Source of the DNA: an uncultured Erysipelotrichaceae bacterium
Lineage (GTDB): Bacteria > Bacillota_I > Bacilli_A > Erysipelotrichales > Erysipelotrichaceae
Reading direction: 5' to 3'
NCBI GenBank assembly: GCA_944325685.1
Contig: CALVBC010000001.1
Span: 1-48,327 of the forward strand
Length of the DNA stretch: 48,327 bases
Shown here: positions 1-48,327 of the stretch, in pieces
Position numbering within the stretch: position 1 is the first letter of the stretch
How the letters are laid out: the number at the start of each line of letters is the position of its first letter
Position numbers and translations under genes: made by a program
Notes under the pieces: generated by a model
Databases searched by the model: none
What the model saw: the letters and a program-made list of their open reading frames with translations, nothing else
What the model was told of the DNA's origin: nothing

Positions 1-27
1 ACACTAAGATCATTTTTATAACGTTGA

Positions 28-61
28 AATTGGGCTTAATCAATATTGATTAAGCCCAATT
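28..61. terminator. Perfect palindrome, probable bidirectional terminator
   Basis: A perfect 34-nt palindrome whose half-site is aattgggcttaatcaat. It lies downstream of the minus-strand lipoprotein gene, and its A/T ends could serve as a terminator for either strand. I see no gene in the remaining bases between 62 and 141. Confidence 0.65.
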
Positions 62-141
62 ATTCATATATCCCTATCTAATATTCATTTAATTATTTCT
101 ACTGTCTACTTGACAGGGTATACATTACAAACGAGCTATTT

Positions 142-696
142 TTACTTGACTAGTGGTTCAAACATCTCTTTATAGCGATCGATCATCATCTGTCTTGTGG
201 CATCAGTCGCATCAAAGCCAGATACAGCGCTGATCTGTGAATCAGCTATCTCGCCATCGATGATCGTAAAGACATGTGGTGTAGCTATTTGTTTTACACC
301 ATCATACTCATCGAGGTAGTCATATAGTAGCTCTGTTATCTGATCAGCATGTGATGAGAAAGCACTAGCTGGATCATCGACATTGATATAGTAGATATTA
401 ACACCAACTTCCTTAGCAGCTTCATCAGCTATACTGATAAGCACATTACATGCATAGCACTCAGGATAACCTAGAAAGAAGATCCCTGAGCCACCATCAT
501 TTACTAAATTCAATAAGTCAGTAGCTTTGATCTCTAAGAAAGCGTGATCATGGGCATCCATATTATCATAGCTGCTCATATCGGTACTAACAGCCCCTTC
601 GATCGGTGTGATGATCGTTTCAGGTCTACTATCACTTTCACCACAGCCAGTAAGGACTAATAGTAAGATACTTAATACTAATAATAACTTTTTCAT
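142..696 (-). CDS. Thioredoxin-fold lipoprotein
   Basis: A 184-residue protein. It starts with a lipoprotein signal peptide (Lys-Lys, a leucine-rich core, then the lipobox LTGC at about residues 15-18), so it is probably lipid-anchored outside the membrane. From about residue 60 it reads as a thioredoxin-like fold: a hydrophobic strand followed by ECYAC, a CxxC redox pair, then a helix and the strand VNIYYINVDD. This suggests a thiol oxidoreductase, although the CYAC active site is not a classical CGPC. The start has a good ribosome site (AGGAGAG, 6 nt spacing). It lies 8 nt after the PfkB kinase gene and is probably cotranscribed with it. The substrate is unknown. Confidence 0.75.
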   Translation of the reverse strand: MKKLLLVLSILLLVLTGCGESDSRPETIITPIEGAVSTDMSSYDNMDAHDHAFLEIKATDLLNLVNDGGSGIFFLGYPECYACNVLISIADEAAKEVGVNIYYINVDDPASAFSSHADQITELLYDYLDEYDGVKQIATPHVFTIIDGEIADSQISAVSGFDATDATRQMMIDRYKEMFEPLVK

Positions 697-704
697 TTTC
701 TCTC

Positions 705-1619
705 CTATAACTTTTCGATCTTGATCTGATCGATGATCTTTTCGATATCATCTCTTGTGGCCATACCTTCCGTAAAGGCTGTAGCTGTACCAGCAGCACA
801 GGCATAGGTAAAGGCCTCAAGGCTATTGGCACCTCTTTGTAGGTTGAAGACATAAGCAGCCACCATCGCATCACCACAACCTGTCGTCGATACCACTTCA
901 CCATCTAAGCCTCGATGACAATAAACACCTTCATTTGAGACAAAGTAAGCTCCATCTTTTCCTACTGATACTAGGACATTCATCGCGCCCTGTTCTAAGA
1001 GCTTATTGGCTGCTTCTAATATCGAAGCTTCATCAGTGATGATATGACCACAGATCTCTTCAAGCTCAGCGATATTTGGCTTGATGAGATATGGGTGACA
1101 TTCTAGACAATCCCTGATCAATTCCTCATTGGTATCCATGAAGATCTTGACACCACGATTTGATAAGACGTGGATGATATCCTTCATCTGGGCTCCGATC
1201 TCCTTTTGGACATTGCCACTCAAGATGAAGATATCACCGCGGTCGACCTTGTCTAATCGCTTAGCTAATTTCTCAAATTCACTGTCCTTGATGATCGGAC
1301 CTTTGGCATTCAAGACCGTCTCGATCCCGGTATTGAGTTTGATGTTGATCCTTGTATCACCTTCAATAGAGACAAAACGCGATTGGACATAGTGATAGAT
1401 GCTCAAGCGCTCTAAGTAGTATTCCTTGACAAAGCCTCCTAAAAATCCAGTAGCTACTGAAGGGATCATAAGGTTATTGAGCTCGATCGATACATTGACC
1501 CCTTTACCACCGGTCATGAAGTGATCATCGCTCAAACGGTTTACCTCGCCAATATTCATATTGGTGTCGAGCTTGATATAGTAATCAAGGCTCGGATTTG
1601 TCGTGCATGTATATATCAT
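705..1619 (-). CDS. fruK: 1-phosphofructokinase-type PfkB kinase
   Basis: A 304-residue PfkB-family sugar kinase of the FruK/LacC branch. It phosphorylates a sugar phosphate with ATP, most likely fructose 1-phosphate; tagatose 6-phosphate is the alternative. The substrate motif TGGKGVNVS is at about residues 36-44 and the C-terminal nucleotide/anion-hole motif TTGCGDAMVAA at about 247-257, with the catalytic Asp in GCGD. The length fits the family. There is no PTS fructose transporter or DeoR regulator next to it, so the pathway assignment rests on the protein alone. A TATAAT hexamer at 1628-1633 ends 8 nt before the ATG, so the transcript leader would be extremely short. Confidence 0.8.
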   Translation of the reverse strand: MIYTCTTNPSLDYYIKLDTNMNIGEVNRLSDDHFMTGGKGVNVSIELNNLMIPSVATGFLGGFVKEYYLERLSIYHYVQSRFVSIEGDTRINIKLNTGIETVLNAKGPIIKDSEFEKLAKRLDKVDRGDIFILSGNVQKEIGAQMKDIIHVLSNRGVKIFMDTNEELIRDCLECHPYLIKPNIAELEEICGHIITDEASILEAANKLLEQGAMNVLVSVGKDGAYFVSNEGVYCHRGLDGEVVSTTGCGDAMVAAYVFNLQRGANSLEAFTYACAAGTATAFTEGMATRDDIEKIIDQIKIEKL

Positions 1620-1671
1620 ATGCCCCCATTATAGCATTGCCAAGAGATCATTAGTATTCTAAAATTGTGCT

Positions 1672-3510
1672 ATGGCTGATATTTCGTTAAAGATCTTGCA
1701 AAATAGTGAACTAGTCACGATGGTGATCGTGATCGCTATCATCTTTGGTCTATTAAAACTACTATCAAAAGTTAAGGTGATAAAGGATAACTTCTTTATC
1801 ATCTTTTTAACGATAACCTATGCCTTTTTGACCTTTTATTATCTCGGCACATTCAAACTTGCCACATCGACTTTTGATGCGATCAAAAACGATCAAGAGA
1901 TAATATTAAAAGTAAATGGACCATTTGATAAGATCTATGCGATATCCGGTATCGGTGATAATAATAGTAATCACGGTACTTATCAGATCTACTATCACGA
2001 TATCGAGATTTATACTGGTGATACCTTAAACGGCGAATATACCTATCTCACAACTTTAGATGAAGAGGAATTCTATAAATATCAGATCATCGATGTCGGC
2101 CATATAGAAGATCCTTATATAAAACTGGTCTTCACATCAAGAAATGGTGTCTTATCTGAGCTTTGGCTAGTAAATGATGAAGATGTCCAAAATATCGAAG
2201 TGATAAGCGATAGCGCTAGTAAAGATCTAACAAATGCCTATAAGCTCATCGATGAACAAGACACCATCGCCTTAGATCCATCATATATGGATGAGACCTA
2301 CTTCGATGAGATATACCACGCCCGTAATGCCTATGAGATCGCGAGTGGCCAAAAGATGTATACCGCTGTCCATCCGCTTTTAGGTACCGAGATCATAGCT
2401 CTAGGCACTAAGATCTTTGGCTTTAATACCTTTGGTTTCCGCTTTATGGGTGCCCTATTCAGTGTCTTACTAATACCACTAATCTATCTATTAAGTCGTG
2501 AATTCTTTAAAAAGAAGTGGTCATATTTAGTAGCTTTACTATTTGCCTTTGACTTTATGCACTATACGACCGGAAGGATCGCTACCTTAGAGCCTTTTAG
2601 TATCTTCTTTATCGTTTTGATGTTTTATCTTATGATCAAAGCTTTAAAGTATGACTATACCAAAGACACCAAAAAGAGCTTTAAGTGGCTAGCCTTAAGT
2701 GGTATCGCGATGGGCTTAGCGATATCGACTAAATGGACTGGTATCTATGGTGCTTTAGGCCTAGCTATCATCTACTTCATCTTTAATATCAAGTATCTAT
2801 TAAAAGCTAAAAAGGAAAATAGACCAGTCTTAAAAAAGACCTTCTATCTCTTTTTGTGGTCGGTCTTATTCTTTATCATCATCCCACTTATCATCTATAC
2901 CATGAGCTTTATCTTGGTACCGATGTATGCCGATAAGTGGACGAATATCAGCGAGTTTATCGATCAGGTCATCAGATATAACACCTATATGTTTGAATAT
3001 CATACCGGCCTTGAAAGTACCCATCCGTATTCTAGTGAATGGTATCAATGGCTCTTTGATATAAGGCCGATCTGGTATTATGTCAAAAGAGGCAATGACT
3101 ATATCCAAACCATATCCTGTTTCAATGATCCGATCATCAGTATCGCTGGCTTTATCGCCATGGTCTGTGCTCTATATAAGATCATCAAGGTAAGAGACAC
3201 TAAACTCATGACTTTAGTCATCATGTATCTGAGCTTATTATTGCCTTGGGTCTTTGTGACAAGGACTTCCTTTAGCTATCACTACTATCCTTGTATCCCC
3301 TTCCTTATCATGACCTTAGTATATGTCCTATATGATGTCTATCGTAATTTAAAGCCTGAACACTTAAAGATCTTTAAGCGTTGCCTATATGGCTTTGTGA
3401 TCATCAGTGGCTTATTATTCATCCTCTTTTTACCGATCATCAGTGGCTTTAAGACCTCATATATCTATGTCAAGATCTTAAGGTGGTTACCAAGTTGGTA
3501 CTTTGGTTGA
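1672..3510 (+). CDS. PMT-family (GT39-like) membrane glycosyltransferase
   Basis: A 612-residue polytopic membrane protein related to dolichyl-phosphate-mannose protein mannosyltransferases. After two N-terminal membrane segments (about 13-32 and 39-60) comes a soluble extracytoplasmic stretch of roughly 130 residues. This leads into the family's acidic motif DETYFDEIYHARNAYE and then HPLLGTEIIALG. At least eight further hydrophobic helices follow. It probably transfers a sugar from a lipid carrier to a protein or envelope glycan; donor and acceptor cannot be read from sequence. There is no Shine-Dalgarno. The hexamer TAAAAT (1660-1665) lies 6 nt before the ATG, which suggests a leaderless transcript divergent from fruK. 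Confidence 0.75.
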   Translation: MADISLKILQNSELVTMVIVIAIIFGLLKLLSKVKVIKDNFFIIFLTITYAFLTFYYLGTFKLATSTFDAIKNDQEIILKVNGPFDKIYAISGIGDNNSNHGTYQIYYHDIEIYTGDTLNGEYTYLTTLDEEEFYKYQIIDVGHIEDPYIKLVFTSRNGVLSELWLVNDEDVQNIEVISDSASKDLTNAYKLIDEQDTIALDPSYMDETYFDEIYHARNAYEIASGQKMYTAVHPLLGTEIIALGTKIFGFNTFGFRFMGALFSVLLIPLIYLLSREFFKKKWSYLVALLFAFDFMHYTTGRIATLEPFSIFFIVLMFYLMIKALKYDYTKDTKKSFKWLALSGIAMGLAISTKWTGIYGALGLAIIYFIFNIKYLLKAKKENRPVLKKTFYLFLWSVLFFIIIPLIIYTMSFILVPMYADKWTNISEFIDQVIRYNTYMFEYHTGLESTHPYSSEWYQWLFDIRPIWYYVKRGNDYIQTISCFNDPIISIAGFIAMVCALYKIIKVRDTKLMTLVIMYLSLLLPWVFVTRTSFSYHYYPCIPFLIMTLVYVLYDVYRNLKPEHLKIFKRCLYGFVIISGLLFILFLPIISGFKTSYIYVKILRWLPSWYFG

Positions 3511-3852
3511 TCATCTTAAATATATCAGGATATCTTCTTTGTCCTTTTTTAACGCCACATAGTGATCCATATAGGCATCTCCACCGCTGATCGAGATATA
3601 GAGATGTTCCACCATGACTTTCTTAGCGATGATCCCATCGATATTGATATGGTGATTGATGAAGATGAGATCGTAGATATTATTGATAAGCCCTTTGATA
3701 AGATCATCTTCATCACCGATCGATACAGTGACCTTTTTACCACTTGTATCAGGGGCAAACAGCGAGGTGAACTTATACATCGTCCCTGGTGCTACCATCC
3801 CGATATTCAAGCTCTGGCTTTTCTCTTTGAGGTCCTTAGATCTATCCTTCAT
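3511..3852 (-). CDS. Small hypothetical protein
   Basis: A 113-residue minus-strand frame that I do not recognise. It has a charged N-terminus, a central segment with alternating hydrophobic residues (YDLIFINHHINIDGI) and a soluble C-terminus; there is no signal peptide or membrane segment. It begins directly after the PMT stop codon and converges on it. GAGG abuts the ATG with no spacer, so the start is doubtful; Met-19 is another possibility. A 106-codon frame overlaps on the opposite strand, but the minus frame looks more protein-like. It may be a real hypothetical protein or a remnant. Confidence 0.45.
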   Translation of the reverse strand: MKDRSKDLKEKSQSLNIGMVAPGTMYKFTSLFAPDTSGKKVTVSIGDEDDLIKGLINNIYDLIFINHHINIDGIIAKKVMVEHLYISISGGDAYMDHYVALKKDKEDILIYLR

Positions 3853-3887
3853 CCTCTTTTATCGGACTTTATATTTAAATAGAGTTG

Positions 3888-5255
3888 CTATTTTATGTAA
3901 AGGTCATCTCCATCTAGATAGACTATATCAGGATGTTTATTTTCGAAACCATTGATCGATATAAAGCCAATTTTACCAACCTTTATTCCTGGCATAGCTT
4001 CTATCTGTCCGATCTCAGCTTCGATCTTTTTATCACTCATAGGTGAAGCTAGGTACTTTGCCTCATAAATATCAAAGGCGTCTTTAGTCTTTAAAACGAT
4101 ATCAAATTCACCATTTGTTTTATTCTTTGCATCATTATAGTAATACGTTCCGATATTGAGGATCCCTTTTTGCTTACCACTTTGAACTTGCATCGAAAAA
4201 TAGGATCGACATATATCTTCAAAACGAAAGGATATGAAAGTAGTGAGAGACTCTTCTATATATGCTTCATAAAAAGCTTCGGCTCCTAAGACTTGTAAAG
4301 CACTCTTATTACGTGAAACATATGTATAGAAGAAACGGAGAAGATTATCCGTCAACTCATAGCGGATCAGCTTATTATTATCTAATTTATTGATAGGAGC
4401 GGTCTTAGATATAAGTTCCATATCCAGCAATGTCTTCAATTGCTTGCTCAATAAGCCATTGTCCTTCATAGATAGCTTAGCCTCGATCTCAGAATACTTC
4501 TTTTTACCATTGGCGATCGCATACAGTATCCGCTCGACATTGGTGCTTGTTGATAGATCGGAGATCAATAAGTTATTTGCATAATGATAAATAGCATTAG
4601 AAGGATTGAGTACAGTAGAAATGATATTTTGTTTTAGTGATCTATCAGGATATAGCAGTTCATTGACGAATGGTGAACCACCAAATACAGCATACATAGC
4701 CACTTTGTCATATGGCGTTTTATCATTATAAAACGTCGAACAGGTTTTATAGTCGAGTTCTTTTAAATTGATAATGGTATCAAATCTACCATATAAGGCA
4801 TTTCCCTCTTCGAGCATATCCTTCATGATCGAAATGTATGACCCAGAAATAAATAGACGAATATTAGCGATATGATTGTCGATGATATTCTGAAACATAG
4901 AGTCGATCATTTTGGGCTTAGTGAACTCTTTCAAATAAGGATATTCATCGATAACGATGTTGAATGTCTCTGGTAGTGTATTTAAATACGCAAATAGATC
5001 GATAAAGTTGTCAAAAGACATCGGAACAGGTAAGACCTTTTCACGCACAAGCATCGAAATAAGCCCATCAATATTATCTTTGATCGGTGCTTTTAAACAT
5101 TCGTAGTAGATAGTTTTATTTGGATCAGTCTTAAGCGACTCTAAGATCAATGCGGTCTTACCTACTTTTCGTTTTCCATATACCATAATACTTGCAGACC
5201 TTTTTAAGAGGGATTCTTTTATAATAGTTAGCTCCTTTTTCCGACCGATGAACAT
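3888..5255 (-). CDS. ATPase_2 / DUF234 family protein
   Basis: A 455-residue protein of the archaeal-type ATPase family (ATPase_2) with the usual DUF234-like C-terminus. It opens with MFIGRKKEL and has a Walker A motif YGKRKVGKTALI at about residues 22-33 and a Walker B-like VIDEYPYL near 105. The middle part resembles a winged helix (about 250-310). The C-terminus contains GEFDIVL...IYEAKY, which matches the core of a PD-(D/E)xK nuclease fold. Biological role is unknown. I chose the start at 5255 because AAAGGAG lies 6 nt upstream; an upstream in-frame ATG lacks such a site. It uses ATT and ATA isoleucine codons more than its neighbours, hinting at transfer. Confidence 0.8.
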   Translation of the reverse strand: MFIGRKKELTIIKESLLKRSASIMVYGKRKVGKTALILESLKTDPNKTIYYECLKAPIKDNIDGLISMLVREKVLPVPMSFDNFIDLFAYLNTLPETFNIVIDEYPYLKEFTKPKMIDSMFQNIIDNHIANIRLFISGSYISIMKDMLEEGNALYGRFDTIINLKELDYKTCSTFYNDKTPYDKVAMYAVFGGSPFVNELLYPDRSLKQNIISTVLNPSNAIYHYANNLLISDLSTSTNVERILYAIANGKKKYSEIEAKLSMKDNGLLSKQLKTLLDMELISKTAPINKLDNNKLIRYELTDNLLRFFYTYVSRNKSALQVLGAEAFYEAYIEESLTTFISFRFEDICRSYFSMQVQSGKQKGILNIGTYYYNDAKNKTNGEFDIVLKTKDAFDIYEAKYLASPMSDKKIEAEIGQIEAMPGIKVGKIGFISINGFENKHPDIVYLDGDDLYIK

Positions 5256-5298
5256 AATGATCTCCTTTACTGAATATTTTTTCACTGAAACTAAATTC

Positions 5299-5327
5299 AT
5301 TATAATACAATTAGGCAATATCATCAA
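5299..5327 (-). promoter_or_regulatory. Sigma-A promoter of the ATPase_2 gene
   Basis: On the minus strand TTGATG (5327-5322), a 17-nt spacer and a perfect TATAAT (5304-5299), ending 43 nt before the start codon at 5255. Confidence 0.65.
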
Positions 5328-5365
5328 TAAATTATACATATGTGCGTATTCCCCCGTATTTTATT

Positions 5366-5400
5366 CCCGATTTTTTCCAGGATTTACTCCCGATTTTTTC
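5366..5400. repeat. Two direct repeats, 23-nt period
   Basis: CCCGATTTTTTC occurs at 5366-5377 and again at 5389-5400. A weaker third relative (CCCCCGTATTTT) lies just to the left. The repeats sit upstream of the -35 box of the ATPase_2 promoter, where a regulator could bind; their function is unknown. Confidence 0.4.
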
Positions 5401-5420
5401 TCTATACATAAGATCGCGTT

Positions 5421-5455
5421 AAAAAAGCGGCATGGCTATTTACCATACCGCTTTA
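5421..5455 (-). terminator. rpoC intrinsic terminator
   Basis: On the minus strand, AAGCGGTATGG, a 7-nt loop and CCATGCCGCTT form an 11-bp stem with one G-U pair, followed by a run of six T. It lies 22 nt after the rpoC stop codon. Confidence 0.85.
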
Positions 5456-5476
5456 GTTTAACGATCGATTATGATC

Positions 5477-8400
5477 TTATTTTCCGCCTTCAATAACTTC
5501 TTTTGGTAGTTGTTCTTCTAGGCGTGCTTTATGTTCAGCGACCTTTTCCTCACGGATCTCTTTTAGTTCTTCTGCTCGTTTCATGACTTGTTTTGTCGTC
5601 TCTCTTTCGAACTTCGAACCTGTACCCGCTGGGATCGGTTTACCGATGATAACATTCTCTTTTAAGCCACGGAGATTATCGATCTTACCTTGGACGGCTG
5701 CATTGGTCAAGACTTTAGATGTCTCTTGGAATGATGCCGCGGATAAGAAGGAGTCAGTCTCAACCGATGACTTAGCGATACCTAAGATGATCGGACCATA
5801 TTGGGCAGGACGTTTACCATCAAGTAATAGATGACCATTGATATTTTCCATCCTACGTCTTGATAGTGATTGACCATTCACAAGTTCTGAATCACCTGGA
5901 TCAGTGACCGTTACCTTACGTAGCATCTGTCTGATGATGACTTCGATGTGCTTATCAGAGATATCGATACCTTGTGCTGCATAGACCTTTTTAACTTCTT
6001 TTAAGATGTAGTTCTGTGCTGCTTCAACACCCGCAACAGCGAGAAGTTCCTTTGGATCGACACTACCTTCTGTTAGCTTATCACCAGCTTTGACCTTTGA
6101 TCCGACTTTGAGCCATGATCTGATCGCACTGGCCATCGTGCACTTGTGATCTTTAGTCTCCTTGTCATTAGTGATCTTGATGATATAACCATTACGGTTT
6201 TCCATCTCATCGATCGCTGTGATCTCACCATCGATCTTAGCTAAGACGGCTAAGTGCTTTGGCTTACGCGCTTCGAATAATTCTTCAACACGAGGAAGAC
6301 CTTGGGTGATATCACCCTCACTACCTGAGGCAACACCACCGGTATGGAAGGTACGCATCGTTAGCTGTGTACCTGGCTCACCGATAGATTGGGCTGCCAT
6401 GATACCGACTGATTCACCTTTTTCGACAAGCTTACCAGTCGCCATATTACGACCATAACACTTACGGCAGATACCATCGATCGACTCACAAGTGAAGACA
6501 TTGCGGATGCATACTTTCTTGACACCAGCATCCACGATCGCCTTAGCTAAGGCATCATCGATATATGCATCTTCATCAACGATGATCTCACCGGTTTTTG
6601 GATGAGTTACCGCTTCAAATGTATAACGACCAACGATACGATCGTATAGTTTTTCGATGACGTTGTTGTCTTTGGCATCGACGATATCTTCGACCCAATA
6701 ACCCTTCTCTGGATGACAATCATCTTCCGTGATAAGGATATCCTGAGCGACATCGACAAGACGTCTTGTCAGATAACCTGACTCAGCGGTCTTTAAGGCT
6801 GTATCGGTAAGACCTTTACGGACACCGTGGGTGGAAATAAAGAACTCAGATACGTTTAGACCTTCACGGAATGAAGAGTAGATCGGGACCTCGATGATCG
6901 ATGGTTGATATTCCTTCTTCGATTTCGATTGGGTAGGTCTTGCCATAAGACCACGCATACCAGCGAGCTGCGTGAAGTGCGACTTATTACCACGGGCACC
7001 AGATACCGCCATCATGTTGATCGGTGATTTACGTGGCAGATTGCTCATGACCTCATCACCGATGACGTTCTTGGTATCATCCCATAGTTTAGAGAAGTGT
7101 TTTTCCCACTCAGGTGGTGTCAATAGACCTCTCTTGAGTAAAGTCTGTAAGACATCAGCTTTTTGTTTTGCTTCATCGACGTATTTTTGCTTATTAGGTG
7201 CGACGTTGATATCGGATAGTGATACCGTCATACCAGCAACAGTCGAGTATTCAAAACCCATGTCTTTGATATTGTCTAGGATCTCAGCTGAACCTTCTGT
7301 ACGGTAGCGATTGAATACTTCCGCGATGACCGCTGATAGATCCTTCTTCTTGAATTCACCTTTGATCGGCTCATTAGCGATATGCGCCTTGATATCAGTA
7401 CCTGGCTCAACGAAATCACTGTCTGGTGTTGCCTTTAAGTTAGCTTCCGATACGAAGTTGATATATGGGAAGTCACTTGGGAAGCAACTGTTGAAGATCA
7501 GTTTACCAACGGTCGTGATCAAATACATGCCGTTTTGTTTCTTGGTGAAACTTGACTTCTTGAGTGAGATAGCTGGTAAGGCGATCCTTGTATGTAAGTG
7601 GACCTTCTTATCGTTATAAGCCATCATGACTTCATTTGGATCCTTATAGACATGTCCTTCCGCATCACCAAAGCCACGCCACATCTCAGCTGCTTCATGA
7701 TCGCCTAAGGCTTCGATCGTATCCGCTTTGTCATAGAACTCTTGGGCTTTTTCTTCCATGTTGAGATAGAAGTTACCTAAGACCATGTCCTGTGATGGGG
7801 TAACGATCGGGTGACCATCTTTTGGACCGAGGATGTTGTTTGATGCAAGCATCAATACCTCAGCTTCTGCCCTTGCCTTTTCGCTTAATGGTAAGTGGAC
7901 AGCCATCTGGTCGCCATCGAAGTCAGCGTTGAACGCTGTACAGACAAGTGGATGTAGACGGATAGCTCTACCTTCAACGAGTTTTGGTTTGAAGGCTTGG
8001 ATACCTAATCTATGGAGCGTAGGGGCACGGTTCAATAATACCGGATGACCCTTCATGACCTCTTCTAAGACGTCCCAGATCTGTGGATCGAGACGATCGA
8101 TCATACGCTCGGCATTCTTTGGATTTGGGGCTAGTTCACGATTGACGATCTCACTGATGACAAATGGCTTGTATAGTTGGATAGCCATCTCTCTTGGGAT
8201 ACCACATTGGTACATCTTGAGATCTGGACCAACAGCGATAACGCTACGACCAGAGAAGTCGACACGCTTACCTAAGAGGTTTTGACGGAAACGACCCTGT
8301 TTACCCTTTAAGCTATGGGATAGTGACTTTAAAGCTCTACCACCAGCACCCTTGATAGCGGCACCACGACGGCCATTATCGATAAGGGCATCAACTGCTT

Positions 8401-9280
8401 CTTGAAGCATCCTCTTTTCGTTTTGGACGATGATCGCTGGTGTACCGATCTCAAGGAGCTTCTTAAGACGGTTATTACGCGTGATTACACGACGATAGAG
8501 GTCGTTTAAGTCACTGGTCGCAAATCTTCCACCATCTAGTTGTAACATCGGTCTTAGATCTGGTGGTATTACTGGTAGGTTTACAAGTACCATCCACTCA
8601 GGTCTATTGTCTGATTCAACAAAGGCATTGAAGACCTCTAAGCGCTTGATAAGCTTCTTGCGCTTGTCACTACCAGCATTCTTATCTGATAGTTTAGCGA
8701 TCTCATCTTTTATTGCTTGTTGTTCAGCCTTGACATCTAGTTGTTGTAAAAGGACTTGGATCGCTTCGGCGCCGGTTTGCGCTGTAAATGAATCAGCACC
8801 ATATAGGGCTTTAAAATCGCGATATTCCCTTTCCGATAAGATCTGTTTATATGCGAGCTTTGATGTACCTGGATCAGTGACGATCCATGATACGAAGTAG
8901 ACGACTTCTTCAAGCTCTTTGGTCTTGAGATTCAATAATTGACCGATCGGTGAAGGTAAAGCTTTTAGATACCAGATATGGACGACTGGCGCTTCAAGAT
9001 GGATATGACCCATCCTTTCTCTTCTGACGGATGACTTGGTGATCTCAACACCGCATCTGTCACATACGACGCCTTTGTAGCGGACCTTCTTATATTTACC
9101 ACAAGCACATTCCCAGTCCTTTGTAGGACCAAAGATACGCTCACAGAACAAGCCATCGCGTTCTGGCTTTTGACTACGATAGTTGATCGTCTCTGGTTTA
9201 GTTACTTCACCATGGGACCATTCTAGGACCCTTTCCGGTGAGGCTAGACCGATCTTTAATGCATCAAATTGTTTAGCCAT
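5477..9280 (-). CDS. rpoC: DNA-directed RNA polymerase subunit beta'
   Basis: The 1267-residue largest catalytic subunit of RNA polymerase. It has the N-terminal zinc-binding cysteines ([20 protein letters not shown]), the catalytic Mg-binding motif [19 protein letters not shown], the bridge-helix region [19 protein letters not shown] and, close by, [15 protein letters not shown]. The C-terminal tail is Lys/Glu-rich. Its start codon overlaps the end of rpoB by 8 nt, with GAGGAGGGC inside the rpoB 3' end as ribosome site, so the two subunits are translationally coupled. Transcription stops at the hairpin at 5421-5455. Length and order are as expected in Bacillota. Confidence 0.98.
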
Positions 9281-12200
9281 TTTCGCCCTCCTCGAAGTCT
9301 AGACCACTTACAGCAGCCTCATCAGCTTCTTCTTCACCTTCAGCGTTAGTGACCATCATACCTTCCATGGTATCGATGATACCTGCTTCTTTTGGTACAT
9401 CTTCACTCGGTGTATCATCTTCACCAGTCTCACTCATGATGACTTCATTGCCTTCTGCATCTAGCATCTTGACATCGATCGCAAGTGCTTTTAACTCATT
9501 GCATAAGACTTTGAATGATTCAGGGATACCTGGATCTGGGATATCTTTGCCCTTGATGATCGCTTCATAGGTCTTGGTACGACCATTGACATCATCGGAT
9601 TTGACGGTCAAGATCTCTTCAAGTGTATTGGCAGCACCATAAGCTTCAAGAGCCCAAACTTCCATCTCACCGAATCTTTGACCACCATTTTGGGCTTTAC
9701 CACCAAGTGGTTGTTGGGTGACTAATGAATATGGACCTGTTGCACGGGCATGGAGCTTATCGTCGACCATGTGTGCTAACTTGATCATATACATGACACC
9801 AACGGAGATCCTTTCATCATATGGCTCACCCGTCTTACCATCACGCAAGACGTATTTACCATCACTTGATGTCGCCGCTTCTTCCATGATGCTTCTGAGT
9901 TCATCATTGTTGATACCATCGAAGACCGGTGTTGCGAATTTGACACCTAGCTTCTTAGCAGCCATACCTAAGTGGATCTCAAGGACCTGACCGATGTTCA
10001 TACGCGATGGAACACCGAATGGGTTGAGCATGATATCAACTGGTGTGCCATCTGGCATGATCGGCATATCTTCGATCGGTAAGATCTTGGAAATGACACC
10101 CTTATTACCGTGACGACCCGCCATCTTGTCACCTTCAGAGATCTTACGTTTTTGGACGATATAGACCTTGACGACACAGTTGACACCAGGATTTAATTCA
10201 TAACCATCAGCTCTTGTAAAGACACGAACTGATTGGACGATACCAGCACCACCATGTGGGACACGTAAGGAATTATCTCTAACTTCATTGGACTTTTCAC
10301 CAAAGATCGCTAATAGTAGTTTTTCTTCTGGTGAAGCATCGCTTTGTCCTTTTGGTGTTACTTTACCAACTAAGATATCACCCTCTTTGACCTCAGCACC
10401 GACCATGACGATACCTCTTGAGTCGAGGTTTCTAACAGCCGCTTCTGAGACATTAGGGATATCTCTTGTGATCTCTTCATTACCGAGCTTGGTCGAACGG
10501 CATTCGATGCTGTAGTCATCGATGTGGATCGATGTATAGACATCATCCTTGACCATACGCTCAGACATGATGATCGCATCTTCATAGTTATAACCATGCC
10601 AGGTCATGAAGGCGATCGTGACGTTTTGACCTAAAGCTAATTCGCCATTTTGCATCGAAGGACCATCCGCGATGATCATGCCTTTTTTGACATCCTCACC
10701 TAAGGAGACGATCGGACGATGATTGATACAAGTACCAGCATTACTTCTGCGGAACTTGTCTAAGGTATATTCATGATCACCATCTTTATCGGTGACGATG
10801 ATCTTGAAGGCATCGACGTAAGTGACCTTACCATCGTGCTCACAAACGACAGCACTACCAGAATCCTTAGCGATGTGCTCTTCAATGCCAGTGCCGACAA
10901 ATGGACTGTGCGGATTTAATAGTGGGACCGCTTGTCTTTGCATGTTGGCACCCATTAAGGCGCGAGAAGCATCGTCGTTTTCTAAGAATGGGATACAAGC
11001 TGCGGCTACTGATACGATCTGCTTTGGTGATACGTCAGCAAGTTCGACATCTTCCGCATCAGCTAAGATCGTTTCACCCGCTTTACGCGCAACGACTTGA
11101 CGGTTCGCTAAGCGACCATCGACGACCTCGTTGGCTTGAGCGATGATGTAGTCAGCTTCTTCATCAGCTGTCAAATAGATATAATCTTCTGTTACCTCAC
11201 CACTTGGTAATACCTTACGATATGGTGTTTCGATAAAGCCATATTCATTGACCTTAGCGTAAGTCGTTAAATATGAGATAAGACCGATATTTTGACCTTC
11301 TGGAGTCTCGATCGGACAGATACGACCATAGTGGGAGTTATGGACGTCACGGACTTCAAAGCCCGCTCTTTCACGTGTTAGACCACCTTGACCTAAAGCC
11401 GAGATACGACGCTTGTTGGTGAGCTCAGCTAGTGGGTTTTGTTGGTCCATGAATTGGGATAATTGCGATGAAGAGAAGAACTCTTTGATCGCTCCGGTTA
11501 ATGGACGGATATTAGTCAAAGACTTTGGTGTCGCTGTTTCGATATCAGCGATCGACATCTTCTCCTTGACTGCTTTTTCCATCCGGCTTAGACCGATCCT
11601 GAATTGGTTTTGGATCAGTTCACCAACAGTCCTGATACGTCTATTGCCAAGCATATCGATGTCATCAGTCGTACCAATGCCATCTAACATCGTTAAGCCA
11701 TAGCTATAGAAAGCGATCATATCCGACATCGTGATGCACTTCTTTTCATTCAAGCCATCGATACCGACAAGTCTGATAAGGTGATCAGTATGCTCAGGGA
11801 TCGCGACATTGACGACCTGACATGCACTACCGACAAGCCATGCACTGACCTTTTCCCCACTATCGATACGTTTGCGCAATGCTCTTTCGTTGTCCATCTT
11901 GAGCATGTATGTATCGGTATCAGGGATATATCTTGGCATCATCATATCGCCCTTTTCGTTATAGACATCATGACTATTTTCATCAGTCAAACGACCTAAG
12001 ACGAATAACCTTTGACCATAGTTCATGACCGAATTGAAGTTTTCTGATGAAAGTTCAACTTCTTGAGCGATGATGCTTGAGTAAACCTTGACATCACTGA
12101 CCTTTTGCGCCAAGATATCGATATCGGCTTTAGTTAGGACGGTACCGATCTCATAAGGTGTATCATCAAGATCGATATCACTAGCTAAGATCCTACCGAC

Positions 12201-13499
12201 AAGAGCTAACTTGTCTGATGTCTTGACTGTAACAGTGTCAGGATGCGCAAACTTCGGATTGAATGGGAAGGCATGTGTATGACTACCCTTGACTAATTCC
12301 TTGCGTAAGACATTGCGCTCGTCTTTAGTGATAAGCGTGCCTTTTGGATATAATACGGTGCCATCAGCTTTGTAGATGTCTTCTAAGACGACATTGTTTT
12401 CCATCCTATCGATGACACTTAATTTCTTGTTGAGCTTATAACGACCAGCTTTTGTAAGATCGTATTTTTTCGCATCGAAGAATTTAGCGTTGATCAAGTT
12501 GATCGCACCTTCATCAGTGATGACTTCATCTGATTTCTGGTTTTCATAGATCATGCGCAAGAATGCTTCACGCGTATTTAATTCGATCCTTGACTCTTCA
12601 CCTTCATGATCTGCCCCGATGCGTTTGACCCTTGGTCCTTTTTCCGCTCTTAGGGTATTAGATAATTCTTGGTAACCACCAAAGAATGAAGTGAATAAAG
12701 CCTCATAAATGCTCAAAAACATCCGCGTATCGTCTTCGTGGATGAGATCTTCATGGACGGTCAGATGCATAGCTTCTAAGAATTCTTTGATCTCTCTTGT
12801 GCTATAGACATCTTCGTTCTTTTCTTGGCTCAAAGAGAAACCGATAGCTTTGAATAGGGCAGTTGATAAGATCTTCCTCTTACGGTCGATATTCATACTG
12901 ATGACCCTAGATGAGCTCTCTTTTTTCTCTTCGTTTAGTTTCTTTTCATCGGTGTTTACTTGTAGCCATGTACCACGAGCTGGGATCAGTTCATGGGCAT
13001 ACATCTCATGACCGCTCTTTGGATCAGTCGCAACGTCAAAATAAGCGCCAGGTGATCTGACGATCTGTGAGACGATGACCCTTTCAGCACCATTGATGAT
13101 GAAAGTACCAGTACTAGTCATCATTGGGAAGTCACCTAAAAAGACCTCTTCTTGTTTAGTGAAGAGTTCACCGGTGCTCTCGTTGATGATCTCAAGTTCC
13201 ATGCGCGCCTTTAAAGGAGCAGCATAGTTTACTTCACGGTATTTGGATTCACTTACACTATATTTGGGTTTACCAAATTCGAAATCAAGATATTTCAAAC
13301 GGATATTGCCACTGTAGTTGCTGATCGGATAGATATCTTCAAATACTTCCTTGATGCCTTCAGTGATGAACCATTTGAAAGAATCTGTTTGTATCTCTAC
13401 TAAGTTAGGGAGTGGTAATGCGCCACTGACCTTAGAATAATCACGGCGAGTAGAGTTTTTACCCAGTGCAGTAAGATGATAACTTTGTTTTTCTGTCAT
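9273..13499 (-). CDS. rpoB: DNA-directed RNA polymerase subunit beta, enlarged
   Basis: The 1408-residue beta subunit, about 200 residues longer than typical Bacillus RpoB. The rifampicin region is clear: [18 protein letters not shown], then [20 protein letters not shown]. The residue matching E. coli His526 is Asn (AAC, bases 11415-11417, codon 695). The conserved C-terminal clamp segments ([20 protein letters not shown] and [19 protein letters not shown]) are present. The extra length lies mainly in the lobe 2 region between KLNKKLS and [11 protein letters not shown] (about 248 codons, 11674-12418). There, motifs such as [16 protein letters not shown] and [14 protein letters not shown] look like repeats. 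An acidic C-terminal tail follows the conserved core. Confidence 0.98.
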
Positions 13500-13536
13500 A
13501 GTTGCGCCGTCCTTTCAAATCAAATATTAGTGCGAA

Positions 13537-14127
13537 CTATCGCGTGGCTTTGATGAGCCAATGTCCATCGATCTTATCGATAAGATCGACCCTTGCGAAT
13601 AGTCCAGTCAGTTCATTAAAGTGTGACTTCGCGCCATGTTTGACCTTGATGACGATATATAAGGACCCTTTATCATTTAAGACATCATGGGCTTTTTGAT
13701 ACATGTCATATATTACCGTTTTACCCGCTCTGATCGGCGGGTTTAAAATAACGGTATCATAGGTCTTGTTTAAAGTCGTGATATCAACACTTTGGATAAC
13801 TTCAACTTCGGTATGGTTCCAATAACTATTGTCCTTAGCTAACGCAACGGCTCTCGGATTTACATCCACTAGATCGATGATGAGATCAGGATGCATCCGT
13901 TTAAGGATGATCCCGATCGGTCCCCATCCACAACCATAGTCAAGCACGTGCTTGCCAAGGTCGATATTGGAAACATATGATATCAATAAATAGCTTGCAT
14001 AATCGACGCCGTCTTTGGAAAAGACGCCGCGATCTGTCTTAAAGGTAAACGCCTCATTATGGAAATGATACGAAAACTCTTCGACTTTGGAGTCGGAAGT
14101 TATCACTTGATCATAATAATGAGGCAT
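13537..14127 (-). CDS. ybxB: RsmC/YbxB-like class I methyltransferase
   Basis: A 196-residue SAM-dependent methyltransferase of the MTS/RsmC small-domain family, probably acting on guanine in 16S rRNA. Motif I is LDYGCGWGPIGI (about 60-71), the acidic strand DLVDVNPRAVALAK follows, and the catalytic NPPI motif is in VILNPPIRAGK (about 127-137). It lies between rplL and rpoB, exactly where ybxB sits in Bacillus subtilis. It starts 5 nt after the rplL stop without a strong ribosome site, so it probably depends on translational coupling. The target base is inferred from the family. Confidence 0.85.
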   Translation of the reverse strand: MPHYYDQVITSDSKVEEFSYHFHNEAFTFKTDRGVFSKDGVDYASYLLISYVSNIDLGKHVLDYGCGWGPIGIILKRMHPDLIIDLVDVNPRAVALAKDNSYWNHTEVEVIQSVDITTLNKTYDTVILNPPIRAGKTVIYDMYQKAHDVLNDKGSLYIVIKVKHGAKSHFNELTGLFARVDLIDKIDGHWLIKATR

Positions 14128-14132
14128 TGGGA

Positions 14133-14504
14133 TTACTTAACTTCGACAGTAGCGCCTGCTTCAACAAGCTTTTTCTTGATCTCTTCAGCTTCGTCCGCAC
14201 TGATATTTTCTTTGATAGGACTTGGCGTCTTGTCAACTAAGCCTTTAGCTTCAACTAAGCCTAAGCCTGTGATCTCTCTGACAACTTTGATGACACCGAC
14301 TTTTGAAGCACCTACATCAGTTAAGATAACTGAAACTTCTGTTGGTTCAGCAGCAGCAGCTTCTGCAGGTGCAGCAGCAACAGCAACAGGTGCAGCAGCA
14401 GTGACACCGAATTTTTCTTCGATCGCTTTTACAAGATCGTTTAGCTCTAAAATAGTAGCTTCTTCTAGATATGATAGGATATCTTCATGTGTTAATTTAG
14501 CCAT
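14133..14504 (-). CDS. rplL: 50S ribosomal protein L7/L12
   Basis: The 123-residue stalk protein of the large subunit. It has an N-terminal dimerisation helix, an Ala-rich hinge (about 35-52, made of AAP and AAEA runs) and a conserved C-terminal domain ([30 protein letters not shown]) that recruits translation factors. The start is preceded by AAGGAGG. It follows rplJ by 18 nt, which is the usual L10-L12 arrangement. Confidence 0.98.
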
Positions 14505-14522
14505 TTTTACTTTCCTCCTTGA

Positions 14523-15086
14523 TTATGCTTCTTCTTTGACTTCTGGTTCAGCTTCTTGAGCTGGTTCTTCTTTTGCTTCCTCGACTTTGAATGAGCCATC
14601 AGCTTTAGCATCGCTAACTGCCTTGACGACACAAGCGAATGATCTTACTGGTGCTTGTAGGACACTCAAGAACATCGACAACATACCATCGTGATTTGGT
14701 AAGCTTGCTAGTTCCTTGATCGTATCAAGTGATACTACCTTGCCTTCTACAAGACCGCTTTTGATAACTAGTTTATCGTGAGTCTTGGCGAATTTTGATA
14801 GTACCCTAGCAGGTGCTGTCGCATCTTCTGAGAAAGCGATCGCATTAGGACCCTTTAGAGCTTCATCGAGCTCGTTTAGACCTAGACCATTGACCGCTCT
14901 TTGGACCATCGTGTTCTTATAGACCTTAAGATCAACACCTTCTGCTCTAAGAGCTCTACGAAGTTCTGTGATCTCAGCGACGGTCAATCCACGATATTCA
15001 CAAACGACGGCTGATTGTGATGATTTGAACTGGTCGGTGATCTGAGCAACTAACGCTTCTTTTTCACTTAAGATTGCTTGATTCAT
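14523..15086 (-). CDS. rplJ: 50S ribosomal protein L10
   Basis: The L10 stalk base protein, 187 residues from the chosen start MNQAILSEKE. The family motif EYRGLTVAEITELRRALRA follows, and the tail is Glu/Ala-rich and binds L12 dimers. A longer in-frame reading adds 20 residues upstream, but those codons run into the leader hairpin; GAAAGAGGAAAGG just before the ATG at 15086 decides the start. It is the first gene of rplJ-rplL-ybxB-rpoB-rpoC and is regulated by the L10 leader. Confidence 0.97.
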   Translation of the reverse strand: MNQAILSEKEALVAQITDQFKSSQSAVVCEYRGLTVAEITELRRALRAEGVDLKVYKNTMVQRAVNGLGLNELDEALKGPNAIAFSEDATAPARVLSKFAKTHDKLVIKSGLVEGKVVSLDTIKELASLPNHDGMLSMFLSVLQAPVRSFACVVKAVSDAKADGSFKVEEAKEEPAQEAEPEVKEEA

Positions 15087-15099
15087 ACCTTTCCTCTTT

Positions 15100-15236
15100 C
15101 TAGCTTCAACATACATAAAAACCTGTGCTAAGACAGCACAGGTCAAAAAATCATAATGAACAAATACGATCTTTTACCTCGGCAACCTGATTAAGCTTTG
15201 AGGGCCGTTGCTGTCTTGGGTATATTGATGCCCATA
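15100..15236 (-). ncRNA. L10 leader (autoregulatory mRNA leader)
   Basis: The 5' untranslated region of rplJ has the hallmarks of the Bacillota L10 leader: on the minus strand AAGACAGCAACGG, CCCTCAAAGCTTAATCAGG and TTGCCGAGGT, then a terminator-like hairpin (15121-15143; ACCTGTGCT paired with AGCACAGGT, followed by TTTTT). L10 bound to L12 is known to bind this element and attenuate the operon. Confidence 0.8.
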
Positions 15237-15237
15237 T

Positions 15238-15267
15238 ATTCTACACGAATTATTATTGCCGATGCAA
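15238..15267 (-). promoter_or_regulatory. Promoter of the rplJ-rpoC operon
   Basis: On the minus strand TTGCAT (15267-15262), an 18-nt spacer and TAGAAT (15243-15238) preceded by TG, giving an extended -10. It lies immediately upstream of the L10 leader. Confidence 0.6.
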
Positions 15268-15299
15268 TAATTTCAAGATAAAAAGTCGGAAAAAATGAC

Positions 15300-15530
15300 C
15301 TAATGATACTTCTTGATCAAAGTATCCCTTTGTTTATCAGTCAACACGCCTTCATATACTAGATCTTTGGTGCAACATTCTATCCCTTAAGCATAATTCA
15401 AGTATGCGATCTCATTGTCTTCTTCATCATAACGCTCTGCCTGTTCCATTAGATTCAATATATCTCTAGGAACTTTAAAATCGATAACGATATCATCTCT
15501 TACCCAACGATGTTTCTTTAGATTATCCAT
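15300..15530 (-). pseudogene. Small gene interrupted by an in-frame TAA
   Basis: Translation from the ATG at 15530 (AAAGGAG, 11 nt upstream) gives a 47-residue acidic protein that stops at TAA (15389-15387). The same frame stays open for 28 more codons (GIECCTKDLVYEGVLTDKQR and on) to a TAG at 15302-15300. The composite 75-residue product looks like one continuous small soluble protein with a C-terminal helix. One G-to-T change in a GAA codon would make this stop. I do not know the function; it may also persist as a 47-residue protein. Confidence 0.5.
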
Positions 15531-15658
15531 AGATAGAATCGCTCCTTTCTGATATAAATTGATTATACCATTAATGATCTAATACATGATAAAAGCTGAT
15601 ACCTTTAAGTTAGATATCAGCTTTATGACTATCACTAGTTGTATAAATGCTGTATTGT

Positions 15659-17956
15659 CTATTTGGCTGATGTATCAGGGATTATCATCTGTTTGATGAT
15701 ACATGCACCTACTTCATCAGAGTAAATGTACTCACTTCCAAAAGCTTTCTGACATTCAGCTGTTGTCTTTGGGAGATCTTTATCATCGATGATAGATGGT
15801 CTGTGTGGCGGAGTGATTGGTTCCTTATCATCTTCCTCATCACCGGAATCTCCTCCTCCAGAATCTCCACCTCCAGATTTCTCGCTAACTGTAAACGTAA
15901 CTGGATGATTAGTGACTAATGTATCTCCATTTGGACCAGTTGTCGTTATTTCTAGATAGTAGTAATACTCACCAACATTCTTGCCCGGTTCAATTTCAAG
16001 TGTTGTTGAAGTAGCGCCGTCGATCTTTTCCCCATTTGATGATTGGTCTTTGCTTGTAGCTTTATACCATTGATATGTATTGGTCTGGCCAGCTATTTCA
16101 TTTACCTCAGCAACGATCTCCGCTTTCTCATAACCATATACAGCACTAATTCCTGTAAAGGTAACTTTTGGTCCTTGAGCTGGTGAATATGTAACGACAT
16201 CAAACAAATATGCAGTGTTTGTTGTACGTTGCGGATCAGAGATACCAATCTTCGTATGTGCAGATTTATAGAATAGTTTCCATGACCCACCTGATTTTGG
16301 ACAATAATATCCATATATTTCTACTAAATAGTACCCATCTCCATAATCTTCATTAGAATAGTTACCTGCTTTTGTTCGTTCATCTTCGGCGCCATTGATC
16401 GTAATAGTATTTTTTGCATTAGGATTATCACCAAATCCATCTTCTTCCATTCTTGGACCTTGACTTCCGCCCTTCCATACATCCGTCCACTCATATTCAA
16501 ACTTTACTTTTACTTCAGCATCTTCAACATTTTCAATTGGATGGGTTACCTTAACGCCTATAGTATGTTCGGTATCATTAGATAATTTAATCTCTGGATA
16601 CGTATCTGTTGTTTCGATAATTTCACCATCTATAATGAATTCTATTTTCGGCTCCTGTAATACTTTGTTTGTTGTTTCAAGTACCAATTCATCACCTGAT
16701 GGTTTTAAGATCGTTGTGCTCTCTAGTATCTCGTTTTCATACAGCCATCCACCTTTATAACCAATCGTTGCTTCTACATTTGCTTCTGGTATAATGTAGT
16801 TTTCATCAACATACCAATTCCCATCTTGGTCTTTACATATGTTAACGGCTTGCCCCCACAGTTTAGGTTCTGGATCATCGTCGTTATTTCCATATTTAAG
16901 GTAAAATTCATATGTAATTGAATTTGCGTAAGCATCTGATCCACTTGGTTTAAATGAGCTTTTAGTGGAGTGATTTTTAAAAATAGTCAAACGACTCCCT
17001 AAACCGTATCCATTGGCCAATTCTTTAAATGCTCCACCATCATACCCACTTACATCTTCAGCTAAAACAATTATCGTTGTTAAACCCGGGGTGTTGTCAA
17101 AAGCTTCGCTTCCAACGTGTGTTACAGATGACGGTATATATATGGTTGTATTAGCTGGAAATCCTGTACATCCTTCGAATGTTTGCTTATTAATCGCTTT
17201 TAAATTAAATGGTAATTCAAACACAATATTATCATCGCTACTTTTAGTGCGAACGAATTGTAAACCAGAGCATCCATTAAACACGCTTCCACTTCCATCG
17301 CTACTCCCTAAAACCCCTAATGTATCTGGCAAAATTACACCCGTTAGTCCTGTACACTCACGAAACGCACTTTTCTCTATGGTTTCCAACTTTGTATTAG
17401 AGAGATCCAACACACCCGTAAGTTCTGAACAATACATTGCGGCTTGCGATCTTATTATTTCTAGATTGACCGCATTAGAAAAATCTATCTTAACGACTTT
17501 AAACTTATCTGTATAGCTTTTATCACTATCATAGTTATAATTTGTTATACATTTGTATTTCTTTTTCTCGCTTGAATATGAATCTCTAAAACCATCATTG
17601 TAAATGACCGTTACGTTTTCTGGAATGGTAATAGATACAGAAAGTACTTCCCCATCAGGATTATTATCATCATACCATTCTTTTGATATCCCATAAAATG
17701 TGCCACCAACAATAACCATACCTTTCTCCGGTACTTCTATGATGTCATTATTGTCAGTTATCTCTGTTCTAGCCGTTTGACTATTTGACCGCTTGTTTAA
17801 ATCGGTATCATCTTTTTCATTTATGTTATTTTCATTATTTACGATCTCTTGTATTTCAGGATCTTTTATTATATTTCCTTCATCCGCACTAACATATGCT
17901 GCCATCATCGAAATTGACATCATAAACGTTACTAAGATCGTAATAAACCGTTTCAT
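15659..17956 (-). CDS. Secreted BspA-type leucine-rich-repeat surface protein
   Basis: A 765-residue exported protein. The signal peptide covers residues 1-24, with probable cleavage after VSA. Residues about 75-320 hold an LRR_5/BspA-like repeat array (LDLSNTKLETIEKSAFRECT, IPSSVTHVGSEAFDNTPGL). Further beta-rich segments follow, then an Ig-like domain with YQWYKA near 630. A Gly/Ser/Asp linker leads into a C-terminal module with two cysteines ending in PDTSAK. There is no LPxTG motif and no C-terminal membrane anchor. The ribosome site is AGAGGGGAA. ATT/ATA-rich codon use sets it apart from the ribosomal genes around it. It is probably an adhesin or host-interaction protein. Confidence 0.8.
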   Translation of the reverse strand: MKRFITILVTFMMSISMMAAYVSADEGNIIKDPEIQEIVNNENNINEKDDTDLNKRSNSQTARTEITDNNDIIEVPEKGMVIVGGTFYGISKEWYDDNNPDGEVLSVSITIPENVTVIYNDGFRDSYSSEKKKYKCITNYNYDSDKSYTDKFKVVKIDFSNAVNLEIIRSQAAMYCSELTGVLDLSNTKLETIEKSAFRECTGLTGVILPDTLGVLGSSDGSGSVFNGCSGLQFVRTKSSDDNIVFELPFNLKAINKQTFEGCTGFPANTTIYIPSSVTHVGSEAFDNTPGLTTIIVLAEDVSGYDGGAFKELANGYGLGSRLTIFKNHSTKSSFKPSGSDAYANSITYEFYLKYGNNDDDPEPKLWGQAVNICKDQDGNWYVDENYIIPEANVEATIGYKGGWLYENEILESTTILKPSGDELVLETTNKVLQEPKIEFIIDGEIIETTDTYPEIKLSNDTEHTIGVKVTHPIENVEDAEVKVKFEYEWTDVWKGGSQGPRMEEDGFGDNPNAKNTITINGAEDERTKAGNYSNEDYGDGYYLVEIYGYYCPKSGGSWKLFYKSAHTKIGISDPQRTTNTAYLFDVVTYSPAQGPKVTFTGISAVYGYEKAEIVAEVNEIAGQTNTYQWYKATSKDQSSNGEKIDGATSTTLEIEPGKNVGEYYYYLEITTTGPNGDTLVTNHPVTFTVSEKSGGGDSGGGDSGDEEDDKEPITPPHRPSIIDDKDLPKTTAECQKAFGSEYIYSDEVGACIIKQMIIPDTSAK
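15662..15754 (-). other. C-terminal two-cysteine module of the LRR protein
   Basis: The last 31 codons align without gaps to the last 31 codons of the adhesin at 38767-38859. Shared are Cys-1, Gly-6, YI at 9-10, SDE at 12-14, ACI at 17-19, Ile-25 and DTSA followed by Lys or Arg at the C-terminus. It could be a sorting or anchoring signal. Confidence 0.7.
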
Positions 17957-18293
17957 ATCTGTTCCCCTCTTTGAAAATAGGACCGATATAAAATGTTTTT
18001 AGGTAAATGACTCAGTAGAATTTTCTTGGGGAGAAAATCCTACGATACTTGATAAATTAAGTCATTATGAACGAAAAAGCAGACATTTTCGTTCACAAGT
18101 TTTATCATCTAGATGTGTAGTGTGATAGTGCTATTTTAGTTGCTTGCTTTAGAAAATAGCCTAATTACGACGGTACACGTTAGTGACCGATATTCTCTAG
18201 GTTTTAAGTCAATTTAACATATTATTTTTATCGATATACCTTGACTATCATTATACTGTGTTGTACGATATACCCATCAAAAGGAGGTATGAT
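17957..18293. other. Structured intergenic region between surface gene and padR
   Basis: No gene is seen in this 337-nt stretch. It holds three hairpins: 18015-18043 (12-bp arms, one mismatch, 5-nt loop), 18069-18094 (GAACGAAAA with TTTTCGTTC) and 18130-18160 (GCTATTTT with AAAATAGC). AATGACT near 18006 and AGTCATT near 18060 could close around the first. In the surface-gene mRNA (minus strand) the first hairpin displays the loop CCCCA, complementary to the GGGG of that gene's ribosome site. The right end is the padR promoter. Confidence 0.45.
18232..18274 (+). promoter_or_regulatory. padR promoter with flanking direct repeats
   Basis: TTGACT (18241-18246), a 17-nt spacer and TACGAT (18264-18269). 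CGATATACC occurs at 18232-18240 and again at 18266-18274, bracketing the promoter with a 34-nt period. This is a candidate operator for PadR autoregulation. Confidence 0.55.
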
Positions 18294-18626
18294 ATGGACC
18301 TAGAGAAATGGCGTTCACAGATCATGCGTGGAACACTTGAGTATTGTATCTTGCTGATGTTACAAAAGGATACAGCCTATGGTTATGAGATACTACAAAG
18401 ATTATCTAACTACCCTTTATTGTCTTCATCAGAAAGCACGGTATATCCATTACTTAGAAGATTACTAAAGGAAGGATATCTTTCGTCTATGTGGCAAGAG
18501 ACTACTGAAGGTGCCCCGCCACGTAAATACTATACGATAACCGATACTGGTAAAGAATATATCAAGTTACTTGATAAAGATTGGGATACATTGAATAAGA
18601 CGATAAATGAACTCAAAGGAGAATGA
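18294..18626 (+). CDS. PadR-family transcriptional regulator
   Basis: A 110-residue winged-helix repressor. MDLEKWRSQIMRGTLEYCIL, then AYGYEILQRL and STVYPLLRRLLKEGYLSS form the PadR DNA-binding domain, and the wing contains PPRKYYTIT. The start at 18294 is chosen because AAAAGGAGG sits 6 nt upstream; a GTG at 18258 has no such site. The next gene starts 1 nt after its stop. PadR genes paired with DUF1700 membrane proteins usually form envelope-stress or drug-responsive switches; the inducer here is unknown. Confidence 0.9.
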   Translation: MDLEKWRSQIMRGTLEYCILLMLQKDTAYGYEILQRLSNYPLLSSSESTVYPLLRRLLKEGYLSSMWQETTEGAPPRKYYTITDTGKEYIKLLDKDWDTLNKTINELKGE

Positions 18627-18627
18627 C

Positions 18628-19185
18628 ATGGATAAGAGATTAGAAGTATATCTAGAGAAAGTAAATAAGTATCTTAAAGGCATGACCATCGATGAAAGAG
18701 AAGATATCATCAAAGAAATACGAAGCACGATGGTCGATATGCAAGATGATGATCTTGTAGTTGATCAAATCCTAGAAAGGCTTGGCGACCCTAAAGATAT
18801 GGCTAAAGCTTATCTTGGTGATATGATCACTAAAACAGAAGGTCTTAGCTTCAAAAAGGTCATGATGATGATCGGCTACTACAGTATCGTCGGGATATCT
18901 GGCATGATGATCATCCCTGTACTTGGCATCATGTCACCGACTCTTATACTAAGTGGCGCTGTATGTATCATCGCTGGCTTTTTAAAGGTCATCGGTGAAG
19001 CCTTGGGCGATGATATGTCCTTTATCATGGTCAATATAGCTGGTAATTCCTTTAGTCCTTTTATGACCCTTATCATATGCATCATATGTGGCATAGCCTT
19101 TATCATCATCGGAGTCATCATGTGGAAAGGATTAAAGTACTATATCGAAAAGGTATCAGTGGGTAAAAAATACATCAAAGCGTAA
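18628..19185 (+). CDS. DUF1700 (HAAS domain) membrane protein
   Basis: A 185-residue protein with an N-terminal soluble HAAS-type helical domain (about 1-65; YLEKVNKYLKGMTIDEREDI and ILERLGDPKDMAKAYLGDM), followed by three or four hydrophobic helices. It is the usual partner of PadR regulators and is thought to tune them or an envelope function. The ATG at 18628 is used because AAAGGAG lies 6 nt upstream. It is in one operon with padR and is followed by a terminator. Confidence 0.85.
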   Translation: MDKRLEVYLEKVNKYLKGMTIDEREDIIKEIRSTMVDMQDDDLVVDQILERLGDPKDMAKAYLGDMITKTEGLSFKKVMMMIGYYSIVGISGMMIIPVLGIMSPTLILSGAVCIIAGFLKVIGEALGDDMSFIMVNIAGNSFSPFMTLIICIICGIAFIIIGVIMWKGLKYYIEKVSVGKKYIKA

Positions 19186-19208
19186 GATCATATTCAGCAG
19201 AATACATA

Positions 19209-19239
19209 AACAGGACATTAAACTTGTTCTGTTTTTTTA
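19209..19239 (+). terminator. Terminator of the padR operon
   Basis: AACAGGACA pairs with TGTTCTGTT (one G-U) around an AT-rich loop and is followed by TTTTTTT. Confidence 0.85.
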
Positions 19240-19286
19240 TATTTTGCACAATATATTTATTTATATCGAATATGGGTGTAATAGTA

Positions 19287-19371
19287 ACACTTTTCAATAT
19301 GATTTAATGCCTTAAAAATACACTTTTCAATGATTTTTGATGGTCATTTTATACACTTTTCAATATGATTT
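19287..19371 (+). repeat. Three direct repeats with an exact 33-nt period
   Basis: Copies of acacttttcaatatgattt start at 19287, 19320 (a variant lacking AT) and 19353. The starts are exactly 33 nt apart, roughly three helical turns. The last copy runs into the -35 box of the ABC-F promoter. This is a candidate regulator-binding array. Confidence 0.65.
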
Positions 19372-19398
19372 GACAATCTCTCCCCTTCTTTTTATGAT
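19370..19398 (+). promoter_or_regulatory. Consensus sigma-A promoter of the ABC-F gene
   Basis: A perfect TTGACA (19370-19375), a 17-nt spacer and TATGAT (19393-19398). The transcript would start near 19405, just ahead of the leader peptide. Confidence 0.85.
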
Positions 19399-19423
19399 AT
19401 AGCCATCGAAAGGTGGTGAGAGG

Positions 19424-19450
19424 ATGTACAAAAGTCTATCAGTCAGATAA
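19424..19450 (+). CDS. Leader peptide MYKSLSVR
   Basis: An eight-codon frame starting with ATG at 19424 and ending in TAA, preceded by AGGTGG with 7-nt spacing. Codons 2-6 form the left arm of the first attenuator hairpin, so a ribosome stalled on it would open that hairpin. Leader peptides of this kind are known upstream of ABC-F and erm resistance genes. This peptide itself is not one I recognise. Confidence 0.65.
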   Translation: MYKSLSVR

Positions 19451-19514
19451 AAATGGATATAGACTTTTGTGATTTCTATATCCGATATTAAAGGAGGTAT
19501 CAGATGATAGAAAT
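19428..19514 (+). promoter_or_regulatory. Three-hairpin translational attenuator of the ABC-F gene
   Basis: Three mutually competing stems. Stem 1 pairs 19428-19439 with 19459-19470 (12 bp, perfect). Stem 2 pairs GGATATAGA (19455-19463) with TCTATATCC (19475-19483). Stem 3 pairs ATTTCTAT (19472-19479) with ATAGAAAT (19507-19514), extended inward by ATC with GAT and GATA with TATC; it encloses the ribosome site AAAGGAGG and the ATG at 19504. Stem 2 shares strands with both others. Stalling in the leader would break stem 1, favour stem 2 and free the start. Confidence 0.75.
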
Positions 19515-21033
19515 AAACAGACTCAAACTAACCCATCGTTTAGATCATCGTATCTTGATCGATGATCTAAGCCTAACGATAAATGATAATGATAAGATCG
19601 CCATCATCGGTGAAGAAGGCAATGGTAAATCCACGCTTTTAAAAGTGATCCACGATAAGTCTTTAGTAAGTGACTATATCGATATCGAAGGTCATGTGAA
19701 TAAACTAGGACATAAGACCGCTTATCTGCCACAAGAGTTACCAAGCGAGTATAAAGATATGAGCGTAATCGAATACTTCATGCGCCTTGATGACTTCTTT
19801 TCGATCAACCCTAAGACCCTAATAAAGATCACAAGTGACTTCTCATTAGATAAAAACATCTATTACAGCGACCGTAAACTAAAGACCTTCTCAGGTGGTG
19901 AGCTCATCAAAATCGAGATGGCATATCTATTACTTGAAGAAGCTGATGTCTTATTATTAGATGAACCTAGTAATGACCTTGATATCAGTACCTTAGAATT
20001 CTTAGAGCGCTTTATAAATGACTTTGATGGTCCGATCATCTATATATCCCATGATGAGACCCTGATCCAAAATACCGCGAATAAGATCTTACATATCGAG
20101 CAGATCAGAAGGAAGACCACACCACGGCATACGATCTATAAAGGTGACTACATGTCTTATATCGATCAAAGGAATAGATCGTTTATCATCCAAGACAAAA
20201 ATGCCGCTAAAGAGCGAAGTGAATTCGCTAAAAAAGAAGCTCGCTACCAAAAGATCTATGAAAGGGTCAACCATGAGCTCAATACCGTATCACGCCAAGA
20301 TGCCCATGGTGGCTACCTACTAAAGAAGAAGATGCATGCGGTCAAATCCTATGAGAAAAGACTTGATAAAGAAAAGGATGAACTAACATCTTTTCACGAT
20401 GAAGAAAAGGCGATCATGATCGATCTTGAGGATGTCTATATCCCAAATAGTAAAAAGGTCATCGATATCGATATCGATGAATTAAAGGTCCAAGATAGGG
20501 TCTTAGCCAAAGACATCCATTTAGAACTATATGGCCCGAAAAAGATCGCCATCATCGCTAAGAACGGGACTGGTAAGACTAATTTATTAAAATACATCAA
20601 AGACTATATCGCCAAAGACCTAAAGGTCTCTTATATGCCGCAAAACTACACCGATATGATGGACCTTGATATGAAGGTCACTGACTTTATCAAAAAGGAC
20701 CCTACTAAAGATGAACTCAGTAAGATCATGACTTTACTTGGCTCTATCAAGTTCAAAGATGATGAGATGTTACATAGGATAGGTGATCTAAGTGGTGGCC
20801 AAAAAGCCAAGCTTTTCTTTATCAAGATGATCTATGATCAAAGTCAAGTGCTGATATTAGATGAGCCAACACGTAACTTCTCCCCTTTATCAAATCCGGT
20901 CATAAGAAAGATATTGAAGGATTATAAAGGTGCCATCATCATAGTGTCACATGATAGGCTACTACTAAATGAAGTACCTGATCAAATCTATGAACTAACA
21001 AGTATAGGCTTAAAGCCTATAGATAAGGTATAA
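19504..21033 (+). CDS. ABC-F ATPase, probable ribosomal protection protein
   Basis: A 509-residue protein with two ABC ATPase domains and no membrane segments. Domain 1 has GEEGNGKST (about 36-44), the signature TFSGGE and the Walker B VLLLDEPSNDLD. A charged, coiled linker spans about 205-300, where ABC-F proteins reach into the ribosome. Domain 2 has IAKNGTGKT, LSGGQKAKLFF and VLILDEPTRNFSP. The second Walker B ends in TRNFSP rather than TNHLD, a variant I associate with the antibiotic-resistance branch (Lsa/Vga-like). Together with the leader-peptide attenuator, this suggests drug-inducible protection of the ribosome. The drug class cannot be read from sequence. Confidence 0.85.
   Translation: MIEINRLKLTHRLDHRILIDDLSLTINDNDKIAIIGEEGNGKSTLLKVIHDKSLVSDYIDIEGHVNKLGHKTAYLPQELPSEYKDMSVIEYFMRLDDFFSINPKTLIKITSDFSLDKNIYYSDRKLKTFSGGELIKIEMAYLLLEEADVLLLDEPSNDLDISTLEFLERFINDFDGPIIYISHDETLIQNTANKILHIEQIRRKTTPRHTIYKGDYMSYIDQRNRSFIIQDKNAAKERSEFAKKEARYQKIYERVNHELNTVSRQDAHGGYLLKKKMHAVKSYEKRLDKEKDELTSFHDEEKAIMIDLEDVYIPNSKKVIDIDIDELKVQDRVLAKDIHLELYGPKKIAIIAKNGTGKTNLLKYIKDYIAKDLKVSYMPQNYTDMMDLDMKVTDFIKKDPTKDELSKIMTLLGSIKFKDDEMLHRIGDLSGGQKAKLFFIKMIYDQSQVLILDEPTRNFSPLSNPVIRKILKDYKGAIIIVSHDRLLLNEVPDQIYELTSIGLKPIDKV
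21003..21021 (+). promoter_or_regulatory. Palindrome upstream of the HAD gene
   Basis: TATAGGCT, TAA, AGCCTATA form a perfect 8-bp inverted repeat inside the 3' end of the ABC-F gene. It ends 7 nt before a TATAAT hexamer (21029-21034) that sits 6 nt from the next ATG. This could be an operator or a weak hairpin. Confidence 0.35.
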
Positions 21034-21040
21034 TCTATAC

Positions 21041-21595
21041 ATGAATATCTATGATTTTGATGGCACGATCTATCATGGCGATAGTACCGTGGATTTCTAT
21101 AAGTACTGTATAAGGAAAAGACCTAAGGTCTTACTATATCTTCCTGAGACCATCTTCTATGGCATCGGTTTTATTTTGAAAATAATAAAAAAGGTGACCT
21201 TCAAAGAGCACTTCTATCACTTTTTAAAAGTCATCGATACTGAAAAGATGGTCGATGATTTCTGGAAGGAACATATCAAAAATATCTATCCTTGGTATTA
21301 TGAAAAACACCAAGATACCGATATCTTCATCAGCGCATCACCTGATTTCTTATTAAGGCCATTACTCTTAAAACTTGGCGTCACAAAACTTATCGCTTCA
21401 AAAGTCGATCCAAAAGATGGGACCTACGATGGTGAAAACTGCTGGGGTGAAGAAAAGGTAAGAAGGTTATATGCAGAATACAAGATCACTGAATGCGATG
21501 AATTCTATTCTGACTCATATAGTGATACACCACTAGCTAATATCGCTAAAAAAGCATATCACATCACAAAAGACGGTGATATCATCGATTGGTAA
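21041..21595 (+). CDS. HAD-superfamily phosphatase (SerB-like, subclass IB)
   Basis: A 184-residue HAD hydrolase. Motif I is YDFDGTIYHGDST with the nucleophile Asp at residue 5, motif II is ISASP, a conserved Lys follows in LIASKVD, and motif III is the acidic DEFYSDSYSD. The helical cap is short, as in the IB group that dephosphorylates phosphoserine or lipid and nucleotide phosphates. The substrate is unknown. It begins 7 nt after the ABC-F stop, with no clear ribosome site and a TATAAT exactly 6 nt before the ATG, so it may have its own leaderless transcript. It converges on the HerA-like gene. Confidence 0.8.
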   Translation: MNIYDFDGTIYHGDSTVDFYKYCIRKRPKVLLYLPETIFYGIGFILKIIKKVTFKEHFYHFLKVIDTEKMVDDFWKEHIKNIYPWYYEKHQDTDIFISASPDFLLRPLLLKLGVTKLIASKVDPKDGTYDGENCWGEEKVRRLYAEYKITECDEFYSDSYSDTPLANIAKKAYHITKDGDIIDW

Positions 21596-21598
21596 GTA

Positions 21599-21624
21599 AA
21601 AACGGGCTTATGATCGCCCGTTTT
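21599..21624. terminator. Bidirectional terminator
   Basis: AAAACGGGC and GCCCGTTTT form a perfect 9-bp stem with an 8-nt loop, located between two convergent genes. Confidence 0.85.
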
Positions 21625-21629
21625 GTCAT

Positions 21630-23177
21630 TTAGCGTTTAAATAATGTCCCAAAGAGGTTACGGGCTAAGCTAGCACCGACATTACCACCTAATTTCTTAC
21701 CAAACTTACCAAAGGCACCACCTAAGGCATTGCCGATCTCACGACCGACCGTGCCTGCCGCTGTAGATCCGACTGATTTGATCGACCTTTGGATCTCCTT
21801 GGCTTGTTTAGCTTGGGCTTTTTCTAATTCCTTTTGCGCTTTAGCCGCTTCTTTGGCTTGAATCTCTTCATTAGCTTCTTGGATCTTTTGCCTTTCTAAG
21901 AACTCATAAGCTGATTCAGGATCAGATGGGGTGTTGTATTTGATGAAGAGATCAGATACTTTGATCGCTTTTTCCACTTCACTTTCATCAGCTTGGCCCA
22001 TCTTTGAAGATGGTGGAAGGATATAAGCGTGCTCAGCCATCATTGGTATACCTTCTTCATCTAATACCGAGACGATTGCTTCACCTGTTCCTAAAGTCTC
22101 TAATAGTTCAGCGGTATCAAATTCCGGATTTTCCCTAAACGATTCAGCCGCGACCTTTAAAGCCTTGCGCTCAGCTGGCGTATAAGCCCTTAAGGCGTGT
22201 TGGATCTTGTTGCCGAGTTGTGACATGACGCCATCAGGGATATCCTTAGGTGATTGGGTGATAAAGAAGACACTGACACCTTTAGAGCGGATGAGTTTGA
22301 TCATCTGTACGATCTTTTCTAATAAGCTGTCATCTGCATTATCAAATAATAGGTGTGCTTCATCAAAGAAGAAGACGATCCTTGGCTTATCTAGATCACC
22401 AACTTCAGGAAGTACTTCAAATAACTCAGACAATAAATAAAGCATGAAAGCCGAATATAGCTTTGGCCTATTGATCAGGGATGAACTGTCTAAGATATTG
22501 ATATAGCCTTTACCACTTGTATCCTTTAAGAATAAGTCTGATACATTGATCGCTGGCTCACCAAAGAAGATATCAGCTCCTTCACCCTCTAAAGCGACGA
22601 TCGCTCTTATTATAGCGGCTATTGATTGCGGGGCCATATTGCCATAGTCATCCTTAAGTTCATCATGGTGGTCACTCACATAATTGAGCATGGCCTTTAA
22701 GTCTTTAGTATCCGTTAATAATAACTCTTGATCATCAGCGATCTTAAAGGTGACTGCTAAGACATCACTTTGGGTATCATTTAATCCTAATACTGTGCTT
22801 AAAAGCTGTGGGCCCATCTCTGATATCGTGGTCCTTAAAGGGATGCCACCCTTTTGGAAGATATCAAAGAAGTTCACCGGATACTTTTCATATGTGAAGG
22901 TATCTTCGATCTTAAAGCGCTTCTTCCTTTCGATCATGTCATCACTGTCTTTGCCCTCTTGTATCATTCCTGATAGATCACCTTTGACATCAGCTAAAAA
23001 GACCGGTACACCTAATTTAGAAAACGATTCCGCTAGTACTTTTAAAGTTATGGTCTTACCAGTACCGGTAGCCCCGCAGATAAAGCCATGACGATTAGCC
23101 TTGTTTGGTAAAAGATAGATATCTTTCTCTAGTTCTTTGCCCGCTTTGGCAAAGAAGATCTTGTTGTCTTCGATCAT
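21630..23177 (-). CDS. HerA-like ATPase, DUF853 (YjgR) family
   Basis: A 515-residue P-loop ATPase of the HerA/FtsK group, DUF853 branch. Walker A is GATGTGKTITLK at about residues 34-45, followed by FLADVKGDLSGM; Walker B is IVFFFDEAHLLF near 270, and FFITQSPKDIPD looks like a sensor region. The C-terminus has a Lys/Gln/Ala coiled coil (about 410-460), then a Gly-rich tail (GREIGNALGGAFGKFGKKLG) that could contact membrane. The ATG at 23177 (GGAAGGG, 7 nt spacing) is preferred over the TTG two codons upstream. The function of the family is poorly known; DNA translocation is inferred. Confidence 0.85.
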   Translation of the reverse strand: MIEDNKIFFAKAGKELEKDIYLLPNKANRHGFICGATGTGKTITLKVLAESFSKLGVPVFLADVKGDLSGMIQEGKDSDDMIERKKRFKIEDTFTYEKYPVNFFDIFQKGGIPLRTTISEMGPQLLSTVLGLNDTQSDVLAVTFKIADDQELLLTDTKDLKAMLNYVSDHHDELKDDYGNMAPQSIAAIIRAIVALEGEGADIFFGEPAINVSDLFLKDTSGKGYINILDSSSLINRPKLYSAFMLYLLSELFEVLPEVGDLDKPRIVFFFDEAHLLFDNADDSLLEKIVQMIKLIRSKGVSVFFITQSPKDIPDGVMSQLGNKIQHALRAYTPAERKALKVAAESFRENPEFDTAELLETLGTGEAIVSVLDEEGIPMMAEHAYILPPSSKMGQADESEVEKAIKVSDLFIKYNTPSDPESAYEFLERQKIQEANEEIQAKEAAKAQKELEKAQAKQAKEIQRSIKSVGSTAAGTVGREIGNALGGAFGKFGKKLGGNVGASLARNLFGTLFKR

Positions 23178-23224
23178 ATACAAACCCTTCCTTTATGCGC
23201 CTATTATAAATGACTTTTAGTCAT

Positions 23225-23252
23225 CAAAAAAAGAGCCTTGACAGACTCTTTT
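23225..23252 (-). terminator. Terminator after rplA
   Basis: On the minus strand AAAAGAGTC and GGCTCTTTT pair (one G-U) with a 6-nt loop and a run of T. It ends the rpmG-rplA transcript before the accessory block. Confidence 0.85.
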
Positions 23253-23260
23253 GTGTTTGA

Positions 23261-23944
23261 CTATTGTTCAGCAGCTACTTTAACACCTGGACCCATCGTG
23301 CTTGACATGACGATGTTTTGGATGTAAGTACCTTTGACAGCAGCAGGTCTTGCCTTAGCGATAGCACCGTATAGAGCTTTATAGTTTTCTACTAATGCAT
23401 CATCACTGAATGAGCATTTACCGATCAAGCAGTTGATATTGCCTTCTTTGTCGACACGGTATTCAACTTTACCCTTTTTGATCTCTTCGATCGCTTGACC
23501 GACATTCATCGTGACAGTACCTGTCTTTGGATTTGGCATAAGGCCTTTAGGACCTAAGATCTTACCGAGTTTACCAAGCTCACCCATCATATCTGGTGTC
23601 GCTACGATAACATCGAAATCGAACCAACCCTTTTTGATCTCTTCGAGCATTTCCTTGCCACCGACATGATCTGCCCCAGCATTCTTCGCTTCTTCCTCTT
23701 TAGGACCTTGCGTGATGACTAGGACTTTTTGTGAACGACCTGTACCGTTTGGTAAGACCATTGCCCCTCTGATCTGTTGATCAGCATGTCTTGGGTCGAC
23801 ATTTAATTTGAATGAGACTTCAACAGTCGCATCGAATTTAGCTGTGTTTGTTTCTTTGACTAATTTTACCGCATCACTAGCTGTATAAGCTTTACCCTTT
23901 TCGATCTTAGCTAGTGAGTTCATATAATTCTTTCCGTGTTTCAT
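23261..23944 (-). CDS. rplA: 50S ribosomal protein L1
   Basis: A 227-residue L1 stalk protein. The signature [20 protein letters not shown] is near residues 124-143, and the N-terminal segment [19 protein letters not shown] is typical. AGGAGGGAAAGATA precedes the ATG. It follows rplK by 16 nt and ends its operon at the terminator 23225-23252; normally rplJ would follow, but here it lies 8 kb away. Confidence 0.98.
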
Positions 23945-23960
23945 TATCTTTCCCTCCTAA

Positions 23961-24377
23961 CTAATCTTGGATCGTGATGCCCATATTACGCGCTGTACCT
24001 TCGACGATCTTCATCGCACCTTCGACATCGTTAGCGTTGAGATCTGGCATCTTGTATTCAGCGATCTCGCGTAATTGATCCTTAGTGATACTACCGACTT
24101 TTGTCGCTTTAGGACTACCTGAGCCCTTGTTTACCTTAGCAGCCTTCTTTAATAAGACTGATGCCGGTGTCGTCTTTAGTACGAAGTCAAATGACTTGTC
24201 TTCATACGCTGTGATGATAACTGGTACGATATCGCCTTTTCTGTCCTTTGTCGCATCGTTGAATGCGGTACAGAATTGAGGCATGTTGATACCAGCTGAA
24301 GCTAGTGCTGGACCTGGTCTAGCGCCGCCAGCTTCGAATTGAAGTTTACATACTTTCGCAACTTTTTTTCTCGCCAT
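23961..24377 (-). CDS. rplK: 50S ribosomal protein L11
   Basis: A 138-residue L11 protein of the GTPase-associated centre. Clear segments are [20 protein letters not shown] (the peptide-rich rRNA-binding start), [13 protein letters not shown] and [20 protein letters not shown]. Gly/Pro spacing and length are normal. It has a good ribosome site (AGGAGG) and lies downstream of nusG with a 68-nt leader. Confidence 0.98.
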
Positions 24378-24445
24378 AAATTCCTCCTATATATGGTTAC
24401 GTGGTCTAAGTGAAGTGTGCGCCTTCTCCCACGTGCCTAGATATT
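24378..24445 (-). promoter_or_regulatory. rplK leader with possible L1-binding hairpin
   Basis: In the minus-strand transcript CACGTGG and CCACGTA can pair around an irregular internal region ahead of the rplK ribosome site. L1 is known to bind leaders at this position and repress rplK-rplA; assignment here is by position and pairing only. Confidence 0.45.
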
Positions 24446-25009
24446 TTAATACTCAGCCAACTTTAAGTCAATGTAATTGATATCAGTTGGTGTCTCACGA
24501 CCAAATAAGATGATAAGGACTGTCGCGATCTGTGCTTGGTCATTCATCGATTCGACCTTACCTTCCATACCACTGAATGGTCCTGATACGATCTTGACAC
24601 TATCGCCGACCTTGAATTCGACTTCGATCTTCTTATCTGATTGACCGATACGACGTAAGATCGCATCCATCTCTTCTTGGGCGACTGGGAATGGTTTAGC
24701 ACCACCACCTGATGAACCGATAAAGCCCGTTACACCTGGGGTATTACGGACGACATACCACGCTTCATCCGTCATGATCATCTCAACGAATAAGTAACCA
24801 GGGAAGATATTCTTCATAACTTCCTTTGATTTCTCATTCTTGACTTCGATCTGACTTTCTTCCGCTACGACGATCCTGAATAGATTGTCAGCGATACCCA
24901 TCGTCTCAAGTCTTTTCTCTAAGTTATCTTTAACTCTATTCTCATGACCAGCATAGGTATTGACGACATACCACTGCTTAGTTTCTTCTGCCTTTTTCTC
25001 CTCAGCCAT
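24446..25009 (-). CDS. nusG: Transcription elongation/antitermination factor NusG
   Basis: A 187-residue NusG with an N-terminal NGN domain (QWYVVNTYAGHENRVKDNLE; FPGYLFVEM; PGVTGFIG) and a C-terminal KOW domain (VGDSVKIVSGPFSGMEGKVE). It is usual length and order, 3 nt downstream of secE, with the ribosome site inside the secE 3' end. Confidence 0.98.
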   Translation of the reverse strand: MAEEKKAEETKQWYVVNTYAGHENRVKDNLEKRLETMGIADNLFRIVVAEESQIEVKNEKSKEVMKNIFPGYLFVEMIMTDEAWYVVRNTPGVTGFIGSSGGGAKPFPVAQEEMDAILRRIGQSDKKIEVEFKVGDSVKIVSGPFSGMEGKVESMNDQAQIATVLIILFGRETPTDINYIDLKLAEY

Positions 25010-25012
25010 CGA

Positions 25013-25198
25013 TTAACCTCCAATGACGTTTAGTACTTGTAATAATAATGTGACGATAAAATCACAGACGAAGAATACAACACCAAAACCGACCGTAAAG
25101 ATCAATACTTGGACTGAATTCTCACTCAATGTCTTAAAACCTGGCCATCTGATCTTCTTGATCTCTTTGACGATGCCACTAAAACTGAACCATTTCAT
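25013..25198 (-). CDS. secE: Preprotein translocase subunit SecE
   Basis: A 61-residue single-span SecE, the minimal Gram-positive form. The amphipathic stretch EIKKIRWPGFKTLSENS is followed by one membrane helix (about 30-55). It supports SecY at the cytoplasmic membrane. The start is preceded by AGGAGG, and the gene follows rpmG by 11 nt. Confidence 0.95.
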   Translation of the reverse strand: MKWFSFSGIVKEIKKIRWPGFKTLSENSVQVLIFTVGFGVVFFVCDFIVTLLLQVLNVIGG

Positions 25199-25209
25199 AT
25201 CTAAGCCTC

Positions 25210-25365
25210 CTATTTTGTCTCCTTGTGTAGGGTATGTTTATTACATCTCGGACAATATTTCATAAGTTCTAAGCGCTCTGTACTTTTTTGTTTGTTCTTA
25301 TAGACAGAGTAATTTCGTGATAAACACTCTGTACATGTAAGGATAACACGATTCTTGCCTTTCAC
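25210..25365 (-). CDS. rpmG: 50S ribosomal protein L33 (zinc-ribbon form)
   Basis: A 51-residue L33 starting with GTG (25365), preceded by AGGAGG at 7-nt spacing. It reads [14 protein letters not shown], then [20 protein letters not shown] and YCPRCNKHT; the two CxxC pairs mark the zinc-binding version. It is the first gene of rpmG-secE-nusG-rplK-rplA. An overlapping ATG upstream gives only ATG ACG TGA and is not the start. Confidence 0.95.
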
Positions 25366-25416
25366 GTCATTACCTCCTGCGTAAATAAAAAGTTATCAGA
25401 TCGCTCCAATAACGCT

Positions 25417-25451
25417 ATTATAATGCCACAAAGGCCCTTGTTTTTCAAGGG
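25417..25451 (-). promoter_or_regulatory. Probable promoter of the rpmG operon
   Basis: A perfect TATAAT on the minus strand (25422-25417) about 50 nt before rpmG. The -35 is unclear: TTGAAA is 20 nt away and sits in a small palindrome (CCCTTG, TTTTT, CAAGGG; 25435-25451) that could be an operator or the tail terminator of the preceding gene. Confidence 0.45.
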
Positions 25452-25496
25452 ATAATACGCTAAATCCTTCAATAATATATGTTGATATCACATCTT

Positions 25497-25869
25497 TTAT
25501 AAAAGAAGATCGCTGAATAAGAATTCACCATTATTCCATGCATCACAGGTTTCTTGCCAAAAGGCCATGTTGTCTTTGATCTCTTCGGCAAAATCCCTAT
25601 AGTCATCCATATCGATAAAACCATGTTCAGCCATGCATTTATAGAACTTCTTCAAAGTCTTGGACATCATAATGGCACAGATAATCATTGATATAGAACT
25701 CAACGTTCGACATGTGATTTTCGATCGTCTTTGGTGTCAGACCTTTACTTTTAAGCTCTTCTAGAAAGATATCAAGATATTTCTCATTGCGCTTTTTGAC
25801 TAATTCCGCTGCTTCTTCATAATCCATCTTACTGTAATCGATCTTTTCTTCCACGCTTATATCCTCCAT
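25497..25869 (-). pseudogene. Frameshifted recombinase-like small gene
   Basis: Two overlapping minus frames make one broken gene. The first (25869-25639, 76 codons) has a charged helix, then LKSKGLTPKTIENHMSNVEF and YINDYLCHYDV, resembling the N-terminal SAM-like domain of phage integrases. The second (through 25497) continues with TLKKFYKCMAEHGFI and EEIKDNMAFWQETCDAWN. From memory of such proteins, the piece linking YYD to KKFY is missing, so an internal deletion near 25650-25670 probably caused the shift. The reading overlaps the hflX stop by 1 nt. Confidence 0.55.
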
Positions 25870-27074
25870 TACCTATATACTAACATCCTCTCAAATATCT
25901 TGACGATATTATTAGGACCACTGACCTTTATTAAGATGCCTTCATCTCTATCTTCGATCTTTTCGATCTTAGCGATATTAAAATAGCGATCGATATAGGA
26001 TAGTTTATCGTATGGCAAGATACCAGATATCGTCATTTCTTCAGGATATAAGATATTTAAGACATCATCTAATAACTGGTCGATACCATCCTTCGTCTTA
26101 GCTGATATCGCATACTTATGATGGTCATTTGTTAGATCACATTTATTATAGACGTCTAAAATTGGGATATCCTTGATCCCGATATCCTTTAATACCTTGT
26201 ATGTCACTTCTTTTTGATACTCAGCTTCTTTAGTACTGCTGTCGATGATATTTAATAGTAGGTCTGCTTCTTTTGCGGCGCTCAACGTCGACTTGAAAGC
26301 TTCGATCAGGGTATGAGGAAGATCTGATACAAAGCCAACGGTATCAAATAGTAAGAAGGCTTTATCCTTATAGATGATCTTTCTTATATCGGTATCCACC
26401 GTCGCAAATAACATATCTTCACTGAATACCTTCTTGTCTTCTTTGACTAGCGCATTTAAAAATGTCGATTTGCCAGCATTTGTATAGCCGACTAAAGCCA
26501 CCTTTTTAAGATCGGAGTCATTACGTCTTCGAGCTCTATTCTTTCGATCGTTTTCGATCTTTAAAAGCTCTTTCTTTAGATCGGAGATCCTTTGCCGTTT
26601 AGTGGTCTTTATGATACTTGAGCGCATCTCACCAGCACCACGGTTCATGGCATTACCACGACTATGTCCTTCACTATCGATATCTCTGATATTAGGGAGG
26701 TCATAATTAAGCCTTGCCATCTCTACTTGGATCATGGCCTCTTTTGTCTTGGCCCTTAAAGCGAAGATATCTAATATCAGTGTTGTCCGATCGATCACAT
26801 CGATCTCAAGATATTCACTGATGTTGCTTAAGATATCAACACTCAAATTATTCAAAAAGATGACCTTAGAGATATCGTTATCTTCGACTAAAGACTTCAA
26901 CTCTTCTAATTTACCTTTTCGAAAGGCATAGATAGGATGAAGGCTATTAGCTTTTTGGATGATAGTATCGACTATCTTGATACCTGATGCTAGAGCTAGG
27001 GCTTTACCTTCATTTATCTTACTTTCTAGATCTAAGGTATCGATATCGATATAGGCTAATATCGCTTTTTCCAT
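25869..27074 (-). CDS. hflX: GTPase HflX
   Basis: A 401-residue ribosome-splitting GTPase. The N-terminal HflX domain ends in a charged coil (about 150-190), with G1 GYTNAGKSTFLN near 197, the switch segment FATVDTDIRK, G3 DTVGFVSDLPHTLIEAF and G4 YNKCD. The C-terminal part is shorter than in E. coli, as in many Bacillota. The start is the ATG at 27074, which overlaps the TGA of the upstream gene by 1 nt; a TTG one codon earlier is less likely. It is the last intact gene of the small XRE/membrane operon. Confidence 0.93.
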   Translation of the reverse strand: MEKAILAYIDIDTLDLESKINEGKALALASGIKIVDTIIQKANSLHPIYAFRKGKLEELKSLVEDNDISKVIFLNNLSVDILSNISEYLEIDVIDRTTLILDIFALRAKTKEAMIQVEMARLNYDLPNIRDIDSEGHSRGNAMNRGAGEMRSSIIKTTKRQRISDLKKELLKIENDRKNRARRRNDSDLKKVALVGYTNAGKSTFLNALVKEDKKVFSEDMLFATVDTDIRKIIYKDKAFLLFDTVGFVSDLPHTLIEAFKSTLSAAKEADLLLNIIDSSTKEAEYQKEVTYKVLKDIGIKDIPILDVYNKCDLTNDHHKYAISAKTKDGIDQLLDDVLNILYPEEMTISGILPYDKLSYIDRYFNIAKIEKIEDRDEGILIKVSGPNNIVKIFERMLVYR

Positions 27075-27373
27075 CAAAAGAGTCCCTTGTTATATTTTAG
27101 TTGCCCTATAATGATAAGGATGATACCTAAAATAACGATAGCTATGACTAAAAGATCAAGATGTCCTAAATATATAATGCTTATATATTCGATAAACATA
27201 GCTAAACCACAAAGGCTCGTCCCTACGCCGACAAACATCCCATATTTTTTCTTATCCTCTTCTTTGACTTTAGAGCGATTATAACGATGGATAGAACGGA
27301 TATCACCTTTGATATTCAAAACTCCAAGGATACACAAGGCAACACCCAATACGATCAATACTATATTTTCCAT
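27074..27373 (-). CDS. Small membrane protein
   Basis: A 99-residue protein with three predicted membrane helices (about 3-20, 50-70, 74-92) and a basic loop RSIHRYNRSKVKEEDKKKYG between the first two. I do not recognise the family. Stop and start overlaps with both neighbours (1 nt each) show it is translated as part of the XRE operon. Confidence 0.7.
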   Translation of the reverse strand: MENIVLIVLGVALCILGVLNIKGDIRSIHRYNRSKVKEEDKKKYGMFVGVGTSLCGLAMFIEYISIIYLGHLDLLVIAIVILGIILIIIGQLKYNKGLF

Positions 27374-27777
27374 CAGTACTCCTTACTATAGTGATGCAAT
27401 AATAAGAAAAAGATGCAGGAAAAGATGACAAATATAGCGATCATGATGCTTGTAAAGACCATATTCTCAAGATAGCGGATCAAAAATAGGACGCTTGGAA
27501 TAAGGATGATAAGGGCTATATCAAAGACCTTAGCTTTAGTCTTAGACAAGATCATCTTTTCTCTTTCATCTTCCCTTACGATCTTGCGTCTTTTCAACTC
27601 TTCTTTACTGGTAAATAGGGTCGTATGATCACTTATCTCGTTTAAAAGCGTCGGGATGGTCAAAACGAATATGACCCAAGTGATCGTTTCGATCGCCTTC
27701 CCTTTAAAAGCCCACATTGAAAACAGGCATCCGATCAAAAGAATGATACAGATGATCATCGTTCTAGTCATCTTCAT
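27373..27777 (-). CDS. Membrane protein of an XRE operon (DUF2178-like)
   Basis: A 134-residue protein with four hydrophobic helices. The central cytoplasmic segment REDEREKMILSKTKAKVFD resembles the DERD-type motif of DUF2178-like proteins, which often follow small XRE regulators. Its start overlaps the regulator's end by 14 nt. The role is unknown; it may sense or tune a membrane state. Confidence 0.7.
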   Translation of the reverse strand: MKMTRTMIICIILLIGCLFSMWAFKGKAIETITWVIFVLTIPTLLNEISDHTTLFTSKEELKRRKIVREDEREKMILSKTKAKVFDIALIILIPSVLFLIRYLENMVFTSIMIAIFVIFSCIFFLLLHHYSKEY

Positions 27778-27961
27778 AGATAAACACCTCCTCGATCGTC
27801 AGGCCGAAGAACCTAGCTACCTTATAAGCTAGGATGATCGATGGATCATAACGCCCATTTTCTAAAGAGCTGATCGTTTGTCTTGTGACATTTAAACTAT
27901 CAGCTAGCTCGATTTGGGTGATCCCTCTTTCCTTGCGCAATTCTTCGATCCTATTCTTCAT
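27764..27961 (-). CDS. XRE-family transcriptional regulator (compact)
   Basis: A 65-residue protein that is almost entirely a helix-turn-helix domain: RIEELRKERGITQIELADSL, VTRQTISSLENGRYDPS and a third helix pair ending in IEEVFIYEDD. It heads the operon with two membrane proteins and hflX. It has no Shine-Dalgarno; the 20 nt before the ATG are a perfect inverted repeat, which is probably its own operator. Confidence 0.88.
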   Translation of the reverse strand: MKNRIEELRKERGITQIELADSLNVTRQTISSLENGRYDPSIILAYKVARFFGLTIEEVFIYEDD

Positions 27962-27991
27962 ATGTAAAGTTTGCTTTACATTTTTATTATA
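27962..27991 (-). promoter_or_regulatory. XRE promoter and operator
   Basis: A TATAAT (27991-27986 on the minus strand) precedes the perfect palindrome ATGTAAAG, 4 nt, CTTTACAT (27962-27981), which directly abuts the start codon. A repressor there would cover the transcription start. Confidence 0.65.
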
Positions 27992-28005
27992 ACAGAGGCT
28001 CTTAT

Positions 28006-29811
28006 CTAACTCAACTCAAACATGCCCATATATAACTGATAATAGGTGCCTTTTTGAGCTAATAGATCATCATGATCACCACGCTCGATGATCTTACCGT
28101 GTTCTAAGACCATGATCGCATTACTGTTACGGACCGTACTTAGCCGATGAGCGATCACAAAGACCGTCCTTCCTTCCATCAGTTTATCCATCGCCTTTTC
28201 GATCAGTTTCTCCGTCCTTGTATCGATACTACTAGTCGCTTCATCTAAGATGAGGACAGGTGGATCAGCGATCGTGGCTCTGGCGATAGCTAATAGTTGT
28301 CTTTGACCCTGCGATAAACTAGCCCCATCAGATGTGATATAGGTATCATAGCCTTTAGGAAGGCGCTTGATAAAGCTATGGGCATTAGCGATCTTAGCGG
28401 CTTCTATTACTTCATCCATCGTCGCCTCTGGCTTACCAAAGCGGATATTATCAGCGATCGTGCCAGTGAATAAGTGTGTATCCTGTAATACTACACCTAA
28501 GGACTTTCTGAGGTCGGCTTTTTTGATATCGCGGATATCGATCCCATCAAAGGTGATCTTACCGCTATCGATATCATAAAAGCGGTCTAAAAGGCTGATG
28601 ATCGTCGTCTTACCAGCACCTGTAGATCCGACAAAGGCGATCTTTTGGCCAGGTTTGGCATATAATGACAGATCTTTTAAGATCGGGACATCTTTATCAT
28701 AGCCAAAGGTGACATCTTCAAAGCGCACATCACCCTTTAATGGGATGATCTTATCACCATCTTTAAAGGCCCAATCATCACCATCTTTGATGACTTCGAC
28801 CTTGCCTTCATCGACCTCAGGTCTTTCATCCATCATGTCAAAGATCCTCTCCGCCCCACTTAAGGCGGCTAAGATGAAGTTGGTCTGATTGGTGAAGCGG
28901 TTGATCGGCATCGCCGATTGTCTGACAAAGATGAGATAGGAAGCTAATGAGCCGATATCGGTCATGCCTTTGATAGCCATGATCCCACCAACTACCGCCA
29001 CGATCGCGTAGTTGATATAGGAGATGCTGACGACAAAAGGCACTTGTGTACCTGAATAACTAAGGGCACTAGTAGCTGACTTTCTTAAAGCTTCATTTTT
29101 GTCATCAAAAGCTTCGATATTGGCTTTTTCATGGTCAAAGACCTTGATGACCTTTTGCCCGCTGATCGATTCCTTGATATGACCGTTTAGAGCGCCAAGG
29201 CTATCCTGTTGGAATTTATAGTAGTGCTTACTTTTTTTCGAACTGTATTCGATATACAAAAATAAGATGCCATAAAAGAAGACGACGATCAAAGATAATT
29301 GCCAATTGAGGATAAAGATGATGATAAGGGTGCCAAATAACTCGATCCCACTTTTGATCATCATACTGAAGGAGTTATTGAAACACTCGCTCAAAGTATC
29401 GATATCATTGGTGAAGTTTGACATGATATCACCATGGCTCTTCTCATCAAAGTACTTGATCGGAAGTTTCTCTAAAGCTTTGAATAGATCGATCCTGATC
29501 TCTTTGATCATCTTTTGGGCAACACGCACCATCGCTTGCGAGTAGCCAAAAGCGGCGATGATGGCGATCACATAGATGATGATCATAAAGACGATGGCCT
29601 TTATAAGTCCTTCATGGTCATTTGTCGCGATGACATTATTGACGATCGGTTTTATCATGTAGGTCCCAAGAAGATCGAGACCACCATTTATAAAGACCAA
29701 GATCGCCACTACTAAAAGGATGAACTTATGCCGTCCCATATAGGCTAGTAAGCGTTTTAAGGTCTTCTTTAAATCACTGGGCTTTTTGCCGCTGATGATC
29801 CTTGGTGGCAT
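28006..29811 (-). CDS. ABC exporter subunit with canonical ATPase site
   Basis: A 601-residue half-transporter: six membrane helices (about 30-330) followed by an ATPase domain with Walker A GSTGAGKTTIIS, signature LSQGQRQLLAIARA, Walker B VLILDEATSSIDT with the catalytic Glu, and the H-loop in IAHRLST. It is the second subunit of a heterodimeric exporter with the gene just upstream; their stop and start overlap by 1 nt. The family exports drugs or lipids. The MarR gene heading the operon and the divergent bile salt hydrolase make drug or bile-acid export plausible, but this is inference. Confidence 0.9.
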   Translation of the reverse strand: MPPRIISGKKPSDLKKTLKRLLAYMGRHKFILLVVAILVFINGGLDLLGTYMIKPIVNNVIATNDHEGLIKAIVFMIIIYVIAIIAAFGYSQAMVRVAQKMIKEIRIDLFKALEKLPIKYFDEKSHGDIMSNFTNDIDTLSECFNNSFSMMIKSGIELFGTLIIIFILNWQLSLIVVFFYGILFLYIEYSSKKSKHYYKFQQDSLGALNGHIKESISGQKVIKVFDHEKANIEAFDDKNEALRKSATSALSYSGTQVPFVVSISYINYAIVAVVGGIMAIKGMTDIGSLASYLIFVRQSAMPINRFTNQTNFILAALSGAERIFDMMDERPEVDEGKVEVIKDGDDWAFKDGDKIIPLKGDVRFEDVTFGYDKDVPILKDLSLYAKPGQKIAFVGSTGAGKTTIISLLDRFYDIDSGKITFDGIDIRDIKKADLRKSLGVVLQDTHLFTGTIADNIRFGKPEATMDEVIEAAKIANAHSFIKRLPKGYDTYITSDGASLSQGQRQLLAIARATIADPPVLILDEATSSIDTRTEKLIEKAMDKLMEGRTVFVIAHRLSTVRNSNAIMVLEHGKIIERGDHDDLLAQKGTYYQLYMGMFELS

Positions 29812-31532
29812 CAGTCATCCCCTCCTTTCATCTGTGACGTATATAGCTCTTTATAGACATCAGAGCTCTCTAGTAATGTATCGTGATCACCATAATTTAT
29901 GATCTTACCATCATCTAAGATGATGATCATATCGGCATCCTTAACGCTGATGATCCTTTGCGAGATGATGATCTTGGTCATGTCTTTTAAAGATGCAAGA
30001 CCTTCTCTGATCGTCTTTTCGGTCGCCGTATCAACAGCACTAGTGCTATCATCTAAGATCAAGATCTTGGGCTTTTTTAATAGCGCACGAGCGATACAGA
30101 GGCGTTGTTTTTGACCACCGGATACATTGACCCCACCTTCATCTAAGCAGGTATCTAAGCCATCTTTAAAGCTATAGACGACATCATAAGCACCAGCGAT
30201 CTTTAAGGCTTTATCAATTTCTTCTTTAGATGCCCTTTCATCGCCCCAAAGAAGATTTTCTAAGATCGTGCCACTGAATAAGACATTCTTTTGAAGCACG
30301 ATCCCAACGGCTTCCCTTAAGCCCTTTAGATCATATTCCCTAACATCGACACCACCGACTAAGACCTTACCTTCAGTCACATCATAAAGCCTAGGTATCA
30401 AAGATACAAGACTGCTTTTAGCACTACCAGTACCACCTAAGATACCGATGGTCGACCCGCTTTTGACCTTGAAGTTTATATCCGATAAGACATTTTCCTC
30501 AGCGTTGATATCGTATTTGAAGGATACATGATCAAAGGTGATATCACCATTTAAAACTTCCTTGATATCCCCACCGACAAGACCGACCTCTTCATCAAAG
30601 ACCTCAGCCACCCTTTTAGCACTGGCTATCGATCTTGTCAGCATCATAAAGATGTTCGATATCATCATGAGTGAATTCATGATCTGTAAGACATAAGATA
30701 GTAGCCCTGTCAAACTACCGACAGCCATCTTACCTTCAAATATCAGGTTTGCCCCTAAAAATAAGATCAAGATGATGACGATATACATCGTCGCTTGAAA
30801 GATCGGCATATTCAAAGCCCCGATCGCATAGGTAAGCGTCGCTTTCTTGTTTAGGTCATCATTGACTTCAGCGAATTTGTCCTCTTCGTATTTCTCTTTA
30901 GTATAGGCCTTGACGATCTTGATCGCATTCAGGTTTTCTTCTACCACAAGATTCAACCTATCGATCTTTTCTTGTAAGACGGTATACATCGGTGCCACCT
31001 TATTGACGATGAATATAAGAGCTACACCTAAGATGGGACAAGCGATGACAAATACCAAAGCCAACTCCGGTGACATCATAAAGCTGAAAAAGATCCCCAT
31101 CGCCAACATGATCGGTGCCCTAACGATAGGCCTTAAACTAGAAAAGGCATTTTGCACGACCATGACATCTGATGTCATCCTGGTGATAAGGCTTGAAGTA
31201 TCAAAGTGATCAAGGTTTTTAAAGGAGTACTCTTGGATCTTCCTAAATTCCGCTTTCCTTAATTCTGAACCAAAGCCATGGATCGCTTTAGCGGCAAACT
31301 TGGCAAATAATAAGCCACAGACTAAAGAGATCGTCGCGGCGATGACCATCACGATACCTTCTTCTAAGATGTAGTTCACATCACCCACAAGGACCCCATT
31401 ATCGATGATATCGGCCATGACCTTCGGCATCAAAAGCTCAAAAGAGGTCTCGATGGCGACAAATAAGATCGTCAAGATGAATTCCTTGCGATATGGTTTA
31501 GCATACTTCAAAAGTCTAAATAAGGTCTTCAT
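29811..31532 (-). CDS. ABC exporter subunit with degenerate ATPase site
   Basis: A 573-residue half-transporter with six membrane helices and an ATPase domain. Walker A is GGTGSAKSSLVS (Ala for the usual Gly), the signature is VSGGQKQRLCIARA, and Walker B is ILILDDSTSAVDT. The usual catalytic Glu is Asp, and the H-loop His is replaced (IISQRIISV). Such loss is normal for one partner of heterodimeric exporters like BmrCD or TM287/288, where only one site hydrolyses ATP. It overlaps the MarR gene by 17 nt and is translated with its partner. Confidence 0.9.
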   Translation of the reverse strand: MKTLFRLLKYAKPYRKEFILTILFVAIETSFELLMPKVMADIIDNGVLVGDVNYILEEGIVMVIAATISLVCGLLFAKFAAKAIHGFGSELRKAEFRKIQEYSFKNLDHFDTSSLITRMTSDVMVVQNAFSSLRPIVRAPIMLAMGIFFSFMMSPELALVFVIACPILGVALIFIVNKVAPMYTVLQEKIDRLNLVVEENLNAIKIVKAYTKEKYEEDKFAEVNDDLNKKATLTYAIGALNMPIFQATMYIVIILILFLGANLIFEGKMAVGSLTGLLSYVLQIMNSLMMISNIFMMLTRSIASAKRVAEVFDEEVGLVGGDIKEVLNGDITFDHVSFKYDINAEENVLSDINFKVKSGSTIGILGGTGSAKSSLVSLIPRLYDVTEGKVLVGGVDVREYDLKGLREAVGIVLQKNVLFSGTILENLLWGDERASKEEIDKALKIAGAYDVVYSFKDGLDTCLDEGGVNVSGGQKQRLCIARALLKKPKILILDDSTSAVDTATEKTIREGLASLKDMTKIIISQRIISVKDADMIIILDDGKIINYGDHDTLLESSDVYKELYTSQMKGGDD

Positions 31533-31947
31533 AGCTCACCCCTTTTAGATTATCTGCTGCGCGCTTCAATAGATCATGAAAACCTTTGACCTCATCATCA
31601 CTAAAGCCCTTGGTCATCATAGCCATGACTTCATCCATCACCCTATCCCATTTTTCGATCGTAACTTGACCTTTAGTGGTGATGGATAGGCTGACACTTC
31701 TTCGATCTTTGCCCTTATTTTTGATGATCATCGCATTTTCCACTAACCCATCGATGATCTTAGAGATCGTGGCTGGCTTTACTTCATAAGCCATAGCGAT
31801 ATCATTTTGGGTACAACCATCATGTGTTTTAACATATCTTAAGACCTTGGGTTGACCTTTAGATATGCCTAATAGCTCCCTTTGCGGGGCGACGATATTC
31901 TGCAATAACTGGTTCAAACGAAAGACCATGACATTCAATCGGACCAT
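31516..31947 (-). CDS. MarR-family transcriptional regulator
   Basis: A 143-residue winged-helix regulator. The DNA-binding part is GCTQNDIAMAYEVKPATISK, the dimer helices are at both ends, and the wing holds KDRRSVSLSIT. It has a strong ribosome site (TAGGAGG). It is first in the operon with both ABC exporter genes and very probably represses it through the palindrome next to its promoter. Ligands of MarR proteins are often phenolic or amphipathic compounds; the one here is unknown. Confidence 0.9.
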   Translation of the reverse strand: MVRLNVMVFRLNQLLQNIVAPQRELLGISKGQPKVLRYVKTHDGCTQNDIAMAYEVKPATISKIIDGLVENAMIIKNKGKDRRSVSLSITTKGQVTIEKWDRVMDEVMAMMTKGFSDDEVKGFHDLLKRAADNLKGVSYEDLI

Positions 31948-31959
31948 ATTTATCCTCCT

Positions 31960-32006
31960 AATATTTAGCTTACTAATATTATAAATGATATATGACTACG
32001 ACTCAA
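31960..32006 (-). promoter_or_regulatory. MarR operon promoter with operator
   Basis: TTGAGT (32006-32001), a 17-nt spacer and TATAAT (31983-31978) on the minus strand. Overlapping the start region is the inverted repeat AATATTAG, 4 nt, CTAAATATT (31960-31980), a likely MarR box. Confidence 0.7.
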
Positions 32007-32010
32007 AAGA

Positions 32011-32040
32011 AAGACACCTTTTAAATATATGGAGTACAAT
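32011..32040 (+). promoter_or_regulatory. Possible bsh promoter
   Basis: AAGACA (32011-32016), an 18-nt spacer and TACAAT (32035-32040), ending 20 nt before the bsh start. The match is moderate; the region is shared with the divergent MarR promoter. Confidence 0.4.
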
Positions 32041-32060
32041 AAAGCTAGGAGGTATAACAT

Positions 32061-33032
32061 ATGTGTACAGCGATATCATATACTAATAATGACCACTACT
32101 TCGGTAGGAACCTCGACCTTGACTATAGTTTCAACGAAAAGGTCTGTATCACCCCACGTGATTATCCATTCTTATTAAAAAATGGCACGCTATTTAAAAA
32201 TGCCTACGCCATCATCGGGATGGCAACCGTCACAAATGGCTATCCTTTATATGCGGAAGCCGCTAATGAAAAGGGCTTATGTATGGCAGGTCTTAACTAT
32301 CCTGATCACGATATGTATAAAACGCAAGATGATAAGATGCCTATTGCTCAATTTGAATTCATCCCTTATATCTTAGGTAAATGTCAAAGCGTAAAAGAAG
32401 CTAGAGAAGTATTAAAGACGATCACTTTAAGCGATATACCTTTTAGTGAAGGACTACCGATCACGATCCTACATTACATCATCGCTGACAAAGATGAAAC
32501 CATCGTCATCGAACATGATGACCATGGCTTTTTGATCTATGATGACCCTTATGGTGTCCTTACTAACGATCCGAGCTTTCCTTATCATTTGGCGAATATA
32601 AGAAACTACATGCATCTAAGCGCTACTAATGCCGTCAATCGTCTATCAGACAAGTTAGATCTAAAGCCATATGCTGAAGGGATGGGTGCCATTGGCTTAC
32701 CAGGTGATAGCTCTAGCGCATCAAGGTATATAAGGACCATCTTCAATAAGTTCAATATCGTATCTGATGGCACGGAAAAAGATAATGTATCAGCCTTTTT
32801 CCATATGCTTGATAATGTCGCGATGATAAAGGGTTGTGTAAAGACAAAAAAGGGCTTAGATGATATCACCACATATAGCTCTTGTATCAATGCCTCTAAA
32901 GGCTATTACTACTATAAGACCTATGATAATAGCCGTATATCCATGATCGATATGCACAAGGTCGATCTCGATGGTAAAGACCTCTATATCTATGATCTAG
33001 ATCGAGAACTCGACATCAAATGTCAAAACTAA
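32061..33032 (+). CDS. bsh: Bile salt hydrolase (choloylglycine hydrolase)
   Basis: A 323-residue Ntn-hydrolase that removes glycine or taurine from conjugated bile acids. All family catalytic residues are visible: the nucleophile Cys2 exposed after Met removal, Arg16 and Asp19 in FGRNLDLD, Asn79 in MAGLNYPD, Asn169 in GVLTNDPSFPYHL and Arg222 in SSSASRYIR. Penicillin V acylase is the other member of the family; GLNYP and the overall spacing favour the bile enzyme. There is no signal peptide, so it is cytoplasmic. A clear AGGAGG precedes the start. It lies divergent from the MarR-ABC exporter operon and overlaps the next gene's end by 4 nt. Confidence 0.9.
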   Translation: MCTAISYTNNDHYFGRNLDLDYSFNEKVCITPRDYPFLLKNGTLFKNAYAIIGMATVTNGYPLYAEAANEKGLCMAGLNYPDHDMYKTQDDKMPIAQFEFIPYILGKCQSVKEAREVLKTITLSDIPFSEGLPITILHYIIADKDETIVIEHDDHGFLIYDDPYGVLTNDPSFPYHLANIRNYMHLSATNAVNRLSDKLDLKPYAEGMGAIGLPGDSSSASRYIRTIFNKFNIVSDGTEKDNVSAFFHMLDNVAMIKGCVKTKKGLDDITTYSSCINASKGYYYYKTYDNSRISMIDMHKVDLDGKDLYIYDLDRELDIKCQN

Positions 33033-33733
33033 TATAGGTATATATCTCTTGACCTCTTGATATCATCACCGCTTAGACCATATTCACTTAAGAAATAAGC
33101 TTCGATGGTCTCGTAGCGTCTTTTGATCATGGTCAAAGATGCCCTTAACCAACTTTCATCACAAAGCCATGCATCATTGATCGGCTCTTTTAGGATGTTT
33201 TTATAGTATTCGCTATAGATATCCGATGACTTCATATAGTCTTTGAGGATATCTTCTTCACTTACACCAAGCATCAGTTCGATCAAAGCAGCACAAACAC
33301 CAGTCCTATCTTTACCAGCGCTGCAATGGAAATAGATCGGTACTTCATCATCTTTGATATATGTGAATACCTTTTTATATGCCGCATTATCAAAGGGTAA
33401 CCTAGCATAGATCCTAGTCATATAGTCACCACTAAAATCATGATCAAAGGTGTTGAGGTCATCATTTACTTCCATGGCCCTTGTGATCGCTGGGATATTC
33501 TCATACTTGCAACCATCAGGCACATATACCTGACCTGCCCTTATGACCTCATCATAGCCTCTAAAGTCGATGATATGCTTAAAGCCGATATCCTGTATCA
33601 TCATCTTGGTCTCATATGATAAACGGCTAAGGATAAAGGCAGGACCACGGTAAAATAGGTGGTCTTTGATCTTTCGACCATCTTGTGTTTGGATATCCGT
33701 CAATGTACGAAAATTGATCAAATCGATACTCAT
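33029..33733 (-). CDS. Tyrosine-protein phosphatase family protein
   Basis: A 234-residue cysteine-based phosphatase. The P-loop FHCSAGKDRTGVCAALIEL (about 112-130) holds the catalytic Cys and Arg, and IIDFRGYDEV upstream is the usual strand before the general-acid loop. It resembles bacterial Tyr/Ser and phosphoinositide phosphatases (Y_phosphatase3). The substrate is unknown. There is no Shine-Dalgarno; TATAAT (33745-33740 on the minus strand) lies exactly 6 nt before the ATG, so the mRNA may be leaderless. It is convergent with bsh. Confidence 0.85.
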   Translation of the reverse strand: MSIDLINFRTLTDIQTQDGRKIKDHLFYRGPAFILSRLSYETKMMIQDIGFKHIIDFRGYDEVIRAGQVYVPDGCKYENIPAITRAMEVNDDLNTFDHDFSGDYMTRIYARLPFDNAAYKKVFTYIKDDEVPIYFHCSAGKDRTGVCAALIELMLGVSEEDILKDYMKSSDIYSEYYKNILKEPINDAWLCDESWLRASLTMIKRRYETIEAYFLSEYGLSGDDIKRSRDIYLY

Positions 33734-33757
33734 ATAACTATTATATTATTTTCTTGG

Positions 33758-33763
33758 TATAAT
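33758..33763 (+). promoter_or_regulatory. Extended -10 of the nucleotidyltransferase gene
   Basis: TTGGTATAAT: a perfect TATAAT preceded by TG-N, 28 nt before the chosen start at 33792. There is no good -35. Confidence 0.5.
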
Positions 33764-33791
33764 TTATAAGGAAATGGAGCAAAGAGAGAAT

Positions 33792-34685
33792 ATGAAACCT
33801 ACATTAGTGATCTTAGCTGCCGGAATGGGTTCCCGTTACGGTGGTCTCAAACAAGTCGACACAGTCGGCAATAATGGTGAAGCCATCATCGATTTCACCA
33901 TCTACGATGCCATCCAAGCTGGCTTTGAAAAGGTGGTCTTCATCATCCGCAAGGAACATGAAGAGCTCTTTGAGAAAAACCTCGCTAGTAAGATGCGCAA
34001 GAAGATCGAAGTGGCTTATGCTTATCAAGATCTAAATGACATCCCTGAAGGCAATAAAGTGCCAGAGGGAAGAGAAAAACCATGGGGCACAACACATGCC
34101 TTACTCGCATGCCGTGATATCTTAAAGGATGATCCATTCATCATCTGCAATGCCGATGACTTCTATGGTCGTGACTCCTTTATGAAGGTCATGGACTTCT
34201 TCAAAAACAGCACTGATCCTGAAGAATACTGCATGGCTGGTTATAAGCTAGCTAATACGATGAGTGATAATGGAACAGTCACAAGAGGCTTCTGTGTCAC
34301 AGAGAATGACTATCTAACGGATATCAAAGAAGTTACTGACATCAAAAAAGTCGGTGATAAGGCTTATGTCAATGATGAAGAAGTAAGTACTGATACCGTG
34401 ACTTCCATGAACTTCTGGGGCTTTAAACCATCAGTCATCACCAAATTAAATGACCTATTCAAAGAAAACCTACCAAAGGGCATCGAAGTAAATCCACTAA
34501 AATATGAAGCATTATTACCAAATGATATCGGTACCCTCGTCAAAAACAAGGCTTGTAAGGTCAAGGTATTGACTAGTGATGATGCATGGTTTGGTGTCAC
34601 CTACAAGGATGATAAACCAGGTGTCGTCGCTAAGATCCAAAGCTATAAAGACGCGGGCAAATACCCATTTGACCTTTGGGCATGA
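33792..34685 (+). CDS. Sugar-phosphate nucleotidyltransferase family protein
   Basis: A 297-residue NTP-transferase. The nucleotide-binding motif LVILAAGMGSRYGGLKQ is at residues 4-20; DDPFIICNADDFYGRDSF holds the metal-binding Asp pair, and SMNFWGFKP is typical of the family. It probably activates a sugar phosphate or related headgroup for an envelope polymer; the substrate is not evident. The start at 33792 places the motif at the usual distance from the N-terminus; an in-frame ATG at 33774 is also possible. Its stop overlaps the Maf start (ATGA). Confidence 0.8.
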   Translation: MKPTLVILAAGMGSRYGGLKQVDTVGNNGEAIIDFTIYDAIQAGFEKVVFIIRKEHEELFEKNLASKMRKKIEVAYAYQDLNDIPEGNKVPEGREKPWGTTHALLACRDILKDDPFIICNADDFYGRDSFMKVMDFFKNSTDPEEYCMAGYKLANTMSDNGTVTRGFCVTENDYLTDIKEVTDIKKVGDKAYVNDEEVSTDTVTSMNFWGFKPSVITKLNDLFKENLPKGIEVNPLKYEALLPNDIGTLVKNKACKVKVLTSDDAWFGVTYKDDKPGVVAKIQSYKDAGKYPFDLWA

Positions 34686-35242
34686 GTGATATCATCTTAG
34701 CTTCAGGGTCACCAAGGCGCAAAGAGCTGCTTGAGCAGATCAAGCTACCCTTTGAAGTCATCGTCAAAGAGGTCGATGAGACTTTAGATGAGGATGATAC
34801 ACTTCGTGATCAAATAGAGGCTCTGTCATTTAAGAAAGCCTTAGCGGTCTTTAAAGATCACAAAGATAAGATCGTCATCGGCGCTGATACCTTAGTTACC
34901 ATAAATGGGGAAAGACTAGGTAAGCCAAAGGATGAAGATGATGCCTATAAAATGCTTAATGAATTACAGGGTAAGACTCATGATGTCATCACCGCTGTAA
35001 GCATCATCTCGCCAAAGATGTCAGAGACCTTCTCAACGGTATCGATGGTCACCTTCTATCCGATGAGTGATGAAGAGATCAAAGACTATATCGCCTCTAA
35101 TGAGCCGATGGATAAAGCTGGTGCCTATGCGATCCAGGGCTTGGGTGCCAAGTACATCAAAGGCATTGTTGGTGATTATTATGCAATTATGGGCTTGCCT
35201 ATTGGCGAAGTTTATCATAGAATATTAAAGCACTTTGAATAG
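34682..35242 (+). CDS. maf: Maf-type nucleoside triphosphate pyrophosphatase
   Basis: A 186-residue house-cleaning pyrophosphatase that hydrolyses dTTP/UTP or modified nucleotides. LASGSPRRKELLEQ is at residues 5-18, IVIGADTLV holds the catalytic Asp, GKPKDEDDAYKML follows, and the C-terminus has the Maf motif MDKAGAYAIQGLGAKYI. The ATG overlaps the previous stop codon by four bases, so translation is coupled. A hairpin without a T-run (35227-35248) covers its stop, just before a tRNA gene. Confidence 0.93.
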   Translation: MSDIILASGSPRRKELLEQIKLPFEVIVKEVDETLDEDDTLRDQIEALSFKKALAVFKDHKDKIVIGADTLVTINGERLGKPKDEDDAYKMLNELQGKTHDVITAVSIISPKMSETFSTVSMVTFYPMSDEEIKDYIASNEPMDKAGAYAIQGLGAKYIKGIVGDYYAIMGLPIGEVYHRILKHFE

Positions 35243-35250
35243 TGCTTTAC

Positions 35251-35324
35251 GCCGATATGGTATAATGGTAACACAAATCCATGGTAAGGATTAGCTCTCA
35301 GTTCAATTCTGGGTATCGGCACCA
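35251..35324 (+). tRNA. tRNA-Thr(GGT)
   Basis: The cloverleaf can be drawn by hand. The acceptor is GCCGATA paired with TATCGGC, followed by A and an encoded CCA. The anticodon stem is AATCC with GGATT around ATGGTAA, giving anticodon GGT. The T-arm is CTCAG, TTCAATT, CTGGG (one G-U). The D-arm contains GG and A14/A21 but has one A-C mismatch in its stem. The C2-G71 pair and the acceptor agree with threonine identity. Confidence 0.88.
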
Positions 35325-35360
35325 CTTGTTATAGACCGGTATTTAAAAACGCCGGTTTCA

Positions 35361-35385
35361 ATAAAAGTCCCAAGGGACTTTTTTA
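35361..35385 (+). terminator. Terminator after tRNA-Thr
   Basis: AAAAGTCC and GGACTTTT form an 8-bp stem with a CAAG loop followed by T residues. A weaker ACCGG/CCGGT pairing lies just before it. Confidence 0.85.
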
Positions 35386-36105
35386 TATATCCATCAATGA
35401 AAAGTACCATCCATTCTCTTTATATCACGACCGATATCTGTTATTATTACCATGAATTTTAAATCTTATATATCTGATGTTTCTAGTTTAAGGGGTGTGT
35501 CATGAAGAGAATAAGCAAAGCCGTTTTGATCGCTGTCAGTATTTTTATGTTAGTATCCGGCATGACTATCAAAGCAGATGAAAACATAAAGACGATCATA
35601 TCGTGGTCATTTAGTGATGAAGGACTGATCAAAGAGAATGATACCTGGTATCTCCATGTCAAAGAAAGCAGCCTGGAAGATATCGATACTATATTGCCGG
35701 AAACGATAATAGCTGAGTTTTCCGATGAAGAAGAAAATATAAGCAGTGAAGAAACAACAGACGACGAAATAGGCTCAACAGACAATACCGTCGATATTGC
35801 CTGGGAAAGTACAGATATCGACCCAAGTCCTGCTTCACAGGTATTATATGCTTCATTGCCTTCAAACTATGTGTTGGCAAACAGTGAGGAAAAGATAGCT
35901 TTGACCGTCATTATCGAAAAAGACGATCCTGACATTGAAGAAAAACCAGAAACGATCATCGATGATGAAACAGAAACAGTAATAGAAGAAGAACCGATTA
36001 CATACAGTATCGCTAATTTCGATCAGCTCATCATCAATGAACCAAAACCATCTGGAACAGTCATCAATCTCTTCGACTATTGGTCTGAGGTTCGAGGAAC
36101 TGAGC

Positions 36106-36113
36106 AAAAAAAA
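36106..36113 (+). repeat. A8 homopolymer at the frameshift point
   Basis: Eight consecutive A residues. Upstream frame: GAG CAA AAA AAA CAT. Downstream frame needs seven A, or a +1 shift. This is a typical site for replication or RNA-polymerase slippage. Confidence 0.85.
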
Positions 36114-38766
36114 CATATCCAAAGAAGAAGCCACATCTGGCATCAATAAAGATCATTATCTCAAATTCGGCAACCAATTAGGGCAAGCAGACGCTAATGA
36201 TTGGAAAATACCAGCTTCACTGGAAGATATAGCTAAGAGCAGCATCAACTCCTGGACCAAATCCGCTCGCCCTCATACAGGCATCGTAAATAACGAGCTG
36301 GCTAGCGGCTATCCGATCTTGACTAAAGAAAAAAATGCCAATTTAGGAGAATACATCGACGGTTCATATAAAATTTCAGCAAAGACAGGCGAAGAATCGC
36401 TAGCCTATCTTTTTTCACCATACATAACACACGAAGGCAAAGAAATCAACAGTGATGTTAAAGGGCTACTGACAATCGACGATAACGGTTACTACCATTT
36501 CGACAGTAAAAACACTTTTGCCAAATTTGACGATGACACCGATAGTTTTACTTTGTATGATACCTCATCAAGCGAAACAGGCAGTAAGAACTGTCAGTTC
36601 TTCCCTTTTAATGGTATCGACGACCTGTTCAATATCGAAAATGGCACATTGAAAATTCGTGAAGATATCAATCTTCAAGGAAAAACCGATTTCAATCATT
36701 TCTTCGGCATGACGATGACTACGAAATTTATCCAGCCTGAAAACGGTACCTCTTACAACGATAAACCAATAACCTATAACTTCTCCGGTGATGATGATGT
36801 CTGGATCTTTATCGATGATGTACTTGTAGCTGATCTTGGTGGTGTCCATGATGCTTTAAGCGTTGAGATAAACTTTCAAAGCGGTGAAGTCATCGTTTAT
36901 AACGATGTCGATCAAAATAATGAATATGATAATAATGATGGTGAACCTTATGATAAAAGTACTCTAAAAGAAATATTTAAACTTAATGGAAATACATTTG
37001 AAAATAACACTTATCATACCCTGAAATTCTTTTATCTTGAAAGAGGAGGCAACGAATCAAACCTGAGCTTGCGTTTTAATCTCATCCCGGTACCCGAAAG
37101 TGAGATCACTAAGGTCGACCAGGAAGGTAATCCGATAGCGGGTGTCGGTTTTGCGTTATATGGAGCTGATGAGAATTATCTATACGATAAGAATATTCCA
37201 ATTTGGGAAGGATCATCCGATGAAAACGGCAGTATCATCATAACCGACGAAAAAACAGGAAGACCAATCACCTTTGCTGATCTTCATAATAATAAGAATA
37301 CTGAATATGATTATTATGTTCTGGTTGAAAAAGATAAACCTGAAGGTTACAGCGGTATAGGAGAGCATCACATAAAATACGAAGTTAAATCAGGCGTAGT
37401 ATTTTCTGATGACCATTTCGAAACTTCTTCATATGCTCAGCCAAGGGTCACTACCAGTCTTAATGACACTATATATGATTATTACAATAATAGTAGTACA
37501 CTTTATACATTTAATGGAAATGGTGAATTGCCGACTGTCCATGCCCTCGTATTCAAAAAAGTTGGTGAAGGTGAAATATGGGTACCGGTAACAGGCAATG
37601 TTATAGATGGTTGGAAAGTATGGAACGGAAATGATGACGATACCATAACAGCAGCTATCAAAGACAATGATGAAAATAACACCTTTATTCCGACTACTGA
37701 TGGAATGCAGGTCACGATCGAAAATCTACCCGGTGATGTTACTGAATACTACTGGTATCTTAAAGAAACCGGTAATGATAGTACTGAAGCCAAATATACG
37801 ATAGCTTATTATTATGAACAAGACGGAGAACAAGACGGAGCAACTATCACGAGAATCTACGATGGAGACCTCGATCGTGTCTTCTCTACACATGTCATCG
37901 TTTCCAATACCAAGAACTACCTGGCAGTCGAAAAAGTAGATGAAGATGGTGAACCGCTTAACGATGTGTCCTTTGCACTTTATAAAAAAGAAAATGGTAT
38001 CGAAGATGCTATTGGCACTGGTAATAAAGTAGACTATGAAAAACTCGAAGATCTGGATCCATATGATTCCGGTACGACAGCTAAATTAAGTCGAGAAAAC
38101 GGTCAGAAATTGAATGGTGAAGGGCTTATTGTATTCCCTTCAGAGGGCAAGATATTAGAAAAAGGTACATATTATCTCATCGAAACAAAAACACTTGATG
38201 GATATGTACGCAATGACATTGCCACAAAGATCATTGTAAGTGATGAAGGTGTGTTTGCAGATGCCGGAGTAGAAAACGATGGGATCAAAACGAGAGTTGC
38301 CGTCGGCAGCATCTTGAAGAGTATGCTCAGGTTCGTTGATGATAAAGGTATCGATACGACATTAAGCAATATCAAGGTCCAATTGACAAATCTAAATGAT
38401 AACAATAACGCATGGAGTGATGATGCTCCTACGGTCCACCTTAAATACAACAACAATCGTAATGAAGATGAGTGGGGCCTTGAATTTGATGGCTATCAAA
38501 ACGATATGGATGCTCTGGTCAGCGATACCGGCATTAACAAGCTGATCATCCGTCAATGTACCAAACACAAAAATGAAAAAGGTAACTATACTGACCTCAA
38601 TGATAGTGATATAAGCAATCTCTATTCAACGCTTACCTATGTCATATATACAAATGATAAGGTCGATAATACCGATGGCGGTAATGGATCACAAAAACCG
38701 GAATCGCCCTCAACAGATAATGATCCGGATAAAGATCGTCCGATAAATGATCATGATGAATTGACC

Positions 38767-38859
38767 TGTGCCGAGAAATACGGGGATGGTTATATCTGGT
38801 CAGATGAATATAACGCCTGTATCCCCGGGGTAATAGTCATCGTTGATACAAGCGCCAGA
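38767..38859 (+). other. C-terminal two-cysteine module of the adhesin
   Basis: The last 31 codons, from Cys to the terminal Arg, aligned without gaps to the end of the LRR protein (15662-15754). YIWSDE, ACI and VDTSAR match YIYSDE, ACI and PDTSAK. Confidence 0.7.
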
Positions 38860-38889
38860 TAATGATCGACTATAGCTTATAATGTAGGT

Positions 38890-40077
38890 ATGATTACATA
38901 TAAGAGAACTCTGTATGCTTGTTATGTCGGTTATATTACCCAGGCGATCGTCAACAATCTGCCACCGCTTCTCTTTATGACTTTCACCTTACAGTTTGAT
39001 ATAAGTCTTGGCATGATCGGGTTTTTGATCGCGATCAATTTCATCACGCAGATCATCACCGATGCCATAACTGCCCGTTTCGTTGATCGGACCGGCTATA
39101 AGATACCGATGATCATGGCAGATGTCTTTTCGGTAAGTGGGCTTATTTCATTCAGTATGTTGCCTTTTATCATCGAGCCTTTTATCGGTCTTGCCTTATC
39201 GATGATCTTATGTGCGATCGGAGGAGGACTTTGTGAAGTGTTAGTCAGTCCGATCGTAGAATCACTTCCCCTAAAAAACAAGGTCAATGCGATAAATTTC
39301 TTGCATTCCTTTTACTCTTGGGGCCAAGCTTTTGTGATCCTCTCTTCATCGATCTTCTTTATGGTCTTTGGCTTAGATATCTGGTATTACTTACCAGCTC
39401 TATTTGCCCTTATCCCGCTTATCGATGCCCTATTATTTATAGGAGCACCGATGTATTCATTAATAAGCGAAAAAGAAGAAACACATGAAGATGTGCTTAA
39501 AAGTGATGTTTTTAAGACCTTTATCGTCATCATGGCTTGTGCTGGCGCTAGTGAGATCACGATATCACAATGGTCATCACTATTCGTTGAAGAAGCTTTA
39601 GGCGTATCAAAGACGATAGGTGACTTATTAGGTCCGATGTCCTTTGCCCTATGTATGGGCCTTACAAGGCTATACTTTGGCTTTAAAGGCGAAAAGATCA
39701 AACTAGAAAAGGGATTACTTATATCAAGTATCTTAACGATCATCGGTTATCTCTTAGTCGTCTTAAGCCCGATACCTTTATTATCGCTACTTGGTTGTGG
39801 TCTAAGTGGCTTAGCTGTTGGCCTCATGTGGCCGGGCACTTTTTCACTTGTCGCCGGATCCTTCCCCAAAGGCGGCGCCGGTGCATTTGCCTATCTGGCT
39901 CTGGCCGGTGATATCGGCTGTACTCTCGGTCCTTTTATGACAGGACAGATCGCTGGTCTATTAGCCATCGATCAAAATATCAGCTTACGTCTAGGCATCG
40001 GTTTTGGGATCATCTTTCCTCTTATCATGTGTTTGTCCCTTTTAAAAAAGAAACTAGCTATGATCAAAGCTTGCTAA
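38890..40077 (+). CDS. MFS transporter
   Basis: A 395-residue major facilitator with about twelve membrane helices. Segments such as ARFVDRTGYKIPM (the loop 2-3 basic motif), AIGGGLCEVLVSP and NFLHSFYSWGQAF resemble sugar-type MFS members of the FucP-like group. The substrate is unknown. No Shine-Dalgarno is visible; TATAAT (38878-38883) is exactly 6 nt before the ATG. Its last 24 nt overlap the 3' end of the convergent YjbR-like gene. Confidence 0.82.
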   Translation: MITYKRTLYACYVGYITQAIVNNLPPLLFMTFTLQFDISLGMIGFLIAINFITQIITDAITARFVDRTGYKIPMIMADVFSVSGLISFSMLPFIIEPFIGLALSMILCAIGGGLCEVLVSPIVESLPLKNKVNAINFLHSFYSWGQAFVILSSSIFFMVFGLDIWYYLPALFALIPLIDALLFIGAPMYSLISEKEETHEDVLKSDVFKTFIVIMACAGASEITISQWSSLFVEEALGVSKTIGDLLGPMSFALCMGLTRLYFGFKGEKIKLEKGLLISSILTIIGYLLVVLSPIPLLSLLGCGLSGLAVGLMWPGTFSLVAGSFPKGGAGAFAYLALAGDIGCTLGPFMTGQIAGLLAIDQNISLRLGIGFGIIFPLIMCLSLLKKKLAMIKAC

Positions 40078-41055
40078 TTTCGCTTCTAATTCCTTACTGA
40101 TTCTTCTTATCGATCTCACTGATGTCACACCTAAGCTTTTGATCACATCGAAGCTAAAGGCACCTTTTGGATATTTATGTACCTTCTTTAATACCATTTC
40201 CCTATCGCTTATATCGATGACCTTATAGGCATACATGATGGCACTTATTGGTGCCCCGATATAAAGATAAGCCATATCCCCTTTATTTATCCCTTTGCGC
40301 TTATGCCAGGTGATGATATCACTATCATCACAATAGCTTTCAACATCGAAGAATTTATTACTGGATGGGATGAGCCAAGCTGATGATATATACTCAAAGA
40401 AGCTGTGACTGATATCGACTAAAGCCATGATCACTTCATCATCGACTGTATCATCAAGCCTTATTGTCAGCCAATGCTTTTTATTCATATGATAAGCCCT
40501 ATGATAACCATCATTTTCTAATAGTCCTTCGATCATATCCTCATTCAGTTTGACATTGATCACATCGACTTCTTCATCTTTTTTGATGCCAAGCTTTTGA
40601 TAGCTTATATTCATGATGATGGCATACCACTTATTCGACCTTGGATCTTTAAAGACCCCGGTATCCTTATTCGCCTTATCATCAAACATGAATATAGGTT
40701 CATCATTAAATTCCTTATAGATCATACTAGCGATGCGATCAGCTTGCCTTGAACTAAAATAGGTCTTATCAAAACACTTATCCTTGATATCTTCTAATAG
40801 GCTTATATAAGCATTTCTGACCTGCGTCACAAAAGAGCCCGTCTGTGTACTTACATTTATAGCTGTATATTCTTCATCAAGATCTAATTCGATGACTTTA
40901 GCTTGTATATCATCTTCTTTTATCTTTATGATCACTTTAAAGCCATCTAAGAATTCCTTTTGATAGATAAGTGTCTCATCACCATTAAAACCATAAGCTA
41001 GTAGCTTACGCCTATTAGGGATGCACTTTTTAAATACCTCTTTGATGATATCCAT
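40054..41055 (-). CDS. MmcQ/YjbR protein with PUA/EVE-like C-terminal domain
   Basis: A 333-residue protein. Residues about 110-230 carry the MmcQ/YjbR (CyaY-like) fold, including RSNKWYAIIMNISYQKLGI, VDVINVKL and YHMNKKHWLTIRLDD. The C-terminal 110 residues (SSAWLIPSSNKFFDVESYC; DMAYLYIGAPISAIMYAYKV) resemble an EVE/PUA-like domain that may bind modified nucleotides. The N-terminal 100 residues look like a second, diverged YjbR-related unit. The function of this family is unknown. It is the third gene of the LysR-PHP operon, 2 nt after the PHP gene. Confidence 0.7.
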   Translation of the reverse strand: MDIIKEVFKKCIPNRRKLLAYGFNGDETLIYQKEFLDGFKVIIKIKEDDIQAKVIELDLDEEYTAINVSTQTGSFVTQVRNAYISLLEDIKDKCFDKTYFSSRQADRIASMIYKEFNDEPIFMFDDKANKDTGVFKDPRSNKWYAIIMNISYQKLGIKKDEEVDVINVKLNEDMIEGLLENDGYHRAYHMNKKHWLTIRLDDTVDDEVIMALVDISHSFFEYISSAWLIPSSNKFFDVESYCDDSDIITWHKRKGINKGDMAYLYIGAPISAIMYAYKVIDISDREMVLKKVHKYPKGAFSFDVIKSLGVTSVRSIRRISKELEAKLASFDHS

Positions 41056-41057
41056 AT

Positions 41058-41885
41058 TTAAAGCGCATGAAAGCTTGGCACAAGCTTATCAAATGTACAG
41101 AATTCCTTATAGCCAAGGCTTTTTAATAGTTCCTTGTCTTCTTTGATGCCGTTTGTTAGTTGTACTGGACGATGAGAGTCACTACCTAAAGTGATGATCT
41201 TACCACCAAGGTCTTTATATAGCTTCAAGATGCCAAGTGATGGTGTTGGCCCTTTTAGACCATAGCGATGCCATGAGGTATTTAGTTCAATACCTTTATC
41301 ATCTTTGATCACGATTTTTAGGATACTGGCGATGATATCTTCGACCTTTTCAAAAGCTAACTCATCGGGTTTATCAAAGCGGCGCATGAGGTCTATATGA
41401 GCTAAGACACTATAGTCCTTATAGTTTTTGACGATATCGTATAACTCATTGAAATAGACCATATTGTAAGTGAGCTGATCTTTGCCCTCTTTGAATCCTG
41501 GTGTATGACATTCGATATCATCTACTTGATGGATCGATAGTAAGATAAAGTCTAATGGGTACTTGCTTACTAATATTTGATATTTATCTAGTGTATGCAT
41601 CTGGACACCAAACTCTAAGCCCTTCTTTAAGCTTATCTTATCCTTATACTTCTCTTTAAAGTTCTCTAAAGTCTTAAAGTAGCTATCATGATCCACATTC
41701 AACATGGTGCTTCCATCTCTTTTAACGATCGGCATTTCCCCATGATCGACCTTGATCCCATAGTCGACATGCTCAGTAAAGCATAATTCATCAACACCTA
41801 AGCCTATCGCATCTTTGATCACATCTTCCATCTCATATACGGAATCATCACTGAAACTTGAGTGTACATGGTAATCACAAAACAT
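41058..41885 (-). CDS. PHP-domain histidinol-phosphatase (HisJ/HisK family)
   Basis: A 275-residue metal-dependent phosphatase of the PHP superfamily. DYHVHSSFSDDS at residues 4-15 supplies the first His pair and Asp, LCFTEHVDYG follows, and ILLSIHQVD, VLAHIDLMRR and TLGSDSHRP supply the other metal ligands. Family members hydrolyse L-histidinol phosphate. No other his genes are present here, so it may act on another phosphate ester. It lies 3 nt after the LysR gene and has AAGGTGAG as its ribosome site. Confidence 0.85.
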   Translation of the reverse strand: MFCDYHVHSSFSDDSVYEMEDVIKDAIGLGVDELCFTEHVDYGIKVDHGEMPIVKRDGSTMLNVDHDSYFKTLENFKEKYKDKISLKKGLEFGVQMHTLDKYQILVSKYPLDFILLSIHQVDDIECHTPGFKEGKDQLTYNMVYFNELYDIVKNYKDYSVLAHIDLMRRFDKPDELAFEKVEDIIASILKIVIKDDKGIELNTSWHRYGLKGPTPSLGILKLYKDLGGKIITLGSDSHRPVQLTNGIKEDKELLKSLGYKEFCTFDKLVPSFHAL

Positions 41886-41888
41886 ATC

Positions 41889-42791
41889 TCACCTTTTGAT
41901 CCTTTCTAATAAGTACTCTTTAAAGACCTGGATCGCTTCATTATGGTCTTTTTCTTTGTAGATAAAATACAGTTGTCTTTCGATCTTCGGGACTAAAGAT
42001 AAAGCTACGATATCATCCTTGTCTTTGAAGTGATCATAAGTGTCCCTTGTCACAAAGGCATAAGCGAGATCAAACTTGGCGATCTGATGACAGATATCAC
42101 CTTGTGAACTATGACCGATGATCTTAGGATGGATATCATGATCCTTTAGATAGCCATCCACTGCGCTAAAGATATTCGATCCTTTCGATATATGCATGAG
42201 TAGTTCACCATCAAGCTCTTCAAATCTGACCACCTCTTTTTTCGCTAAAGGGCTATTCTTATTGGCTAGTAAGACAAGATCAGATGTCCCGATCTCTAAG
42301 ATCGCAAGCTGCTTTTTAAGGTCGATAAGATCCCTGTCATCAAGGTCATAAGCTCCGGTGACGATCGCCGCATCGAGCTTATCATCTAAGACATCTTTGA
42401 TGAGCTTGACTGAGCCATCGACGGTGATATCGGTCTCTACCTTAGGATATGACTTATAAAAGCCATCTAAGATCGAACCGATATCATTATAACCAAACAT
42501 CCAATAAAGCCCTAAGGAAAATGAGCCATACATATCCTTAGAGAAGATCGCATCAAGGGTGTCCTTATAGCTAGTGATCGTCTTATTGACAAAGTCTAAA
42601 AAGATCTTGCCCTCTTTAGTAAGGGTCACGCCTTTCTTTGACCTTTCAAAAAAAGTAGCCCCTACTTCTTTCTCTAATTCCTTGATCTGGATCGACAATG
42701 TAGGTTGTGTTATAAACAAGCGTTCACTGGCTTTAGTGAAATTGCCTACTTCGGCTAAAACTTTAAAATATCGTAACTGGGCTAGGTTCAT
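41889..42791 (-). CDS. LysR-family transcriptional regulator
   Basis: A 300-residue regulator. The N-terminal winged helix runs MNLAQLRYFKVLAEVGNFTK, ASERLFITQPTLSIQIKELE and FFERSKKGVTLTKEG, and the periplasmic-binding-like effector domain covers about 90-290. The ATG at 42791 is chosen because the family starts there; longer upstream codons are A/T-rich spacer. TATAAT (42803-42798 on the minus strand) lies 6 nt before this ATG and there is no Shine-Dalgarno. It is divergent from the FAD oxidoreductase gene and probably controls it. Confidence 0.92.
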   Translation of the reverse strand: MNLAQLRYFKVLAEVGNFTKASERLFITQPTLSIQIKELEKEVGATFFERSKKGVTLTKEGKIFLDFVNKTITSYKDTLDAIFSKDMYGSFSLGLYWMFGYNDIGSILDGFYKSYPKVETDITVDGSVKLIKDVLDDKLDAAIVTGAYDLDDRDLIDLKKQLAILEIGTSDLVLLANKNSPLAKKEVVRFEELDGELLMHISKGSNIFSAVDGYLKDHDIHPKIIGHSSQGDICHQIAKFDLAYAFVTRDTYDHFKDKDDIVALSLVPKIERQLYFIYKEKDHNEAIQVFKEYLLERIKR

Positions 42792-42859
42792 GATACTATT
42801 ATAGATTTTTTCTATTATAACTATCAATATTATCAATTATCTTTATCGTGATATTTGTT

Positions 42860-42865
42860 TATAAT
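42860..42865 (+). promoter_or_regulatory. -10 element of the FAD oxidoreductase operon
   Basis: A perfect TATAAT 23 nt before the start codon. The A/T-rich stretch to its left (about 42818-42845) contains repeated TATCAAT units where LysR may bind. The -35 is not convincing. Confidence 0.5.
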
Positions 42866-42888
42866 TTAACTATACGAGGAGGATAGAT

Positions 42889-44139
42889 ATGCAAACACTA
42901 CATTATGATGTCGTTGTCGTTGGTGGTGGAGCAGCTGGCGTTGCCGCTGCCCTTGCCAGCAGTCGAAATGGCACCAAGACCCTATTAGTTGAACGCAATG
43001 CCTCTTTTGGTGGGGAAGCGACCAACTCTTGGGTCAGTGCTTTCTGTGGCTTTTACACCAAAGGAGAAAAGCCTGAACAGTGCGTCTATGGGATCGGTGA
43101 AGAGGTCTTAGCCAAGATGCGTGAATATGGTGAAGACACTGACTATGTCATCAATCCAAGCACCAAAAACGCTTCGATCCGCTTCCATCCTGAAGTCGTC
43201 AAAGTCGTCTTAGATGATATCCTAAGCGCATCGGATGTCGACTATCGCTTGTGTACGACTATGATCGATACCAAGGTAGAAGATAATAAGCTAGTATCGA
43301 TCATCATCATGGACGATGAAGACAAATACGAAGTATACGCTGATGCCTTTGTGGACTGTACTGGTGATGCCAATATGATCCACATGTGCGGTCTAAAGAC
43401 GATGTGGGGCGATGAAGATGGCTCCATCCAACAATCATCGCTATCTTGTCTTGTGACTGGTGTACCAAAAGAAGAGATCAAGATCGACACTTTAGAAGCT
43501 GCCATCAAAAAAGGCAAGGAAGAAGGGATCAAGGACCTTCACAAGGAAAGAGGGATGATCATCAAGGTCAGAAATGAAGACTATGGTTATCTCACGATCC
43601 CAAGTGTCACCCCTAAAGACTTAAGTGGTGAAGAGCTGACTAAAGATCACATCGCGCTAAGAAAACAAGCCCTAGCCTATACTAAAGCCATCAGCACTTA
43701 TGGTGAAGGCTTTGAAAAGATGCATCTATTAGCTACCGCCCCTTATATCGGGATCAGAGAATCAAGGCGCATGATCGGTAAGGTCATCATCAAAGGGGAA
43801 GAGATGTTAGAAGGAAAGAAGTGCGATGATGTGATCGCCAGAGCTGGTTGGCCTTGTGAGATGCATAAAGGCACTGGCGTTAAATTCACGGCGATGAAAG
43901 AAAACGATTGGTATGATATCCCGATCGGGGCTCTAGTCTCAAAGGATATCGAAAACATCTTCACAGCTGGCAGATCCATTAGTGCAGAAAGCGTGGCTCT
44001 TGCATCACTTCGCGTCATGGGGACAGGTTTTGCGACAGGCCATGCCGCTGGTATCGTCGCCAGTGTATATGCAAAAGATGGTAATTATGATACAAAGGCA
44101 GTGCAAAAGATCTTAAAGGATCAAAAAGCATTGATCTAA
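42889..44139 (+). CDS. FAD-dependent oxidoreductase (FAD_oxidored family)
   Basis: A 416-residue flavoprotein. The Rossmann motif VVVVGGGAAGVAAALASSRN is at about residues 8-27, followed by LLVERNASFGGEATNS; the C-terminal flavin motif is NIFTAGRSISAESVALASLR with GTGFATGHAAG. There is no signal peptide, so it is cytoplasmic. Substrates of this family are mostly unknown; some reduce or oxidise organic acids. It has a strong ribosome site (GAGGAGG) and lies 17 nt upstream of an anion transporter gene, so it may process what that transporter imports. LysR control is likely. Confidence 0.82.
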   Translation: MQTLHYDVVVVGGGAAGVAAALASSRNGTKTLLVERNASFGGEATNSWVSAFCGFYTKGEKPEQCVYGIGEEVLAKMREYGEDTDYVINPSTKNASIRFHPEVVKVVLDDILSASDVDYRLCTTMIDTKVEDNKLVSIIIMDDEDKYEVYADAFVDCTGDANMIHMCGLKTMWGDEDGSIQQSSLSCLVTGVPKEEIKIDTLEAAIKKGKEEGIKDLHKERGMIIKVRNEDYGYLTIPSVTPKDLSGEELTKDHIALRKQALAYTKAISTYGEGFEKMHLLATAPYIGIRESRRMIGKVIIKGEEMLEGKKCDDVIARAGWPCEMHKGTGVKFTAMKENDWYDIPIGALVSKDIENIFTAGRSISAESVALASLRVMGTGFATGHAAGIVASVYAKDGNYDTKAVQKILKDQKALI

Positions 44140-44156
44140 AATGGAAAGGATAGAAT

Positions 44157-45620
44157 ATGGAAAAAAGTAAAGACATCAAGTTTTATGTCACACTCATCAT
44201 CGCTTTGATCTTCATGTTTGGGATGAGATATGTCCCAGCACCAGAAGGTCTAAGTGCATCTGGGATGCAAGTTGTCGGTATCTTTATCGGCATCCTCATC
44301 TTATGGCTGACCGTTTCGATCGATTGGCCTTCGATCTTCTTACTAGGGGCTTTAGCCTTAGTACCAGAACTCAAATTCAGTAGTATCTTATCAGGATCAT
44401 ATGGTAACTCGACCTTCGTCTTCTTGATGTATACCTTCATCGTTACCTACGCCCTAGGTAAGACCAGTTTCATCAAGCGGATCGCTTTAGCCTTTATCAC
44501 TTCGAGCTTTGCGAAAAAAGGTCCTTGGTGGTTTGTGACATTGTACAGTGCATCGATCATCTTCATCGGTATGTTCATTTCCCCTACGGTCTTATTCTTC
44601 GTCTATCTACCGATCTTAGAAGAGATCAATAGCTTACTTGGCCTTAAAAAAGGCGATAAATTAGGCGCTTTATTAATGATGAGCACCGTCATCATGTGCG
44701 GTGTCTCCAGTGGTATGACACCGATCGCCCATGTCTTCCCACTTATCGCGATGGGTTTATATTCTGACATGTACGGTATCGCCATCGACTATGCTAGGTT
44801 CATGATCGTTGCGTTCCCGGTCGGTCTTCTCACTTTCGCTTTAACGCTTGTCACTTTCAAGCTCTTCTTAAGACCGGATATGAGTGCCTTAAAGAACTTT
44901 GACCTTAATAAGATCGGTGGTGTTGAAGGTAAGGTGGCATTATCAGAAAAGGTCATCTTAGCTGTCTTTATCTTGGTCATCGTCTTATGGGTCGTCCCAG
45001 GTTTGATCATGCTATTTATAACTAGTGGTCCGATATTTGACTTCCTTGATTGGTTTGATGGTCTAGGTACAGCCTTCCCACCACTTATCGGTGTTGTCTT
45101 ACTCTGTATCATCAGGATCGATCATAAGCCACTTCTCACGATCGGTGAAGCGATGTCAAAAGGTGTATCATGGCCTTCACTTATCATGTGTGCTGGTACT
45201 TTAGCGATCGGTAGTGCTCTAACTAATGCCGATATCGGCTTTACATCATGGTTATCAGGTACATTATCACCGATCATCTCTGGTATGTCACCGATCATCA
45301 TGGTCCTCATCTTTGCGACCTGGGCAGCTATTCAGACCAATCTTTCCTCAAATATGGTCACATCTACTCTTGTCACGACAGCTGCCCTCTCGATCACAGC
45401 CGGTATGAGCACGATCTGTATCCCTGGTGTCGTCATCATCGTCGGGATGCTGGCATCATATGCTTTCGCTACCCCACCCGCAATGCCATGTGTTGCGGTA
45501 GCTGGTAGTAGTGGTTGGACCAATACGATGCAGATGATGTTATATGGCTTTATCGCTATGATCATCGCGATCTTACTATCGACATTTGTCGGTTATCCGA
45601 TCGCCACGATGATCTTCTAA
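44157..45620 (+). CDS. SLC13/DASS-type anion transporter
   Basis: A 487-residue membrane protein with about twelve hydrophobic helices. The first half (LTVSIDWPSIFLLGALALVP; YGNSTFVFLMYTFIV) and the later PSLIMCAGTLAIGSALTNAD fit the ion-transporter superfamily that includes DASS dicarboxylate carriers, and SSNMVTSTLVTTAALSI fits the second substrate signature. It probably imports an organic anion with sodium or protons; the substrate is not known. It shares an operon with the FAD oxidoreductase and, 1 nt further on, a YczE-like protein. Confidence 0.8.
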   Translation: MEKSKDIKFYVTLIIALIFMFGMRYVPAPEGLSASGMQVVGIFIGILILWLTVSIDWPSIFLLGALALVPELKFSSILSGSYGNSTFVFLMYTFIVTYALGKTSFIKRIALAFITSSFAKKGPWWFVTLYSASIIFIGMFISPTVLFFVYLPILEEINSLLGLKKGDKLGALLMMSTVIMCGVSSGMTPIAHVFPLIAMGLYSDMYGIAIDYARFMIVAFPVGLLTFALTLVTFKLFLRPDMSALKNFDLNKIGGVEGKVALSEKVILAVFILVIVLWVVPGLIMLFITSGPIFDFLDWFDGLGTAFPPLIGVVLLCIIRIDHKPLLTIGEAMSKGVSWPSLIMCAGTLAIGSALTNADIGFTSWLSGTLSPIISGMSPIIMVLIFATWAAIQTNLSSNMVTSTLVTTAALSITAGMSTICIPGVVIIVGMLASYAFATPPAMPCVAVAGSSGWTNTMQMMLYGFIAMIIAILLSTFVGYPIATMIF

Positions 45621-45621
45621 T

Positions 45622-46302
45622 ATGAAGCACTTCTATCAAGAACTGGCTTTTATCATCGCGATGTTCACTAATAGCTTAGCGATATCGCTATTAGTGAAAT
45701 CAGTATTCGGGGTATCTACTTTAAGTAGTTTACCCCTTGTTTTAAGTGATATATTCCCAGTCATCTCCTTTGGGATGATGAATTTCATGGTCCAATCGAT
45801 CTTACTTATCATCTTGATCATCATCACAAGACAACCAAAGATCTCCTATATCTTCAGCTTCATCATCGGCTTTGTGTTTGGCCTTATGGTCGATGGCTTT
45901 GATATCTTGGTATCATATCTTCCTGATATCTTTGTCTTAAGGATCATATACTTCTTTGTCGGATGGGTCTTAATAAGCTTTGGTGCTGCTTTATTTGTCA
46001 AATCGTCGATGCCACTAATGCCCTTTGATGGCTTTGTAAAGGACTTATCAGTCTTCTTTAAGACCAAGGTCAAGTTGGTCAAGACGATCAGTGACCTGAT
46101 CTTTGTCGGCAGCTCCGTCTTTTTATCACTGACCTTCTTACATGAACTAGTCGGAGTGGGGATCGGAACGATCTTTATGGCCTTCTTTACTGGTAGCTTA
46201 ACACAGTTTTTCATCGACAAGCTTTCAAGCAAATTCGAATTCAAAACAGCGACTAAAGTCGGTGCCAATCTGAGCCAACTAGCAGCCATCAAAGCACGCT
46301 GA
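45622..46302 (+). CDS. YczE/YitT-like membrane protein (DUF6198 type)
   Basis: A 226-residue protein with about six membrane helices. NSLAISLLVKSVFGVSTLSS, FGLMVDGFDILVSYLP and MPLMPFDGFVKDLS match the YczE/YyaS/YitT-like family, whose function is unknown. It starts 1 nt after the transporter stop, so it is translationally coupled and probably supports the same transport process. Confidence 0.75.
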   Translation: MKHFYQELAFIIAMFTNSLAISLLVKSVFGVSTLSSLPLVLSDIFPVISFGMMNFMVQSILLIILIIITRQPKISYIFSFIIGFVFGLMVDGFDILVSYLPDIFVLRIIYFFVGWVLISFGAALFVKSSMPLMPFDGFVKDLSVFFKTKVKLVKTISDLIFVGSSVFLSLTFLHELVGVGIGTIFMAFFTGSLTQFFIDKLSSKFEFKTATKVGANLSQLAAIKAR

Positions 46303-46303
46303 T

Positions 46304-46350
46304 CATATTTTGTCCACTAAGGCATTATGCTAGAATACTAGTGAAGGATT
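46304..46350 (+). repeat. Antitoxin-promoter repeat, copy 1
   Basis: A 47-nt block matching 47944-47990 at all but 5 positions. It contains TTTTGT, a 17-nt spacer and an extended -10 TGCTAGAAT (hexamer at 46331-46336), pointing right towards the toxin-like frame on the other strand. Confidence 0.75.
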
Positions 46351-46377
46351 GGTTAGGTGTTAACCTATCTTCTAGTT
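46337..46377 (+). ncRNA. Putative antisense RNA, copy 1
   Basis: A short RNA starting near 46343 is predicted from the promoter. The interval holds a hairpin (ACTAG...CTAGT with an inner GGTTA/TAACC) that overlaps the end of the toxin-like frame. There is no clear T-run, so the 3' end is uncertain. Confidence 0.4.
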
Positions 46378-46436
46378 AAACGTCTGATGATCAAATAAAT
46401 GATCACCATAACGACTATTGTCGTTAACTCTGTCAT
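46365..46436 (-). CDS. Toxin-like hydrophobic peptide, copy 1
   Basis: A 23-residue peptide with a short polar start, the hydrophobic core TIVVMVIIYLII and a basic tail RRLTRR, the plan of type I membrane toxins such as Fst, Ldr or Ibs. It is a clear paralogue of the peptide at 48064-48132 (core TVVVMVIVYLII). GGAAGGAA lies immediately before the ATG, so the ribosome site is poorly spaced. A conserved 17-nt block further upstream (46487-46503) is shared with copy 2. I know no named family for it. Confidence 0.6.
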   Translation of the reverse strand: MTELTTIVVMVIIYLIIRRLTRR

Positions 46437-46593
46437 TTCCTTCCACATTAAAAAGCGAAAGGAGAGAAAAACCACATAAACCTTTCTCCTATGTAGAAAG
46501 TCTTTCCATATTCAAGACCTCATACTTCATATAAGGCATGTTTTTTAAAAAATCCTATTTTTTTCGATCAAGTTCCGATAGTTTTTGATCTCA
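46437..46593. other. Intergenic region between toxin-like copy 1 and the fluoride riboswitch promoter
   Basis: No longer gene is seen. The segment 46487-46503 is nearly identical (1 mismatch) to 48186-48202 and lies in the 5' region of the toxin-like transcript. AGGAGA and TCTCCT (46459-46490 region) could pair. The right part is A/T-rich. Confidence 0.45.
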
Positions 46594-46622
46594 TTTACAA
46601 ATATCCTCGATGGTGCTATAGT
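46594..46622 (+). promoter_or_regulatory. Promoter of the riboswitch-antiporter transcript
   Basis: TTTACA (46594-46599), a 17-nt spacer and an extended -10 TGCTATAGT (hexamer 46617-46622). Transcription would begin near 46629, exactly at the aptamer. Confidence 0.7.
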
Positions 46623-46628
46623 ATGCAC

Positions 46629-46690
46629 AGGGAATGAAGTTCTCCCTTGGATTACCTAAACCGCTTTTACAGCTGATGACTTCTGCGATC
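46629..46690 (+). ncRNA. Fluoride riboswitch (crcB motif)
   Basis: Stem AGGGA (46629-46633) with TCCCT (46643-46647) encloses ATGAAGTTC, whose GAAGT can pair with ACTTC at 46679-46683 as the crcB pseudoknot. Then come AAACCGC (46658-46664) and GCTGATGACTTCTGCG (46672-46687), the most conserved crcB strings. Compared with the Thermotoga petrophila aptamer there is a longer linker before AAAC. Such RNAs turn on fluoride exporters and some proton antiporters. Confidence 0.82.
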
Positions 46691-46718
46691 TTTTTTCGCA
46701 GTCGGTCATCAGCTTTTT
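46671..46718 (+). terminator. Riboswitch-controlled terminator
   Basis: AGCTGATGAC (46671-46680) pairs with GTCATCAGCT (46705-46714), with an inner CTGCGA/TCGCAG, followed by TTTTT. Its left arm is the 3' half of the aptamer, so ligand binding should prevent termination. Confidence 0.88.
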
Positions 46719-46737
46719 ATTTAAGGAGGTATATTTT

Positions 46738-47937
46738 GTGTTAACATCACTAGCTTTCATCTTTCTTGTCGGCTTAGCTATGGCTAGTATCATTGAAAGA
46801 CTTAAGTTACCAAGGATCGTCGGTATGCTGCTGACGGGGATCATCCTAGGACCTTATGTGCTTGATCTACTTGATCCATCGATCTTGTCCATCTCTTCTG
46901 ATCTAAGGCAGATGGCTTTGATCATCATCTTACTAAAAGCCGGATTGTCACTTGATCTATCTGACCTTAAAAAGGTCGGTAGACCAGCGATCATGATGTC
47001 TTTTGTCCCGGCCAGCTTTGAGATCTTGGCTTTCTTTCTTTTTGCACCTAGCATCTTAAATATCACAAGGATCGAGGCGTTAGTGATGGGTTCTGTCCTT
47101 GCGGCTGTATCACCAGCTGTAGTCGTCCCACGCATGGTCCAACTGATGGAAAATAAATACGGTACCAAAAAGAGTATCCCCCAACTGATCATGGCCGGGG
47201 CATCTTGCGATGATATCTTTGTTATCGTACTGTTCACCACTTTTGCCAGTATGGCTCAAGGTGGTCATGCAGAGATAATGGATTTTATCAATATCCCAAT
47301 ATCGATCATCCTTGGCATCATATTAGGGGCTGTAACCGGTTATCTATTGAGCTTATTCTTTGAAACAGAATACGCTCATAAGCACTATGTTCGAAACAGT
47401 ATGAAGGTCATCATCATCTTAGGCATGTCTTTCCTACTCATGGCGATCGAGACATGGTTAGAATGTATCGTATCTGTATCTGGTCTATTAGCTGTTGTCA
47501 GTATGGCATGTGTGATCAAGATCAAATGCGTACCATCTGTATCTAAACGCTTATCTGATAAATTCGGTAAACTGTGGTTAGCAGCTGAGGTACTATTATT
47601 TGTCTTAGTTGGTGCTGCCGTTGATATCCGTTATACGCTAAGCGCTGGTGTCATGGCGGTATTGATGATCTTTATTGCCCTGATATTCCGCTCGATCGGT
47701 GTTGCGATATGTCTTATCGCTACCCCTTTGTGTAAAAAAGAGCGTCTATTCTGTATGATCGCCTATCTCCCTAAAGCCACTGTCCAAGCGGCGATCGGAT
47801 CAGTACCGCTAGCAATGGGCTTAGCTTGTGGTCAGATCGTTTTATCGGTAGCTGTTTTAGGTATATTGATCACTGCTCCTTTAGGTGCTTTAGGTATCGA
47901 TCTAACTTATAAGCGTCTACTACAAAAAGACGTTTAA
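46738..47937 (+). CDS. Cation/proton antiporter (CPA family)
   Basis: A 399-residue protein with about twelve membrane helices, starting with GTG preceded by AAGGAGG. SIIERLKLPRIVGMLLTGII and the unwound-helix region AAVSPAVVVPRM, then AGASCDDIFVIVLF with the Asp pair expected for ion exchange, place it with NhaP/KefB-type Na+/H+ or K+/H+ antiporters. There is no C-terminal TrkA domain, so it is the short form. The riboswitch and terminator just upstream indicate induction by fluoride. It may relieve acidification by HF or move fluoride-linked ions. Toxin-like modules flank it on both sides. Confidence 0.85.
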   Translation: MLTSLAFIFLVGLAMASIIERLKLPRIVGMLLTGIILGPYVLDLLDPSILSISSDLRQMALIIILLKAGLSLDLSDLKKVGRPAIMMSFVPASFEILAFFLFAPSILNITRIEALVMGSVLAAVSPAVVVPRMVQLMENKYGTKKSIPQLIMAGASCDDIFVIVLFTTFASMAQGGHAEIMDFINIPISIILGIILGAVTGYLLSLFFETEYAHKHYVRNSMKVIIILGMSFLLMAIETWLECIVSVSGLLAVVSMACVIKIKCVPSVSKRLSDKFGKLWLAAEVLLFVLVGAAVDIRYTLSAGVMAVLMIFIALIFRSIGVAICLIATPLCKKERLFCMIAYLPKATVQAAIGSVPLAMGLACGQIVLSVAVLGILITAPLGALGIDLTYKRLLQKDV

Positions 47938-47943
47938 GCATGC

Positions 47944-47990
47944 CATATTGTGTCCACTAAGGCATTGTGCTAGAATACGAGTGGAAGATT
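47944..47990 (+). repeat. Antitoxin-promoter repeat, copy 2
   Basis: Second copy of the block at 46304-46350. TTGTGT (47948-47953), a 17-nt spacer and TGCTAGAAT (hexamer 47971-47976) form a promoter on the plus strand. Confidence 0.75.
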
Positions 47991-48034
47991 TCGAACGATC
48001 TTAAAGAAAAGCGGTGACTGCGATCACCGCTTTT
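47983..48034 (+). ncRNA. Putative antisense antitoxin RNA, copy 2
   Basis: The promoter predicts a start at 47983 and the hairpin at 48007-48034 ends it, giving an RNA of about 52 nt. Its first 14 nt (GGAAGATTTCGAAC) recur almost exactly at 48041-48054, inside the 3' part of the opposite toxin-like transcript, so the RNA can pair with that transcript at a second site besides the shared terminator. Confidence 0.6.
48007..48034. terminator. Bidirectional terminator between antitoxin RNA and toxin-like gene
   Basis: AAAAGCGGTGA and TCACCGCTTTT form a perfect 11-bp stem with a 6-nt loop; A/T runs on both sides suit both strands. Convergent transcripts ending here match the plan of par/Fst loci. 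Confidence 0.88.
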
Positions 48035-48063
48035 CACATGGGAAGACTTCGAACTGCGCTAGA

Positions 48064-48132
48064 CTATCTAGTCATCAAGCATTTGATGATCAGATAGACG
48101 ATCACCATAACGACGACCGTAATCATAACCAT
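48064..48132 (-). CDS. Toxin-like hydrophobic peptide, copy 2
   Basis: A 22-residue peptide with a hydrophobic core TVVVMVIVYLII and tail KCLMTR, paralogous to the frame at 46365-46436. AAAGGGG lies 3 nt before the ATG. The transcript's 5' region contains ACATGGGAAGA (48193-48183 on the minus strand), which is perfectly complementary to its own 3' region at 48036-48046. Such a 5'-3' fold is typical of type I toxin mRNAs. It probably inserts in the membrane and is kept silent by the small RNA from 47983. Function is inferred from architecture. Confidence 0.62.
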   Translation of the reverse strand: MVMITVVVMVIVYLIIKCLMTR

Positions 48133-48204
48133 AGACCCCTTTCATTTTGAAAAGTGAAAGAAGATAAAGATCGCACTTATGATCTTCCCATGTAGAAAGT
48201 CTGC

Positions 48205-48240
48205 ACTAGTCAACAGAAAGTAGACACTTTCTTATAAATA
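48205..48240 (-). mobile_element. Probable terminal region of an IS3-family element
   Basis: Between the conserved toxin-upstream block and the transposase stop lies AGTGTCTACTTTCTGTTGAC (minus strand), which looks like an IS3/IS150-group terminal inverted repeat. The exact element end near 48203-48212 cannot be fixed without the other end. Confidence 0.45.
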
Positions 48241-48327
48241 TCAGTCTTTCTTCTCTTGAAAGTATTCATCCTTTACTTGTTTAGGTGTCTTATATCCTAA
48301 AGCGTAGGCAGGTCTTTCATTATTGAA
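48241..48327 (-). CDS. IS3-family transposase, C-terminal fragment
   Basis: The last 28 codons of a transposase continuing beyond the window. NNERPAYALGYKTPKQV is the characteristic end of IS3-family OrfB (DDE integrase core), where NxERPH...LGYxTP is usual; here Ala replaces the His. The reading stops at TGA (48243-48241). Only this end is visible, so whether the element is intact is unknown. Confidence 0.85.
   Translation of the reverse strand, partial: FNNERPAYALGYKTPKQVKDEYFQEKKD

Follow-up and report, generated by a model that had tools for sequence, protein, structure and literature searches.

The window, by which we mean the whole stretch of 48,327 nucleotides that was analysed, belongs to the 1.36-Mb genome of an uncultured Erysipelotrichaceae bacterium. 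It contains a gene for an ABC-F ATPase that is preceded by a short leader open reading frame (ORF) and by RNA segments able to pair in alternative ways. The features of the locus are as follows.

19370-19398, + strand: sigma-70-type promoter, TTGACA-17-TATGAT, with 11 of 12 consensus matches
19409-19419, + strand: Shine-Dalgarno (SD) region of the leader ORF, AAAGGTGGTGA, anti-SD pairing -17.1 kcal/mol
19424-19450, + strand: leader ORF, MYKSLSVR plus TAA, 8 codons, read directly; each of the seven homologues has a mini-ORF starting with ATGTAC in the corresponding position
19428-19439, + strand: segment 1, the 5' arm of stem 1, within codons 2-6; from direct reading and folding, with its own 3' arm as best partner
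19455-19470, + strand: segment 2, which enters stem 1 as its 3' arm (19459-19470) and stem 2 as its 5' arm (19455-19463); GGATRTAGA in seven of seven leaders
19472-19483, + strand: segment 3, which enters stem 2 as its 3' arm (19475-19483) and stem 3 as its 5' arm (19472-19479); compensatory change in homologue L010
19484-19514, + strand: segment 4, with the SD AAAGGAGG (19490-19497), the ABC-F start codon and the 3' arm of stem 3 (19507-19514); from direct reading and folding
19504-21033, + strand: ABC-F ATPase of 509 aa with two ABC domains and a helical hairpin linker (about 216-294); from NF000355, Pfam ABC_tran (two stretches) and fold matches

The leader codons are ATG TAC AAA AGT CTA TCA GTC AGA TAA, preceded by a strong SD. 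Given the position of the promoter, the transcript is expected to start near 19405, about 19 nt 5' of the leader ATG. By eye, -35 and -10 boxes resembling those of the window were found just 5' of the leader in four homologues (L009, L011, L012 and L013). A 19-nt repeat, ACACTTTTCAATATGATTT, occurs in three copies at 19287-19371 (+) with a spacing of exactly 33 nt; the middle copy is 79% identical, and the last runs into the ABC-F promoter, sharing two bases with the 5' end of its -35 box. Beyond the two exact copies here, the repeat was not detected elsewhere in the genome at ≤2 mismatches. These repeats possibly represent an operator array.

The encoded protein combines two ABC domains with a helical linker and has no membrane part, a layout that is not diagnostic of ARE-ABCF proteins since it is common to housekeeping ABC-F proteins. 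The best NCBIfam profile was NF000355 (ribosomal-protection-like ABC-F), at 291.8 bits and below the cut-off of 380, and all named ARE profiles scored far below their cut-offs, placing the protein outside the curated ARE and ribosomal-protection profiles. An AlphaFold model (3 sequences) was of moderate quality (pLDDT 74, pTM 0.54) and matched the folds of PoxtA, VmlR2, Sal(B), VgaA and LsaA, and also of EttA/Uup. As resistance and housekeeping ABC-F proteins were matched alike, the model leaves the function unsettled. No relative at E ≤ 1e-60 was found on plasmids, which thus offered no hint that a resistance gene of this type is mobile, and a search of GTDB genome contigs for relatives returned two loci only, both orthologues. 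With the NF000355 score below the cut-off, we infer, rather than read from a profile, a role in resistance; the protein is a likely but unproven resistance determinant. The inducible resistance determinant predicted in an earlier note on this DNA therefore stands as far as an ABC-F gene is preceded by an attenuator, while the resistance itself is putative.

The earlier note had also described three competing hairpins, one overlapped by the MYKSLSVR frame, and direct reading bore this out. Stem 1 (19428-19439/19459-19470) has 12 perfect pairs, stem 2 has 9 and stem 3 has 8, and the 5' arm of stem 1 falls inside the leader ORF. Bases 19459-19463 are common to stems 1 and 2 and bases 19475-19479 to stems 2 and 3, so that stems 2 and 3 are mutually exclusive, as had been claimed, while stems 1 and 3 are able to coexist. 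The minimum free energy structure of 19395-19530 consists of stem 1 plus stem 3 at -39.3 kcal/mol, compared to -21.4 +/- 3.1 kcal/mol for shuffled sequences (z -5.84; 0 of 200 as good as the native one). Stem 3 extends inward through 19480-19482/19503-19505 and 19484-19489/19496-19501. These inner pairs place AAAGGA of the ABC-F SD in a six-base apical loop and pair the A and T of the ATG, in agreement with the proposal that stem 3 sequesters the ABC-F start. In the window, stem 3 is more stable than stem 2 (-11.6 vs -8.9). No terminator was found between the leader and the ABC-F gene in the window; the sole terminator-like site in 19150-19560 lies at 19208-19234, after the upstream gene. An Rfam scan returned no family at the leader site.

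Orthologues of the ABC-F gene at E ≤ 1e-70 occur in 118 of 273 genomes of the family. A full orthologue is present in 6 of the 9 genomes of the genus, and the same leader was found in one genome of a sister genus (L035). All seven of these leaders (six in the genus, one in the sister genus) retain the whole layout: they start with ATGTAC, are 6-9 codons long and have their ATG 79-95 nt 5' of the ABC-F ATG. The encoded peptides, MYKSLSVR (window), MYRSLSIR, MYRNLV, MYKDQDTVK, MYRAHI, MYNDLFRK and MYKSIKTNN, share Met-Tyr and nothing beyond. Segments 2 and 3 are nearly fixed (GGATRTAGA ... TTTCTRYATCC), as is expected of sequences that must pair in two ways. A search of the 273 family genomes with the stem-2 pattern gave 6 matches, each located before this ABC-F gene, and none with a reversed-pattern control. 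A covariance model applied to 147 genomes recovered the same seven sites and one further match (G328, 27 bits), which was rejected as a chance match as it lies inside a coding region reading as helicase-like.

Covariation in homologues, which the earlier note had proposed as a check, was found in two of the stems. In L010, stem 2 carries a compensatory A-U to G-C change. RNAalifold on a MAFFT alignment recovered stem 2 and the SD hairpin and missed stem 1, because the 3' arm was misaligned; stem 1 was therefore examined by an arm-swap test, in which the duplex energy of each coding 5' arm with its own noncoding 3' arm was compared to that with the arms of its relatives. Own arms paired with a mean of -12.5 kcal/mol vs -7.6 kcal/mol for swapped arms, and the own pairing was the best in its row for 6 of the 7 leaders. 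Among all 5040 ways of assigning the arms, the identity assignment came second; once the near-duplicate L009 was left out, it came first of 720. Codons 3-5 thus change together with the noncoding arm, which preserves the pairing and not the peptide. Judged from these sequences, selection acts on the RNA pairing and not on the peptide beyond Met-Tyr. The leader element is real, conserved and functional-looking.

The effect of a ribosome on the leader was computed by treating its footprint as a simple block from -15 to +15, with the P-site codon's first base as the reference point, and refolding the RNA. When held at the start codon, a ribosome shields 19424-19439 and hence the entire 5' arm of stem 1. 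For a window transcript ending just before the ABC-F ATG, the probability of stem 2 was approximately 0.99-1.00 as long as the ribosome stood on any of codons 1-6, fell to 0.40 for codon 7, and was 0.00 once codon 8 or the stop codon had been reached. Across the seven leaders, codons 1-4 license stem 2 (≥0.86), the exception being codon 1 of L013 (0.09), and in none of them was stem 2 licensed by a ribosome on the last codon or the stop. On the full window transcript, stem 2 reached only 0.02-0.20 in the presence of a stalled ribosome, and stem 3 was dominant; for a ribosome at codons 1-5, the values obtained with two transcript lengths were 0.02-0.14. The proposal that a stalled ribosome favours stem 2 therefore withstood RNA folding for the truncated transcript carrying an early-codon ribosome and failed for the finished one. 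Since stem 2 of the window prevails only as long as the ABC-F start has yet to be transcribed, a kinetic, co-transcriptional choice must be assumed, and we concluded that the switch is probably decided during transcription.

The cost of opening the ABC-F ribosome-binding site (RBS) in the window nevertheless dropped from 11.4 to 6.3-7.5 kcal/mol with the ribosome over codons 1-6; as computed, a ribosome on the first few codons would switch the RNA structure so as to expose the gene. In 300 shuffles restricted to the stretch between leader start and SD, with leader start and RBS kept, an RBS that is locked and then opened to this degree was equalled in 5 cases for the window and in 0-5 cases for five of the six other homologues. 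The remaining one, L011, had a weak lock (5.6 kcal/mol) and a drop that was not significant (51 of 300).

From the leader, its stems, their covariation and the position window in the computed folds, all obtained by sequence analysis and computation, we infer arrest, co-transcriptional choice, inducer and resistance. We consider it probable that the locus is a translational attenuator in which early-codon arrest by drugs of the pleuromutilin, lincosamide and streptogramin A type opens the ABC-F RBS. When drug is absent, ribosomes would traverse the eight-codon leader and leave, stem 1 would form, and segment 3 would be free for segment 4, locking the ABC-F SD and start in stem 3. A ribosome stopped at the start codon, or within a few codons after it, would cover the 5' arm of stem 1 with its footprint (to about +15/16); segment 2 would then capture segment 3 as stem 2 on the emerging RNA ahead of the synthesis of segment 4, which would keep the ABC-F RBS open. 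The likely inducers are drugs that halt ribosomes upon initiation or immediately afterwards and depend little on the sequence, namely pleuromutilins, lincosamides and streptogramin A. The ABC-F protein would be made only under drug and would probably protect ribosomes from the same three groups.

In ermC-type attenuators, segments pair 1:2 and 3:4 in the repressed state and 2:3 in the induced state, the SD and start are locked, and there is no terminator; the erm leader has 19 residues, and a macrolide arrests the ribosome on it at one fixed codon in a peptide-specific manner; arrest on MsrDL is likewise peptide-specific. The window shares the segment logic, the locked SD and start and the lack of a terminator, with 2:3 pairing on nascent RNA only. 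Unlike the ermC type, the peptide of the window clade varies and is short, and early positions alone license the switch. No conserved arrest peptide with a drug-specific stall at a defined codon was found among the seven leaders, which have only Met-Tyr in common; the window switch is therefore not an erm-type member, and peptide-specific arrest of the ErmCL/ErmBL kind is unlikely. Thus, of the erm-type attenuation suggested in the earlier note, the change from 1:2 plus 3:4 to 2:3 was upheld and the peptide-specific arrest was not. The msrD gene also stands behind a short leader peptide, MsrDL; unlike what is proposed for the window, it is reported to be induced by cladinose-containing macrolides (PMC10314930).

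Published ABC-F leaders carry tiny upstream ORFs (uORFs): MIN in vmlR (PMC9226507), and MR[I/M] in cplR, MK[L/Q] in VmlR2 and MAGN in LsaA (PMC10201436). PLSA drugs are said to arrest such mini-uORFs with little sequence preference (PMC9226507, PMC10201436). As in vmlR of Bacillus subtilis, a mini-uORF with its own SD lies 5' of a chromosomal ABC-F gene, uORF arrest would free downstream RNA, an SD-sequestering hairpin is involved, and variants of the uORF sequence are tolerated, those of vmlR still working (PMC9226507). In contrast, vmlR relies on an intrinsic terminator/antiterminator with pausing in a 219-nt leader (PMC9226507), whereas the leader of the window has approximately 100 nt, no terminator and an 8-codon uORF. 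Clostridioides difficile cplR, which is PLSA-responsive, resembles the window in its short uORF and locked SD; it differs in joining transcriptional termination to SD locking, and a four-segment relay is not reported for it in the available part of the source (PMC10201436). In Streptomyces, the uORFs of are5sc and tiaA arrest at the start codon with lincosamide, pleuromutilin and streptogramin A; toeprints on are5scL1 and tiaAL appeared there under PLSA drugs and not under erythromycin (PMC12421871). These, unlike the window, are long leaders (194-232 nt) of actinomycete ARE5 proteins (PMC12421871). The absence of an intrinsic terminator sets the window apart from the terminator subtype represented by vmlR and cplR. 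Licensing by codons 1-4 (1-6 in the window) agrees better with start-codon or early arrest of the vmlR and cplR kind than with macrolide arrest of the erm type. Taken together, the switch has an input like that of PLSA-arrested ABC-F mini-uORFs and an RNA logic like that of erm attenuators. The mechanism class is known; new for the clade are its details, namely a terminator-free, peptide-blind design with early-position gating and a probable co-transcriptional choice.

Among other readings, a general sensor of translation stress, in which any slowing at early codons (shortage of an amino acid or tRNA) opens the gene and resistance is incidental, is unlikely, although it survives best. The ABC-F mini-uORFs studied to date answer PLSA drugs (PMC9226507, PMC10201436, PMC12421871), and the leader, unlike those of amino-acid attenuators, has no run of codons for one amino acid; on the other hand, it makes no difference to the switch on which of codons 1-4 the ribosome sits, and the ABC-F protein is outside the named resistance families. 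We regard as improbable a classic erm-type attenuator, in which the nascent MYKSLSVR chain would cause a macrolide to arrest the ribosome at one particular later codon. Its four-segment logic is identical, but the peptides vary in sequence and length (6-9 residues) with no common motif after Met-Tyr, and in the window a ribosome at codon 8 or the stop bars stem 2, with codon 7 giving a partial value (0.40). Phenicols and oxazolidinones arrest ribosomes when the penultimate residue is Ala, Ser or Thr. A sensor of these drugs, acting through MYKSL in the window, has an equally small chance: Ser4 would arrest the ribosome at codon 5, within the licensing range of the window, but positions 2-4 hold no Ala, Ser or Thr in MYRNLV, MYKDQDTVK and MYNDLFRK, and the corresponding codon 5 of MYRAHI is not licensing (0.05). 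Least credible of all are constitutive hairpins that set a low basal level with a non-regulatory leader ORF, for although induction is as yet a prediction, an SD-led leader occurs in seven of seven homologues, the stem arms covary while the codons change, and mini-ORFs are widespread in the family.

The leader is part of a wider pattern. Among 89 orthologues with ≥200 nt read upstream, a mini-ORF (SD-led, 2-12 codons) precedes 62, compared to 7-14 in shuffles. The count of 62 is a minimum, as MKL mini-ORFs whose SDs are weaker escaped the rule. By the same rule, 3 of 39 open frames in the window, the ABC-F gene counted among them, had a uORF. A short SD-led uORF shortly 5' of the ABC-F gene is thus present in the window and in most orthologues, and the leader, described at first as unfamiliar, is not isolated. 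A simple rule sorted the 62 into 23 with direct pairing (seven genera), 14 with a terminator-like hairpin and 25 with neither, the last including the seven relays. In the direct-pairing orthologues (L049, L055, L058, L068, L069, L071, L073-L075, L078, L080-L085, L087, L089, L090, L093, L096, L097 and L103), the mini-ORF itself, over its first 17 nt, can pair with the ABC-F RBS in an uninterrupted run of as many as 17 pairs; the lock would thus be removed directly by an arrested ribosome. Own mini-ORFs pair with the RBS at -13.6 kcal/mol vs -7.7 kcal/mol for swapped ones (0 of 5000 permutations as good), and a start-codon ribosome cuts the opening cost by approximately 4-15 kcal/mol in many of these leaders. 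Lys or Arg at codon 2 or 3 was found in 34 of 46 distinct mini-ORFs vs 25% in shuffles, a figure partly confounded by ancestry and RNA pairing. Among leaders L001-L120, Tyr at codon 2 occurs in several genera with different RNA architectures.

We tentatively suggest, at somewhat less than even confidence, that within this one bacterial family the start-codon-arrest uORF of the ABC-F gene was kept and the switch below it was replaced repeatedly (relay, direct RBS pairing, terminator). The relay of the window would then differ from both the vmlR/cplR and the erm kinds, being a PLSA attenuator that lacks a terminator, is blind to the peptide, is gated by ribosome position and makes its choice during transcription. 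The locus adds an uncharacterised bacterial clade to those with probable drug-inducible intrinsic ABC-F genes, and offers a naturally occurring set of leaders whose three types of RNA switch all appear to be driven by one early-arrest signal. Peptide-independent reading of early-arrest drugs and the evolutionary replacement of switches thereby become testable.

Directly 5' of the locus, at 18258-19185 (+), lie genes for a PadR regulator and then a HAAS-domain protein, followed by the terminator-like hairpin. Further upstream, 15659-17956 (-) encodes a 765-aa protein with a hydrophobic, signal-like N-terminal stretch that, as read from its sequence, appears to be secreted or surface-located and to carry leucine-rich-type repeats. 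Elsewhere in the window, the Rfam scan identified a ribosomal protein L10 leader at 15107-15238 (-) and a fluoride riboswitch at 46621-46692 (+).
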